Origin: Myroides odoratimimus
GTDB lineage: Bacteria; Bacteroidota; Bacteroidia; Flavobacteriales; Flavobacteriaceae
Direction of reading: 5' to 3'
Assembly: GCF_001485415.1 (NCBI RefSeq)
Contig: NZ_BCMQ01000009.1
Location: 1 to 64,000, forward strand
DNA length: 64,000 nt
Shown: piece by piece, positions 1 to 64,000 of the stretch
How the letters are laid out: each line of letters starts with the position of its first letter
Position numbering within the stretch: position 1 is the stretch's first letter
Notes under the pieces: generated by a model
Told to the model about the DNA's origin: nothing
The model's input: only the letters and a program-made list of their open reading frames with translations
Database searches by the model: none
Program-made: the position numbers and the translations under genes

Positions 1-115
1 GTTTACAGTTTACAGTTGCTCTCGACATCTATAAACAGAACGTTGACCTGTGTTCTTATTTTGATTTACGGTGAACGGTATACAGCTTACAGCAAGCGGT
101 TTACAGTTTACAGTT
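1..115 (+). repeat. Degenerate 7-bp tandem repeat arrays, left side of the four-helix-bundle gene
   Basis: Heptamers of the type TTTACAG run in phase. Two units lie at 2-15 and seven at 65-113: TTTACGG, TGAACGG, TATACAG, CTTACAG, CAAGCGG, TTTACAG, TTTACAG. The 17-mer GTTTACAGTTTACAGTT occurs identically at 1-17 and 99-115. The array may continue left of the window. An inverted array of the same heptamers lies at 662-692, on the other side of the gene at 172-552. The repeats are read directly; any role in mobility or binding is inference. Confidence 0.85.
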
Positions 116-171
116 AAATGTACCCGATAATTCTATTAATGTTCTATTTATAGAATAAACAATATTATAGT

Positions 172-552
172 TTACTTTTTACTATCCATTGTTTCTCTTA
201 TTCTTTTAATCAACACTACAAGCATCTTTTTAATACTTACAATATCATTCTGAACTGAGTAAAAATCATTCTCATTCAAGTAACCTAAGTCTTTTGATAA
301 AAATATTAAATACTCAACTTCATGTGCTGAACCTGAGGCGATATATAGATATCTAACAAGTTCTTTTTGTGTATCCTTACCACATCCTTCTGCGATATTG
401 GTAGGAATTGATACTACTGCCCTTCTTATCTGATCTATTAAATTTCTTTCCTCATACTTAGGATATAAATTTAATAATGGATAGATCTTTAATACCAATT
501 CATGGCTCAGTTTCCAAACATTATAATTTCGATAGTCTATCATATAATTCAT
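172..552 (-). CDS. Four-helix-bundle protein, 23S rRNA intervening-sequence (S23/IVP) family
   Basis: A 126-residue, mostly helical protein. It carries the family hallmark near residues 43-60, R-x-x-V-S-I-x-x-N-I-A-E-G, followed by an R-Y-L-Y-I-A-x-G-S-x-x-E segment. The family (PF05635/TIGR02436) was named for ORFs inside 23S rRNA intervening sequences. It is related to Avd, the accessory protein of diversity-generating retroelements, which binds nucleic acid as a basic ring. No rRNA gene, reverse transcriptase or variable repeat is visible here. The gene sits alone between arrays of 7-bp repeats and points the same way as hemF. I see no TAnnTTTG promoter directly upstream. The family call is firm; the function is unknown. 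Confidence 0.9.
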   Translation of the reverse strand: MNYMIDYRNYNVWKLSHELVLKIYPLLNLYPKYEERNLIDQIRRAVVSIPTNIAEGCGKDTQKELVRYLYIASGSAHEVEYLIFLSKDLGYLNENDFYSVQNDIVSIKKMLVVLIKRIRETMDSKK

Positions 553-661
553 GGTTATTTATAGTACCATAAATTGCAACAACAAACATTCCATTATACA
601 CAAAATCTAATAACTTAATAATTTGTTTATATAACTAATTATCTCTATTAAGTAGTTTTAT

Positions 662-692
662 ACTGTAAACTGTTAACCGTGAACTGTAAACT
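662..692 (-). repeat. Inverted copy of the 7-bp repeat array, overlapping the hemF stop codon
   Basis: Read on the minus strand this is four in-phase heptamers: TTTACAG, TTCACGG, TTAACAG, TTTACAG. It is inverted relative to the arrays at 1-115. Its last two bases (691-692) fall in the hemF stop codon, so the array abuts hemF with no spacer. Together with the left arrays it brackets the four-helix-bundle gene. Confidence 0.85.
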
Positions 693-1596
693 ATTTCATC
701 CAATCAACAGGATTAGCTAATACCTTCAACAGCTTTTCTTCCCAACTGTTTTCTTCTGGATGGTGGTCATATACCCATTGTACATGTGGTGGCAAACTCA
801 TTAGGATAGATTCGATACGTCCATTGGTTTTTAGGCCAAATAGAGTTCCTTTATCATGAACAAGATTAAACTCTACGTATCTACCTCTTCTGATTTCTTG
901 CCATGTACGGTGCTCATTGCTATAAGGGGTATCCATACGACGTTCTACGATAGGTGCATAAGCTTCTAAGAAGCTATCTCCTACTTCGGTTACGAAGTCA
1001 TACCACTGTTGCATAGACATTTCTTCTGTTACTTCTAAGCGGTCAAAGAATAATCCTCCGATACCACGTGCCTCTTCTCTATGTGCATTCCAAAAATATT
1101 CATCACATTGCTTTTTATACAATGGATAAAACGCTGGATTATGTTTATCACAAGCTGTCTTACATACAGTATGAAAATGCGTAGCATCCTCATCGAATAG
1201 GTAATAAGGTGTAAGGTCTTGTCCTCCACCAAACCAAGAACGCACTACTGTACCTTCTTTGTCATACATTTCAAAATAACGCCAGTTAGCATGTACTGTA
1301 GGTACCATAGGACTCTTCGGGTGAATCACTAACGATAGTCCACAAGCGAAGAAATCTACATCTCCTACATTAAAGTACTTTTGCATCGCTACTGGTAATG
1401 GTCCGTGTACGGCAGAGATATTCACTCCTCCTTTTTCGAATACTGCTCCATTCTCGATTACGCGTGTGCGACCTCCACCACCTTCAGGACGTTCCCAAAG
1501 GTCTTCTTGGAATTTTGCCTTTCCATCTATATCTTCAAGTCCTTTTGTAATGGTATCTTGAAGCTGTTGTATATATTGATAAAATTGTTCTTTCAT
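691..1596 (-). CDS. hemF: Oxygen-dependent coproporphyrinogen-III oxidase
   Basis: This enzyme converts coproporphyrinogen III to protoporphyrinogen IX using O2. The protein is 301 residues from the ATG at 1596, the usual size of the family. The open frame extends upstream to 1671 only through a TTG start, so the ATG is preferred. The characteristic segments are present: E-R-P-E-G-G-G-G-R-T-R-V, the A-x-V-H-G region, W-F-G-G-G-Q-D-L-T-P-Y-Y, and the G-R-Y-V-E-F-N-L-V-x-D-K-G-T block. It is the most distal gene of the leftward haem group, about 200 bases after the unknown gene at 1799-2158. Its stop codon is overlapped by a heptamer repeat array, and no normal terminator is visible. Confidence 0.96.
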   Translation of the reverse strand: MKEQFYQYIQQLQDTITKGLEDIDGKAKFQEDLWERPEGGGGRTRVIENGAVFEKGGVNISAVHGPLPVAMQKYFNVGDVDFFACGLSLVIHPKSPMVPTVHANWRYFEMYDKEGTVVRSWFGGGQDLTPYYLFDEDATHFHTVCKTACDKHNPAFYPLYKKQCDEYFWNAHREEARGIGGLFFDRLEVTEEMSMQQWYDFVTEVGDSFLEAYAPIVERRMDTPYSNEHRTWQEIRRGRYVEFNLVHDKGTLFGLKTNGRIESILMSLPPHVQWVYDHHPEENSWEEKLLKVLANPVDWMK

Positions 1597-1798
1597 ATTA
1601 TAAATAGTACATATCCTCTCTCTGTCAGGATACTCATCATTAAAAAAACTATTGTTCCGTAGTTCAGCCAATACATTATATTACACCTCTCTACCTTATC
1701 TTTAAATAAACAATAGTAAGCAGACTCCTCTAGTCCTACATATCACTATCATAGTGTGTATGATACCTCAACCTGTTTCTGCTGTAAATAGTGATCTC

Positions 1799-2158
1799 TT
1801 AAAGACGACTAATCTTAGTCATGATATTAAATGAGAATGCTTTACTCTCATCTTGGATATATTGATAGACAGCCTTTGCTTTTGCTTTTAATAAAGGCTC
1901 TTGAGAAGACCACTTCACTAATAGATCTGTGAACTCTTCCATCTTATCCCAAGGGAAGTTGAATTTATGTAAGTGTAAGGCTAAGTCCTTACCTTCTGTT
2001 ATCAACAGTTGTTCATAACTCAGGCCTATCTTTTGAAGCTCTACGTCTAGATCTTCTATAAATTTCTTGTCCTCTGGTGTAAATCCAATAGAAGACAACT
2101 TCTGAACAATAGACTCTATACGTCTTTCTTCTTCACTTTTTGTTCCTTTGTTTAACAT
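1799..2158 (-). CDS. Uncharacterised protein in the hem cluster
   Basis: A 119-residue protein, highly charged and predicted helical, with no signal peptide or membrane segment and no motif I recognise. It reads in the same direction as hemE and hemF and lies between them. A good hairpin terminator separates it from hemE, so it is probably transcribed separately. Its position in the haem cluster suggests, but does not show, a link to tetrapyrrole metabolism. Confidence 0.75.
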   Translation of the reverse strand: MLNKGTKSEEERRIESIVQKLSSIGFTPEDKKFIEDLDVELQKIGLSYEQLLITEGKDLALHLHKFNFPWDKMEEFTDLLVKWSSQEPLLKAKAKAVYQYIQDESKAFSFNIMTKISRL

Positions 2159-2182
2159 AGGTCAAATGATATAGTAAAACAA

Positions 2183-2213
2183 AAAAGCCTACGTCATACT
2201 TCGGCAGGCTTTT
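2183..2213 (-). terminator. Terminator after hemE
   Basis: An 8-bp stem (AAAAGCCT at 2183-2190 with AGGCTTTT at 2206-2213) is followed on the minus strand by a T run. It lies 12 bases past the hemE stop and ends the hemA-C-D-E run. Confidence 0.85.
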
Positions 2214-2224
2214 CTGTCAATATT

Positions 2225-3253
2225 TTACTTGTGTTCGTATTCTTTTACCGCTTCGATAAATGCTTTTGCATGATCTACTGGGATATGAGGTAAGATACCG
2301 TGACCTAAGTTCACTATATACTTATCTTTACCGAAAGCATCGATCATCTCGTGTACCATTTTCTTAATAGTAGGGATCGGAGACATTAGACGGCTTGGGT
2401 CAAAGTTACCTTGTAATGTGATATCTCCTCCTGTGAATAGACGAGCGTTCTGTGGGCTACAAGTCCAGTCTACTCCTAATGCAGAAGCTTTTGAATTCGC
2501 CATTTCAGGTAATGCAAACCAACATCCTTTTCCAAATACAATAACTGGAGTGATATCAGCTAATGCTTCTACTATTTGATTAATATACTGCCATGAAAAC
2601 TCTTGGTAATCTACTGGAGATAACATACCTCCCCATGAATCGAATATTTGTACTGCATTTACACCTGCTTTTACCTTTTCTTTAAGGTATAAAATAGTTG
2701 TATCTGTAATTTTTTGTAATAACGTATGCGCCGCTACTGGGTCAGAAAAACACATTCCTTTCGCTAAGTCAAAGCTCTTAGAACCTTTTCCTTCTACTGC
2801 ATAACAAAAGATAGTCCAAGGTGAACCAGCGAATCCAATCAATGGTACCTCATCGTTTAACATCTCTTTCGTTACTTTAATAGCATCCATTACATATCCT
2901 AATGTCTCTTCGATATTAGGTACGATAACTTGCTCTACATCTTTAGCAGAACGGATAGGATTAGGTACCCATGGCCCTACTCCTGGTCTCATCTCTACAT
3001 CAATGTTCATAGCTTGCGGTACGACTAAAATATCTGAGAATAAAATAGCAGCATCTGGTTTTACAATACGAATCGGTTGTACTGTAATCTCAGCTGCGAT
3101 TTCTGGCATTCTACAACGTGTAAAAAAATCATACTTATCTCTTAATTCGCGAAACTCTGGTAAGTATCTACCTGCTTGACGCATCATCCATACAGGTGGT
3201 CTCTCTACTGTTTCACCTTTTAACGCTCTTAAGAATAAATCATTTTTAATCAT
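2225..3253 (-). CDS. hemE: Uroporphyrinogen decarboxylase
   Basis: It decarboxylates the four acetate side chains of uroporphyrinogen III to give coproporphyrinogen III in the cytoplasm. The 342-residue length is normal. Signature 1, [15 protein letters not shown], lies at about residues 19-33, and the second signature appears as G-F-A-G-S-P-W-T. A late H-G-I-L-P-x-x-P-V-D-H segment is also present. It follows hemD after 37 bases in the same operon and is closed by the hairpin at 2183-2213. Confidence 0.98.
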
Positions 3254-3290
3254 TTCTATTCGATTTTAATACGTCAATTTTTAGCTGACT

Positions 3291-3956
3291 CTATTTATAA
3301 TAATCCACACAAGCTTGTAATGTAGCCTCCACTGTAGGTTGCTTCGCTATTACAATATTCTGTGTAACTCCTTTTAATGGTTCTGCTGTAGTATCTCCTA
3401 TACAGAAGCACACTTCTGTCGTGATGCTGTTCTGCTGAAGATAACTCTCTATCGCTGAAGGACTGTAAAAGCACAATCCATCTATTTTATATTCATTCTT
3501 TACTGGATTAAGTACAGTCTGATATACTGTGAACTCATTAAAGACCACACCATTTGCTCTAAAAGCATCTGGCAATAGATCTCTTCTGATACTTCCACTA
3601 AAGAATGTTATGTATCTATCTTTATAGTCCTGAACAATGATAGGAGCTAATTCTTTTGCATAATGTGCCCAAGCCTTAACTTCCCAACCGTTCTCTTCCA
3701 ACAATTCTTTTGTTTTTATCCCTACACATAGCGCTGGTTTCTTATTCAGAACTTCTCTATACCCTTGACTAATCACACTCTTCACCGCATTCTGACTTGT
3801 AAACAATACATACTCATGTACAGCATCTAAGTCGAATACCAAGTGTTCTGTCAAGATATAATCTTGTTCTACTAAATGCACCTTCCCTAAAGCAACAGTG
3901 TCTAATACACTCGCTTTAATCTTACGTGTAGATAAAATAGTTGGATTAAAAGACAT
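3291..3956 (-). CDS. hemD: Uroporphyrinogen-III synthase
   Basis: It cyclises hydroxymethylbilane with inversion of ring D. The 221-residue protein shows the weakly conserved two-lobed HemD pattern: an F-T-S-Q-N-A-V segment near residue 53 and F-Y-S-P-S-A-I-E-S-Y in the second lobe. HemD is poorly conserved, so position supports the call strongly: one base separates it from hemC and 37 bases from hemE. Translational coupling with hemC is likely. Confidence 0.93.
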   Translation of the reverse strand: MSFNPTILSTRKIKASVLDTVALGKVHLVEQDYILTEHLVFDLDAVHEYVLFTSQNAVKSVISQGYREVLNKKPALCVGIKTKELLEENGWEVKAWAHYAKELAPIIVQDYKDRYITFFSGSIRRDLLPDAFRANGVVFNEFTVYQTVLNPVKNEYKIDGLCFYSPSAIESYLQQNSITTEVCFCIGDTTAEPLKGVTQNIVIAKQPTVEATLQACVDYYK

Positions 3957-3957
3957 T

Positions 3958-4887
3958 TTATTTTTTTAATTGTTGACGTAGTGTTTCCATTAATTCACTA
4001 CCACCATTCTCAAGAATTTCTTTAGCCGCAAAGAATCCAAGTTTCTTCCACTCTGCGATATCCACTACTTTGTTCACTTCGAACTTCTGTTGACCATCTA
4101 AAGAGAATAATACCCCTTTAAAATTAATCGTGTCATCGTGATCATTATAAGTAGCTAAAGCACCGATAGGAGCTGTACACCCACCTTCTAGTGTTCTTAA
4201 GAACTGTCTTTCTATATAAGTAGTCATCTCTGTTTCATAATCATTTAACTGAGCTACTGCGTCTAAAGCATGATTATCATCTGCATTTACGACTACTACC
4301 ATAGCTCCCTGTGCAGGTGCTGGTATCATCCAGTCAAGATTAATGAAGTTCGATGGTTTCTTTTTAATACGATCTAAACCAGCTGAAGCGAAGATTGCTC
4401 CATTCCAATCGCTGTTTTGTAGTTTTTCCATACGAGTATTTACATTACCTCGTAGGTCAACTGTTGTATGCTTTGGGAAACGGTTTAACCATTGAGCTTT
4501 ACGTCTTAAACTTCCTGTAGCTACTACTGCCTCAACCTCTTCTGACATAAAAGATGTATCTCCTTTATGTAATAAGATATCTACAGTATTAGCACGTTTA
4601 AGTACTGCTCCTTGTACGATTCCTTGTGGTAGAGCTGTTGGTACATCTTTCATAGAATGTACTGCGATATCTACCTCTTTTTTAATCATTGCCACATCTA
4701 GAGTCTTAGTAAAGATTCCTGTGATTCCCATCTCATATAGTGGCTTATCTAACACTAGATCTCCTGTAGATTTAACAGGTACTAACTCTGTTTTGTACCC
4801 TAATTTCTGAAGAGATTGTTCAACTGTTTTTGCTTGCCACATTGCTAGTTCACTATCACGTGTACCTATACGAATAATTCTACCCAT
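3958..4887 (-). CDS. hemC: Hydroxymethylbilane synthase (porphobilinogen deaminase)
   Basis: It joins four porphobilinogen molecules into the linear tetrapyrrole. The protein is 309 residues. The dipyrromethane cofactor cysteine is Cys237 in the motif E-G-G-C-T-A-P-I-G-A. The N-terminal I-R-I-G-T-R-D-S-x-L-A-x-W-Q-A and central A-x-H-S-M-K-D-V-P motifs, and the G-S-L-R-R-K-A-Q and D-L-R-G-N-V-N-T-R blocks, are all present. One base separates it from both hemA and hemD, consistent with a tightly coupled operon. Confidence 0.98.
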   Translation of the reverse strand: MGRIIRIGTRDSELAMWQAKTVEQSLQKLGYKTELVPVKSTGDLVLDKPLYEMGITGIFTKTLDVAMIKKEVDIAVHSMKDVPTALPQGIVQGAVLKRANTVDILLHKGDTSFMSEEVEAVVATGSLRRKAQWLNRFPKHTTVDLRGNVNTRMEKLQNSDWNGAIFASAGLDRIKKKPSNFINLDWMIPAPAQGAMVVVVNADDNHALDAVAQLNDYETEMTTYIERQFLRTLEGGCTAPIGALATYNDHDDTINFKGVLFSLDGQQKFEVNKVVDIAEWKKLGFFAAKEILENGGSELMETLRQQLKK

Positions 4888-4888
4888 T

Positions 4889-6139
4889 TTAATTTGATTC
4901 TATATGAAACACTTTTTCTATCCATTCTATACTCTGATCCACTACTGTATCTTCATGACGAAGATGGTTTGCAAAGTGCGTAGTGATCTTCTGTATGATG
5001 CGCATACTGATTAGTTCAGCCTGCTCAGAATCAAAGTTATCATATTTCTTTTTATGATAATCTAATTCCCCATCTTTTATCTGCTCTAGCTTAGATTTAA
5101 GAGCATGTATAGTAGGTGCGAATTTTCTCATCTTCGTCCAAGCGATAAACTCAGACATGATCTCTTCTATAATTTCTTCTGCTTGTGGAATGAACTCTCT
5201 TCTTCTCTCGATCGTCTTATCTGTCATTTGAGATAAATAATCAAGGTGTATTAATTCTACTCCTTCTATCTCAGTCACATCATCACTCACGTTCTTAGGA
5301 ATAGACAAATCTAAAATAACAAGAGGTTTTGTCAAGTTAAGCAACGCCTTATCTACTGTAGGTTTCTGCGCACCAGTCGCTACGATAAGCACATCTGATT
5401 TGCGTATTTCTGCTTGTAAATCTGCATAATCCTTTACGATAAGGTTAAACTTACCTGCTACTTCTAATGCTTTCTCTTTTGTTCTATTAATAAGTGTGAT
5501 ATGATCATTCTTAGTATGCTTCACTAAGTTTTCGCATGTATTTCTACCGATTTTACCTGTTCCGAATAACAAGATATTCTTATTAGAGATATCTTCTACA
5601 TGGTCCATAATATATTGTACAGAAGCAAATGACACAGAAGTAGCTCCAGAACTAAGCTCAGTCTCATTCTTGATACGTTTACTTGCTTGGATAACTGCAT
5701 TGACTAATCTCTCGAAGTAATTTGTTGTCAATTCTTTCTCCTTCGCTAAGTAGAAAGCATTCTTAATCTGACTGATAATTTCAAAATCACCTAATATCTG
5801 ACTATCTAGTCCTGTTCCAACACGGAATAAGTGTTCTATCGCCTCCTTAGTCTTATATACATAAGCCACGTTGCGGAAGTCATCCACTGTACCATTACTG
5901 TTATCACATAATAATTTAATCAGTTCGAAAGGGTGTTGTGCGAAACCAAATATCTCCGTTCTATTACATGTAGAAATCACGATTAAACTCTCGATTCCTT
6001 CATTTTTAGCTTGAGTTAATAAATTGTCTTTGGCCTCATCACTTAGACTAAACTTACCGCGCATTTCAGCGTCCGCTTTCTTATAACTTAATCCCACTGC
6101 ATAAAAAGTCGCAGGTTTAGTCTTATCTATTTTGTCCAT
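4889..6139 (-). CDS. hemA: Glutamyl-tRNA reductase
   Basis: This is the first committed step of C5-pathway haem synthesis: NADPH reduction of Glu-tRNA to glutamate-1-semialdehyde. The 416-residue protein has the catalytic Cys58 in V-I-S-T-C-N-R-T-E-I and a nucleotide-binding L-F-G-T-G-K-I-G-R in the middle domain. A helical dimerisation domain follows. It is the first gene of the leftward hemA-hemC-hemD-hemE operon. A promoter-like element lies about 28 bases upstream, and an AraC-type regulator is transcribed divergently. Confidence 0.97.
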   Translation of the reverse strand: MDKIDKTKPATFYAVGLSYKKADAEMRGKFSLSDEAKDNLLTQAKNEGIESLIVISTCNRTEIFGFAQHPFELIKLLCDNSNGTVDDFRNVAYVYKTKEAIEHLFRVGTGLDSQILGDFEIISQIKNAFYLAKEKELTTNYFERLVNAVIQASKRIKNETELSSGATSVSFASVQYIMDHVEDISNKNILLFGTGKIGRNTCENLVKHTKNDHITLINRTKEKALEVAGKFNLIVKDYADLQAEIRKSDVLIVATGAQKPTVDKALLNLTKPLVILDLSIPKNVSDDVTEIEGVELIHLDYLSQMTDKTIERRREFIPQAEEIIEEIMSEFIAWTKMRKFAPTIHALKSKLEQIKDGELDYHKKKYDNFDSEQAELISMRIIQKITTHFANHLRHEDTVVDQSIEWIEKVFHIESN

Positions 6140-6166
6140 ACCACAGAGTTAATTCAAAAAAGTAAA

Positions 6167-6193
6167 CAAATTTAAGATTAAAGAATCGACAAA
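6167..6193 (-). promoter_or_regulatory. Probable hemA operon promoter
   Basis: On the minus strand, TAAATTTG (6167-6174) matches the flavobacterial -7 consensus TAnnTTTG. A TTTG lies at 6190-6193 with a 15-base spacer, slightly shorter than the usual 17-23. The implied leader to hemA is about 20-25 bases. Confidence 0.5.
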
Positions 6194-6245
6194 AGTAACG
6201 CTAGAAGGACTATTTATATCGCTAAGGGATTTCTGAAAAAAAAAG

Positions 6246-6290
6246 CCTTGCATTTCATTATAATACAGTACATTTGCAACAATAGCAAGG
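6246..6290 (+). promoter_or_regulatory. Promoter of the araC-hemH-hemJ run, with an overlapping inverted repeat
   Basis: TTG at 6248-6250, an 18-base spacer, and TACATTTG at 6269-6276 fit the Bacteroidetes housekeeping promoter exactly. The inverted repeat CCTTGC (6246-6251) / GCAAGG (6285-6290) covers the -33 box and a site just past the predicted start of transcription. That position suits an operator, possibly for the neighbouring AraC protein; this is inference. The leader before the regulator gene would be about 90 bases. Confidence 0.65.
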
Positions 6291-6371
6291 GTTAAAAGAC
6301 ACCCTATATAGAATCATTCTAAATAAAAAATAACTAGATAAGTTTCTAACTTAAGTTTAAAAAGTATCGCT

Positions 6372-7244
6372 ATGAGTCCTACGGAAGAAATAATAATTGA
6401 TGATAATTTTTCGATATTAAGATTCGAAAACAACTTGACAGAGAACATAACATTTCAACGAGAAATGGGAACAGATGTTATCCAATTTTACTTTGGTTTA
6501 AAAGGGTCTGCCAAATTTGTATTCAATCAAGGAGCCTATTCTCTTCCTCTTAATGAAGAAAAGTTCTTGATCTTATACAACCCACAAAAACAGCTTCCTG
6601 TACACTTAGAGATATCCCCTAATACATGGGTCATAAGTGTTTTAATTTCTATCAAGAAGTTCCATGCTCTATTTTCAACAGAAGCAGAGTTCATCGGTTT
6701 TTTAACTGGTGAAAACAGAGACAAGAAGTATTACTCTGAAGAAGGAATTACTCCTTCTATGGCTATAGTCCTAAATCAGTTGTTTAACTTCTATATGAAT
6801 CCAACTATCAAAAAGCTATACTACACTGGTAAGACATACGAGTTACTTAGTTTACTATTTAATCAGAATGAAGATCAAAACATAGAGAATTGCCCATTCT
6901 TATCTGATGAAGACGATGTCGTTAAAATCAAAAAAGCGAAAGATATCATCATCAGTAAAATGGCTGAACCACCTACTCTTCAAGAGTTAGCAGACTCAGT
7001 AGGTATTAACATTAAAAAACTAAAAATGGGCTTTAAGCAGATTTACGGTGACTCTGTATTCAGCTTCTTGTTTGATTATAAGATGGAATACGCACGCAAG
7101 CTCTTAGACAACGGTAGTTATAATGTAAACGAAGTAGGACTAAAGATCGGTTATAGTTCTGCTAGTCATTTCATTGCTGCCTTTAAAAAGAAGTTTGGCA
7201 CTACACCGAAAAAATACTTAATGTCTCTCAACACAAATAATTAA
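6372..7244 (+). CDS. AraC-family transcriptional regulator of the haem cluster
   Basis: A 290-residue protein. The last 100 residues or so hold the two helix-turn-helix units of AraC/XylS regulators: P-P-T-L-Q-E-L-A-D-S-V-G-I and the F-K-K-K-F-G-T-T-P-K-K-Y-L ending, with G-Y-S-S-A-S-H-F before it. The N-terminal 180 residues resemble an effector or dimerisation domain that I cannot assign. It sits between divergent hem operons and only 4 bases before hemH. A role in controlling haem synthesis is therefore likely; the signal sensed is unknown. Confidence 0.9.
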   Translation: MSPTEEIIIDDNFSILRFENNLTENITFQREMGTDVIQFYFGLKGSAKFVFNQGAYSLPLNEEKFLILYNPQKQLPVHLEISPNTWVISVLISIKKFHALFSTEAEFIGFLTGENRDKKYYSEEGITPSMAIVLNQLFNFYMNPTIKKLYYTGKTYELLSLLFNQNEDQNIENCPFLSDEDDVVKIKKAKDIIISKMAEPPTLQELADSVGINIKKLKMGFKQIYGDSVFSFLFDYKMEYARKLLDNGSYNVNEVGLKIGYSSASHFIAAFKKKFGTTPKKYLMSLNTNN

Positions 7245-7248
7245 CAAC

Positions 7249-8265
7249 ATGCAAGGTATATTATTAGTTAACCTAGGCTCACCTAAAAGCCCTACAGCAA
7301 AAGACGTAAAACCATACTTAGGAGAATTCTTAATGGATGAAAGAGTAATAGACATGCCATACATCCTAAGAAGTTTATTAGTTAAAGGAATCATACTGAA
7401 TACTAGACCAAAGAAATCAGCAGAAGCTTATTCTAAAATATGGTGGAAAGAAGGTTCACCACTAATCGTAATTTCTGAAAGACAACAAAAGAAAGTACAA
7501 GCAAAAGTGGACATACCAGTAGCATTAGCTATGAGATATGGAGAACCCTCTATCCAAACAGGTTTACAAGAATTAAAAGACAAAGGTATAGATGATGTAC
7601 TAATGATCCCTCTTTACCCTCAGTTTGCCATGGCAACTACAGAGACTATTAATGTATTAGCAGAAGAAGTAAGACAGAAATACTTTCCTCAAATGAAAGT
7701 TACGAGCTTCCCAGCTTTCTACAACAAGAAAGAATATGTAGATGCTCTAGCTCATACTATACAAGGTCATCTAGAAGGGTATGACTATGACCATATCGTA
7801 TTCTCTTATCATGGGGTACCTGAAAGACATATCCGCAAATCAGATGTAACGAAGGGACACTGTACTATAGACGGCTCTTGCTGTCAAACAGCTTCTAAAG
7901 CACATGAGTTCTGCTATAGACACCAATGTTTAGAAACAACAAGACAAGTAGTAGAGAAATTAAACATCCCTGCTGATAAATACACTAACTCATTCCAATC
8001 TAGATTAGGAATGGACAAATGGCTACAACCTCCAACTGATGCTACTGTAAATGGATTAGCTGAGAAAGGCATTAAAAAGCTAGCAGTAGTTACTCCTGCC
8101 TTTGTAGCCGACTGTCTTGAAACACTAGAAGAAATAGGCATGGAAGCACATGACGAATTCTTAAAACACGGAGGAGAAGAGTTTAGAACAATCCCTTGTA
8201 TGAATGATGATGACATGTGGATAGATGCAATGGTTACTTGGATTAAAGAATGGCAAAACAAATAA
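7249..8265 (+). CDS. hemH: Ferrochelatase
   Basis: It inserts Fe2+ into the porphyrin ring, the last step of haem synthesis. The protein is 338 residues. The signature S-Y-H-G-V-P lies at 186-191 with its conserved His, and a P-A-F-V-A-D-C-L-E-T-L-E-E block lies near the C-terminus. Five cysteines cluster just after the signature (Cys205, 211, 212, 222, 227). This recalls the internal cysteine motifs of bacterial ferrochelatases that carry an iron-sulfur cluster, but a cluster here is not proven. It is 4 bases after the AraC gene and 4 bases before hemJ. Confidence 0.97.
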   Translation: MQGILLVNLGSPKSPTAKDVKPYLGEFLMDERVIDMPYILRSLLVKGIILNTRPKKSAEAYSKIWWKEGSPLIVISERQQKKVQAKVDIPVALAMRYGEPSIQTGLQELKDKGIDDVLMIPLYPQFAMATTETINVLAEEVRQKYFPQMKVTSFPAFYNKKEYVDALAHTIQGHLEGYDYDHIVFSYHGVPERHIRKSDVTKGHCTIDGSCCQTASKAHEFCYRHQCLETTRQVVEKLNIPADKYTNSFQSRLGMDKWLQPPTDATVNGLAEKGIKKLAVVTPAFVADCLETLEEIGMEAHDEFLKHGGEEFRTIPCMNDDDMWIDAMVTWIKEWQNK

Positions 8266-8269
8266 TAGC

Positions 8270-8809
8270 ATGTTATACCTATATCTAAAAGCTCTACATA
8301 TTATTTTTATAGTATGCTGGTTTGCAGGACTATTCTATATCGTACGTCTATTTGTATATTACTCCGAGACGAAGGATATGCCTGAAGTACAATCCAACAT
8401 CCTAAGAGATCAATACACCATCATGACTAATCGCCTGTGGAACATCATCACATGGCCTGCGGCAGTATTGGCAACTATTTTTGGAATATGGATGCTGATA
8501 GCAATACCTGCTTGGTTAAGTCAACCTTGGATGCATGTAAAACTATTATTTGTAGTAGCATTAATTGCTTATCATCTAAAATGCCATCAGTTCGTCAAAC
8601 AAATCAACAATAGAACGATGACTAAAACATCTTCCTTTTTTAGAATTTGGAATGAAGGAGCAACCTTGATTTTATTTTCTGTAGTATTTTTAGTAATTTT
8701 AAAAAGTACTTTTAATTGGATATTTGGAGTTGTAGGTCTAGTAGGATTATCAATACTATTAATGCTAGGAATACGCTTATACAAACGAATTCGCGATAGC
8801 AGAAAATAA
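8270..8809 (+). CDS. hemJ: HemJ-type protoporphyrinogen IX oxidase (CopD-like membrane protein)
   Basis: A 179-residue membrane protein with four or five hydrophobic segments. The N-terminus has the HemJ pattern K-A-L-H-I-I-F-I-V-C-W-F-A-G-L, with His10, and then R-L-F-V-Y. HemJ oxidises protoporphyrinogen IX where HemG and HemY are absent, which fits its place directly after hemH. The ATG at 8270 is chosen; an in-frame start at 8225 would lie inside hemH. Its stop overlaps the start of the kinase gene by one base. Confidence 0.88.
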   Translation: MLYLYLKALHIIFIVCWFAGLFYIVRLFVYYSETKDMPEVQSNILRDQYTIMTNRLWNIITWPAAVLATIFGIWMLIAIPAWLSQPWMHVKLLFVVALIAYHLKCHQFVKQINNRTMTKTSSFFRIWNEGATLILFSVVFLVILKSTFNWIFGVVGLVGLSILLMLGIRLYKRIRDSRK

Positions 8810-10281
8810 TGAAAGATGACTTTATATTAAAGAACTTTTCTCTGAGAAATAGAATATTTTTCTCACTTATATTTTTGAGTATTATCTCATCTGTATTGAT
8901 ATCAGCTGTATCAGTGTATCAATTCAGAGAAGAAGCACGTACTTATCATCAATATAGACTAGAAAGGACAGAAAACTCTATCAACGAGAATATAAACTAC
9001 ATCTTAACAACCTCAGAATACCCTCTAACAACAGAGAATATCCCTCGCATTTTTAGAGATAAAATACATGAGCTAGCAGCCATACACAATACAGAGATCA
9101 ATATACACGATCTACAAGGACACCTCTTGATTACCTCAAGAGGTACCTTTTCTGTAGATAGCATCTCTAAAAACATCTCTCCTTTAGTTTTAAAGACAAT
9201 ACAGTCCTCTCCAAACAAACGCTTTGTAGATATAAAAACGGTAGATAGCAACCGTATACGTATCGCATATAGCTTCTTAAAGGATTTAAAGTACAAACCC
9301 CTAGGTATACTTAAAATACCGTATGAGGAGAAAACAGAGTTTTACGAGAACGAGATTCAGAACTTCATGGTTAAATTTGGACAAGTATATATCATTATGC
9401 TGATTATGTCTATTGCTATCTCTTACTTCTTGTCAAACTATATTACCCAAAGTCTAAACAATATTAGTGTCAAGATTACAAGTACTAAGTTCGGGCAAAA
9501 AAACGAAAAGATTGATTCTAGCAACACTAGTAAAGAGATCTCAGCTCTTATCACTGCATATAATGATATGGTGGAGAAACTCGATGATTCGTACGAAAAA
9601 CTAGCTCAAACAGAAAGAGAGCAAGCTTGGAGAGAAATGGCTAAGCAAGTTGCACACGAAATAAAAAATCCTCTTACTCCAATGCGTCTGACTGTTCAAA
9701 GCTTTGAAAGAAGATTTGACCCTAATGATCCTAATATTAAAACTAAACTAAAAGATTTTTCACAGGTATTAATACAACAGATAGATACGATGACTTCTGT
9801 TGCAACAGCGTTCTCAAGCTTTGCTGCAATGCCTGCTCAGCAAGACGAAACTCTTGACATTGTCAATACTGTAAAATTAACACTTGACATCTTTAATGAA
9901 GACTATATCTGGTTTGAAAGCACCGATCAGGAGATCATCTCTAAAATAGATAGAACACAACTAATCAGAATTATTACTAACTTAGTCAAAAATGCAATAC
10001 AAGCTATCCCATCTGAGCAGAAGAGCCCACAAATAAAAGTGAGTATATCTAGAACAGAAGAAAGCGCAATCATCAAAGTAGCTGATAACGGAACAGGTAT
10101 AAAGCAAGAAGATCTAAACAAAATATTCCAACCTAAGTTCACTACCAAAACAAGTGGCATGGGATTAGGATTGGGAATCATAAAAAACATAATTACAAAT
10201 TACAACGGTACAATAGTCTTCGAAACAGAAGAAGGTCTTGGCACCACATTTATTGTTACCTTGCCTATTATAAATAATTAA
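8809..10281 (+). CDS. NtrY-like sensor histidine kinase, orphan
   Basis: A 490-residue membrane kinase. There are membrane helices at about 16-38 and 191-212 with a roughly 150-residue periplasmic sensor domain between them. Next come a HAMP-like linker, a HisKA domain with phosphorylated His283 in V-A-H-E-I-K-N-P-L-T-P-M-R-L, and an ATPase domain with N-box N-L-V-K-N-A-I-Q, D-N-G-T-G-I and G-M-G-L-G-L-G. The H-box resembles NtrY. No response regulator is nearby. It shares a TAATG junction with hemJ and so is probably co-transcribed with the haem genes. Confidence 0.92.
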   Translation: MKDDFILKNFSLRNRIFFSLIFLSIISSVLISAVSVYQFREEARTYHQYRLERTENSINENINYILTTSEYPLTTENIPRIFRDKIHELAAIHNTEINIHDLQGHLLITSRGTFSVDSISKNISPLVLKTIQSSPNKRFVDIKTVDSNRIRIAYSFLKDLKYKPLGILKIPYEEKTEFYENEIQNFMVKFGQVYIIMLIMSIAISYFLSNYITQSLNNISVKITSTKFGQKNEKIDSSNTSKEISALITAYNDMVEKLDDSYEKLAQTEREQAWREMAKQVAHEIKNPLTPMRLTVQSFERRFDPNDPNIKTKLKDFSQVLIQQIDTMTSVATAFSSFAAMPAQQDETLDIVNTVKLTLDIFNEDYIWFESTDQEIISKIDRTQLIRIITNLVKNAIQAIPSEQKSPQIKVSISRTEESAIIKVADNGTGIKQEDLNKIFQPKFTTKTSGMGLGLGIIKNIITNYNGTIVFETEEGLGTTFIVTLPIINN

Positions 10282-10297
10282 TCAAATAAAAGATATT

Positions 10298-11083
10298 ATG
10301 GATTTTGAAAATATTCTAGTAGAAAAAGAAGGAAGTCTGGCCATTATAACCATTAATAGACCAACTAAATTAAACGCTTTAAACAAGCCAACAATTGAAG
10401 AGCTTCACCAAGCCCTTAAACACTTTGAAAAAGACCGTGAAACACGTGTTATCATCCTTACTGGAAGTGGAGAAAAAGCTTTCGTTGCAGGTGCTGACAT
10501 TAAAGAATTCTCTAGCTTCAACACTAGTGAAGGTTCACAGTTAGCTGCCAAAGGACAAGAGCTTCTATTCGACTATGTTCAAAATTACAACAAACCAGTA
10601 ATCGCTGCTGTTAATGGATTTGCCCTAGGAGGTGGATTAGAGTTAGCGATGTCAGCACACTTCAGAATAGCTTCTAATAACGCTAAAATGGGACTTCCAG
10701 AAGTAACACTTGGACTAATCCCAGGATATGGCGGAACACAACGCTTACCTCAACTTATTGGAAAAGGAAGAGCAATGGAGCTAATCATGACTGCAGAGAT
10801 GATAACAGCTGATAAAGCTCTATCTTATGGATTAGTGAACCACGTTGTAGAGCAAGAAGAACTATTAGCATTCACAAAGAAAATAGCGAACAAAATAGCT
10901 TCTAACTCTGCTTCTGCAATTGGAAGAGCAATAAAATCTATTAATGCTAACTTTAAAGATGGTGTAAACGGATACCACGAAGAAATCAAGAACTTCGGAG
11001 AATGCTTCGAAACAGAAGACTTCACAGAAGGAACTACTGCTTTCTTAGAAAAAAGAAAACCTGAATTCAAAGGTCAAAACTAA
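10298..11083 (+). CDS. Enoyl-CoA hydratase/isomerase (crotonase family)
   Basis: A 261-residue crotonase-fold enzyme that probably hydrates 2-enoyl-CoA in fatty-acid or amino-acid catabolism. The oxyanion-hole segments A-G-A-D-I-K-E-F and G-F-A-L-G-G-G-L-E-L are present. The two catalytic glutamates of hydratases are supplied by G-G-L-E-L and L-P-E-V-T-L-G-L-I-P. It starts 16 bases after the kinase and ends the rightward run at a strong terminator. Substrate chain length cannot be read from the sequence. Confidence 0.92.
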   Translation: MDFENILVEKEGSLAIITINRPTKLNALNKPTIEELHQALKHFEKDRETRVIILTGSGEKAFVAGADIKEFSSFNTSEGSQLAAKGQELLFDYVQNYNKPVIAAVNGFALGGGLELAMSAHFRIASNNAKMGLPEVTLGLIPGYGGTQRLPQLIGKGRAMELIMTAEMITADKALSYGLVNHVVEQEELLAFTKKIANKIASNSASAIGRAIKSINANFKDGVNGYHEEIKNFGECFETEDFTEGTTAFLEKRKPEFKGQN

Positions 11084-11091
11084 TAACAAAA

Positions 11092-11117
11092 AAAGGTCAG
11101 AGCGTGCTCTGACCTTT
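11092..11117 (+). terminator. Terminator after the enoyl-CoA hydratase gene
   Basis: A near-perfect stem (10 bp plus GC) of AAAGGTCAGA with TCTGACCTTT, just after the stop codon. It is preceded by an A run and followed by T-rich sequence, so it could act in both directions. Confidence 0.9.
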
Positions 11118-11145
11118 CTTATTTCAATTCCTTATTCTTGAAATA

Positions 11146-11177
11146 AAAAAACCTCTTGAATGATCAAGAGGTTTTTT
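11146..11177 (-). terminator. Terminator of the downstream tRNA-Gln gene copy
   Basis: A 14-bp stem, AAAAAACCTCTTGA with its complement and a 4-base loop. It lies directly 3' of the tRNA at 11179-11249 on the minus strand and is followed there by T residues. Confidence 0.9.
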
Positions 11178-11178
11178 G

Positions 11179-11249
11179 TTGGCCTACTAGGACTCGAACC
11201 TAGAACGACTGAACCAAAATCAGCTGTGTTACCATTACACCATAGGCCA
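11179..11249 (-). tRNA. tRNA-Gln (anticodon UUG)
   Basis: The 71-base gene folds as a cloverleaf. The acceptor stem is TGGCCTA/TAGGCCA, the anticodon stem GCTGA/TCAGT encloses the loop TTTTGGT with anticodon TTG, and the T arm contains GGTTCGAGTCC. The 3' CCA is not encoded. It is identical over all 71 bases to the copy at 11471-11541. Confidence 0.96.
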
Positions 11250-11294
11250 GTACCATTTCATTACTTTGGCATAATTACTTCAGTAATGCGGATG

Positions 11295-11325
11295 CAAAAT
11301 TAGCACATTTTTTGATTCTTCCAAA
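11295..11325 (-). promoter_or_regulatory. Promoter of tRNA-Gln copy 1
   Basis: On the minus strand, TTTG (11322-11325), a 19-base spacer and TAATTTTG (11295-11302) match the flavobacterial promoter. The sequence just after it, GCATCCGCATT, is shared with the second tRNA copy. Confidence 0.75.
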
Positions 11326-11437
11326 TATAAAATGTCTTTTTTAATCACTCTCAGCCCCCTATTTTGCTAAGATACTCATAGTCAAGAGAGAGTATTGATA
11401 ATTTTAACATTTTATTTTTACGTACAATTAAAATAAA

Positions 11438-11467
11438 AAAAGCCTCTTGAAAAATCAAGAGGCTTTT
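11438..11467 (-). terminator. Terminator of tRNA-Gln copy 2
   Basis: A 13-bp stem, AAAAGCCTCTTGA with its complement and loop AAAA, followed on the minus strand by a T run. It lies directly 3' of the second tRNA gene and resembles the terminator of the first. Confidence 0.9.
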
Positions 11468-11470
11468 CTG

Positions 11471-11541
11471 TTGGCCTACTAGGACTCGAACCTAGAACGA
11501 CTGAACCAAAATCAGCTGTGTTACCATTACACCATAGGCCA
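11471..11541 (-). tRNA. tRNA-Gln (anticodon UUG), second copy
   Basis: Identical over 71 bases to the gene at 11179-11249, with the same cloverleaf, anticodon TTG and no encoded CCA. It is the upstream member of a tandem pair about 290 bases apart and has its own promoter and terminator. Confidence 0.96.
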
Positions 11542-11590
11542 ATACCTTTTTTACATACCGTAAAGCGTAATTACTTCATCAATGCGGATG

Positions 11591-11621
11591 CAAAAGTATA
11601 ACTATTTTTATAATCTCCAAA
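11591..11621 (-). promoter_or_regulatory. Promoter of tRNA-Gln copy 2
   Basis: On the minus strand, TTTG (11618-11621), a 19-base spacer and TACTTTTG (11591-11598). The spacing and the following GCATCCGCATT are the same as in copy 1. Confidence 0.75.
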
Positions 11622-11724
11622 CTTTTCTATCAAAAAAATTAATTTTTTCTAATTCCTTCACGCAACACAAAAAAAATCTTTTCTTTGTATATACAATCTG
11701 AAAAAATATCTAGTAATTACAAAT

Positions 11725-14700
11725 ATGTTGACATTCAATTACAAGAAGTGGAATGTTATAGGAGGATGGCTATGTTTTGCCATTGCCCTATTGACTTATA
11801 CACTAACAGTAGAGCCTACAGTAAGCTTTTGGGATCCAGGAGAATATATTGCTACCTCTGCTAAACTACAGGTAGGACACCCTCCAGGGGCTCCTTTTTA
11901 TCAAATGTTAGGAGCTTTCTTCTCGATGTTTGCTACCTCTCCAGATAAAGTTGCCCTAATGGTAAACATGGTTGCTGTTATTTCCAGCGCGTTTACCATT
12001 CTTTTTATGTTCTGGACATTATCTAATTTACTTAAGAAAATCGTCGTTGCGAAAAGTGAGTGGACGAATATCAATGCTATCGTTGTTTTAGGTAGTGCTG
12101 CTGTTGGTTCATTAGCCTTTTCATTCACAGATAGTTTTTGGTTTAATGCTGTAGAGTCTGAAGTATATGCTTCTGCGATGCTTCTGACATCACTTCTATT
12201 GTACTTAGGTGTGAGATGGTATGATGATATCGACACTCCTAAAGGTAATCGTTGGCTATTATTGATAGGATTAGTTATCGGAGCTTCATTTGGAGTCCAC
12301 CTAATGGCTTTGTTGACAGTTCCATCTATCGCATTACTATACTTCTTTAAAAGATATCAAAAAGTAACTATCAAAAACTTTATCATAGCCAATATAGCGG
12401 CTGTGGGAGTTTTATTCTTCCTTTTTGCTTTCTTATTCCCTAAGACCTTAGCCTTATTTGGTAAGACAGAGATCTTTATGGTGAACTCGATAGGAATGCC
12501 ATTTAACAGTGGGACTATTGTTGCCTTCTTATTGATTGTTGCCTTCTTTGTATTCGGGTTGAGATACACAGAGAAGAAAAACAAAATAATGGCGAACACG
12601 CTTATTCTAACACTTCTTTTTGTATTTGTCGGATTGACAAGTTGGATAATGTTACCTATCCGTGCCAATGCAAAAGTAGTGATCAATGAGAACACTCCTT
12701 CTGATGCTTCTGAGTTATTAGCATACTACCAACGTGAACAGTATGGAGAAGAAAGTATCTATTACGACTCTTACTTCACTAAAAAATATGTAGGATTAGA
12801 TAAAAACAATCCTTGGAAAGACGAAAAACCAAACTACGAAAGAAACTACCAAACAGGTAAATATGAAATCGTAAACGAATATAAAAACGCAGGACAAAAC
12901 TTCGACAGTACTCATAAAGGATTCCTTCCTAGACTGTGGAGTACAGACAAAAATCACCGTGTTAACTATATGCGTTACACTAAACCGTTAGACTTCAGAG
13001 TATCTTCTCAATATGCTGGAACAAAAGAGTTAGAAGAATTAGTATCTGGAGTAAAACAAGGTCTTGCTAGTGGTGAAATTGACTATGACGGACTTGATAA
13101 GTTCCTAGATCAATATGGAGAATACCTAGAAATCGAAGTACCTTCATTCTCTAGTAATATCGGTTTTATGTTTGAGTACCAATTCGGATATATGTTCTGG
13201 CGTTACCTGATGTGGAACTTTGCAGGAAGACAAGATGATGTACAAGGTCAAGGTGACTTACAACACGGTAACTGGATTAGTGGTATCAAATTCTTAGACG
13301 AAATACGTTTAGGTTCTCAAGATAACTTACCTTCAGATACATTAGAAAACAAAGGTAGAAACACTTATTTCTTCTTACCTTTTATACTTGGGCTTATCGG
13401 TATTGTATTCCACTATCGTAAAGACCCTAAGATGTTCTGGGTATTGTTAGTGTTATTCCTATTTACAAGTTTTGCACTTAAAATATTCTTGAATGAACGT
13501 CCATTCGAACCGCGTGAACGTGACTATGCTGTAGTACCAGCATTCTATGTATTCGCGATGTGGATTGGATTCGGAGTATATGCTATCTTCGACGGTCTTA
13601 AAAAATATGTACAACCAAAAATAGCTGGTCCAGCTGTTCTAGTTGTATCATTATTTGCAGCTCCTGTATTATTAGCACAACAAAACTGGGATGACCACGA
13701 CCGTTCAGATCGTTATACAGCCCTTGCTAACGCTAGAGCATACTTAGATTCATGTGATCCGAATGCTATCTTATTTACTATTGGAGATAACGATACATTC
13801 CCACTGTGGTATCTACAAGATGTAGAAGGATACAGAACAGACGTAAGAGTTGTATGTACGAGTTTACTTCCATTAGACTGGTATATTGACCAGATGAGAG
13901 CAAAAGCGTATGACTCAGAGCCTCTACCTATCTCATTCACACATGATCAATATGTAGGTAATAAAAGAGATGCTATCATCGTAAACAAGATGATTGACGA
14001 AAGAATAGACATCAACTCTCTTCTTAACTTCATTAAATCTGATGACGATAGAACGAAGATTAAAACAGAGGCAGGAACTACATTGTATATCGCTCCTACT
14101 AATCAGATCAGAATACCTGTAGATAGTGCTAATATAGCGAAACACAATATCGTATCTCCTCACTTAAGAAAAGATATATTACCTTATCTAGACGTTAACA
14201 TTACTGACCAGGCTATCTATAAGCACCGCCTTATCATGTTAGATATAGTAGCAAATAATAACTGGGAACGACCTATATACTTCTCTGGAGGTAGCTGGGG
14301 AGATGATGATTTCATCTGGATGAAAGATTACTTACAGTTAAGTGGTTTAGTATATAAACTAGTTCCTCTGAAATCTGATACAGAGAGTTCTCATGCACTA
14401 GATAGAGGTTCTATAGACGCAGATAGAATGTACGATATCGTAACGAAGTGGTACTGGGGTAATATGGGAAGTGATAAAATCTATCACGATCCTCAGACTA
14501 GACGTAATGCACTGAGCTACCGTATCAACCTTGCTCGATTGATGGAACAACTATTAATAGAGGGTAAAGATGAGAAAGCGAAGAAAGTTATCGATATAGC
14601 GATGACGAACATGCCTATCAAATACTATGGTTTATACGAAGTTGTACATCCATTCGTAGAAGGTTCTTATAAAGTTGGCGAAAAAGAAAATGCTCGTCAA

Positions 14701-14928
14701 ATGGCTAAAGAATTAATTCAAAAATCTCAAGAATCACTTACTTACTATAAAGGCCTTGAGATAAATGATATCGAATACTATGCTAGAGAGATTATTACTG
14801 AAATAGAAATATGGCGCTCTCTGTTACAAATAATAGAAGAAGAAGACCCTAGCTACTACGCTAGTCTAGTACCAGACTTCAATACATATAATGGCTATTT
14901 TAAATATTTTAAAAGAGCTAACTTATAG
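11725..14928 (+). CDS. DUF2723 multi-pass membrane protein, putative GT-C glycosyltransferase
   Basis: A 1067-residue membrane protein. About eight or more hydrophobic segments fill residues 12-330. A soluble stretch follows, then a second membrane group at about 545-660 and a long C-terminal region. The family signature W-D-P-G-E-Y lies at 36-41 and G-H-P-P-G-A-P at 51-57, in the first extracytoplasmic loop where GT-C enzymes keep an acidic catalytic residue. DUF2723 (PF11028) includes TMEM260, a protein O-mannosyltransferase, so a role in protein O-glycosylation is plausible but inferred. It is monocistronic, with its own terminator. Confidence 0.9.
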   Translation: MLTFNYKKWNVIGGWLCFAIALLTYTLTVEPTVSFWDPGEYIATSAKLQVGHPPGAPFYQMLGAFFSMFATSPDKVALMVNMVAVISSAFTILFMFWTLSNLLKKIVVAKSEWTNINAIVVLGSAAVGSLAFSFTDSFWFNAVESEVYASAMLLTSLLLYLGVRWYDDIDTPKGNRWLLLIGLVIGASFGVHLMALLTVPSIALLYFFKRYQKVTIKNFIIANIAAVGVLFFLFAFLFPKTLALFGKTEIFMVNSIGMPFNSGTIVAFLLIVAFFVFGLRYTEKKNKIMANTLILTLLFVFVGLTSWIMLPIRANAKVVINENTPSDASELLAYYQREQYGEESIYYDSYFTKKYVGLDKNNPWKDEKPNYERNYQTGKYEIVNEYKNAGQNFDSTHKGFLPRLWSTDKNHRVNYMRYTKPLDFRVSSQYAGTKELEELVSGVKQGLASGEIDYDGLDKFLDQYGEYLEIEVPSFSSNIGFMFEYQFGYMFWRYLMWNFAGRQDDVQGQGDLQHGNWISGIKFLDEIRLGSQDNLPSDTLENKGRNTYFFLPFILGLIGIVFHYRKDPKMFWVLLVLFLFTSFALKIFLNERPFEPRERDYAVVPAFYVFAMWIGFGVYAIFDGLKKYVQPKIAGPAVLVVSLFAAPVLLAQQNWDDHDRSDRYTALANARAYLDSCDPNAILFTIGDNDTFPLWYLQDVEGYRTDVRVVCTSLLPLDWYIDQMRAKAYDSEPLPISFTHDQYVGNKRDAIIVNKMIDERIDINSLLNFIKSDDDRTKIKTEAGTTLYIAPTNQIRIPVDSANIAKHNIVSPHLRKDILPYLDVNITDQAIYKHRLIMLDIVANNNWERPIYFSGGSWGDDDFIWMKDYLQLSGLVYKLVPLKSDTESSHALDRGSIDADRMYDIVTKWYWGNMGSDKIYHDPQTRRNALSYRINLARLMEQLLIEGKDEKAKKVIDIAMTNMPIKYYGLYEVVHPFVEGSYKVGEKENARQMAKELIQKSQESLTYYKGLEINDIEYYAREIITEIEIWRSLLQIIEEEDPSYYASLVPDFNTYNGYFKYFKRANL

Positions 14929-14931
14929 TTT

Positions 14932-14963
14932 AAAAGGCGATAGAAATAAATCTATCGCCTTTT
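14932..14963 (+). terminator. Terminator after the DUF2723 gene
   Basis: A 13-bp stem, AAAAGGCGATAGA with its complement, a 6-base loop and a T-rich tail, 4 bases after the stop. Confidence 0.93.
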
Positions 14964-14968
14964 CTTTT

Positions 14969-14976
14969 TACCTTTG
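14969..14976 (+). promoter_or_regulatory. Probable thiL -7 box
   Basis: TACCTTTG matches TAnnTTTG and lies 28 bases before the ATG, directly after the upstream terminator. No clear TTG box is visible at the right distance. Confidence 0.45.
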
Positions 14977-15004
14977 CATTACTTTAAAATAAAGCAGATA
15001 TACG

Positions 15005-16063
15005 ATGATCGAGAATAAAAATCAATCTAAGACAGATATAGGACATTTAGGTGAGTTTGGATTAATAGAACATTTAACACAAAACTTTACAATAGAAAAC
15101 GAGAGTACAACTAAAGGCATCGGAGATGACGCTGCAGTATTGTCTTTTGGAGAAGATAAAGTAGTTGTTTCTACAGATTTATTAATCGAAGGAGTGCACT
15201 TTGACCTTGCATACTCTCCTCTTAAGCATTTAGGATATAAAGCGGTGGTAGTTAACCTATCCGATATCTGTGCGATGAATGCCATCCCTACACAGATTAC
15301 AGTATCTATCGCAGTATCTAATCGTTTTCCTCTAGAAGCTCTAGATGAGTTATACGAAGGAATCGCCTTAGCGTGTAAGTATTATAAAGTAGACTTAGTA
15401 GGCGGAGACACTACCTCATCACAAAAAGGGTTGATTATAAGCGTGACCGCTATTGGTAAAGCTAAAGAAGAAGAATTAGTATACCGCAATGGAGCGAATG
15501 ACAACGACTTATTAGTGGTAACAGGAGATATAGGATCTGCTTATATGGGATTGCAAATCCTAGAGCGTGAGAAACAAGTATTCTTAGTAAACCCTAATAA
15601 TCAGCCAGACTTATCTATCTACGAATACATCATCGAAAGACAGTTAAAACCAGAGGCGAGAACAGATATCAAACAGCTCTTAGCAGATCTAGGTGTAAAA
15701 CCAACAGCGATGATAGACATCTCTGATGGATTGTCTTCTGAGATTATGCATATTTGCAAAAGTTCTAAGGTAGGATGTAATCTATATGAAGAGAAACTTC
15801 CATTAGACCCTCAGTTTATGAACACTTGCGAAGAGTTTAATATCGATGCCACTACGATGGCTATCAATGGTGGTGAAGACTATGAACTGTTATTCACTAT
15901 TAAAATGGAAGACTTTGACAAAATCAAGGGGAATCCAAACTTAACAGTGATAGGTCACACAACACAAGAGAGTGAAGGTGTTCATCTTATCTCAAGAGCA
16001 AACACTAAAATCCCTTTAAAATCAAGAGGATGGAATCCTTTAAAAAACAAAGACGAAGAATAA
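15005..16063 (+). CDS. thiL: Thiamine-monophosphate kinase
   Basis: It phosphorylates thiamine monophosphate to the diphosphate cofactor. The 352-residue protein belongs to the PurM-like ATPase family. It has the N-terminal G-I-G-D-D-A-A-V-L motif with metal-binding aspartates, S-T-D-L-L-I-E-G-V-H-F, G-G-D-T-T-S, and a late M-I-D-I-S-D-G-L-S-S-E motif followed by G-G-E-D-Y-E-L-L-F. No other thiamine gene is adjacent, which is common for thiL. It is a single-gene unit between two terminators. Confidence 0.97.
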   Translation: MIENKNQSKTDIGHLGEFGLIEHLTQNFTIENESTTKGIGDDAAVLSFGEDKVVVSTDLLIEGVHFDLAYSPLKHLGYKAVVVNLSDICAMNAIPTQITVSIAVSNRFPLEALDELYEGIALACKYYKVDLVGGDTTSSQKGLIISVTAIGKAKEEELVYRNGANDNDLLVVTGDIGSAYMGLQILEREKQVFLVNPNNQPDLSIYEYIIERQLKPEARTDIKQLLADLGVKPTAMIDISDGLSSEIMHICKSSKVGCNLYEEKLPLDPQFMNTCEEFNIDATTMAINGGEDYELLFTIKMEDFDKIKGNPNLTVIGHTTQESEGVHLISRANTKIPLKSRGWNPLKNKDEE

Positions 16064-16073
16064 TAACTATTAT

Positions 16074-16105
16074 AAAAGGTAATTTCTAACTAGAGATTAC
16101 CTTTT
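16074..16105 (+). terminator. Terminator after thiL
   Basis: AAAAGGTAAT (16074-16083) pairs with ATTACCTTTT (16096-16105), followed by more T residues. Confidence 0.88.
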
Positions 16106-16532
16106 TCTTTTTACCCCCTTCTCCATTCTCACTCCACATTCCCTTCACACCTCCTCTAGACTAGTTTTCCATCTTAGCTAACTACCTATATTACCCCTCC
16201 ATAATAACTCCGTTGTTTTGTATAAAATAACGGACTTACTACGGACTCATAACGGACTCACTACGGACTCAAATACAATAAAACACAATGTTGATTAAAG
16301 CCGTTTAGCTATCAGAGAATACCTGTTCTACTTAACGAGAATAGTATAAAAAATTCCGATTGAATACCTTGTAACCTCTTTTATCTTATTTATTTACAAT
16401 CAGAATCAACCAAAATTATTGTAAAAAAACAATATTTCCACCATAGTGTAGTAAAAAATTAAATTATCAATAAATATTATTTATATATCACACATTTAAT
16501 TATATTTACGAATACCAAAAACTAAAAATATA
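16106..16532. other. Gene-free stretch between thiL and the carboxylase operon
   Basis: It holds the 11-bp repeats described separately and then about 250 bases of AT-rich sequence with no ORF of note. Near the carboxylase start there is only an imperfect -7 match (TATATTTA), so I do not assign a promoter. Confidence 0.6.
16207..16273 (+). repeat. Four direct 11-bp repeats of ACGGACTYA plus an inverted half-copy
   Basis: Units start at 16230, 16241, 16252 and 16263: ACGGACTTACT, ACGGACTCATA, ACGGACTCACT, ACGGACTCAAA. The core ACGGACT is perfect in all four, and the 11-bp period puts each copy on about the same face of the helix. ACTCCGTT at 16207-16214 is a near-inverted copy. It lies about 260 bases before the carboxylase operon. 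It may be a multi-site operator; this is inference. Confidence 0.8.
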
Positions 16533-17018
16533 ATGAATAAAACGTATCAATTAAAAGTGAATGCTGATACTGTTTTTGAAAGTGAAGATTTATTACAAGG
16601 AGACATCAATGTATCTCGTGTAAATGAATCTACATATCACGTACTCAAAAACAACAGATCTTATGACGTGGAAATACTTGAGAACTACTTTACAGACAAA
16701 AACTATACTGTAAATGTCAACGGGAATAACTATTCTGTTAATATCCAAACCGAACTCGATAAGCTAATCAATCAATTAGGCTTCTCCTTAAACTCTACTA
16801 AGCAGGTTAATTCTATCAAGGCTCCTATGCCTGGTCTTATCCTAGATATTTTGGTAACTGTAGGGCAAGAAGTAGCTGAGAATGACAACTTATTAATCTT
16901 AGAAGCTATGAAGATGGAGAACAACTTATCTTCTCCTAGAGCTGGGATTATTAAGTCCATCAACGTGACTAAAGGTGCCACTGTTGATAAAGGATTAGTG
17001 TTAATTGAATTCGAATAA
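16533..17018 (+). CDS. Biotin carboxyl carrier subunit of acyl-CoA carboxylase
   Basis: A 161-residue biotin/lipoyl-domain protein that carries carboxybiotin between the carboxylase and transferase subunits. The biotin acceptor is Lys127 in E-A-M-K-M-E-N, preceded by A-P-M-P-G-L-I. The N-terminal half of about 90 residues has no recognised domain and could hold the complex together. It is 2 bases before accC. The set with a 513-residue beta subunit points to a propionyl- or methylmalonyl-CoA type enzyme rather than classical AccBCAD. Confidence 0.92.
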   Translation: MNKTYQLKVNADTVFESEDLLQGDINVSRVNESTYHVLKNNRSYDVEILENYFTDKNYTVNVNGNNYSVNIQTELDKLINQLGFSLNSTKQVNSIKAPMPGLILDILVTVGQEVAENDNLLILEAMKMENNLSSPRAGIIKSINVTKGATVDKGLVLIEFE

Positions 17019-17020
17019 AG

Positions 17021-18460
17021 ATGAAAAAAATATTAGTTGCCAACCGTGGCGAAATAGCTGTACGTATTATGACTACAGCTAAAAAAATGGGTATTAAGAC
17101 AGTAGCTGTGTACTCTACTGTTGATCGTAATGCTCCACACGTACGTATGGCTGATGAAGCTGTATGTATCGGAGAGGCTCCTTCTAACCAATCTTATTTA
17201 TTAGGAGATAAAATATTAGAAGTAGCAAAATCATTAAATGTAGATGGTATCCACCCAGGATATGGATTCTTAAGTGAGAACTCTAACTTCGCTTTAGCGT
17301 GTAATGCAGCTGGGATTACCTTTATCGGTCCAGATACGCATGCTATAGAAGTAATGGGTAATAAACTGGCTGCTAAAGAAACTGTAAAAGACTATAACAT
17401 CCCTATGGTGCCGGGTCTAGACGAGGCTATCACTGACGTAGCCAAAGCGAAACAAGTAGCGAAAGAAATAGGCTTCCCTATCCTAATCAAAGCTGCTGCT
17501 GGTGGTGGTGGAAAAGGGATGCGTATCGTAGAAAAAGAAGAAGAATTCGAAAGTCAAATGCAGCGTGCTATTTCTGAAGCAACCAATGCTTTCGGAGATG
17601 GTTCTGTTTTCATTGAGAAATATATAGGTTCGCCTAGACACATTGAGATACAAGTGTTAGCGGATAAACATGGTAACGTAGTTCACTTATTTGAAAGAGA
17701 ATGTAGTATCCAACGTCGTCACCAAAAAGTAATAGAAGAAGCCCCTTCTGCTGTATTAACTCCTGAAGTGCGTAAAGCTATGGGAGAAGCAGCTATTAAG
17801 GTAGCTAAGTCTTGTGATTATGTAGGAGCTGGTACGGTGGAGTTCTTAATAGATGAGCACCTTAACTTCTACTTCTTAGAGATGAATACTCGTCTTCAAG
17901 TAGAACATCCAGTCTCAGAGTTAATCACTGGATTAGACTTAGTAGAGATGCAAATCAAGGTAGCTCGTGGAGAGAAGCTTCCTTTTACACAAGAAGACTT
18001 AGAGATCAAAGGACATGCTATGGAACTTCGTATCTATGCAGAAGACCCTCTAAATGATTTCTTACCTAGTGTAGGGAACTTAGAAATCTATCAACTACCT
18101 ACTGGAGAAGGTATCCGTGTAGATAACGGTATAGAAGAAGGTATGGATGTACCTATCTACTACGACCCGATGTTAGCCAAGTTAATTACTTATGGACAGA
18201 CACGTGAGGAGGCTATAGAGATTATGATCGAAGCCATTAAAGCATATAAGGTAAAAGGTATCAGTACGACATTGCCATTCGGTAAGTTCGTAATGGAACA
18301 CAATGCTTTTAGAGAAGGTCATTTTGACACGAACTTCGTGAAGAAATACTACAATGCTGATTTAATCAAAGAAGAGTATAAAGATGAAGCAGAGATAGCG
18401 GCATACCTTGCGTTACAGATGTATTTAGAAGACCAAAAACAACTTCGATTACCAAACTAA
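17021..18460 (+). CDS. Biotin carboxylase subunit of acyl-CoA carboxylase
   Basis: It uses ATP and bicarbonate to carboxylate biotin on the carrier subunit. The 479-residue protein has the full biotin carboxylase set: N-terminal [12 protein letters not shown], the glycine loop [20 protein letters not shown], and [14 protein letters not shown] with the catalytic Arg/Glu. It lies between the carrier gene (2 bases) and the transferase gene (7 bases), so the three are surely one operon. Confidence 0.96.
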
Positions 18461-18467
18461 GAATCCT

Positions 18468-20009
18468 ATGAATCCGAAAATAAATAAATTACAAGAAATA
18501 CAAGCCCAAGCTAAATTAGGCGGAGGGCAAAAAAGAATAGATACACAACACAGCAAAGGGAAACTTACTGCTCGTGAACGTGTAGAATACCTACTAGACG
18601 AAGGTTCATTCGAAGAAATCGGTATGTTAGTAACACACCGTACGACCGACTTCGGTATGGATAAAGAAGTATATCACGGAGATGGTGTAGTGACTGGCTA
18701 TGGAACGATCAACGGTCGCTTAGTCTATGTATTCGCACAAGACTTTACCGTATTCGGAGGAGCACTGTCTGAAACACATGCAGAGAAAATCTGTAAAGTA
18801 ATGGATATGGCTCTTAAAATGGGGGCGCCAATGATAGGTCTAAACGATTCTGGAGGAGCACGTATACAAGAAGGTGTAAGATCATTAGGTGGATATGCAG
18901 ATATCTTTTACCGCAATGTACAAGCATCTGGTGTGATACCTCAGCTATCTGCTATTATGGGGCCATGTGCTGGAGGAGCAGTATATTCTCCTGCGATGAC
19001 TGACTTCACAATGATGGTAGAAGGGTCTAGTTATATGTTCGTAACAGGACCTAACGTTGTAAAAACAGTAACTAATGAAGAGGTAACTTCGGAAGAATTA
19101 GGAGGAGCAAGTACTCACTCTACGAAGTCTGGAGTAGCTCATACGACATCTCCTAACGACGTAGCCTGTCTAGAGGATGTAAAAACGCTATTGTCTTATA
19201 TGCCTCAAAACAATATGGAGAAGCCTATGAGCCTTCCTTATACTATTGGCGAAGAGTATAGATATGAACTAGATGAGATAGTACCTGAGAGCTCTAATAA
19301 GCCTTATGATATGAAAGAGGTAATTAATCATATCATAGACGAGGACTCTTTCTTCGAAATACACAAAGACTACGCAGAGAATATTGTAGTAGGTTTTGCT
19401 AGACTAGGAGGTAAAAGTGTAGGTATTGTGGCTAACAATCCTATGTTCTTAGCAGGATGTTTAGATGTAAACAGCTCTATTAAAGCGGCACGTTTCACTA
19501 GATTCTGTGATGCTTTTAATATTCCTCTATTAGTCTTAGTAGACGTACCTGGATTCTTACCTGGTACAGATCAGGAGTGGAATGGCATCATCGTACACGG
19601 TGCTAAGTTACTGTATGCATTAAGTGAAGCTACAGTACCTAAAGTAACGGTGATTACTCGTAAAGCATATGGAGGTGCTTATGATGTAATGAACTCTAAA
19701 CACATCGGAGCAGATATGAACTTTGCTTGGCCAAATGCCGAAATAGCAGTAATGGGAGCTAAAGGGGCAAGTGAGATTATCTTTAAAAAAGAAATAGCAG
19801 AAGCAGCTGATCCAGCAGCAAAACTAGCTGAGAAAGAAGCTGAATATGCAGACAAATTTGCTACTCCATATAGAGCAGCACAACGAGGATTCATTGATGA
19901 AGTAATTCTTCCTAATGAGACTCGTAGAAAACTGCTTAAGGCATTCTCTATGTTAGAACATAAAGAAGTAAATATGCCAAACAGAAAACACGGAAATATT
20001 CCTCTTTAA
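18468..20009 (+). CDS. Acyl-CoA carboxylase carboxyltransferase (beta) subunit, propionyl-CoA type
   Basis: It transfers CO2 from carboxybiotin to an acyl-CoA. The 513-residue length and two crotonase-like halves match PccB/MmdA rather than AccA or AccD. The N-terminus has G-K-L-T-A-R-E-R. The two oxyanion loops are G-G-A-R-I-Q-E-G followed by G-P-C-A-G-G-A-V-Y, and [10 protein letters not shown] in the second half. With its neighbours it would make methylmalonyl-CoA from propionyl-CoA. Whether propionyl- or acetyl-CoA is preferred cannot be fixed from sequence alone. Confidence 0.95.
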
Positions 20010-20019
20010 TAAATTCAAC

Positions 20020-20052
20020 AGCCCTTTAGTCACCTGTCTAAAGGGCTTTTTT
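20020..20052 (+). terminator. Terminator of the carboxylase operon
   Basis: AGCCCTTTAG (20020-20029) pairs with CTAAAGGGCT (20038-20047), followed by a T run. Confidence 0.92.
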
Positions 20053-20262
20053 ATCTACTTCTCCCTCCCTACTCAAAGGCTTTCTATTCCCTAATCCTTA
20101 TGCTCTTATTTCTTAAAATCACCCTTTACTTTCTTAAAAAAAACCTTTACAAATTAACAAAAAAGAAGTAAAAAAGAACACTCAATACTATTTTAGCCAA
20201 AAAGAGTTAATTAAATATTGATTTTTAAACATATAAGTATATTTTATTTGTTAAATAAAAAC

Positions 20263-20270
20263 TATATTTG
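20263..20270 (+). promoter_or_regulatory. Possible -7 box of the DUF4190 gene
   Basis: TATATTTG matches TAnnTTTG and lies 21 bases before the ATG. A TTTG at 20247-20250 is only 12 bases upstream, too close for a normal -33 box. Confidence 0.35.
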
Positions 20271-20291
20271 ATCTATTAAAATAGAACCACT

Positions 20292-20852
20292 ATGGAAGAT
20301 AATAAAAACCTAGAAGGGAAGAAAGTTTCTGAAAATACGGAGCATACTCCTCCTCCAGTGCCTTCATCTGAAGAAACTAAACGCGACGAATCTATTGTTG
20401 ATAGAGTAACTTCATCTATCGAAGAGACAGTAGACAACATAGAGAAAGAAGTTGTTGAGCCAATCGTTGAGACGATAAAAGAAGAAGTTATTGAGCCTGT
20501 AGTAGAGGCTGCAAAAGAACTTGAGAGAGAAATAGAGCAAGAGGTTAGATCTACACCTCCTCCTCCACAACAAGGATACAATCAACAACAAGCTTATTAT
20601 CCTCCTATAGTTCCAGAAAAGAATAATCTTGGATTAGCAGGATTTATTTTATCAATTGTTGCATTTCTTCTGTTTTGGCTTCCTTTTATAAACGTAATAT
20701 GTTGGTTATTAGGGTTGATTTTCTCTGCTATCGGAGTATTTAGAAAACCAAAAGGATTAGCAATTGCAGGTTTAGTGATTTCATTAATAGGTGTTATCTT
20801 CTTTATATTGACACTAACTCTTTTTGCTACAGCAGCAGTCTTAGGTAGTTAA
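20292..20852 (+). CDS. DUF4190-type small membrane protein with acidic N-terminal region
   Basis: A 186-residue protein. Residues 1-85 are very acidic and predicted as a long amphipathic helix with repeated I-E-E-x-V and V-V-E-P-I/V motifs. A proline/glutamine linker follows (P-P-P-P-Q-Q-G-Y), then two or three membrane helices at about 114-180. The membrane part has the G-L-A-x-A-G-x-V-I-S pattern of DUF4190. There is no signal peptide, so the acidic domain is probably cytoplasmic. The function is unknown. It stands alone between terminators. Confidence 0.8.
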   Translation: MEDNKNLEGKKVSENTEHTPPPVPSSEETKRDESIVDRVTSSIEETVDNIEKEVVEPIVETIKEEVIEPVVEAAKELEREIEQEVRSTPPPPQQGYNQQQAYYPPIVPEKNNLGLAGFILSIVAFLLFWLPFINVICWLLGLIFSAIGVFRKPKGLAIAGLVISLIGVIFFILTLTLFATAAVLGS

Positions 20853-20878
20853 ACATATAACATACCCACATACTTTAT

Positions 20879-20909
20879 AAAAAGGTTGTCTAAATAGACA
20901 GCCTTTTTT
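20879..20909 (+). terminator. Terminator after the DUF4190 gene
   Basis: AAAAAGGTTGTCTA pairs with TAGACAGCCTTTTT (one G-T pair), followed by T residues. Confidence 0.9.
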
Positions 20910-20932
20910 CGTATTTTGCCGAAAAATAAAGG

Positions 20933-21622
20933 ATGAAAACACTTACTGATTTAATAAACATAGAGGAACCAGGAATTGCCCTTATCAATGAATGGCTAAA
21001 CGATGCAGTAAGACCAATATCATTATTGCCTCAATACAATAAAGAGGTAGCTGAAGAAGCTCTCTTACAACTTCAAGTAACGACACGTTCTCCACTAGGT
21101 GCTATAGTATATGAGACTGGAGGAATACTGATAGACAATGGATGGATCAGAGTACTAGGTGGAGGAACAGAAACGCTACCTTCTAGTTATCAATGGAACA
21201 AAGGCAAAACAATAGATCAAAACAATCAATCTAGTGGTTACTATATTATCGCATTAGATGTCTTAGGTGGCTACTTCTGTATCAATAGTGGAGGTCTAGG
21301 AGAAGACCTTGGTAAGGTATATTACTTTGCACCTGACACATTAGACTTTGAGCCACTTGATATCAGTTATTCAGACTTAATTTATTTTTTCATAGCAGGT
21401 AATATAGATCAGTTTTATCAAGATTTTAGATGGAATACATGGAAAGAAGATACGGCACAACTTCCGTTAGACAAAGCTTTTCATATTTTCCCTCCTATGT
21501 GGACTAAAGAAGGAAAACACATTGATTCTACATCTATCAATCCTATTTCGATTGAAGAATTGTATCAAATCAATAAAGACTTTAAAGGAGGTTTAAATAA
21601 TATAGAAGAGAAATATATATAA
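20933..21622 (+). CDS. DUF2625 family protein
   Basis: A 229-residue soluble protein with no signal peptide. It matches the DUF2625 pattern: E-W-L-x-D-A near residue 25, the G-A-I-V-Y-E-T-G-G-I-L-I-D-N-G-W-I-R-V-L-G-G-G segment near 65-88, and a G-Y-Y-I-I-A-x-D-V-L-G-G-Y-F-C-I-N-G-G-like core. The family is uncharacterised and is often seen among small knob-like proteins such as SUKH. Its stop codon touches the start of the SUKH gene, so the two are almost certainly co-transcribed. A role in immunity is inferred from this context only. Confidence 0.85.
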   Translation: MKTLTDLINIEEPGIALINEWLNDAVRPISLLPQYNKEVAEEALLQLQVTTRSPLGAIVYETGGILIDNGWIRVLGGGTETLPSSYQWNKGKTIDQNNQSSGYYIIALDVLGGYFCINSGGLGEDLGKVYYFAPDTLDFEPLDISYSDLIYFFIAGNIDQFYQDFRWNTWKEDTAQLPLDKAFHIFPPMWTKEGKHIDSTSINPISIEELYQINKDFKGGLNNIEEKYI

Positions 21623-22114
21623 ATGAGTAAATTCAATCACTATACAGTCATTCCTAATATCCATACACAATCATCAGAATTAGTATTACCATCTGTTGAG
21701 GATATTAACAATTGTGAACAAGTACTAAACTTCAACTTTGAAGAAGATTACAAGACCTATATTTTACAATATGGGGTAGGTATACTAGGGGGCACATATA
21801 TCCGTATCTATGCTCCTAATCGAATGATAACAGAAAGAAAAGAATGGTTAGAACGAGTAACGCAATACTACTTCTGGGATGATGGTAAAGATGTACTAAC
21901 TAAAGAACAAGTATTAGAAGGGATTTGTATAGGAGATACTTTTGATGGAGATGAGATTATATTCTATAACAATACCTATTTTGTATTGCCTAGACATGAG
22001 GAGAATATCTATGCTTTAGGAAACAATCTATATGATGCAATAGAATGGCTATGTAAAAAAGGAATACTTACTGAAGCATTTCCAGAAAGAGAATTTGAAC
22101 CTTTTAATGAATAA
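21623..22114 (+). CDS. SMI1/KNR4 (SUKH) family protein
   Basis: A 163-residue protein with the SUKH fold pattern. It has an N-terminal E-D-I-N-N-C-E segment, then L-N-F-N-F-E-E-D-Y-K-T-Y-I-L-Q-Y-G-V-G, a G-D-x-F-D-G-D-E-I-I-F region, and W-L-C-K-K-G near the end. SUKH proteins are frequent immunity proteins against secreted nuclease toxins, although many members have other roles. Its ATG directly follows the DUF2625 stop. No toxin gene is in the window. Confidence 0.85.
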   Translation: MSKFNHYTVIPNIHTQSSELVLPSVEDINNCEQVLNFNFEEDYKTYILQYGVGILGGTYIRIYAPNRMITERKEWLERVTQYYFWDDGKDVLTKEQVLEGICIGDTFDGDEIIFYNNTYFVLPRHEENIYALGNNLYDAIEWLCKKGILTEAFPEREFEPFNE

Positions 22115-22199
22115 TAGCTTTTAAAGATAATCTTAGCACAATATTTGTATTAGTATTAATCTATACAAAGGTTTATTTTAACTTTTAAGCCTTTTATTT

Positions 22200-22230
22200 A
22201 TACTTAATTTACAGTACTTTAGTTAAGTAT
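22200..22230. repeat. Short inverted repeat before the unknown gene at 22264
   Basis: ATACTTAA (22200-22207) and its exact complement TTAAGTAT (22223-22230) with a 15-base centre, 34 bases before the ATG. It could be an operator; it has no T run and so is not a terminator. Confidence 0.5.
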
Positions 22231-22263
22231 TCTAGGGATGATTTAAACGCTTAACCATTATAT

Positions 22264-22749
22264 ATGCAAGACAAAATAACACTTTTAGAAAAGTACTTCG
22301 AAACAGGTCTATACGAAGATTTTCACTCTTTACAGAGCGACTTAGTGATCTGGGTAGATTGGAGTGAATACGATGATGCAATAGTAGAATATATAGAAAC
22401 CTGTCTTCAAACAGGTCATCTATCAGCATCTATAGAAGACCTACCAAATGAGCAACTACAACTAAAGGTAAATTATGACAATAAGATTCATACTCATATT
22501 ATCGTAGACAGAGATAATACGATTATATGGCTTAACAGTATATTACAGCCTGAGTATGAGATTCGCTTTTGCAAAATATCAGATGGGTCAGATACATTAG
22601 CATTCTTACCATTAACTAGAGAACATTGGAGACAATTAGAAACTATCTATACCTTAGAAAAAATAGAAGAACACTTTGAAGCTATTCACAGTGATTCTGT
22701 TTTCTTTAATAAGGAATATGATTTTGACGAAGATAGTTTTTTATCATAG
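22264..22749 (+). CDS. Uncharacterised acidic protein next to the SUKH gene
   Basis: A 161-residue acidic soluble protein that I do not recognise. It has no signal peptide and no membrane segment. Its size, acidity and aromatic content (W-V-D-W, I-I-W-L, F-F-N-K-E-Y-D-F at the end) are typical of immunity proteins in polymorphic toxin systems. It follows the DUF2625-SUKH pair after 150 bases and ends at a strong terminator. Immunity function is a guess from context. Confidence 0.75.
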   Translation: MQDKITLLEKYFETGLYEDFHSLQSDLVIWVDWSEYDDAIVEYIETCLQTGHLSASIEDLPNEQLQLKVNYDNKIHTHIIVDRDNTIIWLNSILQPEYEIRFCKISDGSDTLAFLPLTREHWRQLETIYTLEKIEEHFEAIHSDSVFFNKEYDFDEDSFLS

Positions 22750-22756
22750 AGATACT

Positions 22757-22789
22757 AAGCACCTACTCTTAAGAGCTAGGTGCTTTTTT
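22757..22789 (+). terminator. Terminator after the immunity-like group
   Basis: AAGCACCTA (22757-22765) pairs with TAGGTGCTT (22777-22785), followed by a T run. Confidence 0.9.
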
Positions 22790-22876
22790 ATTCAACCTAC
22801 ATAACATCAACCTCATTATTAAAATCTCATTAGAACTTAACAGTATATTTACTTTGAATAAATACAAATTACTATC

Positions 22877-22911
22877 TTGCGTCATAATTATACAAGGAAT
22901 TAGTAACTTTG
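22877..22911 (+). promoter_or_regulatory. Promoter of the metal-efflux operon
   Basis: TTG at 22877-22879 and TAACTTTG at 22904-22911, with a 24-base spacer at the upper edge of the usual range. The implied leader is about 25 bases before the small protein at 22942. Confidence 0.55.
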
Positions 22912-22941
22912 TACTAGTCAATTCATAAACAACCAATTAAA

Positions 22942-23322
22942 GTGAAAAGAAAAATAGCAATATTTCTTATGGCACTCTTTTTAATTTCGACAACTGAGCT
23001 AGGTCAGGTGTTGAAGTTTCCGCTATTGGTTGAACATTACATTGAGCATACGACAAGTAATCCAGATTTATCACTCTGGGGATTCTTACAAATACATTAC
23101 AGTGAAAGTCATAAAGAAGAAGGAGATCCTATGGATGAGAAACTTCCTTTCGTTACGCACACACACTTTGTAAGTATAGTAGGCATCGTTACCCCTACTC
23201 CTATTCTAAAAATAGACCGTATTAAGTTCAATACACTGGACAATAAAATACACGCTTTCAACGAAGATGAAGTTGAGAGTAATTACCTATCCTCTATTTG
23301 GCAACCGCCTAAATACTGTTAA
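22942..23322 (+). CDS. Small exported histidine-containing protein heading the metal-efflux operon
   Basis: A 126-residue protein with an N-terminal signal-like segment (residues 1-18). It is rich in histidine and acidic residues: E-H-Y-I-E-H, I-H-Y-S-E-S-H-K-E-E and T-H-T-H. Proteins of this shape are found upstream of CzcA/CusA genes in Bacteroidetes. It lies 99 bases before the RND pump gene and shares its promoter. A periplasmic metal-binding or signalling role is plausible but inferred. Confidence 0.8.
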   Translation: MKRKIAIFLMALFLISTTELGQVLKFPLLVEHYIEHTTSNPDLSLWGFLQIHYSESHKEEGDPMDEKLPFVTHTHFVSIVGIVTPTPILKIDRIKFNTLDNKIHAFNEDEVESNYLSSIWQPPKYC

Positions 23323-23421
23323 TACCTTATCGCAAAGAATAAGTTAGCTTTCTGTGTATCTATACATGGATAAGTTGGCTATACCTATCACGCAATTTTA
23401 ACGTATTAACAGACTAAAATC

Positions 23422-26400
23422 ATGTTAAATAAAATAATTGAGTTTTCTGTAAAGAATAAACTCATCATTGGGCTATTTGTATTAGCTCTAATCGGTGTTG
23501 GTATCTACCAGACATCTAAACTACCTATTGATGCTGTACCAGACATCACAGATAACCAAGTACAAGTCATTACAGTTGCGCCTTCTTATGGAGCTACAGA
23601 TATAGAGCGGTTAGTAACCTTCCCTATAGAACAAGCAAACAGTAATATTCCAGGGATTAAGAATATGAGAAGTTTCTCTCGTTTCGGATTATCTCTAGTG
23701 ACTATTGTATTTGACGAAGACGTAGATATCTATTGGGCAAGACAACAAGTAGGAGAACGCTTAAATCAAATTAAAGCTGATATCCCACAAGATATTGGAC
23801 AACCAGAACTAGGTCCTATCTCTACAGGACTAGGAGAAATATACCAGTATGTAGTAAGACCATTAGAAGGATATGAAGACAAGTTTGACCTTACAGAACT
23901 ACGATCAATACAAGACTGGGTTGTGCGCCGTCAATTACTCTCTGTTAAAGGAGTAGCCGAAGTCAGCAGTTTTGGAGGAAAACTAAAACAGTATGAAATA
24001 GCTGTTAATTCTAACAAGCTAGACGCCTATGGCATCACAATTAACGATGTGTTCTCTGCTCTAGAAAACAATAATGAGAATACAGGTGGGGCTTATATAG
24101 AAAAAGGACCTACTGTATTATATATACGAACAGAAGGATTAGTAGCCTCTATAGAAGACATAGAGAATATTGCTATTACTTCTAAAAATACTGAATTGCC
24201 TCTTCTAATTAGAGATGTGGCTAAAGTACAGATAGGGCATGCTACACGATATGGCGCCATGACTTATAATGATAAAGGCGAAGTATCAGGTGCTGTCGTA
24301 ATGATGCTTAAAGGTGAGAACAGCAATGATGTCATCAAGAATGTCAAAGATAAAGTAGCCGAAATCCAAAAGACTTTGCCTGAAGGCGTTGTTATAGAAC
24401 CTTTCCTTGACCGTACTAAAATGGTTAATAATGCCATCGGTACTGTAGAGACCAATCTAACTGAAGGAGCACTTATCGTCGTATTTGTACTAGTCCTATT
24501 CTTAGGAAATATGAGAGCAGGGCTGCTAGTGGCCTCTATTATACCCCTAGCGATGTTATTTGCTATTTGTATGATGAATCTCTTCGGAGTAAGTGGTAAT
24601 CTAATGAGTTTAGGAGCTCTAGACTTTGGATTAATAATAGATGGAGCTGTAATTATTGTAGAAGCCGTACTCCATCAGTTCTCCCATAACGCCAGGTACA
24701 AATCAATGAATAAGCTATCTCAAGAAGATATGAATAAGACTGTAGTACACTCAGCATCTAAGATGATGAACAGCGCAGTCTTTGGTCAGATTATCATTCT
24801 TATCGTATACATCCCTATTCTTACATTAGAAGGCATTGAAGGTAAGATGTTTAAACCGATGGCTCAGACAGTAGCCTTCGCCTTATTAGGAGCATTCTTA
24901 TTATCATTAACGTATGTACCGATGATGAGCTCTCTAATTATGAGCCGAAAAGTAACTCATAAACCAAATTTCTCTGAACGAGTAATGGCGAAACTAGAGA
25001 AGTTCTATCAGAAATGTCTTGTCAAAGTATTAGAAATACCAAAAACAATCTATGCTATTGTAGGAGTCTTATTTGCTATTGCCCTATACATCTTATCTAC
25101 TTTAGGAGGAGAGTTCATTCCTTCTCTTGAAGAAGGAGACTTTGCAGTAGATACAAAAGTACTAAATGGTAGTACGCTAACCACGACTATAGAAAGTACT
25201 CAAAAGACTGCACATATCCTTAAATCACGCTTCCCTGAAGTAGAGAAAGTAGTGACTAAGATAGGTAGTGCAGAAGTACCTACAGACCCTATGCCTATGG
25301 ACGCTAGTGATATGATGGTTATCCTAAAAGACAAAAAAGAATGGACATCAGCAAAGACATTTCCAGAACTAGCAGAGAAGATGACTAAAGCATTAGAAGA
25401 AGTACCAGGCGTGACTGTCGGCTTCCAATTCCCTGTACAGATGCGTTTCAACGAACTAATGACAGGTGCTAGACAGGATGTCGTAGTCAAAGTATTCGGT
25501 GAAGACCTTGATCAATTAGCAGAAATAGCAGGTAAAATAGGTAATATAGCTAATACTGTAAAAGGAGCAACTAACTTATATGTAGAACCCGTAACAGGAA
25601 TGCCTCAATTAATGATTGAGTATAACCGTCCTGCTATTGCGCGTTACAGACTATCGATAGCTGAGATCAATAGAATAGTCAATTCTTCGTTAGCTGGTCA
25701 AAGTACAGGCATGGTGTATGAAGGAGAAAAGCGTTTTGACATGGTTGTTCGTATGGACGAAACCAACCGAAAAAACCTATCTGATATCGAAAATCTCTTA
25801 ATCCCTACTCCTTTAGGTAATCAAGTTCCATTAAATCAATTAGCAAATGTAGAAATAAAAGAAGGTCCTAATCAAATCCAACGTGAAAACGCACAGCGTA
25901 GAATATTCGTAGGATTCAATGTAAAAGATCGAGATGTACAGAGTATAGTAGAAGAGCTACAAGAAAAAGTAGAAGCACAAATCAAACTACCTACAGGTTA
26001 TCAAATTACCTATGGAGGGCAATTCGAAAACTTAAACGAAGCAAAAGAGCGATTAGCCATAGCAGTTCCCTTAGCGCTTGTCTTGATATTCCTATTATTG
26101 TTCTTTGCCTTTAGAGATATCAGAGAGTGTTTAATGATCTTTACAGCCATTCCATTATCTATCATTGGAGGTGTATTCTTATTAGCCCTTAGAGGCATGC
26201 CGTTCAGTATCAGTGCTGGAGTAGGCTTTATTGCACTGTTTGGTGTAGCTGTTCTAAACGGGATAGTACTTATTGCTGAGTTTAATAGACTTCAGAAATC
26301 TGGAATAAAAAACATTGTATTCATCGTAGTTAGAGGGGCTAAATCTAGGCTTCGCCCAGTATTAATGACTGCTTGTGTGGCATCCTTTGGTTTCTTACCT

Positions 26401-27771
26401 ATGGCATTGAGTAACGGTGCAGGAGCAGAAGTACAGCGCCCATTGGCAACAGTAGTAATCGGAGGTTTAATGTTAGCGACATTCCTTACCCTATTTATAC
26501 TACCGTTGTTGTATATCACATTTGAACAAAAATTACACTTCAGCTTTATGAAAAAGAAAAAAGTGATAACAGCTATTGCTATCTTTTTAGGACTAGGTCT
26601 TTCTGCTCAGGCACAGACGCCTATCAGCCTAGAGAATGCCTTAGCTCAAGCGATAGAGAATAACAGTACTATCCGTGCAGAAAAACTAAAAACAGAATAT
26701 GCTAAAGCATTTATTAGAACAGCCACAGATATACAACAAACAACTATCACAGGAGAGTTTGGACAGATAAACGGCCCTTATACGGACAATAAATTCTCTA
26801 TCTCTCAGGACTTTGCTTTTCCGACGGTATATAATAAACAGAAAAACGTATACAAAGCTGAACATCAACAAAGCATTTATAACCTTAACCTAAAGGGATA
26901 TGAGCTAAAGAAAACAGTCACTCAGAACTTCTATGATTTTATCTATTGGCAAGAGAAAGAAGCTCTATTACTACGTGCAGATAGTCTGTACGCCAATTTC
27001 TACAACAAGGCTACTCTTCGTCTACAAAAAGGAGAGAGCAATATCTTAGAGAAAACAATGGCTCAGAATCAACAACTAAGTATTCAAGCACAATTAGGTG
27101 AAGTACAAAAAACAAAACAGTTAATTCAACTTCAGCTTCAGTATTTATTAAATACATCTGAGAACATCGTTCCTTCATTAGAACAGAAAAAACTAGAACT
27201 GTCTAGTCTAGAAAGTGATTTAGAAAACAACCCTGTGCTTCAATTAATAGAGAACCAAAAGATAATTGCACAAGAGCAAACTAAACTAGAGCGATCTAAA
27301 CAACTTCCTAACCTACAAGCGGCTTATAATAACAGTAGCTTTATGGGCATGGCGGCTAACGATGTGTATTATGACAGGAATAATCGTTTCCATTCCTTTC
27401 AGGTAGGTATCTCACTACCCCTATTCACTAGTGGGCAGAGAGGTCGTATTAAAAGTGCTAAAGTAGCAGAAGAAGTAGCAGAAGCAGAATACACGATGAC
27501 TAGAGACCTTATGAACTCACGTTATCAACAGTTATTAATAGCCCATCAGAACAACCAAGGTATTCTAAATAAATATGAAAGTTTCTCTTTTGATAACTCT
27601 AATACAATTACAAAGACAGCCCAATTACAGTTCATCAACGGAGATATCAACTATCTAGAATATGTGATGCTGATCAACCAAGCTCTAGAAACTGTCAATA
27701 AGTACTTAGATACACTAAAAATGTACAATGACAATATCATCCAGATTAACTACTTAACTTCTAATAATTAA
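23422..27771 (+). CDS. Heavy-metal RND efflux pump fused to a TolC-like outer-membrane factor (CzcA-CzcC fusion)
   Basis: The 1449-residue protein joins two proteins. Residues 1-1040 are an HME-type RND pump: an N-terminal membrane helix, the A-P-S-Y-G-A-T-D-I-E-R motif, G-A-L-D-F-G-L-I-I-D-G-A-V-I-I-V-E-A in TM4, and a second membrane block ending near 1035. Residues 1043-1065 look like a complete signal peptide (M-K-K-K-K, hydrophobic core, A-Q-A-Q), and 1066-1449 are TolC-like with long coiled coils. The RND protein would export Zn/Co/Cd or Cu/Ag ions. The junction is in frame with an internal ATG at 26548. Either signal peptidase cuts the fusion or that ATG starts a separate product. Confidence 0.93.
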   Translation: MLNKIIEFSVKNKLIIGLFVLALIGVGIYQTSKLPIDAVPDITDNQVQVITVAPSYGATDIERLVTFPIEQANSNIPGIKNMRSFSRFGLSLVTIVFDEDVDIYWARQQVGERLNQIKADIPQDIGQPELGPISTGLGEIYQYVVRPLEGYEDKFDLTELRSIQDWVVRRQLLSVKGVAEVSSFGGKLKQYEIAVNSNKLDAYGITINDVFSALENNNENTGGAYIEKGPTVLYIRTEGLVASIEDIENIAITSKNTELPLLIRDVAKVQIGHATRYGAMTYNDKGEVSGAVVMMLKGENSNDVIKNVKDKVAEIQKTLPEGVVIEPFLDRTKMVNNAIGTVETNLTEGALIVVFVLVLFLGNMRAGLLVASIIPLAMLFAICMMNLFGVSGNLMSLGALDFGLIIDGAVIIVEAVLHQFSHNARYKSMNKLSQEDMNKTVVHSASKMMNSAVFGQIIILIVYIPILTLEGIEGKMFKPMAQTVAFALLGAFLLSLTYVPMMSSLIMSRKVTHKPNFSERVMAKLEKFYQKCLVKVLEIPKTIYAIVGVLFAIALYILSTLGGEFIPSLEEGDFAVDTKVLNGSTLTTTIESTQKTAHILKSRFPEVEKVVTKIGSAEVPTDPMPMDASDMMVILKDKKEWTSAKTFPELAEKMTKALEEVPGVTVGFQFPVQMRFNELMTGARQDVVVKVFGEDLDQLAEIAGKIGNIANTVKGATNLYVEPVTGMPQLMIEYNRPAIARYRLSIAEINRIVNSSLAGQSTGMVYEGEKRFDMVVRMDETNRKNLSDIENLLIPTPLGNQVPLNQLANVEIKEGPNQIQRENAQRRIFVGFNVKDRDVQSIVEELQEKVEAQIKLPTGYQITYGGQFENLNEAKERLAIAVPLALVLIFLLLFFAFRDIRECLMIFTAIPLSIIGGVFLLALRGMPFSISAGVGFIALFGVAVLNGIVLIAEFNRLQKSGIKNIVFIVVRGAKSRLRPVLMTACVASFGFLPMALSNGAGAEVQRPLATVVIGGLMLATFLTLFILPLLYITFEQKLHFSFMKKKKVITAIAIFLGLGLSAQAQTPISLENALAQAIENNSTIRAEKLKTEYAKAFIRTATDIQQTTITGEFGQINGPYTDNKFSISQDFAFPTVYNKQKNVYKAEHQQSIYNLNLKGYELKKTVTQNFYDFIYWQEKEALLLRADSLYANFYNKATLRLQKGESNILEKTMAQNQQLSIQAQLGEVQKTKQLIQLQLQYLLNTSENIVPSLEQKKLELSSLESDLENNPVLQLIENQKIIAQEQTKLERSKQLPNLQAAYNNSSFMGMAANDVYYDRNNRFHSFQVGISLPLFTSGQRGRIKSAKVAEEVAEAEYTMTRDLMNSRYQQLLIAHQNNQGILNKYESFSFDNSNTITKTAQLQFINGDINYLEYVMLINQALETVNKYLDTLKMYNDNIIQINYLTSNN

Positions 27772-27776
27772 TAATC

Positions 27777-28940
27777 ATGCTATCTAAATATATCAATACC
27801 AAATACTTTGTTCTAGGACTTGCCTTAGCGAGTATCACACTATTCACCCAATGTAAGACAGAGCCAAAAGAAGAAGAACCTATCTCTGCAACAGACGAAG
27901 ACACAACTACTGTACATCTAACAGATGCACAGATAAAGAATACAACTATAGAAACAGGTTCTCTGACTGAGCGCAAAATAGCAACAACGCTAAAACTAAA
28001 CGGTAAAATAGATGTACCTCCACAGAACCTCATCTCCATAACTAACCCTCTAGGAGGATACCTTAAGAGTACTAAGTTATTACCCGGTATGCATATCAAA
28101 AAGGGTGAACTAATCGCTACGATGGAAGACCCTCAGTATATTCAATTACAACAGAATTACTTAATCGCTAAGGACAAATATGAGTTTGCAAAACTAGATT
28201 ACAACCGTCAGAAAGACCTAAACGCAAGTCAAGCGAGTAGTGATAAGGTCATGCAAATCGCGCAAGCAGAGATGAATAATCAACGCATCACGATGAATGC
28301 ATTAGCACAGCAGTTAAGTTTAATCAACATTAGCCCTGCTTCACTGACTCATACTAATATTAGTAGAACTATTAATATCTACAGCCCTATTAATGGCTTT
28401 GTGAGTAATGTTTTTGTCAATGTGGGTAAGTATGTAACTCCTTCTGATGTAATGTTCGAATTAATTAACCCTACCGATATACACCTAAACCTAAAGGTGT
28501 ATGAAAAAGACCTTGATAAGCTAGAGATTGGACAGCGTGTAGTAAGTTATACTAACGGTGCACCAGATAAAAAATATGAAGGAGAGATTATACTAATCAG
28601 CATGGATGTAAACACAGATGGAGTATCAGAAGTACATTGTCACTTTGAAGCTTTTGATAAGAAGCTAGTTCCTGGTATGTATATGAATGCTGACATAGAT
28701 ACACACGCAGCTGTATCACAAGCTTTGCCAGAAGAAAGTGTTGTTTATTTTGAGAAACAAAACTATGTTTTTATAGAAACAGCAAAACAAACTTATGAGA
28801 TGACTCCTGTAAAAATCGGCCCTAAAGAAGATGGATATGTACAAATAATAAACGCAGATCAATTAGCTAATCAGAAGATAGTTACTAAAGGAGCCTACAC
28901 ATTACTTATGAAGTTAAAAAATACAGAAGAGGAAGAATAA
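27777..28940 (+). CDS. Periplasmic adaptor of the heavy-metal efflux pump (CzcB/CusB-like lipoprotein)
   Basis: A 387-residue membrane-fusion protein. It has an N-terminal lipoprotein signal ending L-F-T-Q-C (Cys at about 26), barrel-sandwich halves around a G-x-x-I-K-K-G-E-L-I-A-T-M-E-D-P-Q segment, a helical hairpin with Q-Q-N-Y-L-I-A-K-D, and beta-barrel domains. It bridges the RND pump and the TolC domain. It is 5 bases after the fusion gene, completing a small protein-CzcA/TolC-CzcB operon. The metal cannot be told from the sequence. Confidence 0.93.
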   Translation: MLSKYINTKYFVLGLALASITLFTQCKTEPKEEEPISATDEDTTTVHLTDAQIKNTTIETGSLTERKIATTLKLNGKIDVPPQNLISITNPLGGYLKSTKLLPGMHIKKGELIATMEDPQYIQLQQNYLIAKDKYEFAKLDYNRQKDLNASQASSDKVMQIAQAEMNNQRITMNALAQQLSLINISPASLTHTNISRTINIYSPINGFVSNVFVNVGKYVTPSDVMFELINPTDIHLNLKVYEKDLDKLEIGQRVVSYTNGAPDKKYEGEIILISMDVNTDGVSEVHCHFEAFDKKLVPGMYMNADIDTHAAVSQALPEESVVYFEKQNYVFIETAKQTYEMTPVKIGPKEDGYVQIINADQLANQKIVTKGAYTLLMKLKNTEEEE

Positions 28941-28961
28941 CTTCACTTCTCATCTACTACC

Positions 28962-28999
28962 AAAGGGGGTATTATCTAGATAATACTCCCTTTTGCTTT
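28962..28999 (+). terminator. Terminator of the metal-efflux operon
   Basis: AAAGGGGGTATTAT (28962-28975) pairs with ATAATACTCCCTTT (28980-28993, one mismatch), followed by T-rich sequence. Confidence 0.88.
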
Positions 29000-29175
29000 T
29001 TACGCAATAAGGAATCACTAATAAACAATATGTCAAAGAACTACACCACAAAGCTACTATTCTACTGACACTGCTTTGATGATACAGACTCTTATGACTA
29101 TATCTGACCCTATATGCCCCATAATGGTCGCAACTAATGGGACACTATAACATTAAAACCTCAATTATAAAAAAA

Positions 29176-29196
29176 TGCTATCCAAAAAGGATAGCA
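29176..29196 (-). terminator. Terminator after the small lipoprotein gene
   Basis: TGCTATCC (29176-29183) pairs with GGATAGCA (29189-29196) and is followed on the minus strand by seven T residues. Confidence 0.9.
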
Positions 29197-29224
29197 CTCT
29201 CTAAGTATACTATTTAAGCCGTAA

Positions 29225-29602
29225 TTAAGGCTTTAAAGCTTTTTGATATTTCTCAGCGATAGCTTGGAATCTAGCAGTTTGCTCTTTAGTGATAGTCGAT
29301 GGGTCAGTTTTTTGTAACTCCTCAGCGATTTTCATTAATTCCTCGCTTACTTTAGTAGCGTCAGTAAGAGCTGCAGTGTCTCCAGCTTGTACTTTTTTCA
29401 TCAAAGCGATGTGCTCATCAGCGATTTTTTCATACTTGTCTAATACTGCATCGTATCCAGAAGCAGCAGGAGCCTCTTCTTTTGCAGGTGCTTCTACTTC
29501 AGTTGTAGTAGCCTCTCCTTCTTTTGCAGTTTCTTTCTTCTCACCACAAGCAACAGCTACCATAGCAGCCATTCCTAATACCATAAACGTGATTTTTTTC
29601 AT
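29225..29602 (-). CDS. Small secreted lipoprotein, function unknown
   Basis: A 125-residue protein. It has a lipoprotein signal ending V-A-V-A-C (Cys at 19), then an alanine/glutamate/threonine-rich linker to about residue 48, and a helical C-terminal domain. The amino-acid use is simple and acidic. It reads alone on the minus strand with its own terminator. Similar small lipoproteins are common in Flavobacteriaceae, but no function is known to me. Confidence 0.85.
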   Translation of the reverse strand: MKKITFMVLGMAAMVAVACGEKKETAKEGEATTTEVEAPAKEEAPAASGYDAVLDKYEKIADEHIALMKKVQAGDTAALTDATKVSEELMKIAEELQKTDPSTITKEQTARFQAIAEKYQKALKP

Positions 29603-30103
29603 AGTTAATTTTGTATATAATTAAACAACCTTTAAATTATTTGGTACTACCCTTATTTACTTAATTATCATAAAGATATGCACCTCATTAAAGACTATGT
29701 AAATTTAACACAAATTAACTTACAACAAAATATTTAGTAGAATATTTTTCATTTACCACCCTCATTGACAATAAGTAGCGCTATTTCGCAAAATATTCAC
29801 ACTACTATATTAACATCTGCTCCGCTATTCATAAGGGTTAGCAATATTATAATGTTATTTTTTACTCCTAGCCTACCCTAGTGAATTCTTACTTATTTAT
29901 AATTCAACTACTTATTTCTCCTTGATTATTACACTACTTTTAACCAAACATCATAATTCTGATGTAATTCATAAAATTATACCAAAATATTCTAATCTAA
30001 GTATCGATTATTCAATAGATATCCACTAACTTTAATTTTTCTAAGAGCCTTATCTTCCGATTGAGGCATTTTTTATTTACATAATACAGTAATTCTATTC
30101 ACT
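29603..30103. other. AT-rich gene-free stretch with a leader hairpin near its right end
   Basis: About 500 bases with no convincing ORF between divergent genes. At 30047-30067 a stem (GCCTTATC with GATTGAGGC, one bulge) is followed by T residues to 30074, only 30 bases before the aminotransferase start and in its direction. No rightward gene ends upstream, so the hairpin could be an attenuator. Otherwise I see nothing here. Confidence 0.5.
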
Positions 30104-31267
30104 ATGAACAGACGTGATTTATTAAAACTATCAGGAACGTTGTTCGCAGGAAGTATCCTTACACAAGGATTTGCAACAACACAAGCATTAGGATCTATTG
30201 CAGATTTAGGTTTACCAACATCAGTTGATGACCCGTTATTCTTACACTTTAACGAAAATAGCTTAGGTATATCTCCTAAAGCTAAAAATGCAATTATTGA
30301 CGTTTTATCTAATGTAAATCGATATCCTGACAGTTATATAAAAGAATTACAACGCACCATCGCTGATATATTTAAGATGTCTCCAGCTCAGGTGACTCTA
30401 GGAGTGGGATCTTCTGATCTAATTAGAGCTACAGTGAATTTACAAGTGTATAAAGCAGTCAAAAATGGGCAGAAAGTACAGCTTATCTCACCAGATCCAT
30501 CGTTCTTCTTAGCTGCTAGTCATGCAGAAGGCATGGGTATTCCTGTCGTTAATGTACCACTAGATAAGGAGTTCTGTATGGATCTAGCTAAGATGAAGCA
30601 AGCAGCAGACAACTTTGATGGCATCTCTATCATCTACTTATGCAACCCTAATAACCCGACAGGGACATTAACTAGCTCTAGTGCTATCGCAGATTGGGTA
30701 ACTAGTGTTGACGCTAAGAAGAACTTCTTCATGGTGGACGAAGCCTATGCAGAATACATCACTGACAAAAACTTCGTGAGTGGGACTTCATTCATTAGAG
30801 AAGGGAGAGAGAATGTCATTGTACTGCGTACCTTTTCTAAGATATTTGCCATGGCAGGTATGAGGTTAGGATATAGCCTATCTACAGAAAATCTAGCGAA
30901 TGAACTAAGTCCATATATGGCAGTAGAGAACATTAGTATGACTACTGCAGTAGCAGGTACAGCCTCTTTAAAAGACAATGCCTTCATCGTACACAGTAGA
31001 GCAGTGAATGCTAATTCTCTTGGTATCACGACAGAGACCTTTGATGCACTAGGAATAGAATATCTACCTAGCCAAGGAAACTTCTTATTCCACAAGATAA
31101 AATGTGATCAACAGCAGTATATAGATGGCATGGCATCAGAAGGTATTATCGTAGGTCGTCCTTTCCCTCCCCTATTACAGTGGAGCAGAATAACGTTAGG
31201 CACACCAGAAGAAATGAACCAATTCTTAGCTGTTATCCAAAAATTCAAGAAGAAAGGATGGGTATAA
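30104..31267 (+). CDS. HisC-like PLP aminotransferase with a twin-arginine signal
   Basis: A 387-residue fold-type I aminotransferase. The PLP lysine is Lys246 in T-F-S-K-I-F-A-M-A-G-M-R-L-G-Y, and the cofactor-binding C-N-P-N-N-P-T-G lies at 180-187. These motifs match histidinol-phosphate aminotransferases. The N-terminus (N-R-R-D-L-L-K-L-S-G, then a hydrophobic stretch to about residue 30) is a Tat export signal not found on biosynthetic HisC. The enzyme is therefore probably folded with PLP in the cytoplasm and exported. No his gene is nearby. The beta-lactamase gene follows after 35 bases. The substrate is unknown. Confidence 0.88.
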   Translation: MNRRDLLKLSGTLFAGSILTQGFATTQALGSIADLGLPTSVDDPLFLHFNENSLGISPKAKNAIIDVLSNVNRYPDSYIKELQRTIADIFKMSPAQVTLGVGSSDLIRATVNLQVYKAVKNGQKVQLISPDPSFFLAASHAEGMGIPVVNVPLDKEFCMDLAKMKQAADNFDGISIIYLCNPNNPTGTLTSSSAIADWVTSVDAKKNFFMVDEAYAEYITDKNFVSGTSFIREGRENVIVLRTFSKIFAMAGMRLGYSLSTENLANELSPYMAVENISMTTAVAGTASLKDNAFIVHSRAVNANSLGITTETFDALGIEYLPSQGNFLFHKIKCDQQQYIDGMASEGIIVGRPFPPLLQWSRITLGTPEEMNQFLAVIQKFKKKGWV

Positions 31268-31302
31268 CCTCATCACTAATCTCAATACGAAATAAATAAG
31301 CC

Positions 31303-32043
31303 ATGCACAGAATACTTAGTGTCATAACGATGTTAATCTGTACTACATTAGTACACGCTCAATCTGACAAACTAAAAATCAAACAACTCAATGATAATAT
31401 GTATATATACACTACTTATCAAGAGTTTCAAGGAGTAACATACTCTTCTAATTCGATGTACGTACTGACAGACGAAGGCGTTATTCTAATAGACACACCT
31501 TGGGATAAAGATCAGTACGAACCTCTATTAGAGTACATCAGATCGAATCATAACAAAGAGGTTAAATGGGTCATCACTACCCACTTCCACGAAGATCGTT
31601 CTGGTGGATTAGGTTACTTTAACAGTATAGGAGCACAGACGTATACCTATGCATTGACCAATGAAATATTAAAAGAACGCAATGAACCACAAGCTCAACA
31701 TTCTTTTAATAAAGAAAAACAGTTTACCTTTGGCAATGAGAAGTTGGCTGTATACTTTTTAGGAGAAGGACATTCACTAGATAATACCGTAGTCTGGTTT
31801 CCAAAAGAAGAAGTATTATACGGAGGATGCCTGATTAAGAGTGCCGAAGCTACCACTATAGGTAATATAGCCGATGGTAACGTGATAGCTTGGCCTAAGA
31901 CTATCGAAGCCGTAAAACAAAAATTTAAGAATGCTAAAGTCATTATACCAGGACATGATGAATGGGATATGACAGGCCATATCGAGAATACTGAGCGTAT
32001 ATTATCAGCATACAATCAACAACATTCAACTAAAAACGATTAA
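31303..32043 (+). CDS. blaMUS: Subclass B1 metallo-beta-lactamase, MUS/TUS type of Myroides
   Basis: A 246-residue zinc hydrolase that opens beta-lactams, including carapenem-class drugs in this family, in the periplasm. The Sec signal covers residues 1-19 (V-H-A-Q). Zinc ligands of subclass B1 are complete: His94, His96 and Asp98 in H-F-H-E-D, His157 in G-E-G-H-S-L-D-N, Cys176 in Y-G-G-C-L-I-K-S, and His218 in I-P-G-H-D-E-W. From memory the sequence matches the chromosomal MUS-1/TUS-1 enzymes of M. odoratimimus and M. odoratus; I cannot tell which. No insertion sequence or integron is visible, which agrees with an intrinsic gene. Confidence 0.93.
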   Translation: MHRILSVITMLICTTLVHAQSDKLKIKQLNDNMYIYTTYQEFQGVTYSSNSMYVLTDEGVILIDTPWDKDQYEPLLEYIRSNHNKEVKWVITTHFHEDRSGGLGYFNSIGAQTYTYALTNEILKERNEPQAQHSFNKEKQFTFGNEKLAVYFLGEGHSLDNTVVWFPKEEVLYGGCLIKSAEATTIGNIADGNVIAWPKTIEAVKQKFKNAKVIIPGHDEWDMTGHIENTERILSAYNQQHSTKND

Positions 32044-32123
32044 TTAATATAGTAAATCAATAAACTTTAGGTTATTAACACTAAAATGCCAATGGCAGAG
32101 TTCCTAATCTTAAAGTCTTTTAT

Positions 32124-32131
32124 TACTTTTG
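32124..32131 (+). promoter_or_regulatory. Probable glyS -7 box, implying a nearly leaderless message
   Basis: TACTTTTG ends only 4 bases before the glyS ATG at 32136. If it is the true -7 element, transcription starts at or within a few bases of the start codon. No clear TTG box is seen 17-23 bases upstream. Confidence 0.4.
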
Positions 32132-32135
32132 CACT

Positions 32136-33680
32136 ATGGCAAAACAAGATGATATTTTTAAGAACGTTATTTCGCATGCTAAGGAGTATGGATACATCTT
32201 CCCTTCTAGTGAAATATACGATGGTCTAAGCGCAGTATATGACTACGCTCAGAATGGTGTGGAGTTAAAGAGAAACATTAGAGAGTACTGGTGGAAATCC
32301 ATGGTACAAATGCACGAAAATATTGTAGGAATTGATGCCTCGATTTTTATGCATCCTACCACTTGGAAAGCTTCTGGTCACGTAGATGCGTTTAATGACC
32401 CATTAATTGATAATAAAGACAGTAAGAAAAGATATAGAGCTGACGTTCTTATCGAAGACTACTGTGAAAAATTATACCAAAAGGCTCAAAAGGAAATCGA
32501 GAAAGCGAAAAAGCGCTTTGGCGAATCTTTTGACGAAGAACAATTCGTAGCTACTAACCCTCGTGTAGTAGAATATTTAGCGAAGAAAAAAGAGATCTTA
32601 GAGCGTATGGCTCGTGGTCTTGATTCAGGAGATTTAGCAGATGTAAAAGCACTTATCGAAGAGCTAGAGATCGCTGACCCTGATACAGGTTCTAAAAACT
32701 GGACTGAAGTACGTCAGTTTAACCTAATGTTTGGTACGAAGCTAGGAGCTTCTGCAGACTCTGCTATGGACTTATACTTGCGTCCTGAGACTGCACAAGG
32801 TATCTTCGTAAACTTCCTAAACGTACAGAAGACAGGTCGTATGAAGATTCCTTTCGGTATCGCTCAGACAGGTAAAGCATTCCGTAACGAGATTGTTGCT
32901 CGTCAGTTCATCTTCCGTATGCGTGAGTTCGAACAGATGGAGATGCAATTCTTTGTGAAACCAGGTGAAGAGATGAAGTACTACGAGTACTGGAAAGAGA
33001 CTCGTCATAAGTGGCACTTATCATTAGGAATGGGAGCAGAGAACTACCGTTTCCATGACCATGAGAAATTAGCACACTATGCTAATGCAGCTACTGACAT
33101 TGAGTTTAACTTCCCATTCGGATTTAAAGAATTAGAAGGTATTCACTCACGTACTGACTTTGACCTTAAAGCACATGAGAAGTTCTCTGGTAAGAAACTA
33201 CAGTTCTTCGATAACGAGACCAACACTTCTTATGTACCTTATGTAGTAGAGACTTCAGTAGGTCTAGACCGTATGTTCCTTTCTGTATTCTCTAAATCAT
33301 TAGTAGAAGAGACATTAGAAGACGGTTCTACTCGTACAGTATTAAGATTACCATCTGTACTAGCTCCTACTAAGGCAGCTGTACTTCCATTAGTGAAAAA
33401 AGATGGTCTTCCAGAGTTAGCTCAAGAGATAATCGAAGAGCTTAAATGGGACTTTAATGTAGCGTATGATGAGAAGGATGCAGTAGGTCGTCGTTACCGT
33501 CGTGCAGATGCACTAGGTACGCCATTCTGTATCACTGTAGATCACCAGTCATTAGAAGATAAGACTGTGACTATCCGTCACCGTGACACGATGAAACAAG
33601 ACCGTGTAGCAATCGCTGACCTTAAGAACATCATAGAGAACGAAGTATCTATGAGAAACTGGTTAAAGAAAATGATGTAA
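32136..33680 (+). CDS. glyS: Glycyl-tRNA synthetase, dimeric class II type
   Basis: It charges tRNA-Gly. The 514-residue single-chain enzyme is of the alpha2 type, not the alpha2beta2 GlyQ/GlyS type of E. coli. It begins with the typical N-terminus (Y-G-Y-I-F-P-S-S-E-I-Y) and has the class II motif 2 region F-R-N-E-I-V-A-R-Q-F-I-F-R-M-R-E-F-E-Q-M-E and motif 3 in G-L-D-R-M-F. A C-terminal anticodon-binding domain ends R-N-W-L-K-K. It is monocistronic with its own terminator. Confidence 0.97.
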   Translation: MAKQDDIFKNVISHAKEYGYIFPSSEIYDGLSAVYDYAQNGVELKRNIREYWWKSMVQMHENIVGIDASIFMHPTTWKASGHVDAFNDPLIDNKDSKKRYRADVLIEDYCEKLYQKAQKEIEKAKKRFGESFDEEQFVATNPRVVEYLAKKKEILERMARGLDSGDLADVKALIEELEIADPDTGSKNWTEVRQFNLMFGTKLGASADSAMDLYLRPETAQGIFVNFLNVQKTGRMKIPFGIAQTGKAFRNEIVARQFIFRMREFEQMEMQFFVKPGEEMKYYEYWKETRHKWHLSLGMGAENYRFHDHEKLAHYANAATDIEFNFPFGFKELEGIHSRTDFDLKAHEKFSGKKLQFFDNETNTSYVPYVVETSVGLDRMFLSVFSKSLVEETLEDGSTRTVLRLPSVLAPTKAAVLPLVKKDGLPELAQEIIEELKWDFNVAYDEKDAVGRRYRRADALGTPFCITVDHQSLEDKTVTIRHRDTMKQDRVAIADLKNIIENEVSMRNWLKKMM

Positions 33681-33701
33681 TCCATCATCTACCCTATACA
33701 C

Positions 33702-33733
33702 AAAAGCCACTCTGATATAGAGTGGCTTTTTTT
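33702..33733 (+). terminator. Terminator after glyS
   Basis: AAAAGCCACTCT (33702-33713) pairs with AGAGTGGCTTTT (33719-33730), followed by T residues. Confidence 0.93.
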
Positions 33734-33816
33734 ATGTCATTAAGTGTGTACACTATGATTCATGTTGCACTTTACAAGTAATTTTACCGATTTTTAGTTC
33801 TTCTTTAGTAGGAGAT

Positions 33817-33900
33817 TGTTCGGATACAGATTTGATTTAGTTCGGTAAAACACTCTCTAGTCTGAGTAAACACAAGGTATTACCGAACAACTTCCGAACA
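33817..33900. repeat. Nested inverted repeats built on GTTCGG
   Basis: Outer arms TGTTCGGA (33817-33824) and TCCGAACA (33893-33900) are exact complements. Inner arms GTTCGGTAA (33840-33848) and TTACCGAAC (33880-33888) are also exact complements. Four GTTCGG half-sites therefore occur in 84 bases, two per strand. No T run follows, so this is not a simple terminator. Confidence 0.8.
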
Positions 33901-34199
33901 GTATTAATCCAAAAATGCACATACACTTAATATACAACAAGTTAAAACAGCAATCAAACTCCAAAATAACTTAAAAAAGTCTTTTAAGGGCAAAAATATT
34001 CAACTCCATTCTTATAAATAGATTTAAATAAACAAAAAACACACCCTAATAGATAATATATACAATTATTTAAAAACAATCATCATTACCTCATTCTCAT
34101 AAAAAACAAAAAATAATGAATTTAATATGCTACATATTGTTTTTATTCAACTAAATACGTTCTTAATCTATATTAACCACTAATACATCTACCCCTCTG

Positions 34200-34207
34200 T
34201 AACTTTG
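34200..34207 (+). promoter_or_regulatory. Probable -7 box of the FMN oxidase gene
   Basis: TAACTTTG matches TAnnTTTG and lies 29 bases before the ATG. A good TTG box is not visible. Confidence 0.45.
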
Positions 34208-34236
34208 TCCTATAAATAAAGTAAAACAGATTTTTT

Positions 34237-35484
34237 ATGAAAAAGACAATATTCACATTAACTGCAATAACACTAATGACAAGTGCCTTTGCTGATGTAG
34301 TAACAAAGGATACTACAACAAAAACTGTATTTCAAGATAAAAACAAAAAAGGCAAAGGATACCAAGCGAGTACAGCTGATAAAAAACTAAAAATAGTAAA
34401 CCTACACGAGCTAGAAGGACAAGTAAAAGCAGAGATGGATCAGGGTGCCTTTGGGTATATCGTAGGTGGAGCTGAAGACCAGAATAACTTAAAGATTAAC
34501 ACGGAGAACTTCGATAAGAAATACATCATGCCTCGTGTGCTAAAAGGGATTAAACATGAGGATATTGACTTATCTACTTCTCTATTCGGTATTCCTCTAA
34601 AAACACCTATCATACAAGCACCAATGGCAGCTCAAGGACTATCTCACGTAGATGGAGAGATAGCTACTGCTAAAGGTATGATAGCAGCAGGATCACTATT
34701 CTCGCTTAGTACTTATGGTAACAAAACAATAGAGGAAGTAGCAGAGGGTATTAATGGAGCGCCTTTCTTCTTTCAGTTATACATGAGTAAAAATGATGAC
34801 TTCAACAAGTTTACGCTTAACAGAGCTAAGAAATACGGAGCTAAGGCTATCATCCTTACAGTAGACTCGCCAGTAGGTGGGTATAGAGAAGAAGATATTA
34901 AGACAGGCTTCACTTTCCCACTAGGAATGGGTAACTTAGAGTTATTCGCAGCACAACAAGCTGATGGCAACAAGACTGGTAAAGGAGCTGGTATTACAGA
35001 AATATATGCTCAAGCCAAACAAGACTTTAAGCCTTCTGACATTAAGTACGTAAAGGACTTAACTGGACTACCTGTTATCATCAAGGGAATACAGTCACCT
35101 GAAGATGCCGAAATCGCCATCCAAGCAGGAGCAGATGCGATATGGGTATCTAATCACGGAGGAAGACAGTTAGATGCAGGTCCATCTTCATTCGATGTAC
35201 TACCACTAGTAGCTAAGACAGTGAATAAGCGTGTACCTATCATCTTTGACAGTGGAGTGAGAAGAGGGTCTCATATCTTTAAAGCCATAGCTAGTGGAGC
35301 AGATATTGTAGCGATAGGACGTCCTATACTATACGCCCTACACCTAGGAGGTAGTCAAGGGGTAACGTCTGTAATCGATCAGTTAAATAAGGAATTGACT
35401 ATCAATATGTTCTTAGGTGGAGCAAAAAACATCAAAGAAATACAAAATACTAAACTATATACAGATAAAGATTTTCAATTATAA
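34237..35484 (+). CDS. Exported FMN-dependent alpha-hydroxy-acid oxidase, lactate-oxidase-like
   Basis: A 415-residue member of the lactate oxidase/L-lactate dehydrogenase FMN family. The barrel shows A-F-G-Y-I-V-G-G-A-E-D, P-M-A-A-Q-G-L-S-H, the active-site segment S-N-H-G-G-R-Q-L-D with catalytic His and Arg, and D-S-G-V-R-R-G followed by G-R-P-I-L-Y. Unusually, residues 1-19 form a Sec-type signal peptide (M-K-K-T-I-F, hydrophobic, A-F-A-D), and a lysine/threonine-rich linker precedes the enzyme. Export of an FMN enzyme by Sec would require flavin binding outside the cytoplasm. Oxidase versus dehydrogenase activity is not decided by the sequence. Confidence 0.9.
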   Translation: MKKTIFTLTAITLMTSAFADVVTKDTTTKTVFQDKNKKGKGYQASTADKKLKIVNLHELEGQVKAEMDQGAFGYIVGGAEDQNNLKINTENFDKKYIMPRVLKGIKHEDIDLSTSLFGIPLKTPIIQAPMAAQGLSHVDGEIATAKGMIAAGSLFSLSTYGNKTIEEVAEGINGAPFFFQLYMSKNDDFNKFTLNRAKKYGAKAIILTVDSPVGGYREEDIKTGFTFPLGMGNLELFAAQQADGNKTGKGAGITEIYAQAKQDFKPSDIKYVKDLTGLPVIIKGIQSPEDAEIAIQAGADAIWVSNHGGRQLDAGPSSFDVLPLVAKTVNKRVPIIFDSGVRRGSHIFKAIASGADIVAIGRPILYALHLGGSQGVTSVIDQLNKELTINMFLGGAKNIKEIQNTKLYTDKDFQL

Positions 35485-35608
35485 TAAACTCCTCTATCCT
35501 ACTATTAAAGAAAGGATTACGATTAAAAAAAAGAAATAAAAAACCACAATTGCACAAGATAAAAACACTTCTTAATGTAGGTTAAGTGCTTAAAGCTAAA
35601 TGTGGTAC

Positions 35609-35616
35609 TAAATTTG
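35609..35616 (+). promoter_or_regulatory. Probable -7 box of the YceI gene
   Basis: TAAATTTG lies 33 bases before the chosen ATG at 35649. It falls inside a possible upstream extension from a GTG at 35586, which supports the shorter gene. Confidence 0.5.
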
Positions 35617-35648
35617 TAATAAATAACAGAACAATTAAAATTATTATC

Positions 35649-36224
35649 ATGAAAAAAATAGCATTATTATTCGTAGCAACATTATTCTCTGTTGCATCAT
35701 TCGCTCAAACAAAATGGAATGTAGATAACTACCACTCATTTTTAAACTTCTCTGTGAAGCACTTAGGAATTTCTTTCGTAGATGGTCGTTTTGATAAATA
35801 CGAAGGAACATTCGAAGGAACACCTGAAGACCTAACGAAAGGAACATTTAAATTCTCAGTAGATATGAACAGTGTGAACACATCTATCGAGATGCGTGAC
35901 AACCACTTAAAAGCAGATGTTTTCTTCGCAGCTGAGAAGTTCCCTGCAATGACTTTTGAGAGTAAATCAATCAAAAAAGTAGGTAAAGATCAGTACAAAT
36001 TAGAAGGTAACTTAACAATCAGAGATATCACTAAGCCTGTAACTTTTGACCTTACTTATGGTGGTTTATTAAAAGATGATGGACAAGGAAATACTAAATT
36101 AGGATTCCAAGCATCTACTACGATCAACCGTTTTGACTTCGGAGTAGCATATGATCCATCAGGACAAGCTATCGCTAAAGATGTAAAAATCAATGTGAAC
36201 TTAGAGTTCAATCAAGTTAAATAA
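35649..36224 (+). CDS. YceI family periplasmic protein
   Basis: A 191-residue secreted lipocalin-like protein that binds polyisoprenoid-type lipids in characterised relatives. The signal peptide is residues 1-20 (F-A-Q). The domain has W-x-V-D-x-x-H-S-x-L-x-F-S-V-K-H near its start, a central D-N-H-L-K-A-D-V-F-F segment, F-E-S-K-S-I, and L-T-I-R-D-I-T-K-P-V-T-F. The start at 35649 is chosen because the signal peptide begins there. It is a single gene with its own terminator. Confidence 0.94.
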   Translation: MKKIALLFVATLFSVASFAQTKWNVDNYHSFLNFSVKHLGISFVDGRFDKYEGTFEGTPEDLTKGTFKFSVDMNSVNTSIEMRDNHLKADVFFAAEKFPAMTFESKSIKKVGKDQYKLEGNLTIRDITKPVTFDLTYGGLLKDDGQGNTKLGFQASTTINRFDFGVAYDPSGQAIAKDVKINVNLEFNQVK

Positions 36225-36249
36225 TCCTTTTACACATACTTAATTTCTG

Positions 36250-36281
36250 AAATAGGCTTCGCATTATTGTGAAGCCTATTT
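36250..36281 (+). terminator. Terminator after the YceI gene
   Basis: AAATAGGCTTC (36250-36260) pairs with GAAGCCTATTT (36271-36281). Confidence 0.85.
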
Positions 36282-36418
36282 TACATTATAGCTACTCCCT
36301 AACTCACTCATACAGAGCAACCATAATCGTCAATTAATTATAGATAATAAACTATGAACAAGAACATTATCTCGTTTATATTGCTTATTTTTATTATATA
36401 TTAACAAATATAATTGCT

Positions 36419-37297
36419 ATGAAAAAGATTTTATTGAGTGCTTTTATTGGAGCATTAGTTCTTACATCGTGTGGAGATAAGAACAAAAATGGTGTAGGAG
36501 ACGGAGAGACTATGAAAGAACTAGTCGCAAAACCTACTCCGCCTAAAGCAGAAGGTCCTATACGAGTACTATTCGTAGGGAATAGCCATACGGAGTACTT
36601 CGCTAGTTTTCCGAAAATGCTAGACGCACTAGCTAAGGAAAACAATAAACAAGTAGAGGTAAAATCCCTTTTAGAAATGGGGGTAAGCATTGATCAGATC
36701 ATCTCTTCAAACAAGAAAAATGCTGAAAAATTATTTAAACAAACGGATAAAGATGGAAACTATCTAGACTATGTGATTCTACAAGAATCAACACCTGTAG
36801 CCATACAAGAACTAGGCAAGTATAAATCTAACACAGCAGAAGTACATGATCAGATAGCCAAAAACAGCCCTGATGTAGCTACTTATATCTATGGTCTGAC
36901 GGTTCCATTTGAGTACAATAGTGCAGATTATAAAGATTATCAACCTCTACTAGTAGAGAATGGTGTAGCAGTAGCTAAAGCGTTACCTAACACTGGATTC
37001 TTAAACTTCTCTGCTGTATTAGGTGCTGCCTATGCTGGCAAAGAAGGTTATACCGCTACTAAGGATGGTAAAGATATGCTACGTCACACAGATAGATCAC
37101 GTCATATGCTTAATGACGCTGTCTTCGTAAACTCTATAGTGCTATACCAAACCTTGTTCGGTGAGACTCCTAAGATTCCTCAACAGCTACCACTGAGCAC
37201 TGGTCTAGGAGATGATGATACGATAAAACTGATGAATGTAAAAGAAGGTGTCAGCGATCCTGAAGCTCTACTTAAGATAGCAACTAGCTTTAAGTAA
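36419..37297 (+). CDS. Lipoprotein with SGNH-hydrolase-like domain (DUF4886 type)
   Basis: A 292-residue lipoprotein with a signal ending V-L-T-S-C (Cys at 18). After a short linker the block I serine motif appears as V-G-N-S-H-T-E-Y (about residues 52-59). The catalytic His region is harder to place; G-K-D-M-L-R-H-T-D-R near 225 is a candidate. SGNH enzymes are esterases or deacetylases, often on carbohydrates. The substrate is unknown. It stands alone between terminators. Confidence 0.8.
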   Translation: MKKILLSAFIGALVLTSCGDKNKNGVGDGETMKELVAKPTPPKAEGPIRVLFVGNSHTEYFASFPKMLDALAKENNKQVEVKSLLEMGVSIDQIISSNKKNAEKLFKQTDKDGNYLDYVILQESTPVAIQELGKYKSNTAEVHDQIAKNSPDVATYIYGLTVPFEYNSADYKDYQPLLVENGVAVAKALPNTGFLNFSAVLGAAYAGKEGYTATKDGKDMLRHTDRSRHMLNDAVFVNSIVLYQTLFGETPKIPQQLPLSTGLGDDDTIKLMNVKEGVSDPEALLKIATSFK

Positions 37298-37315
37298 TAC
37301 TATACAAAATAAATG

Positions 37316-37346
37316 AAAGGCTTGTCTCTAAGAGATAAGCCTTTTT
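37316..37346 (+). terminator. Terminator between convergent genes
   Basis: AAAGGCTTGTCTC pairs with GAGATAAGCCTTT, followed by T residues. It lies 19 bases after the SGNH gene and abuts the stop of the minus-strand gene at 37348, so it may serve both. Confidence 0.85.
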
Positions 37347-37347
37347 A

Positions 37348-37977
37348 TTATATCTCATTGCTTTCGATAATCAAGCGACGACAGCAGTGATTCTTCGCTT
37401 CTCTACGCATACGATTGGCTACTTTAACCACCTCTATCGGTTTATACTTCATAAACAATCGCATCTTATTAAAGAAAAACAAAATCTTAGCAGCTATTCG
37501 CTCCCCCATACGGTTAGTCCCTGGACGTAATAAAAGTCCTGGACGCAGAATAATAGTATTCTCAAAACGCAAATTCAATACAGAGCGCTCTAATGTTCCC
37601 TTTAGTCTACTATAGAAGAATGCACTCTTATCAGAAGCTGCCTTAGCTGATAATAATACAAAGTTAGTTACTCCATTTCCTTTTGCATACTGAGCGAACT
37701 GCATGACATAATCATAATCTATATGCCATTGCTTTTGTTTAGAGCCTGCCTGCTTCAGCGTAGTCCCTAAACAACTAAAAGCGACATCTCCTGCTATTAG
37801 ATGCTTCCATTGGTCGATTTGTTCAAAATCAACTAAATGAACGACTAACTTAGGATGCTGAATATCCCATTCTTTACGAATAAATATGACTACTTCGTGA
37901 AAATCATCGTCACAAAGTAGTTGACGTACGAGTACTTTACCAGTTGCTCCAGTACCTCCGATGACTAATGCTTTCAT
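37348..37977 (-). CDS. NAD(P)-binding Rossmann-fold protein (atypical SDR, NAD(P)H-binding family)
   Basis: A 209-residue protein with the N-terminal nucleotide motif V-I-G-G-T-G-A-T-G-K-V-L-V. A mid-region A-F-S-C-L-G-T-T-L-K-Q-A-G-S-K and F-V-L-L-S-A-K-A-A-S follow, as in the HTATIP2/TIP30-like and YbjT-like atypical short-chain dehydrogenases. The ATG at 37977 begins directly with the motif; an ATG three codons earlier (37986) is also possible. The last 30 residues are basic. Substrate unknown. Confidence 0.88.
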   Translation of the reverse strand: MKALVIGGTGATGKVLVRQLLCDDDFHEVVIFIRKEWDIQHPKLVVHLVDFEQIDQWKHLIAGDVAFSCLGTTLKQAGSKQKQWHIDYDYVMQFAQYAKGNGVTNFVLLSAKAASDKSAFFYSRLKGTLERSVLNLRFENTIILRPGLLLRPGTNRMGERIAAKILFFFNKMRLFMKYKPIEVVKVANRMRREAKNHCCRRLIIESNEI

Positions 37978-38070
37978 AACAAACATTTTAAAGCTATTAT
38001 ATCACTACAATAAACTTACCAATTTGTATTGAGACAACAGATTTTAAAAAAGTTACATCTATAAACAATA

Positions 38071-38094
38071 AAAAAGTCTCCTAGTAGGAGACTT
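38071..38094 (-). terminator. Terminator after aspA
   Basis: AAGTCTCCTA (38074-38083) pairs with TAGGAGACTT (38085-38094) and a T run follows on the minus strand. Confidence 0.85.
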
Positions 38095-38118
38095 CTTATA
38101 TTTAATAACACGTATCGA

Positions 38119-39519
38119 TTAGATCGAATGCGGTGCTAGCATATGTTTAGGGTCTAGAATCTCATCTAGTTTCTCCTTAGTTAATAGATTGTGCTCTAAT
38201 ACTAATTCATAAACTCCTCTACCAGATTCTAATGCTTCTTTAGCGATTTTAGTACTTGCTTTATATCCGATATAAGGGTTTAGCGCTGTAACGATACCGA
38301 TACTTCCTAATACTAACTCCTTATTATGTTCTACATTAGCCTTAATACCTACTACACACTTCTCTACTAATGTTTCCATAGCATTCTCTAACCATGTCAT
38401 AGACTCCATTAGAGTATGAGCTAATACAGGCTCCATCACGTTTAACTGTAACTGAGCTGCCTCAGAAGCCATTGTGATAGTCATATCGTTACCGATTACT
38501 TTAAAACACACTTGGTTTACTACTTCTGGGATAACAGGGTTTACTTTACCTGGCATAATAGAAGAACCTGGCTGCATAGGAGGTAGTTGAATCTCGTTAA
38601 GTCCTGTACGAGGCCCTGAAGATAATAATCTAAGGTCATTACAGATCTTAGATAACTTAATAGCTACTTTCTTCAAGATTCCTGAATAAGCAACAAATCC
38701 GCTTGTATCAGATGTAGCCTCTACTAAGTTCTCAGCAGAAGTAACAGGTTGTTTCATCAACATTCCTAAATTCTTAGCACATAAATCTGCATAACCTGGT
38801 ACAGCGTTTAATCCAGTACCGATAGCAGTAGCTCCCATATTAATCTCTAAGAACGCTTGGCTAGCCTGGTTAAGAACTGCTATTTCTCTCTTCAAAGTGA
38901 AAGCAAAACCACCGAACTCTTGTCCTAGAGTCATTGGCACTGCATCCTGAAGTTGAGTTCTTCCCATCTTAATAATATTCTCAAACTCTACAGCCTTAGC
39001 CTCAAATCCTTTTACTAATTTCTCTAGCTTCTCTACTACTTTCTTATTCATTTCGAATACAGCTACCTTAAGAGAAGTAGGGTATGCATCATTAGTAGAT
39101 TGAGATAAGTTTACATGATCGTTTGGAGAACAGTGTTGATAATCACCTTTCTCGAAACCTAAGATTTCTAAAGCTCTATTTGCGATAACTTCATTCGCAT
39201 TCATATTAACAGAAGTACCTGCTCCCCCTTGTATCATATCTACAGGGAACTCAGCATGTAGCTTACCGTCTATTATCTCCTGACATACATCAGCGATAAC
39301 CTTATATATTTTTTCGTCTAAAACGTTTAATTCAAAGTTGGTTTTAGCTGCCGCCCATTTTACAATAGCTAATCCTTTTACAAACTCAGGGTAATCAGAC
39401 AACTTACTTGTCGATATCTTGAAGTTATTGATTGCTCTTTGTGTCTGTACACCATAATAAGCCTGTTGAGGAATTTCTAATTCACCTATTAAGTCGCTTT
39501 CAATTCTGGTTGGTTTCAT
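38119..39519 (-). CDS. aspA: Aspartate ammonia-lyase
   Basis: It converts aspartate to fumarate and ammonia. The 466-residue protein belongs to the fumarase/aspartase superfamily: G-S-S-I-M-P-G-K-V-N-P signature, Y-Y-G-V-Q-T-Q-R-A near the N-terminus, G-G-A-G-T-S-V-N-M-N-A-N-E-V, and S-Q-S-T-N-D-A-Y-P-T. The S-Q-S-T-N-D-A-Y-P-T form and the N-F-x-I-S segment after the N-terminal motif fit aspartase better than fumarase C (S-Q-S-S-N-D-T-F-P-T). Fumarate made here links to the sdh operon at 44438-48075. It is a single gene with terminator. Confidence 0.92.
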   Translation of the reverse strand: MKPTRIESDLIGELEIPQQAYYGVQTQRAINNFKISTSKLSDYPEFVKGLAIVKWAAAKTNFELNVLDEKIYKVIADVCQEIIDGKLHAEFPVDMIQGGAGTSVNMNANEVIANRALEILGFEKGDYQHCSPNDHVNLSQSTNDAYPTSLKVAVFEMNKKVVEKLEKLVKGFEAKAVEFENIIKMGRTQLQDAVPMTLGQEFGGFAFTLKREIAVLNQASQAFLEINMGATAIGTGLNAVPGYADLCAKNLGMLMKQPVTSAENLVEATSDTSGFVAYSGILKKVAIKLSKICNDLRLLSSGPRTGLNEIQLPPMQPGSSIMPGKVNPVIPEVVNQVCFKVIGNDMTITMASEAAQLQLNVMEPVLAHTLMESMTWLENAMETLVEKCVVGIKANVEHNKELVLGSIGIVTALNPYIGYKASTKIAKEALESGRGVYELVLEHNLLTKEKLDEILDPKHMLAPHSI

Positions 39520-39588
39520 ACTTATACAGTTTTATATTTTCACTAAGTTACGAAGTAATTTTTATTTACCCTCTCTAAAACACAAGGA

Positions 39589-39975
39589 TTATTCCTTAAA
39601 TGTTCCTGATACATAATACCACTTCCCTCCTAACATTTCAAACAAAGAATCCTCATAGTGTTCGCACACATTGTCCTCTGCATCTTTATAATAAGCCTTA
39701 AAGACTACACGACTCTCCTCACTGACAAGAATTTCTAAGCGTTGCCATGTATTTTCTTTTGCCCACTGTAGAATTGCCTTTTTACTATGAAAGTGTCTAG
39801 TCTTAGGATGGGTAGTATTAATGATGTATATCGCATTAGCTAAGGCATAGGCTGTGTACCTAGAGCGCATCAGCTGCTCTGCAGTAGAAGGAGCTGTAGT
39901 ATTCGTCACATACGGCTCACAACACTCACTATATGCGTTACCGCTACAACAATAACAAGGTTGGTGCTGCTCCAT
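39589..39975 (-). CDS. ychJ: YchJ family protein with SEC-C zinc motif
   Basis: A 128-residue protein. The N-terminal C-Y-C-C-S-G-N-A-Y-S-E-C-C is the SEC-C-like zinc-binding motif. It is followed by the YchJ core: A-E-Q-L-M-R-S-R-Y-T-A-Y, H-P-K-T-R, W-x-R-L-E-I and a tail with H-Y-E-D-S-L-F. The NTF2-like family is widespread, but its role is not established. It overlaps the preceding small gene by one base, so the two are co-translated. Confidence 0.93.
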   Translation of the reverse strand: MEQHQPCYCCSGNAYSECCEPYVTNTTAPSTAEQLMRSRYTAYALANAIYIINTTHPKTRHFHSKKAILQWAKENTWQRLEILVSEESRVVFKAYYKDAEDNVCEHYEDSLFEMLGGKWYYVSGTFKE

Positions 39976-40178
39976 TATCCTATCTTCTGTTTTAACTCTT
40001 CGATAATCTTCAGGAATTTACCCCAACGAACGACTTCGTCATCTGTCTGTGCATAGTCAAGTCCATCATTGATACTTTCTTCTATTTTCTCTATTGCTAC
40101 AGAGGCTTCTTCTTTCTTATTTTGAGCAATTAATACCATTAATTGCATGATTTGCTGTTGTACTTCTTCTATTTTCAT
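39975..40178 (-). CDS. Small acidic coiled-coil protein upstream of ychJ
   Basis: A 67-residue protein, almost wholly helical, with heptad-like hydrophobic spacing (I-x-x-I-x-x-L and I-x-x-I-E-E-L-K). There is no signal peptide. Its stop codon overlaps the ychJ start by one base, and a good -7 box lies just upstream, which together support a real gene despite its size. Function unknown. Confidence 0.8.
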   Translation of the reverse strand: MKIEEVQQQIMQLMVLIAQNKKEEASVAIEKIEESINDGLDYAQTDDEVVRWGKFLKIIEELKQKIG

Positions 40179-40199
40179 TTCTATATCTTCATTTCAACA

Positions 40200-40207
40200 C
40201 AAAGATA
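40200..40207 (-). promoter_or_regulatory. Probable -7 box of the small gene-ychJ unit
   Basis: On the minus strand TATCTTTG matches TAnnTTTG and lies 21 bases before the ATG at 40178. Confidence 0.5.
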
Positions 40208-40289
40208 TTTGTTATTAATAATTACATAGAGAAAGTTCTGATTAATTTTAGCATAGCATCTAAATAACCCACATAGTAACCTAGAACTG

Positions 40290-40976
40290 ATGATCATAAC
40301 TGATATTCTGAATCTCCTCTTTCCGAAGAACTGTATGGCTTGTAACTCCATATTATTGAGAAATGAACAATATCTATGCATTACTTGTAGAGACGAAATC
40401 CCCTATACACAAGAACATCTTATAGATCAAAATGATTCTATGGCTAAGTTCTATGGTAAGATACCCATAGAGTTTGCTGCTAGTTTACTCTTCTTTTCTA
40501 AAGGAGGCAAAGTGCAGCAGATCATCCATAATCTCAAATATAGAAATCATCCTGAGCTAAGTTATTTCTTAGGTACTATCTATGCACATCAACTAACCAA
40601 AACAACGCGTCTAAAGGAGATCACTTCTATCATACCTGTCCCCATGCATAAAAAGAAACAAAAGAAAAGAGGATATAATCAAGTAGACGGCTTCGCGAAA
40701 GCACTAAGTGATCACTTTCACATCAAAATAAATAATCAACTTCTAATCAAAACACTTCAAACCTCTTCTCAGACAACTAAATCACGTTTTCAGAGAAAAA
40801 GTCAAACAAAAGAAGTTTTTGATCTAGACCTAAACTTTAAAGACGACGAATACAATCATTTCTTACTGCTAGATGATATCCTCACTACAGGGAATACCTT
40901 AGAGGCATGCTGTAAAAAATTATTACAAATACCAAATACTAAAATCACGATTCTCTGTTTGGCTCGTAGCATTTAA
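40290..40976 (+). CDS. comF: ComF family protein (phosphoribosyltransferase-like)
   Basis: A 228-residue protein with an N-terminal zinc-finger-like region (C-M-A-C-N around residue 16 and C-I-T-C near 33). The phosphoribosyltransferase domain shows the R-G-Y-N-Q motif and the PRPP loop L-L-D-D-I-L-T-T-G-N-T. ComF proteins take part in DNA uptake in naturally competent bacteria; in others the role is unclear. It is transcribed divergently from the ychJ unit. Confidence 0.93.
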   Translation: MIITDILNLLFPKNCMACNSILLRNEQYLCITCRDEIPYTQEHLIDQNDSMAKFYGKIPIEFAASLLFFSKGGKVQQIIHNLKYRNHPELSYFLGTIYAHQLTKTTRLKEITSIIPVPMHKKKQKKRGYNQVDGFAKALSDHFHIKINNQLLIKTLQTSSQTTKSRFQRKSQTKEVFDLDLNFKDDEYNHFLLLDDILTTGNTLEACCKKLLQIPNTKITILCLARSI

Positions 40977-41043
40977 AAGTTTTAATAATACATATTTTCT
41001 AACTAAAAAATATAGTCGTTAATTTGTCTTTTAAATTAAAACT

Positions 41044-42648
41044 ATGTCTAAGTTTCGTATATACTTTATTGTTTGTTTTACAGTATTTTGTTTTATAACG
41101 TTTTCGAACTGTGCTAAAAGAGGGTTTATTTCAGGAGGACCTAAAGATACTATTCCACCTGTAGTACTAGGAAGTAGTCCTAAGAACCACTCTATACATT
41201 TTGACAAAAAGCAAATTACTATTGATTTCGACGAATTCGTTAAGATCAAAAACGTAAATCAAAACTTGATTATCTCTCCTCCTATGGATAGAATGCCTGA
41301 AGTATTACCTATGGGAAATGCTAGAAAGACGGTTACGATCAATCTTATAGACACTTTAAAGCCGAATACGACTTATAGTTTTAACTTCGGGGACGCTATT
41401 ACGGATAACAATGAAGGTAATGTCCTAAAACAGTTTAAATATATCTTCTCTACAGGAGATTATATCGACTCTCTGAAACTAAGTGGGACAATCAGAACTG
41501 CACATCAATTAAAGTCGGATAACTTCGTCAATGTAATGCTATACGATGCTGAGACATTTAAAGATTCTACTATCTATAGAGAAAAACCTCTTTATGTAAC
41601 GAATACACTAGACAGTCTTACGACTTTCTCTATAGAGAATATTAAAGCAGGAAAGTATTACTTAGTAGCATTAAAGGATAAGAACAGCAACTTTATGTTT
41701 AATCCTACTGAGGATAAAATAGCTTTTATAAAAGAACCGATTGAGATTCCAACAGATCAATCTTATGATTTGACACTATTCAAGTCTGATGAGAAATTCG
41801 AGGCTTCTAGACCTGCTCAGATTACCCAAAACAAATGGTACTTACCGTATATAGGAAACGCTGAAGGAGCTACCGTAGAAGTTAAAAAAGATGGGGTAGT
41901 AATCCCTAGTGCTTATACACAACTAGCAGATAAAGATAGTTTGCAAGTTTGGTTCCCAAAGATAGAAGCAGACTCTCTGCACTTCACTGCTACGAAAGGT
42001 GAGTTTACAAAGACATTTATGGTTAAACCAAGACCTAAGATGAAAGAAATAGATTCGCTATCCGTGTCAGGAAAATCAGGTACACTTGATTTCTTATCTG
42101 ATTTACTAGTAGAAACAACTACACCTGTTAAGTCTATTAATAAAGATCTAATCACCATCTTTAATAAAGATTCTGTAGCAGTCCCTTTTACTATAGATAA
42201 CAAAGCAAGGGAACAAAAGTTCTATCTAAAGTTTAAGAAAGAAGAACTAGATAATTACAAGGTAACACTATGGCCTGGAGCTATTACAGACTTCTTTGGA
42301 AAAGCAAATGATACAATCGTGCTGAACAATAAAACGACAGATTATACAGATTATGGAAACTTGACCATTACACTAAATGGATTAAAGCGTTATCCTGTTA
42401 TCGTTGAATTACTAGATGACAAAGAAAAAGTAATCGTTAGTCAATATAGTGAAAGCTCTAATACATTCGAGTTCTTAGCATTACCCCCTAGAATGTACTA
42501 CATAAGAGTTATCTATGATGACAATAAAAATGGCGTATGGGATAAAGGATACTATTGGGACAGAAGACAACCTGAAGAATCTGTCTACTTCCCTGAACAG
42601 ATAGATGTCCGTGCCAACTGGGATATTAAAGAACAAATCAACTTATAA
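41044..42648 (+). CDS. Ig-like domain (Big_5) lipoprotein
   Basis: A 534-residue cell-surface or outer-membrane lipoprotein. The signal ends F-S-N-C (Cys at 23). A Big_5/SbsA-type Ig domain follows at about 35-135, with the typical P-P-V-V-L-G-S-S-P start and L-K-P-N-T-T-Y-S-F-N-F-G-D-A-I-T-D pattern. The remainder is beta-rich, with a C-terminal D-x-N-x-N-G-x-W-D-K-G-Y calcium-type segment near 500. This architecture recurs in Bacteroidetes; function not established. Confidence 0.87.
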   Translation: MSKFRIYFIVCFTVFCFITFSNCAKRGFISGGPKDTIPPVVLGSSPKNHSIHFDKKQITIDFDEFVKIKNVNQNLIISPPMDRMPEVLPMGNARKTVTINLIDTLKPNTTYSFNFGDAITDNNEGNVLKQFKYIFSTGDYIDSLKLSGTIRTAHQLKSDNFVNVMLYDAETFKDSTIYREKPLYVTNTLDSLTTFSIENIKAGKYYLVALKDKNSNFMFNPTEDKIAFIKEPIEIPTDQSYDLTLFKSDEKFEASRPAQITQNKWYLPYIGNAEGATVEVKKDGVVIPSAYTQLADKDSLQVWFPKIEADSLHFTATKGEFTKTFMVKPRPKMKEIDSLSVSGKSGTLDFLSDLLVETTTPVKSINKDLITIFNKDSVAVPFTIDNKAREQKFYLKFKKEELDNYKVTLWPGAITDFFGKANDTIVLNNKTTDYTDYGNLTITLNGLKRYPVIVELLDDKEKVIVSQYSESSNTFEFLALPPRMYYIRVIYDDNKNGVWDKGYYWDRRQPEESVYFPEQIDVRANWDIKEQINL

Positions 42649-42654
42649 ACAAAT

Positions 42655-42688
42655 AAGGCTCTTAGCATAAAAACTAAGAGCCTTTTTT
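42655..42688. terminator. Shared terminator between convergent genes
   Basis: AAGGCTCTTAG pairs with CTAAGAGCCTT, followed by a T run on the plus strand. It lies directly between the stops of the Ig-like lipoprotein and amidase genes. On the minus strand the run is weaker. Confidence 0.9.
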
Positions 42689-42690
42689 GT

Positions 42691-43458
42691 TTATAGGATA
42701 GTAAATGAATCAGCATCTCTAAGTACACCGAAACTCTTTCTTATTTTATCTTGTTTTGCTTTATCTAAGGTTACATACACTACTTGTTCTCCTGTCAATG
42801 GTTCTACTAAATAGCCTCCTAGCATATCTAAGGCTTGTGAATGGCCTGAATAGATATTGTCATTCTCATCACTTCCACATCTATTTACAGCTACCAAATA
42901 ACTCATATTCTCTATAGCACGTGCCTTTAGCAGAGAATCCCATGCGTAAATACGCTGATCTGGCCAACTAGCCACATAGATTAATAAGTCATATACTCCG
43001 TCATTATTTCTACTAAAAACAGGGAATCTTAGGTCATAACAAACTAAAGGGCATATATTCCATCCCCTATAGTTAACTACTAATCTATCTACCCCTGCTT
43101 TATATACCTTCTCTTCTCCTGCTAATGAGAATAAGTGTCGTTTATCATAAGTACTAATCTCACCTTCATCAGAGATAAAGAACATTCTATTATAGTAGTC
43201 TTCTCCTTCTTTAATAACAATACTACCTGTAAGCGCATATAGATGCTTTTTACACAACGATTGTAACTCGGTGATATATTCGTCTTCCATAGTCAAAAAA
43301 ACGCGCTCAGGCTTCATTGTAAAGCCTGACACAAACATCTCAGGTAAAACTACCAAATCTGTATCTTGTTCTATAGAATCTAGCTTTTCTAAAAAATGTT
43401 CTTTATTCGCTTCTATATCTTCCCATACCAATGGTGATTGTAACATGGCAACTTTCAT
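42691..43458 (-). CDS. Nitrilase-family amidase (omega-amidase-like)
   Basis: A 255-residue carbon-nitrogen hydrolase. The catalytic triad is visible: Glu in V-L-P-E-M-F, Lys in Y-D-K-R-H-L-F, and Cys in P-L-V-C-Y-D-L-R-F-P. The sequence fits the YafV/omega-amidase subgroup, which hydrolyses alpha-ketoglutaramate and related compounds in metabolite repair. It is 45 bases downstream of the K+ channel gene in the same direction but has its own -7 box. Confidence 0.92.
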   Translation of the reverse strand: MKVAMLQSPLVWEDIEANKEHFLEKLDSIEQDTDLVVLPEMFVSGFTMKPERVFLTMEDEYITELQSLCKKHLYALTGSIVIKEGEDYYNRMFFISDEGEISTYDKRHLFSLAGEEKVYKAGVDRLVVNYRGWNICPLVCYDLRFPVFSRNNDGVYDLLIYVASWPDQRIYAWDSLLKARAIENMSYLVAVNRCGSDENDNIYSGHSQALDMLGGYLVEPLTGEQVVYVTLDKAKQDKIRKSFGVLRDADSFTIL

Positions 43459-43484
43459 TACACTACGATATTTAGATTATACTC

Positions 43485-43492
43485 CAAAAATA
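43485..43492 (-). promoter_or_regulatory. Possible -7 box of the amidase gene
   Basis: On the minus strand TATTTTTG lies 26 bases before the ATG, inside the short gap after the K+ channel gene. No TTG box is evident. Confidence 0.4.
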
Positions 43493-43503
43493 AGCAATAA
43501 TTC

Positions 43504-44343
43504 TTACTTCTCTTCTTGAGGTCTACCACAACACGGGCAATTACAACTAGAAACATTCTTTTTTTGTAGAGCTAATAACTTCTTCTCCTTTCTTTCAGCC
43601 AAGATCTCTGAGAAACCAGATGAGATAATACCTGTAGGTAAAGCAAAAAAGCCTATTCCAATAACAGCTAACACCCCTCCTATTAGCTTACCGATCACAG
43701 TTACAGGGTAGATATCTCCATAACCTACAGTACAAATCGTAATAACAGACCACCACATAGAATCAGGAATACTAGAAAATGCCTCAGGCTGAGAAGGGTT
43801 CTCTGCATAATAAATAGCTGTAGAAGCTATTAACAATAAAAAGATCAACATAAATGCGGCAATTGCTAACTCACTCGCTTTTCTTTTAAACACATTAACT
43901 ACAAGAGCCAATGCTGATACATAACGAGTAATCTTGAATACACGTAATAATCTAAACACACGCATTAATCTTATGATACGGAGATCCACATGTACAAAAG
44001 CTAGATAAAATGGTAACACAGCGCATAAATCTATTAACTGCATAGAAGTAAAAGCATATTTTAATCTTCCCAAAAAAGGTTGATTAAATCGCTCATCACA
44101 GGTAATAGACCACATTCTCAACACATACTCTACTGAAAAGAAGACTACAGAGAATAAGTTAAATAAGGAAAAAAAAGAACTGTACTCTGCACTAACTTCA
44201 GGAATTGATTCAAAGATCAGTGAGATAGCATTCAGTAATATCAAGATAATGATTCCTCCTTGTATTATTTTGCTTTCTAAAGCATTAGAATCATTATTTA
44301 ATAAATTAAAGACACAGTGCTTTATTGACTTTTTACTCCTCAT
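43504..44343 (-). CDS. Voltage-gated potassium channel
   Basis: A 279-residue six-helix channel subunit. The S4 voltage sensor is the repeated-arginine stretch at about 122-140 (R-I-I-R-L-M-R-V-F-R-L-L-R). The selectivity filter is T-V-G-Y-G-D at 205-210, preceded by a W-W pore helix. S6 ends near 240 and leads into a short charged tail. The tail carries a cysteine cluster (Cys267, 269, 271, 272), a possible metal site. It is transcribed alone or with the amidase. Confidence 0.93.
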   Translation of the reverse strand: MRSKKSIKHCVFNLLNNDSNALESKIIQGGIIILILLNAISLIFESIPEVSAEYSSFFSLFNLFSVVFFSVEYVLRMWSITCDERFNQPFLGRLKYAFTSMQLIDLCAVLPFYLAFVHVDLRIIRLMRVFRLLRVFKITRYVSALALVVNVFKRKASELAIAAFMLIFLLLIASTAIYYAENPSQPEAFSSIPDSMWWSVITICTVGYGDIYPVTVIGKLIGGVLAVIGIGFFALPTGIISSGFSEILAERKEKKLLALQKKNVSSCNCPCCGRPQEEK

Positions 44344-44375
44344 AACTCGAATTCTCTTTCCAATAAATTAGAGTA

Positions 44376-44383
44376 CAAAAATA
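44376..44383 (-). promoter_or_regulatory. Probable -7 box of the potassium channel gene
   Basis: On the minus strand TATTTTTG lies 32 bases before the ATG at 44343 and directly after the sdh terminator. Confidence 0.45.
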
Positions 44384-44384
44384 A

Positions 44385-44416
44385 AAAAAGCAGATATATC
44401 TCTATATCTGCTTTTT
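44385..44416 (-). terminator. Terminator of the sdh operon
   Basis: A 14-bp stem, AAAAAGCAGATATA with its complement and a 4-base loop, about 22 bases past the sdhB stop, with a T run on the minus strand. Confidence 0.92.
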
Positions 44417-44437
44417 CATTTATTTCAAGAAAAACTA

Positions 44438-45181
44438 TTATTTCAAGCTTGCTTTTAAGTATTCTCTGTTCATACGAGCGATGTTCTCTAAAGAAATTCC
44501 TTTAGGACATTCTACCTCACATGCTCCTGTATTAGTACAGTTACCGAATCCTAAAGCATCCATCTCAGCTACCATATTAAGTACACGATCAGCTGCCTCT
44601 ACTTTACCTTGTGGTAACAAAGCAAATTGAGAAACTTTTGCAGATACGAATAACATAGCAGAAGAGTTTTTACATGTAGCCACACAAGCACCACATCCAA
44701 TACAAGTAGCTGCGTCAAATGCACGGTCAGCATCATGTTTAGGAATTGGAATAGCGTTAGCATCTTGTGTATTACCTGAAGTATTTACAGATACGAAACC
44801 ACCTGCATGTTGAATTTTATCAAAAGCAGTACGGTCAACGACTAAGTCTTTAATTACTGGGAAAGCTTTCGCTCTAAATGGCTCGATATAGATAGTATCA
44901 CCATCTTTGAACTTTCTCATGTGTAACTGACATGTAGTAATACCTCTGTCTGGTCCGTGTGCTTCACCATTGATAAATAAAGAACACATACCACAGATAC
45001 CCTCACGACAGTCATGGTCGAAAGCTACTGGATCATCACCTTTCTCGATTAACTCGTTGTTTAATACATCAAGCATTTCTAAGAAAGACATATCAGGAGA
45101 AACATTGTTGATTTTATAATCAACCATTTTTCCTTGTACTTTAGCGTTTGATTGACGCCATATTTTAAGTGTAAGATTCAT
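44438..45181 (-). CDS. sdhB: Succinate dehydrogenase iron-sulfur subunit
   Basis: It passes electrons from the flavoprotein to the membrane subunit. The 247-residue protein has the [2Fe-2S] ligands in C-R-E-G-I-C-G-M-C and a later Cys in G-I-T-T-C. The C-terminal cluster ligands are [11 protein letters not shown] and [12 protein letters not shown]. The Asn-Ala residues near the clusters resemble the B-type enzymes that pair with a single cytochrome subunit. It is the last gene of sdhCAB. Confidence 0.97.
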
Positions 45182-45232
45182 TTGTGTCGAATTTTTACAA
45201 AAAGACTAGGTCCGAAGACCTAAGTCTCAATA

Positions 45233-47233
45233 TTATTTATAACTACGAGTTACCAATTTAATGTTTTCATAAACTAAGTCTTCTTTGTGAAGCACTGCAT
45301 CACTTGGGTTTCCTTTGTATTCCCAAGCAGCAACGTATGCGAAGTTCTCATCATCACGTTTTGCTTCTCCATCCTCAGTTTGGTGCTCTTCACGGAAGTG
45401 ACCTCCACAAGATTCTTCACGGTGTAAAGCATCTTTCGCGAATAATTCACCTAATTCTAAGAAGTCAGCTACTCTTAAAGCTTTCTCTAACTCTTGGTTA
45501 AAGCTCTCTGCAGTACCTGATACTTTCACATCTTTATAGAACTCTGCTCTTAACTCAGCAATCTCAGCCATAGCTTCAGTTAAACCTTTTGCGTTACGAG
45601 CCATTCCTACTTTATCCCACATAATTTTTCCAAGCTTCTTGTGGAAGTGGTCAACAGAATGTGTTCCTTTATTGTTCATTAAATGGTCAATGATATCACG
45701 AACATTTTTCTCAGCAGCTTCGAACTCTGGCAAATCTGTTGGGATAGTTCCAGTACGAATATCATTAGCTAAATAATCTCCGATAGTATATGGTAATACG
45801 AAGTATCCATCAGCTAAACCTTGCATTAATGCAGAAGCTCCAAGACGGTTAGCACCGTGATCAGAGAAGTTAGCCTCACCTAGGATATAACATCCTTCGA
45901 TAGTTGACATTAAATTATAATCTACCCATAATCCACCCATTGTATAGTGAACTGCAGGGTAAATCATCATCGGAGTTGTATATGGATCCTCATCTACGAT
46001 CTTCTCGTACATTTGGAATAAGTTACCATATTTATTTTCAACTACATCTTTACCTAATTTGTAAACTAGCTTAGCGTCGTTTTCATCTAAGTGTTGAATA
46101 CGAGCTTGCTCTTTACCATAACGGTCAATAGCAGAAGCGAAGTCTAAGTATACAGCTTCACCTGTAGCATTAACTCCATATCCAGCATCACATCTTTCTT
46201 TAGCAGCACGAGACGCAACGTCACGAGGTACTAAGTTACCAAATGATGGGTATCTTCTCTCTAAGTAGTAATCTCTATCTTCTTCAGCGATTTGAGTTGG
46301 TTTTAATCTACCTTCTCTAATTGCTATAGCATCTTCCATTTTTGCAGGAACCCAAATACGTCCATCATTACGTAATGACTCAGACATCAAAGTAAGTTTT
46401 GATTGGTGGTCACCAGTTACAGGAATACAAGTTGGGTGAATTTGCGTATAACAAGGGTTAGCAAAAAATGCTCCACGTTTGTGTGCTTTCCAAGCAGCAG
46501 TAACGTTAGAACCCATTGCATTTGTAGATAAGAAGAATACGTTACCATATCCACCTGTACAGATAACTACAGCGTGAGCAGAGTGACGTTCTATCTCTCC
46601 ATTGATTAAGTTACGAGCGATAATACCTCTTGCTTTACCATCAACTTTAACGATGTCTAACATCTCATGACGATTATACATTTGGATTTTACCACGACCG
46701 ATTTGACGGTTCATAGCAGAATATGCTCCTAACAATAACTGTTGTCCAGTTTGTCCTTTAGCGTAGAAAGTACGAGATACTTGTACCCCACCAAAAGAAC
46801 GGTTATCTAATAAACCTCCGTACTCACGTGCAAAAGGTACACCTTGAGCTACACATTGGTCAATAATATTTTCAGAAACTTCAGCTAAACGATAAACGTT
46901 TGCTTCACGTGCACGGTAGTCTCCTCCTTTTACAGTATCATAGAATAATCTGTAAACTGAGTCACCATCACCTTGGTAGTTCTTAGAAGCGTTAATCCCC
47001 CCTTGAGCAGCAATAGAGTGCGCACGACGAGGTGAATCTTGATAACAAAAAGCTTTTACGTTATATCCTAACTCAGCTAATGTAGCAGCAGCAGAACCAC
47101 CTGCTAATCCAGTTCCTACAACGATAACATCAATGTTACGTTTATTCGCTGGGTTAACTAATTTAATATGATTTTTATAGTCAGACCATTTTTTATCAAG
47201 TGGTCCATTAGGTATTTTAGAATCTAATTTCAT
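45233..47233 (-). CDS. sdhA: Succinate dehydrogenase flavoprotein subunit
   Basis: It oxidises succinate to fumarate in the TCA cycle. The 666-residue protein has the N-terminal FAD motif [12 protein letters not shown], the covalent-FAD histidine in [11 protein letters not shown], and the H-P-T-C region. The ATG at 47233 is chosen; the open frame reaches 47239 only through a TTG. It follows sdhC after 17 bases and precedes sdhB by 51. The sdhC-A-B order with one cytochrome subunit is typical of Bacteroidetes. Confidence 0.97.
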
Positions 47234-47250
47234 GATCAATTTCTTTAGGA

Positions 47251-48075
47251 CTATTTAATAAAATGAATATATAATGGGATAATAGCAAATAGCGCAGGTA
47301 CAACATACGCAATTAAGAAGCTAAGCCCTTTAAGTACTCCCTTATATTTAGGATTATTAGCTCCTAAAGATTGGAATGCACTACCAAATCCATGAGATAA
47401 GTGGAATCCTAAAACCACCATAGCAAGTACATAAGCAATTGTAGCGATTAATCCAGTACTTTCGTTTTGGAAGAACTCAATTGTAATTTTATGTAAATCT
47501 TTATATCCATCAGCAATCTTTAAGTCTGTACCTGCTTGATAAAACTTAGTACCTTTTACTTCTATCTGTCCCATTTCAACAGCGTTTACTGGGATAGCTT
47601 GCTCTTGTACTGTTTTATATACTACTACAGGATCTTGACCCTCTACTTTTACTTCTACAGTTTGTAAAGGCATTTCACTAAAGTGCATTTTAGCCCAGAA
47701 GTTAGCCATGTGAGTCACGATGAATACTAAAAGTAAAGTTCCTAATACCGCCATGTTTCTTGAAGAAAATGAGCTATTAGAAGCAGCATTGTTTTTTGCA
47801 TATCCGATTGGACGTGCTTTTTTGTTTTGAATCGTTAAAACGATACCATCAATCGCGTGAAAAAGGATTGAAATATACGTAACATAAGATAATACTTTTA
47901 CTGCTGGATTAGTAGTCATAAATAACGCATACTCGTTAAATGCAGAAGCGTCACCAAATATCAATTGAAGGTTTCCCGCCAAGTGACCTACTAAAAACAA
48001 GCATAAAAATAACCCTGTAAGAGCCATCCAATATTTCTTAGCTAAGGATGACTTTAAAAGTGCAGATTTTGCCAT
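47251..48075 (-). CDS. sdhC: Succinate dehydrogenase cytochrome b subunit, with an enlarged loop
   Basis: A 274-residue five-helix membrane protein that anchors the complex and carries two haems. Candidate haem ligands are His31, His73, His122 and His225. The helices are around 16-40, 59-82, 108-128, 207-228 and 250-270. The loop between helices 3 and 4 (about 131-195) is roughly 60 residues and charged. By topology it would face the periplasm. From memory, relatives are shorter here, so the loop may be an insertion. It is the first gene of the operon. Confidence 0.93.
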
Positions 48076-48111
48076 AATGTAATTTTAATTGTTTTTCTTG
48101 AAAAAATCTCT

Positions 48112-48143
48112 CAAAAATACACCTTCTTAACGTTATCAACAAA
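48112..48143 (-). promoter_or_regulatory. Promoter of the sdhCAB operon
   Basis: On the minus strand TTTG (48140-48143), a 20-base spacer and TATTTTTG (48112-48119). The ATG follows 37 bases after the -7 box. Confidence 0.65.
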
Positions 48144-48257
48144 GTCTACCCTTCTATTTATACTCGATATAAACAAAGAATAAAACAATGCTAATTCACT
48201 AAAATAGACCAATTGAGACTTTTTTTAAGAAAAAAAAAAGTTTTTTATAGTAAAGCG

Positions 48258-49106
48258 TTAAAATGACTTTAAAATATTCGCATCTATAACAATAATAAAG
48301 TTAGCCAAGTCTAAATTATCATATTCGAAATGACCAACATTATCACTCTCTACCATCGTAATAGTAGCTATTTTTAGCGAAGGCCTATATTGGTTAAGAT
48401 ACCAAACTATACCTTCATAATTATTACTGTGATAAGAACCATTATAGTGCAAGAATAAATGGTTTGGTTTTAAATTTTGAACAATAAAGTGCCCCATAGT
48501 AGCATCTTTAATTGCTTGCGCCTTCGGCAAATTCTCATCTTTATGATCCTCAAACATTGCCATCATATTCTTATATCCTGGCAAATTAGCATCATAAGGA
48601 AATGGCAATGGTGCAATCCAACTCTTCTCTTGTACACTTAAAGTATCTAATGCAGCAGTACCTTTTTTAAACAATAGACTTGCATATCGTCTAGGTACAT
48701 TAGTCGCAATAAATTCTAATTTATTCTCCTTTGCATATTCTACTAATGGTCTATAATCAGTTTTATAATTATTCCACAGCCTCACTTCTTCTTGAAATTG
48801 CTCTTCTGTACTATTTCCTTTTACATATTTAGTCAACCCTTCTTGGTTATCTGCTTCAAACATCTCTGCTCCTAGAGTCAATTCTCTTTTATCTCCTAAA
48901 GATTCTGTTACTTGTAATTGCAACCAATGGCCTAATGAATTATTGTGAAACTCTCCAAATAAAACAACCTCGCTTTTACTAAGCGATTTTATCATCTTTT
49001 CATAAGAAACTTTCTTTCCTTTATTTGTATAAATCTGATAAGGTAATCCTAATTGCCCATAAGTTATTCCACATAACAACAAAAACGCACCAACTATTTT
49101 TTTCAT
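48258..49106 (-). CDS. ChaN-like haem-binding/TIKI-superfamily exported protein
   Basis: A 282-residue protein with a signal peptide (residues 1-17). It has the Haem_bdg_uptake (ChaN, DUF399) motif V-V-L-F-G-E-F-H-N-N near 48-56, the E-M-F-E segment, a mid-region N-V-P-R-R-Y-A, and H-Y-N-G-S-Y-H-S-N-N near the C-terminus in place of the usual G-x-x-H. Relatives bind haem or act as metallo-peptidases of the TIKI fold. The role here is unproven. It is divergent from the hydrolase at 49257. Confidence 0.87.
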   Translation of the reverse strand: MKKIVGAFLLLCGITYGQLGLPYQIYTNKGKKVSYEKMIKSLSKSEVVLFGEFHNNSLGHWLQLQVTESLGDKRELTLGAEMFEADNQEGLTKYVKGNSTEEQFQEEVRLWNNYKTDYRPLVEYAKENKLEFIATNVPRRYASLLFKKGTAALDTLSVQEKSWIAPLPFPYDANLPGYKNMMAMFEDHKDENLPKAQAIKDATMGHFIVQNLKPNHLFLHYNGSYHSNNYEGIVWYLNQYRPSLKIATITMVESDNVGHFEYDNLDLANFIIVIDANILKSF

Positions 49107-49134
49107 TTTACTAAATATTTTGAAATTAGAACTG

Positions 49135-49142
49135 CAAAGATA
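49135..49142 (-). promoter_or_regulatory. Probable -7 box of the ChaN-like gene
   Basis: On the minus strand TATCTTTG lies 28 bases before the ATG at 49106. No TTG box is evident. Confidence 0.45.
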
Positions 49143-49210
49143 ATCTTTTCTATTATTTAGACTGGTTTAATATAACTGTAATACCTGGAGTTCTGTTGAA
49201 TGTTAAAAGA

Positions 49211-49241
49211 TTTGACAAAGTCATAGTATATCATACATTTG
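49211..49241 (+). promoter_or_regulatory. Promoter of the alpha/beta hydrolase gene
   Basis: TTTG (49211-49214), a 19-base spacer and TACATTTG (49234-49241) match the consensus at both boxes. The ATG is 15 bases after the -7 box. Confidence 0.75.
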
Positions 49242-49256
49242 CAACAAAATTAAAGA

Positions 49257-50039
49257 ATGGCTACTACAAAAATTCTATATAAAAACACCAATTTATCATA
49301 TACTGACAAAGGAAAAGGAAGCACCTTAATCTTTCTACACGGATTTTTAGAAGATAGTAAAATGTGGAATTACTACCTTGACTACTTTTCAAAGAAATAT
49401 AGGGTTATTGCTATTGACCTTTTAGGACATGGTGAATCAGGTTGTATTGGTTACATACACAGTATGGAAGACATGGCCGATGCTGTTTTTACAATTACAA
49501 ATTCTTTAAACCTAAAAAGGGTAACACTAATAGGACATTCTATGGGAGGTTATGTATCACTAGCCTTCGGAGAACTATATCCGGATAATGTAAAGAAAAT
49601 AATCTTAGTTTCATCTACTACCAGAGCTGACAGTCCAGAAAGGCAAATTAACAGAGACAGAGCAACTGAAGTAATCAAAAAGAATAGCGACCTCTTTGTT
49701 ACTATGGCAATTAACAACACCTTTTTAGAAGACACTAAAATCACTCACGCTAAAGAAGTACAAGAACACTTAGATACTGCTCTTAAAATACCTAAACAAG
49801 GCATACTAGCAGCTGTAGAGGGAATGAAATCAAGAAATGACAGAGAAGTTCTACTCCATTTTGCTCCATACCCTATAAGTATGATTGTAGGTAATGCAGA
49901 TCCTGTTCTTTCTATTGACGACATCACTAAAGAAGTTGAAAATACAGACTCTGATTTAACTATTATCCCTGGAGGTCACCTACTTCAGATTGAAGCAAAA
50001 GAAGAGCTACTAGAAGCACTAAAAAATACGATAAAATAA
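49257..50039 (+). CDS. Alpha/beta-fold hydrolase
   Basis: A 260-residue soluble hydrolase. The oxyanion-hole H-G-F-L-E-D appears near residue 29, and the nucleophile elbow is G-H-S-M-G-G-Y (Ser at about 93). A D-P-V-L-S segment with the acid lies late, and the catalytic His is in P-G-G-H-L-L. The family includes esterases, BioH-like and lactonase enzymes; the substrate cannot be told. It has a strong promoter and ends at a shared terminator. Confidence 0.92.
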   Translation: MATTKILYKNTNLSYTDKGKGSTLIFLHGFLEDSKMWNYYLDYFSKKYRVIAIDLLGHGESGCIGYIHSMEDMADAVFTITNSLNLKRVTLIGHSMGGYVSLAFGELYPDNVKKIILVSSTTRADSPERQINRDRATEVIKKNSDLFVTMAINNTFLEDTKITHAKEVQEHLDTALKIPKQGILAAVEGMKSRNDREVLLHFAPYPISMIVGNADPVLSIDDITKEVENTDSDLTIIPGGHLLQIEAKEELLEALKNTIK

Positions 50040-50068
50040 AAATAGGGAAGCAAAAGCTTCCCTATTTT
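50040..50068. terminator. Shared terminator between convergent genes
   Basis: AAAATAGGGAAGC pairs with GCTTCCCTATTTT around a 4-base loop. It lies directly between the hydrolase and nuclease gene stops, and the symmetry suits both directions. Confidence 0.9.
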
Positions 50069-52831
50069 CTATAATTCTTTTTCTATAAAATCCTCATCTG
50101 GATTTAGTATTTCTAACAACAAGGCAACTAATTCATCCTTGAATAAGGTTAATGTATCATTTGTAATAGCATGATCAACCTCTCTTCCTTCTTTTACTCC
50201 AAAAAATAAGAAGCCACCTTTTCTATTCTTGAATGAATAAATACCGGCTTCCACAGATTGATTTGTATTGTGTTTCGTATACATTAAAGCATAACACAAT
50301 AACTGAATAATCTTATCATTTTTCAAATCAAGTGTAAGTCCTTCCCATGTACTTAACTTAACATCATTTGCTTCTACTTTACCACTTTTATAATCGATAA
50401 CTCGGATTACACCATTTCGTTCCTCTATTCTATCTACAAATCCAAATAGATTAATAGGATAAGGTAATCTAGGATCTTCAAGTGTAAAAGTAAGTTCTGT
50501 CTCTAACTCCAATAATAAAATATCATCCCCTCCGTTTATCTTTTCTATCTCTCCTTCTAGAAAATGATACACATTTCGTTTAGCTACTTCAAAAGCGAGC
50601 AGATTCTTTCCTATCTTCTCCTTATCACTGTTGTACACCTCTTCAAACTGTAACTGTACTTCTGCATCAGCTTTTGTTTTTATTGTGTTAATAATCTCCA
50701 CTGTAAGCCTAGCTCCTTTAAAGGGTTTATACAAATTCTCTAAAGAGTTGTGTATAATAGTACCCAAAGTATTTAAAGCCACACTCTCCTCTACCTCTTC
50801 CACTTCTCTAATCCTTAAGACACGTTGCAAGTAAAACTGTATAGGATTACGAAGATAATTAGATAAAGCTGATGGTGAGAAACCTTTAGTTGTAGCAATA
50901 TTCTTTAGCTCTTCTTTTAAGAGGTCTGACTTCGGAATCTGAATCAACTCATTTGCTTTTTCAGGTAAATCCGCAGAATAGGTAACATATTTTACATCAT
51001 GTGCTTCTAACTGTTCTACTTCTAACTGCGTTAAGAATCTACTCTTTTCTCCAGCATCCATTCCCTCTGATTGAGAGTTATACAAAAGGTAAATATTCTT
51101 TGCCCTTAACAACAAGTGATAAAAGTGAAAACTATAAATAGCATCCTTTTCCTTATAAGTTGGCAAGCCTATTTCTCTCTTTACATCATAAGGAATAAAA
51201 GAATTAACTGACTTACCTGCAGGGAACTTCCCTTCATTAACAGAAGTCACAATAACAGTGTCAAAATCCAAAACACGACTCTCTAACACCCCCATTATCT
51301 GTAGTCCTTCTAAAGGTTCACCCTCAAAAGATACTTCAGACATATCCATCACTTGTTTATACAACGAATACAAAGTATCGTAACTTTGTATAAAATCATA
51401 TTTCTGACAATAAGAAACTAACCTATTCAACATCTGATAGGAAGAATACAAGAATGTTTTACTAATTCGGTCACTGTGTACCTCATCATTTAAACTATAC
51501 TTAATAGCTAATACAATCTCAATAAGGTTTTGTAAAACCTCAACAGATGACCTTTCATTCCATCTACCGAAAACAAGCTTACGAACAGGAAAATCAGGAT
51601 CCTCTATCCACTCTGCAAAACGATTCATGCTAAAGAAGCTAAGATTTCGATCATTAATTTCTTTAATAACCTTTTCAGGAACAATAATTTGCGTTAATAC
51701 AGGATTAGTCAATACATCTAAAATTTCCTTGTAGTAAACAACATATTGTTTATTTGAGCGTCGTATAGCGGCCAAATGCATCTTAAAAATCTTGTTCAAT
51801 AAGATCTGAATAGGATTACTCTTACCACTATACCCCATTGTGATATTCAAACTTGATACTGAAGAAGGCAAACTATGCAATACTGGTAATAGCAAATTCT
51901 CCTCCCCTAAAACAATGGCAACCTTCTCTAATCTCGAAGCTTCCTCTCCAAGTCCTTCTACTATTTGCCCTGCGATCTTTGCTTGCCCTACACTCTTAGG
52001 AGTTTGTATCACTTGTATATTCTTTTCTTTGCCAAACTCATCTACTATCCATTCAAAAGGGTTGTATTGATAATGTATCCAGTTGCGTTTTATACGTCTC
52101 AAAAAGAGCGCTGCATCGTGATAAGGATCCTCCATAAAATGCTTATCAATATCCCAAAACACCTTAGCTCTTTTCTCCAACAAGAAATGTTGAATAATTT
52201 TCTCCTCTGCTGCATTTAATGCATTAAACCCAGCAAAATAAAACACCTTATTATTACTGTTCAAATACTCTTTATGCGACTTAACAGCTTCACGATATAT
52301 CAACCCTTGATAACCGATACGCTCCTCTAGTAAAACCTCATAGAACTTTTTATAGTAAACTGGTATCTGCTCCCAAAAGGCTAAATAATTTACAATTAAG
52401 TCTGTCTTTTGTTCAGGATCTAAAGACCAGTGTTTAATGTCTTCAATATTCTTTAAATATGAAAACACATAATCAGGATTCAACAAGTAACGATCTACTT
52501 CATTAAAATCACTTAACAACATATTAGCCCAACTAGAGAAGCGATCAAAATCCTGTGCATTACCTCCCTCTATTTCTTGATAAACTACATAAAACTTAAA
52601 AAGTAATTCTATCGAATCGATCCCTCTAATCTTAGACACTTGTTGAATGAAATCCTCAATATTAATAATCTCTGGAGCGAAGACACTATTTCTGTAATAC
52701 TTCTTTAAATTTTCTAACAAAAAGACCTTAGCTCTTTTATTAGGAAGAACGATCACCAAATTGTCCATGGAATTAGGAAAATCGGCATAAATCTGCGCAC
52801 TCAGCTTATCTAAAAAAGTATTTGATTTCAT
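50069..52831 (-). CDS. AddB-like helicase/PD-(D/E)XK nuclease
   Basis: A 920-residue protein. The N-terminal half is UvrD/AddB-like without a clear Walker A. The C-terminal third carries a RecB-type nuclease core with D-Y-K-S-G-K as its catalytic motif and an upstream L-E-T-E-L-T-F. By family it would work with the AddA-like helicase at 55640-58786 in double-strand break resection. The ATG at 52831 is used; the longer frame needs a TTG. The two partners are separated by ompA and kbl rather than adjacent. Confidence 0.88.
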   Translation of the reverse strand: MKSNTFLDKLSAQIYADFPNSMDNLVIVLPNKRAKVFLLENLKKYYRNSVFAPEIINIEDFIQQVSKIRGIDSIELLFKFYVVYQEIEGGNAQDFDRFSSWANMLLSDFNEVDRYLLNPDYVFSYLKNIEDIKHWSLDPEQKTDLIVNYLAFWEQIPVYYKKFYEVLLEERIGYQGLIYREAVKSHKEYLNSNNKVFYFAGFNALNAAEEKIIQHFLLEKRAKVFWDIDKHFMEDPYHDAALFLRRIKRNWIHYQYNPFEWIVDEFGKEKNIQVIQTPKSVGQAKIAGQIVEGLGEEASRLEKVAIVLGEENLLLPVLHSLPSSVSSLNITMGYSGKSNPIQILLNKIFKMHLAAIRRSNKQYVVYYKEILDVLTNPVLTQIIVPEKVIKEINDRNLSFFSMNRFAEWIEDPDFPVRKLVFGRWNERSSVEVLQNLIEIVLAIKYSLNDEVHSDRISKTFLYSSYQMLNRLVSYCQKYDFIQSYDTLYSLYKQVMDMSEVSFEGEPLEGLQIMGVLESRVLDFDTVIVTSVNEGKFPAGKSVNSFIPYDVKREIGLPTYKEKDAIYSFHFYHLLLRAKNIYLLYNSQSEGMDAGEKSRFLTQLEVEQLEAHDVKYVTYSADLPEKANELIQIPKSDLLKEELKNIATTKGFSPSALSNYLRNPIQFYLQRVLRIREVEEVEESVALNTLGTIIHNSLENLYKPFKGARLTVEIINTIKTKADAEVQLQFEEVYNSDKEKIGKNLLAFEVAKRNVYHFLEGEIEKINGGDDILLLELETELTFTLEDPRLPYPINLFGFVDRIEERNGVIRVIDYKSGKVEANDVKLSTWEGLTLDLKNDKIIQLLCYALMYTKHNTNQSVEAGIYSFKNRKGGFLFFGVKEGREVDHAITNDTLTLFKDELVALLLEILNPDEDFIEKEL

Positions 52832-52848
52832 AAAATAAAGGTACAAAA

Positions 52849-52876
52849 AAAACGCTCCGATTACTCGAAGCGTTTT
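52849..52876 (-). terminator. Terminator after ompA
   Basis: AAAACGCTCCGA pairs with TCGAAGCGTTTT (one mismatch) around a 4-base loop, with eight T residues following on the minus strand. Confidence 0.92.
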
Positions 52877-52901
52877 CTATAGATTATGTGTTTTAAATCA
52901 A

Positions 52902-54302
52902 TTATTTAGCTAATTGGATTTCAACACGTCTGTTTAACTCACGTCCTTTAACTGTTTTGTTAGAAGCGATTGGATCTTTAGATCCGTATCCTTTAGAAGT
53001 TAATCTAGCAGAATCGATTCCTTTTTCAATTAAATAAACTTTTACAGCGTTAGCTCTGTTATCAGATAATGGTAAGTTAATTCTGTCAGATCCTGTACTG
53101 TCAGTATATCCAGCGATGTGGAAATTAGCAGTTGGGTATTCTTTCATGATTTTAACCATATTATCTAACACTGCGTAAGAACCATCTTGGAAAGTATATT
53201 TTCCAGTGTGGAATAATAATGTTTTTCCGTAGTCGTTAAGCTGTTTTACTTTCTCAGGCTCGATTTCTTTAACTTCAGGACATCCGTTGTTAGAAGCTGG
53301 ACCAGGTACATCTGGACATTTATCTAAATGATCAGGTACTCCGTCTCCGTCTCTATCTGGCCAAGGACAACCATTGTTTTCTTTTGGACCAGGTACTTCT
53401 GGACACTCATCTTTATTATCTGGCACTCCGTCTCCGTCTGTATCAGGACATCCGTTGAACTCAGCTAAACCTGGGATCTCTGGACATTCGTCTTTATTAT
53501 CTGGAATACCATCTCCGTCTGTATCAGGACATCCGTTGAATTCTGGTAAACCTGGTAAGTCTGGACACTCATCTAAATGATCTGGAATTCCATCTCCATC
53601 TGTATCAGGACATCCGTTGAACTCAGCTAAACCTGGGATCTCTGGACATTCGTCATATTTGTCTAAAACTCCATCTCCGTCAGTATCTTTTCCTCCAAAT
53701 TGGAAACGAATACCTGCAAAGTGTTGCATGTGTGAAGCAACTCCTACGTCTGGTGTTCTAGAATCAGAGAATGAATGCTTATAAGTAGATTGCACAGTTA
53801 AAGCAACGTTTTTAGTAAACCAGAAGTTTAATCCAGCTCCTCCATTAACAGTTCCTTGACTTGCATCTCCCATAAAAGTATAACCTCCACCTACTAAGAT
53901 GAATGGATCAACTACTTTCGATTTCAAAATCTCTTTGAAGCTATATTTAACTTCTGCGTCAATTCCGTAGTAAGTTAAATCTCCAGGATTGTACTTTTCA
54001 TATCCTTCTGCTTCTGATTTGATGAATTTGTCAATTTTATTAACAGACCCAACTAAACCTAAAGAGAATCCATCACCTAAGTATCTAGCTACATTTAAGT
54101 AAGATACTGATGGTAAGATATTCCAGTTATCCGTTTTAAAATATCCTCCTGTTCTGTGTGCAAAACCTTTAGCTGAACTTACTTTTGTGTCAACTGCGTT
54201 TGCTCCAACAGTTACAGCCCACGGATGGTCAGCGTCTTGCGCGTGAGCTGAAAGCCCTGCACAAAGAATTGCTGCTGCAAATAATTTGTTGAAATGTTTC
54301 AT
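52902..54302 (-). CDS. OmpA family outer-membrane protein with thrombospondin type 3 repeats
   Basis: A 466-residue protein: signal peptide 1-21, an eight-stranded-barrel-like domain to about 203, five thrombospondin type 3 repeats at 206-342 (27-residue period, D-T-D-G-D-G-x-x-D with paired Cys-Pro), and an OmpA C-terminal peptidoglycan-binding domain at about 352-466. That last domain includes [11 protein letters not shown] and L-S-D-N-R-A-N-A-V. The repeats should bind calcium. It anchors the outer membrane to the cell wall and is likely abundant. It has a strong promoter and terminator of its own. Confidence 0.94.
53277..53687 (-). repeat. 81-bp coding repeats in ompA
   Basis: Five tandem units encode the thrombospondin type 3 segment (four of 27 codons and a slightly longer last unit). 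Units 1 to 4 are very alike at the DNA level, so slippage or recombination could change the copy number. Confidence 0.85.
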
Positions 54303-54336
54303 AACTTTTATTTTTTACTTTACCGTAATAATCTAG

Positions 54337-54367
54337 CAAAAGTACAATTATCAATCAATATTTACAA
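54337..54367 (-). promoter_or_regulatory. Promoter of ompA
   Basis: On the minus strand TTG (54365-54367), a 20-base spacer and TACTTTTG (54337-54344). The -7 box is 34 bases before the ATG. Confidence 0.7.
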
Positions 54368-54410
54368 AAAATTTCGTTAAGAATAGTACTTTTTATTGTA
54401 TTAACCTTTT

Positions 54411-55607
54411 TTATTGAATAACTTTTAGCTCTTTACCTACTTCTGTAAATGCAGCGATAGCTTTATCTAAATGCTCTTGAGTATGCGCAGCTGATAATTG
54501 TACACGGATTCTCGCCTTATCTTTTGGTACCACAGGGAAGAAGAATCCAGTTACATAAACTCCTTTTTCTAGTAGTCTATCTGCCATTACTTGTGATAAT
54601 TTAGCATCGTATAACATTACTGGTACAATAGCAGAATCTCCATCAATAATATCAAAACCTGCCTTTTTCATTCCGTCTTTGAAGTAGTTTGTATTCCACT
54701 CTAGCTTATCGCGTAATGAAGTATCGTGTTTTAAAATTTCAAATACTTTAATAGAAGCTCCAACAATCATTGGTGCTAATGAGTTAGAGAATAAATAGGG
54801 TCTAGAACGTTGTCTTAATAATTCAATAATTTCTTTTTTACCTGTAGTATATCCTCCCATTGCACCACCTAGAGCTTTACCTAAAGTTCCTGTGATGATA
54901 TCCACACGTCCCATTACGTTCTTAGCTTCTAATGTTCCTTTACCTGTAGCTCCGATAAATCCAGCAGCATGGCATTCGTCTACCATTACTAAAGCATCAT
55001 ACTTATCAGCTAAATCACATATTTTATCTAATGGTGCTACTAGACCATCCATTGAGAATACACCATCCGTTACGATAATTTTAAAACGGTGACCAGCCTC
55101 ATTCGCTTTAATTAATTGCTCTTCTAACTCAGCCATATTGTTATTTTCATAACGATAACGAGCTGCTTTACATAAACGCACTCCGTCAATAATTGAAGCG
55201 TGGTTTAAGCTATCAGAGATAATTGCATCTTCTGCACCTAATAACGGTTCGAATACTCCTCCATTAGCATCAAAAGCTGCTGCATAAAGAATAGTATCTT
55301 CTGTTCCATAGAAATCAGCAATAGTAGCTTCTAATTTCTTGTGTATATCTTGTGTTCCACAAATAAAACGCACTGAAGACATTCCGAATCCATGGGTATC
55401 TAATGTATCTTTTGCTGCTTGAATTACTTCTGGATGTGATGACAATCCTAAATAATTGTTTGCACAAAAGTTTAAAACTTTATCCCCTGTAGAAACAGTA
55501 ATCTCTGCACCTTGTGGCGAAGTAATAATTCTCTCCTTTTTAAATAATCCGTTATCCTCTATTGACTTTAATTCATTCTGAAGATGATCTTTAATCTTTC
55601 CGTACAT
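54411..55607 (-). CDS. kbl: Glycine C-acetyltransferase (2-amino-3-ketobutyrate CoA ligase)
   Basis: A PLP enzyme of the alpha-oxoamine synthase family that cleaves 2-amino-3-ketobutyrate to glycine and acetyl-CoA in threonine breakdown. The protein is 398 residues, as usual. The PLP lysine is Lys244 in T-L-G-K-A-L-G-G-A, and [14 protein letters not shown] and [11 protein letters not shown] are present. The threonine dehydrogenase partner (tdh) is not adjacent here. It follows the helicase gene by 32 bases but has a possible -7 box of its own. Confidence 0.95.
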
Positions 55608-55639
55608 AATATTTTAAGTTTTAAACAATTTATACTCTT

Positions 55640-58600
55640 CTACAAATGTATTATATTTAAGTTCTCCCCTGTATATAGCAACACCATTTTAACGACTTCA
55701 TAACCCATTTCCACTAAAGACTGTCCATAAGCCTTCACCTGGTCTTTATATTTCTCTTCTTCTTTACCTGTTTTATAATCTAATATATAAGCCTGTCTCC
55801 CTCTTACCACTACTCTATCAGGTATAGTATTACGCTGATAAGGCCCTATGATTACTCGCTCGTTAAATACAATATTATCTTCTCTAAAGAAAATCTCTAA
55901 ATCAGGGTTACTCACGATACGTTGAATAATCTCTTTAAAACGCTCCTTTGCATCCTCCTGTATCAATCCCTTTTCTAGCCCTTCTCTTACCACAGCATCT
56001 ACATCGCGATAATCTGTTATAAACGACATCAGTTTATGGACTAAGTTACCATACTCTATCGCTTTTTGGTTAAGAGAGTCCCACATCAAGGCTTCCCTCT
56101 GTGCAATTTTGATCGCTTCAAAATCCAATACACTCTTTACAGGAAGAATCATTTTATTCACTTCATCCGTAATGACCTCTTTACTTTTTGAAACCTTTAC
56201 CTTATCTCCAAATCCATAGACTAAATCTACGTCATTATAAACACCTTCTGTCACTAAAAAATCTAAGAATAGTTTAGATAAATTATTTCTAAACTCTCCC
56301 TTACTTGTTACGTTTTTATAACTAATAATATATAACTGTTCTTCTGCCCTTGTCAATGCTACATAAAGAACATTTACATTATCCAGCAACATCTCTTGTT
56401 CTTTTTTCTCGTACAGAAGTTGAGCATACTCACCATACTCCACCACTTCCTTCTTAGAGTCAACCAAAGCTTTGGGGAACATAATCTGATCTTTATCCGT
56501 CTCTATATTCACCCATAGTTTATCACGACTAGGGCGTGTGAAATCCTCTTCTGCAAAAGGAAATATAACGATTGGAAATTCTAACCCCTTAGATTTGTGT
56601 ATCGTCATAATCTGCACAGCATTTCTACCTTCAGGTGTCGGTATGCTAAACTTGTGATAGTTTGTATTCCAATACTCTAAGAAGTCACTAATTCCAAATT
56701 GATTCTTTAAAGACTTTTCTAATACCAAGTCTAAGAAATACAAAACATAAGAACTAGCACTCTTATCTGGTAAAAAAGCCAAAACAATAGCCTCAACAGC
56801 ATCGTACAACGACTTCGAACGACAAGACTCAAATGAGATAGGCACATTGTGGTCTACTAACCAAGCTTCTAATTCTAACTCAGTCTCAAAAGAAAGTCCC
56901 GCTTTTATAAAGTCGTGTTTCTTTGTCAAATCACTTTGCTTACCACTTACATAGTACAGCATCATCATCTTTGCTTCTAGATCGCGCTCTGTCTTTAAGA
57001 ACTTCAGTACATTAATGATTAACCTCACTTCACTAGCATTGTTAATCAATAACGAATCAGAAGAAAGTATCTCTAGACCATTCTCTGTTAAGTAATTTGC
57101 TAATAGCACACCATGGTCTCTCTTACGTGTTAGAATAACAATATCTTTCAGATCAAACCCCTGCTCTAAAACGCCTTGTATAGTATTCAGCGTAGCTTGC
57201 GCATATTGCATATTCTTCTCTTCAGCATCTTCTCCTTCATCCTTTTGTAAGAATTCAATATTTACATACCCACCAGCTTTACTATTAACTTCTTGATAAC
57301 TATTATTCTCATATAGATCTTTATAATCCTCGTTAATAAAGTTGCGAGAGACATCCTTAAAAAATCTATTATTAAATTGAATGACCTCAGCATAACTTCG
57401 ATAATTACGACCAAGGTTCACGGTCTGTTTATCAGGATTAGCAAAGGGATTCTCATCCTTGCTCAAAGCAATAAATTGTTCTGCCTTTCCTCCGCGCCAT
57501 CTATAGATAGACTGTTTAGGGTCACCTACTATCATCAGGCTTCCCTTAGTTCCTGTATGATCTTCTCCTGCTAATGCATTATCAATCAGTGGTACCAAGT
57601 TCTGCCATTGCATTTCTGATGTATCCTGAAACTCGTCTATAAAAAAGTGATGATATCGCTCTCCTAAACGCTCATAGATAAATGGAGCTGGTTGATTCTG
57701 TATTTCATTGTGAATAATCGCATTAAACTGAGTGATCGACAATATATTTTGCTCCTCTTGAATCTTATCCATCTCCTGCCCTATAGTACTTAACAGTGAT
57801 AGAGGGGTAAGGTTTTTCAAGAAAGCAGTATAAAAAGCTCTACGAGAATACAAATCATATACCTGCGCTAACACCTTTAGAAAATCTGGTATAAAAGCTT
57901 CGATTAACTCCACATCTTTAGCAGTCTTCTTTATTTTAATATCATCAAATTCGTGATAACGCTTGGTTGTACCTACAGTATCTTGAATCACATTCTCTAT
58001 ATGCTTGACAAAATACTGTCCTGAGAACGAAGTTTTATCCATTCCTTTAGACTCTATTAAGTCCATTATACTCTGTCCCAGAACAATGCTCTCTGCTGTA
58101 ATCTTTTTAATCTCTTCGCGAAGAAAATCTCTCACTTTTACAAAGTCTTGTAAAGTATGCTCAGAGAACAACGCTATTTCTTCTCTATTATTTTCATTTA
58201 ATAGCAAAGCTCCTACTTCTTTCAGCTCTCTCGTGATATCCCAGCTCTTATCATTATCTGCTTTATCAATAGAAAAATCAATCAACAAATCTGTCAATTC
58301 ACTATCCACACCAGCTTTTGCGATTACTGCGTCCACCGCCTCTTGTAGTAATTCATCTGAATCTAAAGACACCTCAAAAGTCATCGGCAATTCTAAATCA
58401 AAAGCAAAAGAGCGAATAACCTTATGCGTAAACTTATCTATCGTAGAGATATCAAAAGAAGCATAGTTGTGAATAATACTTCTGATAATACGTCCTGACT
58501 TAGCTCTTATAAATCCTTCCTCTAATTCTGTTTCTTCCTGTACTTGATTAAAGATACTTGCATACTTAGGATCTAGCTCTTCTTTAGAAAAAGCATTTAG

Positions 58601-58786
58601 ACAAGATACAACACGAGTCTTCATTTCTGCTACAGCTTTATTCGTAAAAGTAATAGCAAGTATCTTTTTATAGGCGTCATCTTGCTTATCAAGGAGTAAA
58701 ATCTTAAGATATTCCTTAACTAAAGTATGGGTTTTTCCAGACCCAGCAGACGCGTTATATATTGAGAATGAAGGCTTATCAAGCAT
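55640..58786 (-). CDS. AddA-like UvrD/REP helicase-nuclease
   Basis: A 1048-residue protein. Walker A is A-S-A-G-S-G-K-T at 12-19. The helicase motif II is F-F-I-D-E-F-Q-D-T-S-E-M-Q-W, followed by V-G-D-P-K-Q-S-I-Y-R-W-R-G-G. A late M-T-I-H-K-S-K-G-L-E-F-P motif and V-A-L-T-R-A are present. The C-terminal nuclease motif is D-Y-K-T-G-K-E-E. This is the helicase half of an AddAB/RecB-type complex for double-strand break repair; the AddB-like partner lies at 50069-52831. Confidence 0.93.
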   Translation of the reverse strand: MLDKPSFSIYNASAGSGKTHTLVKEYLKILLLDKQDDAYKKILAITFTNKAVAEMKTRVVSCLNAFSKEELDPKYASIFNQVQEETELEEGFIRAKSGRIIRSIIHNYASFDISTIDKFTHKVIRSFAFDLELPMTFEVSLDSDELLQEAVDAVIAKAGVDSELTDLLIDFSIDKADNDKSWDITRELKEVGALLLNENNREEIALFSEHTLQDFVKVRDFLREEIKKITAESIVLGQSIMDLIESKGMDKTSFSGQYFVKHIENVIQDTVGTTKRYHEFDDIKIKKTAKDVELIEAFIPDFLKVLAQVYDLYSRRAFYTAFLKNLTPLSLLSTIGQEMDKIQEEQNILSITQFNAIIHNEIQNQPAPFIYERLGERYHHFFIDEFQDTSEMQWQNLVPLIDNALAGEDHTGTKGSLMIVGDPKQSIYRWRGGKAEQFIALSKDENPFANPDKQTVNLGRNYRSYAEVIQFNNRFFKDVSRNFINEDYKDLYENNSYQEVNSKAGGYVNIEFLQKDEGEDAEEKNMQYAQATLNTIQGVLEQGFDLKDIVILTRKRDHGVLLANYLTENGLEILSSDSLLINNASEVRLIINVLKFLKTERDLEAKMMMLYYVSGKQSDLTKKHDFIKAGLSFETELELEAWLVDHNVPISFESCRSKSLYDAVEAIVLAFLPDKSASSYVLYFLDLVLEKSLKNQFGISDFLEYWNTNYHKFSIPTPEGRNAVQIMTIHKSKGLEFPIVIFPFAEEDFTRPSRDKLWVNIETDKDQIMFPKALVDSKKEVVEYGEYAQLLYEKKEQEMLLDNVNVLYVALTRAEEQLYIISYKNVTSKGEFRNNLSKLFLDFLVTEGVYNDVDLVYGFGDKVKVSKSKEVITDEVNKMILPVKSVLDFEAIKIAQREALMWDSLNQKAIEYGNLVHKLMSFITDYRDVDAVVREGLEKGLIQEDAKERFKEIIQRIVSNPDLEIFFREDNIVFNERVIIGPYQRNTIPDRVVVRGRQAYILDYKTGKEEEKYKDQVKAYGQSLVEMGYEVVKMVLLYTGENLNIIHL
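55643..55650 (-). promoter_or_regulatory. Possible -7 box of kbl
   Basis: On the minus strand TACATTTG lies 36 bases before the kbl ATG, overlapping the last codons of the helicase gene. No TTG box is found at the right distance. Confidence 0.4.
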
Positions 58787-58852
58787 GAAGTAGGTTCTAT
58801 TTATTAACTTATATTAAACATTACAAACCTTCCATATTAGGCTTTATTTGTT

Positions 58853-58860
58853 TAAATTTG
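58853..58860 (+). promoter_or_regulatory. Probable -7 box of sodA
   Basis: TAAATTTG lies 37 bases before the ATG. The nearest TTTG (58847-58850) is too close to act as its -33 box. Confidence 0.4.
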
Positions 58861-58897
58861 AAATAAAATTAATATTAATCTTTAAATAATACGAATT

Positions 58898-59503
58898 ATG
58901 GCTTTCGAATTACCAAAATTACCATATGCATACGATGCATTGGAACCACATATTGATGCACGTACGATGGAAATCCACCATACAAAACATCATAATGCTT
59001 ATACTACTAACTTAAACGCAGCTATCGCTGGAACAGCTTTAGAAGGAAAAACTATCGAAGATATCCTTGCTAACTTAGACATGTCTAATGGAGCTGTTCG
59101 TAACAACGGTGGTGGTTTCTATAACCACAACTTATTCTGGACAGTAATGACTCCTAATGGAGGTGGTCAGCCAACAGGTGAGTTAGCTGATGCAATCAAT
59201 ACTGCTTTCGGATCTTTCGAAAACTTTAAAGATGCTTTCGCTAAAGCTGGTGCTACACAATTCGGGTCTGGATGGGCTTGGTTATGTGTTAAAGATGGTA
59301 AATTAGAAGTATGTGGTACTCCTAACCAAGACAACCCATTAATGCCTGGTGTTGCTTGTGGAGGAACTCCAATCTTAGGAATGGATGTTTGGGAACACGC
59401 TTATTACTTAAACTACCAAAACCGTCGTCCTGATTACATTAATGCTTTCTTTAATGTTATCAACTGGGCGGAAGTAGCAAGAAGATACGCAGAGGCAAAA
59501 TAA
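58898..59503 (+). CDS. sodA: Superoxide dismutase, Mn type by sequence
   Basis: It converts superoxide to O2 and H2O2. The 201-residue protein has the metal ligands His27, His77, Asp163 and His167 (D-V-W-E-H-A-Y-Y). Gln144 in T-P-N-Q-D-N-P-L-M and the glycine-rich N-N-G-G-G-F-Y-N-H are the arrangement of Mn enzymes; Fe enzymes place the glutamine near residue 70 instead. Metal use in Bacteroidetes can be cambialistic, so Fe is not excluded. Single gene with terminator. Confidence 0.96.
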
Positions 59504-59532
59504 TTAATTTTTGCACCTCATTACAAACTATT

Positions 59533-59559
59533 AAAAGCTCCAGCAATGGAGCTTTTTTT
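59533..59559 (+). terminator. Terminator after sodA
   Basis: AAAAGCTCC (59533-59541) pairs with GGAGCTTTT (59548-59556), then T residues. Confidence 0.93.
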
Positions 59560-59616
59560 ATACCCTTACCTCAGATTTCTCATTAATTATATGCTATGCC
59601 ATACTGGATTAAACAA

Positions 59617-59645
59617 AAAAAGCTCAGAACCATGTCCTGAGCTTT
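59617..59645 (-). terminator. Terminator after pyk
   Basis: AAAGCTCAG (59619-59627) pairs with CTGAGCTTT (59637-59645), with a T run on the minus strand. Confidence 0.92.
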
Positions 59646-59667
59646 CTATATTGTGGAAGTACGATAA

Positions 59668-61098
59668 TTATTGTACCTCTGATATTCTTAGTGTATTCAC
59701 CATACCTTTTTCGATAATTGGCATTGCTGCTAAATTGATAACCATATCACCTGGCTCAGCTAATCCTTTATCTTTTACCATAGCATTAATATCCTCAATA
59801 GTCTCATCAGTACTCACATATTTATCGTAATAGAAAGCCTGAACTCCCCATAACAAGTTTAATTGAGTAATAATACGACGATTAGAAGAGAATACTAATA
59901 TATTACTATTTGGTCTCCAAGCCGAAATTTGGAACGCTGTATAACCACTATTTGTCAATGTACAGATAGCCTTAGCTTCGATATCATTCGCCATTAAAGC
60001 AGCGTGGTAACAAATATTTTTAGTGATATAACGGTTTGTCTTGATTGTAGGTGGACTTTGTGGTACTTTAATTAATGGAGAAGTCTCAACACTTTGAATA
60101 ATCTGTGTCATCTTCTCGATTACTTGTACTGGGTATGCTCCTACAGAAGTTTCTCCTGATAACATTACAGCATCAGCACCGTCCATTACAGAGTTTGCAA
60201 CGTCATTTACCTCAGCTCTAGTAGGAGTAAGGCTAGAGATCATCGTCTCCATCATCTGTGTAGCGATTATTACAGGGATTCTAGCATTCTTAGCTACGTG
60301 AACTAATTCTTTTTGGATCAATGGCACCTCTTGAGCAGGAATCTCAACACCTAGATCTCCACGAGCTACCATCAGACCATCACAGTAAGCTACTAACTTC
60401 TTAATATTCTTTACTGCCTCTGGTTTTTCGATTTTAGCAATGATTGGAATCTTGTGATCAGAATGTTCTTTAATCAAGTTCTGTAAGTCCATTAAATCTT
60501 CAGGTGTACGAACGAAAGATAATGCGATCCAGTCTACTTGTAACTCACAAGCAAAAATAGCATCTCTAATATCTTTTTCCGTTAACGCTGGTAATGATAC
60601 TTTCGTCATTGGTAAGTTAACCCCTTTTTTAGATTTAAGTGGTCCACCTTGTACAACTACAGTTTTTACCTCATCTTCTCCATTAGTTTCTAATACATCA
60701 AAGATAAGTTTACCATCGTCTAATAAAATTCTCTCTCCTGCGTTAACGTCAGTTGGGAATTTTTTATAATTCATGTATACGCGTTCTGCGTCACCTTTAA
60801 ACTCTTCTTTCGTAGAGAATGTAATCACATCACCAGGATTCACGATAACGTCTTCAGACATCACACCTACTCTTAATTTAGGACCTTGTAAGTCACCCAA
60901 AATAGAAGTAGTATATCCAAATTCTTTATTTAGATCACGGATTATATTTACTTTCTCTTGAACATCTTTATAATCAGCATGTGAAAAGTTGATTCTAAAA
61001 ACATTTACACCAGCTTTAATCATATCATGTAATACCTCTCTCGTACTAGATGCTGGTCCTAACGTTGCTACGATTTTCGTCTTTTTTTGTGCTAACAT
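59668..61098 (-). CDS. pyk: Pyruvate kinase
   Basis: It makes pyruvate and ATP from phosphoenolpyruvate. The 476-residue protein has the N-terminal T-K-I-V-A-T-L-G-P-A-S-S, the G-D-L-Q-G-P-K-L-R-V-G segment, and the active-site signature I-P-I-I-A-K-I-E-K-P-E-A with its catalytic Lys. G-L-M-V-A-R-G-D-L-G-V-E-I and M-L-S-G-E-T-S-V-G-A-Y-P follow. It begins 4 bases after the IPExxxVDY gene, so the two form one unit. Confidence 0.97.
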   Translation of the reverse strand: MLAQKKTKIVATLGPASSTREVLHDMIKAGVNVFRINFSHADYKDVQEKVNIIRDLNKEFGYTTSILGDLQGPKLRVGVMSEDVIVNPGDVITFSTKEEFKGDAERVYMNYKKFPTDVNAGERILLDDGKLIFDVLETNGEDEVKTVVVQGGPLKSKKGVNLPMTKVSLPALTEKDIRDAIFACELQVDWIALSFVRTPEDLMDLQNLIKEHSDHKIPIIAKIEKPEAVKNIKKLVAYCDGLMVARGDLGVEIPAQEVPLIQKELVHVAKNARIPVIIATQMMETMISSLTPTRAEVNDVANSVMDGADAVMLSGETSVGAYPVQVIEKMTQIIQSVETSPLIKVPQSPPTIKTNRYITKNICYHAALMANDIEAKAICTLTNSGYTAFQISAWRPNSNILVFSSNRRIITQLNLLWGVQAFYYDKYVSTDETIEDINAMVKDKGLAEPGDMVINLAAMPIIEKGMVNTLRISEVQ

Positions 61099-61102
61099 AT
61101 TT

Positions 61103-61591
61103 TTAAAAAATTAAGTTCGTTTTATTTTTTAATATCTCTTGCTTTATCTCATAAGCTGCAGATATAATTTTTACTGAATTCAACCGATCAATGATTGTAC
61201 CAATTTCGAACTGACTATCAGTTTCTTCTATCTTAATCAAATAATCGACTGACTTTAATTCGGGCAATAAATACCCTTGCTTAGTTACTGGATGATTGGC
61301 TGAGACAAATAAGGGAGAGTCTAACCCTGACTCAGGTATTAGAAAAGCTTTATTCGCTACCACCTTCCAATACACATGATGATCAAAGTCATCATACTCA
61401 TAGAATGAAAAAAAAGCGTGTCCCACATCTGTAAAGATGTCTACATCCCTCTTACTTCGTTCTAGATTAATTTCAAGTATTGAATTAATAAAATACACTA
61501 CTTTATAATCTTCTTTTCTGGAAGTATGTATAGCGATCAAGCGATAATCCTCACTATCAAAGTCTTCAAGCTTATATTTTATTATACCCAT
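61103..61591 (-). CDS. IPExxxVDY family protein
   Basis: A 162-residue protein of a Bacteroidetes-specific family named for its motif, which appears here as L-P-E-L-K-S-V-D-Y near residue 108. There is no signal peptide or membrane segment. The gene regularly lies between rnc and pyk in Flavobacteriia, as here: rnc lies 97 bases upstream and pyk 4 bases downstream. Function unknown; the coupling with pyk suggests co-expression only. Confidence 0.9.
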   Translation of the reverse strand: MGIIKYKLEDFDSEDYRLIAIHTSRKEDYKVVYFINSILEINLERSKRDVDIFTDVGHAFFSFYEYDDFDHHVYWKVVANKAFLIPESGLDSPLFVSANHPVTKQGYLLPELKSVDYLIKIEETDSQFEIGTIIDRLNSVKIISAAYEIKQEILKNKTNLIF

Positions 61592-61608
61592 ATAAGAAAT
61601 TAGTTACA

Positions 61609-61616
61609 CAAATATA
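61609..61616 (-). promoter_or_regulatory. Possible -7 box of the IPExxxVDY-pyk unit
   Basis: On the minus strand TATATTTG lies 17 bases before the ATG, in the only real gap between rnc and pyk. No TTG box is evident. Confidence 0.4.
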
Positions 61617-61688
61617 CAACTTTTATCGAGCTATATTTGTATAACCTCACCATATTAGATTATATAAACGTTAAGGAATTAACAAAAA

Positions 61689-62435
61689 TTATTGCTTTAT
61701 CTGTTCTTGAAATGCGAAGTAAGCACGTTGTGATGCCTTTTCTTCTGCTTTCTTTTTAGATGTAGCTCTCGCTTTAGCTACGAGTTTATCGTCTATAAAC
61801 AGACGTACACCGAAGTACTTTAATTCTTCTGCTGTATCCTCTTCGAAAGTATCGTATTTAAACGTATGCTTTCTCTTCTGACACCATTCGATTAGCAAGC
61901 TCTTATAACTAGTTATCTTCGTTTCTAACTCTTGGATATCAGATACCTTGCTCAACAGTTGTTCGTGGATAAACTTCTCACACGCAGGGTAACCTCTATC
62001 TAGATAAATAGCACCTATAATAGCTTCTAATAAATTACCATGTATATTCTCTCCGAACTGTTGATTACCCATCTTGCTTTCTACATGTGAGATTAATTTT
62101 AAATCCTTTCCTAATTGGTTCAAATTCTCACGACTCACAATTTTAGAACGCATCTTCGTCAAATAACCCTCATCACCACTCGGAACTTCTATAAATAAAT
62201 AAGAAGCAATAACAGATCCTAACATTGCATCACCTAAGAACTCTAAGCGTTCATAATTAACGGGATGACCTTCTTCATCACATCTATTCATCGATCGATG
62301 CGTGAATGCAATTTTATAATAAGATAGTTCTACTGGTTTTACACCGACTATCTCAGTCACCTTTCGACAAAAATTCCCGTCTTCATTATTGAAGGAACGG
62401 GAATTATTGAATATTCTATTTAGTAACTTTTTCAT
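61689..62435 (-). CDS. rnc: Ribonuclease III
   Basis: It cuts double-stranded RNA in rRNA maturation and mRNA decay. The 248-residue protein has the catalytic signature Y-E-R-L-E-F-L-G-D-A-M-L-G near 62-74 with its metal-binding Glu and Asp, and a second acidic motif in L-L-E-A-I-I-G-A-I-Y-L-D. A C-terminal double-stranded RNA binding domain ends K-K-K-A-E-E-K-A-S-Q-R-A. It follows fabF by 15 bases. Confidence 0.97.
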   Translation of the reverse strand: MKKLLNRIFNNSRSFNNEDGNFCRKVTEIVGVKPVELSYYKIAFTHRSMNRCDEEGHPVNYERLEFLGDAMLGSVIASYLFIEVPSGDEGYLTKMRSKIVSRENLNQLGKDLKLISHVESKMGNQQFGENIHGNLLEAIIGAIYLDRGYPACEKFIHEQLLSKVSDIQELETKITSYKSLLIEWCQKRKHTFKYDTFEEDTAEELKYFGVRLFIDDKLVAKARATSKKKAEEKASQRAYFAFQEQIKQ

Positions 62436-62450
62436 CTTTATAGGATGATT

Positions 62451-63704
62451 TTACTTCTCTAATTTCTTAACCAACACACAAGCATTGTGTCCTCCAAAGC
62501 CGAATGTATTACTCATTCCAACTTTAACATCTCTCTTCTGTGCTTTATTGAATGTGAAGTTTAGCTTAGAATCTATCGCTTCATCATCTGTAAAATGGTT
62601 GATTGTTGGTGGAACAATACCGTGCTCTAATGATAAAATCACAGAGATAGCCTCGATAACACCAGCAGCTCCTAATAAGTGACCTGTCATCGACTTAGTC
62701 GAGTTCAAGTTCATCTCATAAGCATGCTCTCCGAATACGTTAAGAATAGCCTTAGACTCTGCGATATCTCCTAGTGGTGTAGAAGTACCGTGCATATTTA
62801 ACACATCTACATCTTTAGCCTCTAATCCAGCATCTTTAAGACAGTTGATCATCACATTAGTAGCTCCTAATCCTTCTGGATGTGGCGCTGTTAAGTGGTG
62901 AGCATCAGCTGACATACCTCCTCCACCGATCTCACAGTAGATTCTAGCACCACGTGCTACAGCATGTTCATATTCTTCTAAGATAATTGCTCCAGCTCCT
63001 TCTCCTAATACGAATCCCTCTCTGTCTTTGTCCATTGGTCTAGACGCAGTCTTAGGATCATCATTTCTAGTAGATAGTGCATGCATTGCATTAAATCCAC
63101 CGATACCTGCTATCGTTACAGCAGCCTCAGAACCTCCAGTTACGAAGATATCAGCCATACCTAAACGAATATAGTTAAATGCATCGATAATAGCATTAGT
63201 AGATGATGCACATGCAGATACTGTAGTGAAGTTAGGCCCTCTCAGACCGTATTTCATAGAAATATGTCCACCAGCAAGATCCGCTATCATTTTAGGGATA
63301 AAGAAAGGATTGAACTTTGGTATTCCATTTCCTTCTACGAAGTTTGTCACCTCGTTTTGGAATGTTTCTAATCCTCCAATACCTGAACCCCAAATAACTC
63401 CTGCTCTATCTAAATCAATAGTCTCTAAATTTAATCCTGAATCTTTGATCGCTTCGTCTGCACTAACCATAGCATACTGTGCATAACGGTCCATCTTACG
63501 TGCTTCTTTTCTCTCGATAAAATCCTCTACGTTAAAATTCTTTACTTCGCACGCAAACTGAGTTTTGAAATTGGTAGCGTCAAAATATGTAATGGGTGCA
63601 GCTCCGCTTACTCCATTAATTAGGTTGTTCCAATACTCTTGAATATTATTTCCAATTGGCGTAAGGGCACCTAAACCGGTTACAACAACTCGCTTTAATT
63701 TCAT
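62451..63704 (-). CDS. fabF: Beta-ketoacyl-ACP synthase II
   Basis: It extends acyl-ACP with malonyl-ACP in fatty-acid synthesis. The 417-residue protein has the catalytic Cys in V-S-A-C-A-S-S-T-N-A, and the histidines in N-M-H-G-T-S-T-P-L-G-D and S-M-T-G-H-L-L-G-A-A-G. The ATG at 63704 directly precedes the conserved R-V-V-V-T-G-L-G; the frame continues upstream to 63773 but that part is not conserved-looking. It follows acpP and precedes rnc, the standard flavobacterial order. Confidence 0.97.
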   Translation of the reverse strand: MKLKRVVVTGLGALTPIGNNIQEYWNNLINGVSGAAPITYFDATNFKTQFACEVKNFNVEDFIERKEARKMDRYAQYAMVSADEAIKDSGLNLETIDLDRAGVIWGSGIGGLETFQNEVTNFVEGNGIPKFNPFFIPKMIADLAGGHISMKYGLRGPNFTTVSACASSTNAIIDAFNYIRLGMADIFVTGGSEAAVTIAGIGGFNAMHALSTRNDDPKTASRPMDKDREGFVLGEGAGAIILEEYEHAVARGARIYCEIGGGGMSADAHHLTAPHPEGLGATNVMINCLKDAGLEAKDVDVLNMHGTSTPLGDIAESKAILNVFGEHAYEMNLNSTKSMTGHLLGAAGVIEAISVILSLEHGIVPPTINHFTDDEAIDSKLNFTFNKAQKRDVKVGMSNTFGFGGHNACVLVKKLEK

Positions 63705-63867
63705 AAAATAACTTATATGGTTTGTACTATAAAAAAAAATCCCAATCTTCACTTTTGTAAAAAAAGGAAACATTGGGGTGTTTGTTTGATTGTATATGTT
63801 AGATTGTTGCCAATCTGTCCTTTTTTGTTTCTTCTAAAAATCAGTCATTTTCAAAAAAATAATAACA

Positions 63868-63896
63868 CCCGCATGTTTATGGAATAAACACGCGGG
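63868..63896 (-). terminator. Strong hairpin between acpP and fabF
   Basis: CCCGC pairs with GCGGG and GTTTAT with ATAAAC, separated by a 2-base internal loop, with a 3-base apex. On the minus strand it lies 9 bases after the acpP stop, and T-rich sequence follows after about 8 bases. It may be a partial terminator that sets the acpP to fabF ratio; this is inference. Confidence 0.65.
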
Positions 63897-63905
63897 ATAT
63901 AGTTA

Positions 63906-64000
63906 TTACTTTTTAGCTTCTTCTATGTAAGAGATAGCTTGTCCAACTGTAGCAATGTTTTCAGCTTGGTCATCTGGAATTTGAATATCGAATTCTTTTT
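63906..64000 (-). CDS. acpP: Acyl carrier protein, 3' part
   Basis: Only the last 31 codons are in the window; the gene runs past the right edge. They encode the acidic C-terminal helices of [17 protein letters not shown], then V-G-Q-A-I-S-Y-I and a lysine end. The phosphopantetheine serine lies outside. The position just before fabF confirms the call. Confidence 0.93.

What the first reader, a model, noticed from the sequence alone, without database searches (positions are those of the whole stretch)
1..692. Four-helix-bundle gene bracketed by opposed arrays of a 7-bp repeat: a possible small mobile or selfish module
In-phase heptamers near TTTACAG occur at 2-15 and 65-113 in one orientation and at 663-690 in the other, around a single gene of the 23S-IVS/Avd-related family. 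The right array runs into the hemF stop codon with no spacer, as an insertion would. A dedicated small nucleic-acid-binding-type protein between repeated short motifs recalls REP/RAYT pairs and other domesticated repeat systems. The repeats are seen directly. That the protein recognises or spreads them is inference.
Basis: partly seen in the sequence, partly recalled or inferred. Interest (0 to 1): 0.72.

Follow-up and report, generated by a model that had tools for sequence, protein, structure and literature searches.

The report
Gene boxed by inverted seven-base repeats
A small gene between two haem-synthesis genes is boxed in by mirror-image rows of a seven-letter DNA repeat, and its relatives in very different bacteria are often boxed in the same way, which points to a little-noticed class of tiny hitch-hiking genetic element.

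Summary
Window 1-692 is one copy of a unit: a PF05635/TIGR02436 gene ("23S rRNA intervening-sequence protein") between inverted arms of tandem heptamers at the hemF-hemB junction. The window truncates it; on an overlapping contig the 3' arm runs on as 4.4 copies of a 77-bp unit up to hemB. In Bacteroidota 76 of 119 PF05635 loci have inverted arms, against 12 of 355 size-matched genes and 32 of 1184 mismatched flank pairs. Arms have period 7 or 8 (68 of 76); motifs differ between loci. Arms of one locus match each other better than those of orthologous loci (68 of 91), and motif follows protein at unrelated sites (13 of 17 pairs). The layout recurs on plasmids (13 of 20), in viral contigs (20 of 27) and in an Azospirillum 23S rRNA IVS. 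Best reading: an IVS-type element in operon junctions, arms pairing in mRNA and the protein binding the repeats (both inferred). The REP/RAYT comparison fits layout and orphan copies, not the protein. My searches found no paper joining these repeats to this family, beyond Coxiella's IVS.

The parts
172..552 (-). PF05635/TIGR02436 four-helix-bundle (S23p / 23S IVP family) gene, 126 aa
   Evidence: ORF; Pfam 119.8 bits; TIGR02436 117.6 bits; PDB relatives 2gsc, 2rld, five chains each
661..691 (-). 5' arm (gene sense): GTTTACAGTTCACGGTTAACAGTTTACAGTA, starting at the last base of the hemF stop codon
65..115 (+). 3' arm (gene sense): seven in-phase heptamers (65-113), inverted relative to the 5' arm
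   Evidence: MFE fold pairs 86% of the 5' arm with the 3' arm (L002)
1..92 (+). start of the 77-bp (11 x 7) tandem array carrying further heptamers (window holds about 1.2 of 4.4 copies; the rest on contig C5 up to hemB)
   Evidence: window position = 10241 minus L036 position
691..1608 (-). hemF, the upstream host cistron (hemB is downstream, outside the window on C5); context, not part of the element

Best explanation
The region is one copy of a small 'operon IVS': an element of the same build as the ORF-bearing 23S rRNA intervening sequences, lodged between two cistrons. Shown: a PF05635 ORF enclosed by two inverted arms of about four to five tandem 7-nt (in many Bacteroidota loci 8-nt) units; the arms of a locus match each other while sequence changes from locus to locus; the motif follows the protein's lineage; gene and arms of one type stand together at unrelated sites; at hemF-hemB relatives have an empty junction, gene-less inverted arrays, or the gene with other arms. 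Inferred: in the polycistronic mRNA the arms pair into a stem that closes off the ORF; by analogy with 23S IVSs, RNase III would cut in that stem and free the upstream and downstream messages; the protein, whose solved relatives have five chains, binds its own 7-nt repeats (five units per ring is speculation), which would explain the pairing of motif and protein and might help the element copy or protect itself. How it moves is unknown; rare transfer with mostly vertical descent fits best.
For: Inverted match of the two flanks (score >13): 76 of 119 Bacteroidota loci against 12 of 355 size-matched genes, 49 of 1492 genes of all sizes and 32 of 1184 mismatched pairs, 0 of 49 window genes, 1 of 30 hemF; Fisher p about 1e-43 against size-matched genes, loci treated as independent. 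By site: 32 of 47 sites have at least one positive. Plasmids 13 of 20; viral contigs 20 of 27. Best lag of the 5' arm is 7 or 8 in 68 of 76, 12 of 12 and 20 of 20. Arms within a locus match better than the mean of orthologous loci: 68 of 91, p 4.7e-9. Co-directional with both neighbours: 105 of 115, background 453 of 837. 5' arm G>C in 62 against 5 (9 ties) of 76, 12 of 12, and 17 against 2 of 20. MFE pairs more than half of the 5' arm with the 3' arm in 48 of 70 preselected loci. At unrelated sites 13 of 17 pairs with >=70% protein identity share arms, about 2% below 50%. The Azospirillum copy with heptamer arms lies inside 23S rRNA (Rfam LSU 2134 bits). Passages of PMC4990558 report RNase III cutting in the 28-bp stem of the Coxiella IVS and tandem GACAGAT heptamers there.
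Against: 43 of 119 Bacteroidota loci do not pass, including 3 of 4 own-genome genes; 22 of the 43 still have a 7/8-periodic run. 20 of 119 also match in direct orientation. The GIY-YIG comparison family passes in 22 of 29 (but equally in direct orientation), so a high inverted score is not unique to PF05635. No rRNA context at this locus. No transcript, cleavage or binding data. 22 of 70 preselected loci do not pair arm to arm over more than half of the 5' arm in the MFE, with no shuffled control folded. The within-locus match exceeds every other locus of its site in only 33 of 91. Over all unrelated-site pairs the motif-protein correlation is weak (Spearman 0.11), and of the 17 close pairs 16 involve L127 or L109. 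Gene-less arrays are more numerous than gene-bearing ones in what I sampled, so the protein may be dispensable. Loci came mostly from the top of the PF05635 ranking and include orthologues.
Confidence: 0.55

Rival explanations
1. Regulatory reading: the protein is a TRAP-like ring (TRAP recalled, not from a call) that binds heptamer arrays in its own leader and in gene-less arrays near other start and stop codons, and so sets translation or stability of those messages; arms are binding sites first, stem second.
For: Solved relatives have five chains each; arms of median 31 and 35 nt, roughly five heptamers (27 nt in viral contigs); G>C polarity of the 5' arm; many gene-less arrays in the own genome lie within about 15 bp of an ORF end (mechanical ORFs); MacGregor 2015 (PMC4679880, abstract) proposed a post-transcriptional role for TAACTGA heptamers.
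Against: Motifs differ between paralogues in one genome, so one protein could serve few targets. Polarity is also expected of a stem with a G-rich 5' strand. AG is the top 7/8-spaced dinucleotide in only 28 of 76, 2 of 12 and 4 of 20 arms.
Confidence: 0.2
2. DNA-level selfish element of the REP/MITE kind: heptamer arms are terminal inverted repeats recognised as DNA, the gene helps mobilise them, gene-less arrays are non-autonomous copies.
For: Inverted arms, many orphan arrays, same protein type with same arms at unrelated sites, two copies with 97% identical proteins 2.8 kb apart in one genome (G040: L059 and L088).
Against: The only Pfam domain is PF05635; co-directional insertion (105 of 115) and polarity point to RNA; one copy lies inside 23S rRNA. 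Target duplications were not examined systematically.
Confidence: 0.15
3. Passive reading: heptamer arrays are slippage products that form hairpins in operon junctions, and the gene merely tends to insert into or survive in such hairpins, without functional contact.
For: Gene-less inverted arrays, by eye, at the hemF-hemB junction of relatives (L187, L195, L199, L201, L202); period-7 runs also occur away from the gene; independent tandem amplifications (77 bp here, 64 bp x 13 in L178).
Against: Does not explain why motif and protein lineage agree at unrelated sites, why arms match within a locus, or why two genomes without the gene show no period-7 array at threshold 14 in 400 kb each while three with it show 4, 7 and 3 (one gene-free genome has 63% GC, the genome with 3 has a single PF05635 gene, and sampling is small).
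Confidence: 0.1

Closest known systems
ORF-bearing 23S rRNA intervening sequences (IVS) with S23p/IVP, e.g. Coxiella
   Same: PF05635 ORF in the loop of a stem made by terminal inverted repeats; heptameric repeats reported in the Coxiella stem (PMC4990558, passages); Azospirillum copy here has heptamer arms in 23S rRNA
   Different: Lies between hemF and hemB, no Rfam match; motif varies by locus; gene-less arrays common
REP/RAYT and REPIN systems (features recalled)
   Same: Single gene bracketed by inverted short repeats, many orphan repeats in the genome
   Different: No transposase domain in the protein; repeats are tandem heptamer arrays of variable sequence
Heptameric intergenic repeats: cyanobacterial STRRs (recalled), GGGAATC of Xanthomonas (PMC4692102, passages), TAACTGA (PMC4679880, abstract and section 10)
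   Same: 7-nt tandem units, intergenic, often near start/stop codons; 70 and 75 convergent pairs in two Xanthomonas genomes
   Different: The held text of those two papers has no 'S23'; here the repeats are tied to a gene family
Avd of diversity-generating retroelements
   Same: Related protein family (PMC10053308, passages)
   Different: Avd model 21.3 bits against cut-off 80; neighbours are hemF and hemB

Membership tests
PF05635 / TIGR02436 four-helix-bundle protein | Profile score above the curated cut-off | tested here: met
   119.8 bits against 33.8; 117.6 against 24
23S rRNA intervening sequence element | PF05635 ORF enclosed by terminal inverted repeats able to form a stem | tested here: met
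   31-nt arms 81% complementary; MFE pairs 86% of the 5' arm with the 3' arm for L002
23S rRNA intervening sequence element | Insertion in a 23S rRNA helix | tested here: not met
   Lies between hemF and hemB; no Rfam match in window 1-8000. So it is IVS-like, not a 23S IVS
23S rRNA intervening sequence element | Excision by RNase III | not testable with these tools
   Needs RNA end mapping
REP/RAYT | Y1 (HuH) REP-associated transposase | tested here: not met
   Only PF05635 found in the protein
REP/RAYT | Gene bracketed by inverted short repeats with many orphan copies | tested here: met
Diversity-generating retroelement Avd | Avd model above cut-off | tested here: not met
   21.3 bits against cut-off 80
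Diversity-generating retroelement Avd | Reverse transcriptase and template/variable repeats | not tested
   Neighbours read as hemF and hemB; no search for a reverse transcriptase was run
Bacterial heptamer tandem repeats (STRR type) | In-phase 7-nt tandem units, intergenic | tested here: met

The most novel reading that the evidence does not exclude
The long-puzzling heptamer repeats of Bacteroidota, Cyanobacteria and others have a partner protein: PF05635 rings each recognise their own 7-nt motif. Gene plus arms is a widespread class of minimal RNA-level element (an 'operon IVS') of which the 23S rRNA IVS is one special case and gene-less heptamer arrays are the non-autonomous form. Copies in cas, haem and probably groES-groEL operons are passengers, not parts of those systems.
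Probability: 0.4. Interest if true: 0.9.

Novelty: new variant of a known kind. Interest (0 to 1): 0.78.

Why it matters
Heptamer repeats have been described in several phyla without a known partner (PMC4679880; PMC4692102), and PF05635 proteins have solved structures but no function that I found. The link makes both testable: each locus names a protein and its candidate binding site. It would also re-read PF05635 genes in cas loci (18 listed in PMC3936711) as passengers, and give a simple model for tiny elements that live between cistrons without breaking operons.

Tried and rejected
A GIY-YIG family control was meant as neutral but is not: 22 of 29 loci scored >13 inverted and 22 of 29 direct (one of 30 left out for a 701-aa frame). 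Those read (8 of 30) sit mostly in long direct and inverted repeats of their own. It was replaced by size-matched genes. What sets PF05635 apart is the 7/8 period and the low direct count (20 of 119).

C5 and C9 were first taken for two copies; they are overlapping contig ends, so the five PF05635 hits are four genes. Of these only the window's passes the threshold; L004 has long 8-nt arrays on both sides by eye, L005 a few AATTACG units on one side, and in L001 I saw no clear array.

The idea that orphan GTTTACAG arrays follow the cognate protein was tested over 61 genomes. Genomes with the GTTTACAG-armed gene have 175 (G058), 52 (G000) and 19 (G038) hits at up to 2 mismatches; 48 of 61 have under 15. 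But G016 (59, with 40 in its control), G033 (43), G042 (34), G007 (29, listed hits mostly GTTTAAAG), G020 (28, closest by HemF, without the own-type gene), G056 (26), G051 (23), G036 (21), G052 (21) and G047 (20) also score, and G000, G058 and G020 look like close relatives. Inconclusive.

Array density in 400-kb samples (period 7): at threshold 14, 0 and 0 in two genomes without the gene, 4, 7 and 3 in three with it; at threshold 10, 3 and 1 against 7, 15 and 12, with periods 6, 9 and 12 also common. Suggestive only.

A phage-record search gave no match; the Rfam scan of window 1-8000 gave nothing at gathering scores. No structure prediction was run, since solved relatives exist.

Papers: passages were seen of PMC4990558, PMC4679880 (also abstract and section 10), PMC11270868, PMC3936711, PMC4692102, PMC5524665 and PMC10053308; others only in listings. 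Searches for prior work; most subscription journals are not held. Statements on TRAP, STRRs, RAYTs and REPs are recalled.

Full report
1. What is in the window. Positions 1-692 hold a 126-aa PF05635/TIGR02436 gene on the minus strand (172-552), with heptamers of the GTTTACAG type on both sides in opposite orientation. The right-hand array starts at the last base of the hemF stop codon. The window begins at the end of contig C9; its first 10,240 bases are identical to the reverse strand of contig C5, so this is one locus seen twice. On C5 the order is hemF, 5' arm, gene, 3' arm, 4.4 copies of a 77-bp unit (11 x 7) each holding about four heptamers, hemB. In 64 kb a period-7 detector at threshold 10 finds only these three runs.

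2. The pattern goes with the gene family. I collected PF05635 loci from Bacteroidota: 4 own genes, 90 matches from the genus sample of 61 genomes, 29 from the phylum sample of 198 (4 of these again from the genus), mostly the best-scoring ones of capped lists. Two gave no clean ORF and two had short flanks, leaving 119. Comparing 250 bp on each side, 76 of 119 have an inverted match above the 99th percentile of base-shuffled flanks (own 1 of 4, genus 62 of 86, phylum 13 of 29); in direct orientation 20 of 119 do. Controls: 12 of 355 size-matched genes and 49 of 1492 genes of all sizes from five genomes, and 32 of 1184 mismatched flank pairs; 0 of 49 window genes; 1 of 30 hemF genes. The GIY-YIG family is the exception (22 of 29 inverted, 22 of 29 direct). 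Collapsed by site, 32 of 47 sites have a positive locus. Of the 43 negatives 22 still have a 7/8-periodic run in a flank; 98 of 119 have either sign.

3. Other bacteria. One place in each of the 20 plasmid records with a match was read (20 of 22 places; 18 cyanobacterial records, one Gemmatimonadota, one Azospirillum): 13 of 20 pass, with L246/L247 and L241/L248 near-duplicates. Of the seven failures, five (three of them near-duplicates) show AGTCAG-type heptamers by eye, L237 a short GTTAGCT array far upstream, and L253 arrays that are not inverted. Among 30 viral contigs, 20 of 27 with different ORFs pass; some of the 27 are closely related and some frames are short. The Azospirillum copy lies inside a 23S rRNA gene (Rfam LSU_rRNA_bacteria 2134 bits) and its arms are heptamers, so the classical IVS and the operon form share one build. 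Passages of PMC4990558 report a 28-bp terminal stem cut by RNase III and tandem GACAGAT heptamers in the Coxiella IVS.

4. Anatomy of the arms (passing loci only). The best lag of the 5' arm is 7 or 8 in 68 of 76 Bacteroidota (39 at 7, 29 at 8), 12 of 12 plasmid (L247 dropped as a duplicate) and 20 of 20 viral arms; median lengths are 31, 35 and 27 nt. The 5' arm has more G than C in 62 (5 the other way, 9 ties), 12 (0) and 17 (2, 1 tie). Motifs differ between loci; in G055 six loci show different ones by eye. The gene runs in the same direction as both neighbours in 105 of 115 loci where both could be called (6 of 121 could not), against 453 of 837 in three sampled genomes (p about 5e-18). 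In minimum-energy folds of 70 preselected loci, 48 pair more than half of the 5' arm with the 3' arm; no shuffled control was folded.

5. Evolution. At 19 sites shared by two or more loci the two arms of a locus match each other better than the mean match to the same site in other genomes (68 of 91; p 4.7e-9), and better than every other one in 33 of 91. Arm similarity follows protein identity at shared sites (Spearman 0.68, 340 pairs). At sites with no neighbour in common the overall correlation is weak (0.11, 6542 pairs), but 13 of 17 pairs with at least 70% protein identity share the motif, against about 2% below 50%; 16 of the 17 involve L127 or L109, two elements at other sites with the arms of their protein group. 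In G040 two copies with 97% identical proteins lie 2.8 kb apart with TGTATAC-type arms. At hemF (30 loci) hemB follows in 21 by my pattern, and in L178 on reading. Among these: an 11-bp empty junction (L179); gene-less inverted arrays, by eye, in L187, L195, L199, L201 and L202; the gene with GTTTACAG arms in the own genome, L184 and L178; the gene with other arms in L194 and L197; no gene in L177, the closest by HemF (97%); in others another stretch or gene. In Myroides pelagicus the sequence at this site has no intact ORF of 90 aa or more for this protein. So the site shows repeated gain and loss.

6. Gene-less arrays. In 20 own-genome regions chosen for PF05635 or pattern hits, GTTTACAG-type arrays occur at more than a dozen sites without the gene, mostly intergenic and often within 15 bp of an ORF end. 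In 400-kb samples period 7 stands out at threshold 14 in three genomes with PF05635 genes (4, 7, 3) and is absent in two without (0, 0); sampling is small, composition differs, and the contrast is weaker at threshold 10. No PF05635 gene was recognised in these samples by a motif screen, so the 14 arrays appear gene-less.

7. Mechanism. Shown: anatomy, generality, arm co-variation, motif-protein agreement, presence/absence. Inferred: pairing of the arms in mRNA, cutting by RNase III, and binding of the repeats by a pentameric protein. Relatives 2gsc and 2rld have five chains each, and a passage of PMC4990558 calls the Xanthomonas protein a homopentamer. An arm of about five heptamers for a ring of five is attractive but untested.

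8. What is known. Heptamer repeats are described in Cyanobacteria, Beggiatoaceae and Bacteroidetes (PMC4679880) and in Xanthomonas and Nostoc (PMC4692102, with 70 and 75 convergent pairs in two Xanthomonas genomes); the held text of neither has 'S23'. PF05635 genes in cas loci were counted as an associated function (PMC3936711, passages); the three copies I read in cas operons (L236, L240, L254) carry heptamer arms, so they look like passengers. I found no paper joining the two subjects beyond the Coxiella note.

9. Verdict. It works most like a 23S IVS but is not one, because it is not in rRNA. I class it as a new variant of a known kind.

Noticed in passing
L207, L216, L218, L229; G022:C1:181321-182930: GIY-YIG genes in the same genus lie in long direct and inverted repeats of their own, some as tandem gene arrays with a 350-bp period.
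   Followed up: partly
G000 contigs C5 and C9, left ends: The two contig ends overlap exactly over at least 10,240 bp; C9 starts inside the 77-bp tandem array.
   Followed up: yes
L178 2413-3247: Thirteen copies of a 64-bp unit holding GTTTACAG heptamers lie 5' of the gene at hemF-hemB in G058, an amplification different from the 77-bp one here.
   Followed up: partly
L177, hemF-hemB junction: The closest relative by HemF has a different 138-bp hairpin-like insert and no PF05635 gene there.
   Followed up: no
L236, L240 (cas6 - gene - cas4), L254 (cas10 - gene - cmr3): PF05635 genes with heptamer arms inside CRISPR-cas operons of Cyanobacteria.
   Followed up: partly
L072, L085, L099, L116, L121: PF05635 genes lie at one shared site that looks like groES-groEL (names read by eye from the sequence); arrays are visible by eye in L072, L085 and L099, but only L116 of the five passes the arm threshold.
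   Followed up: no
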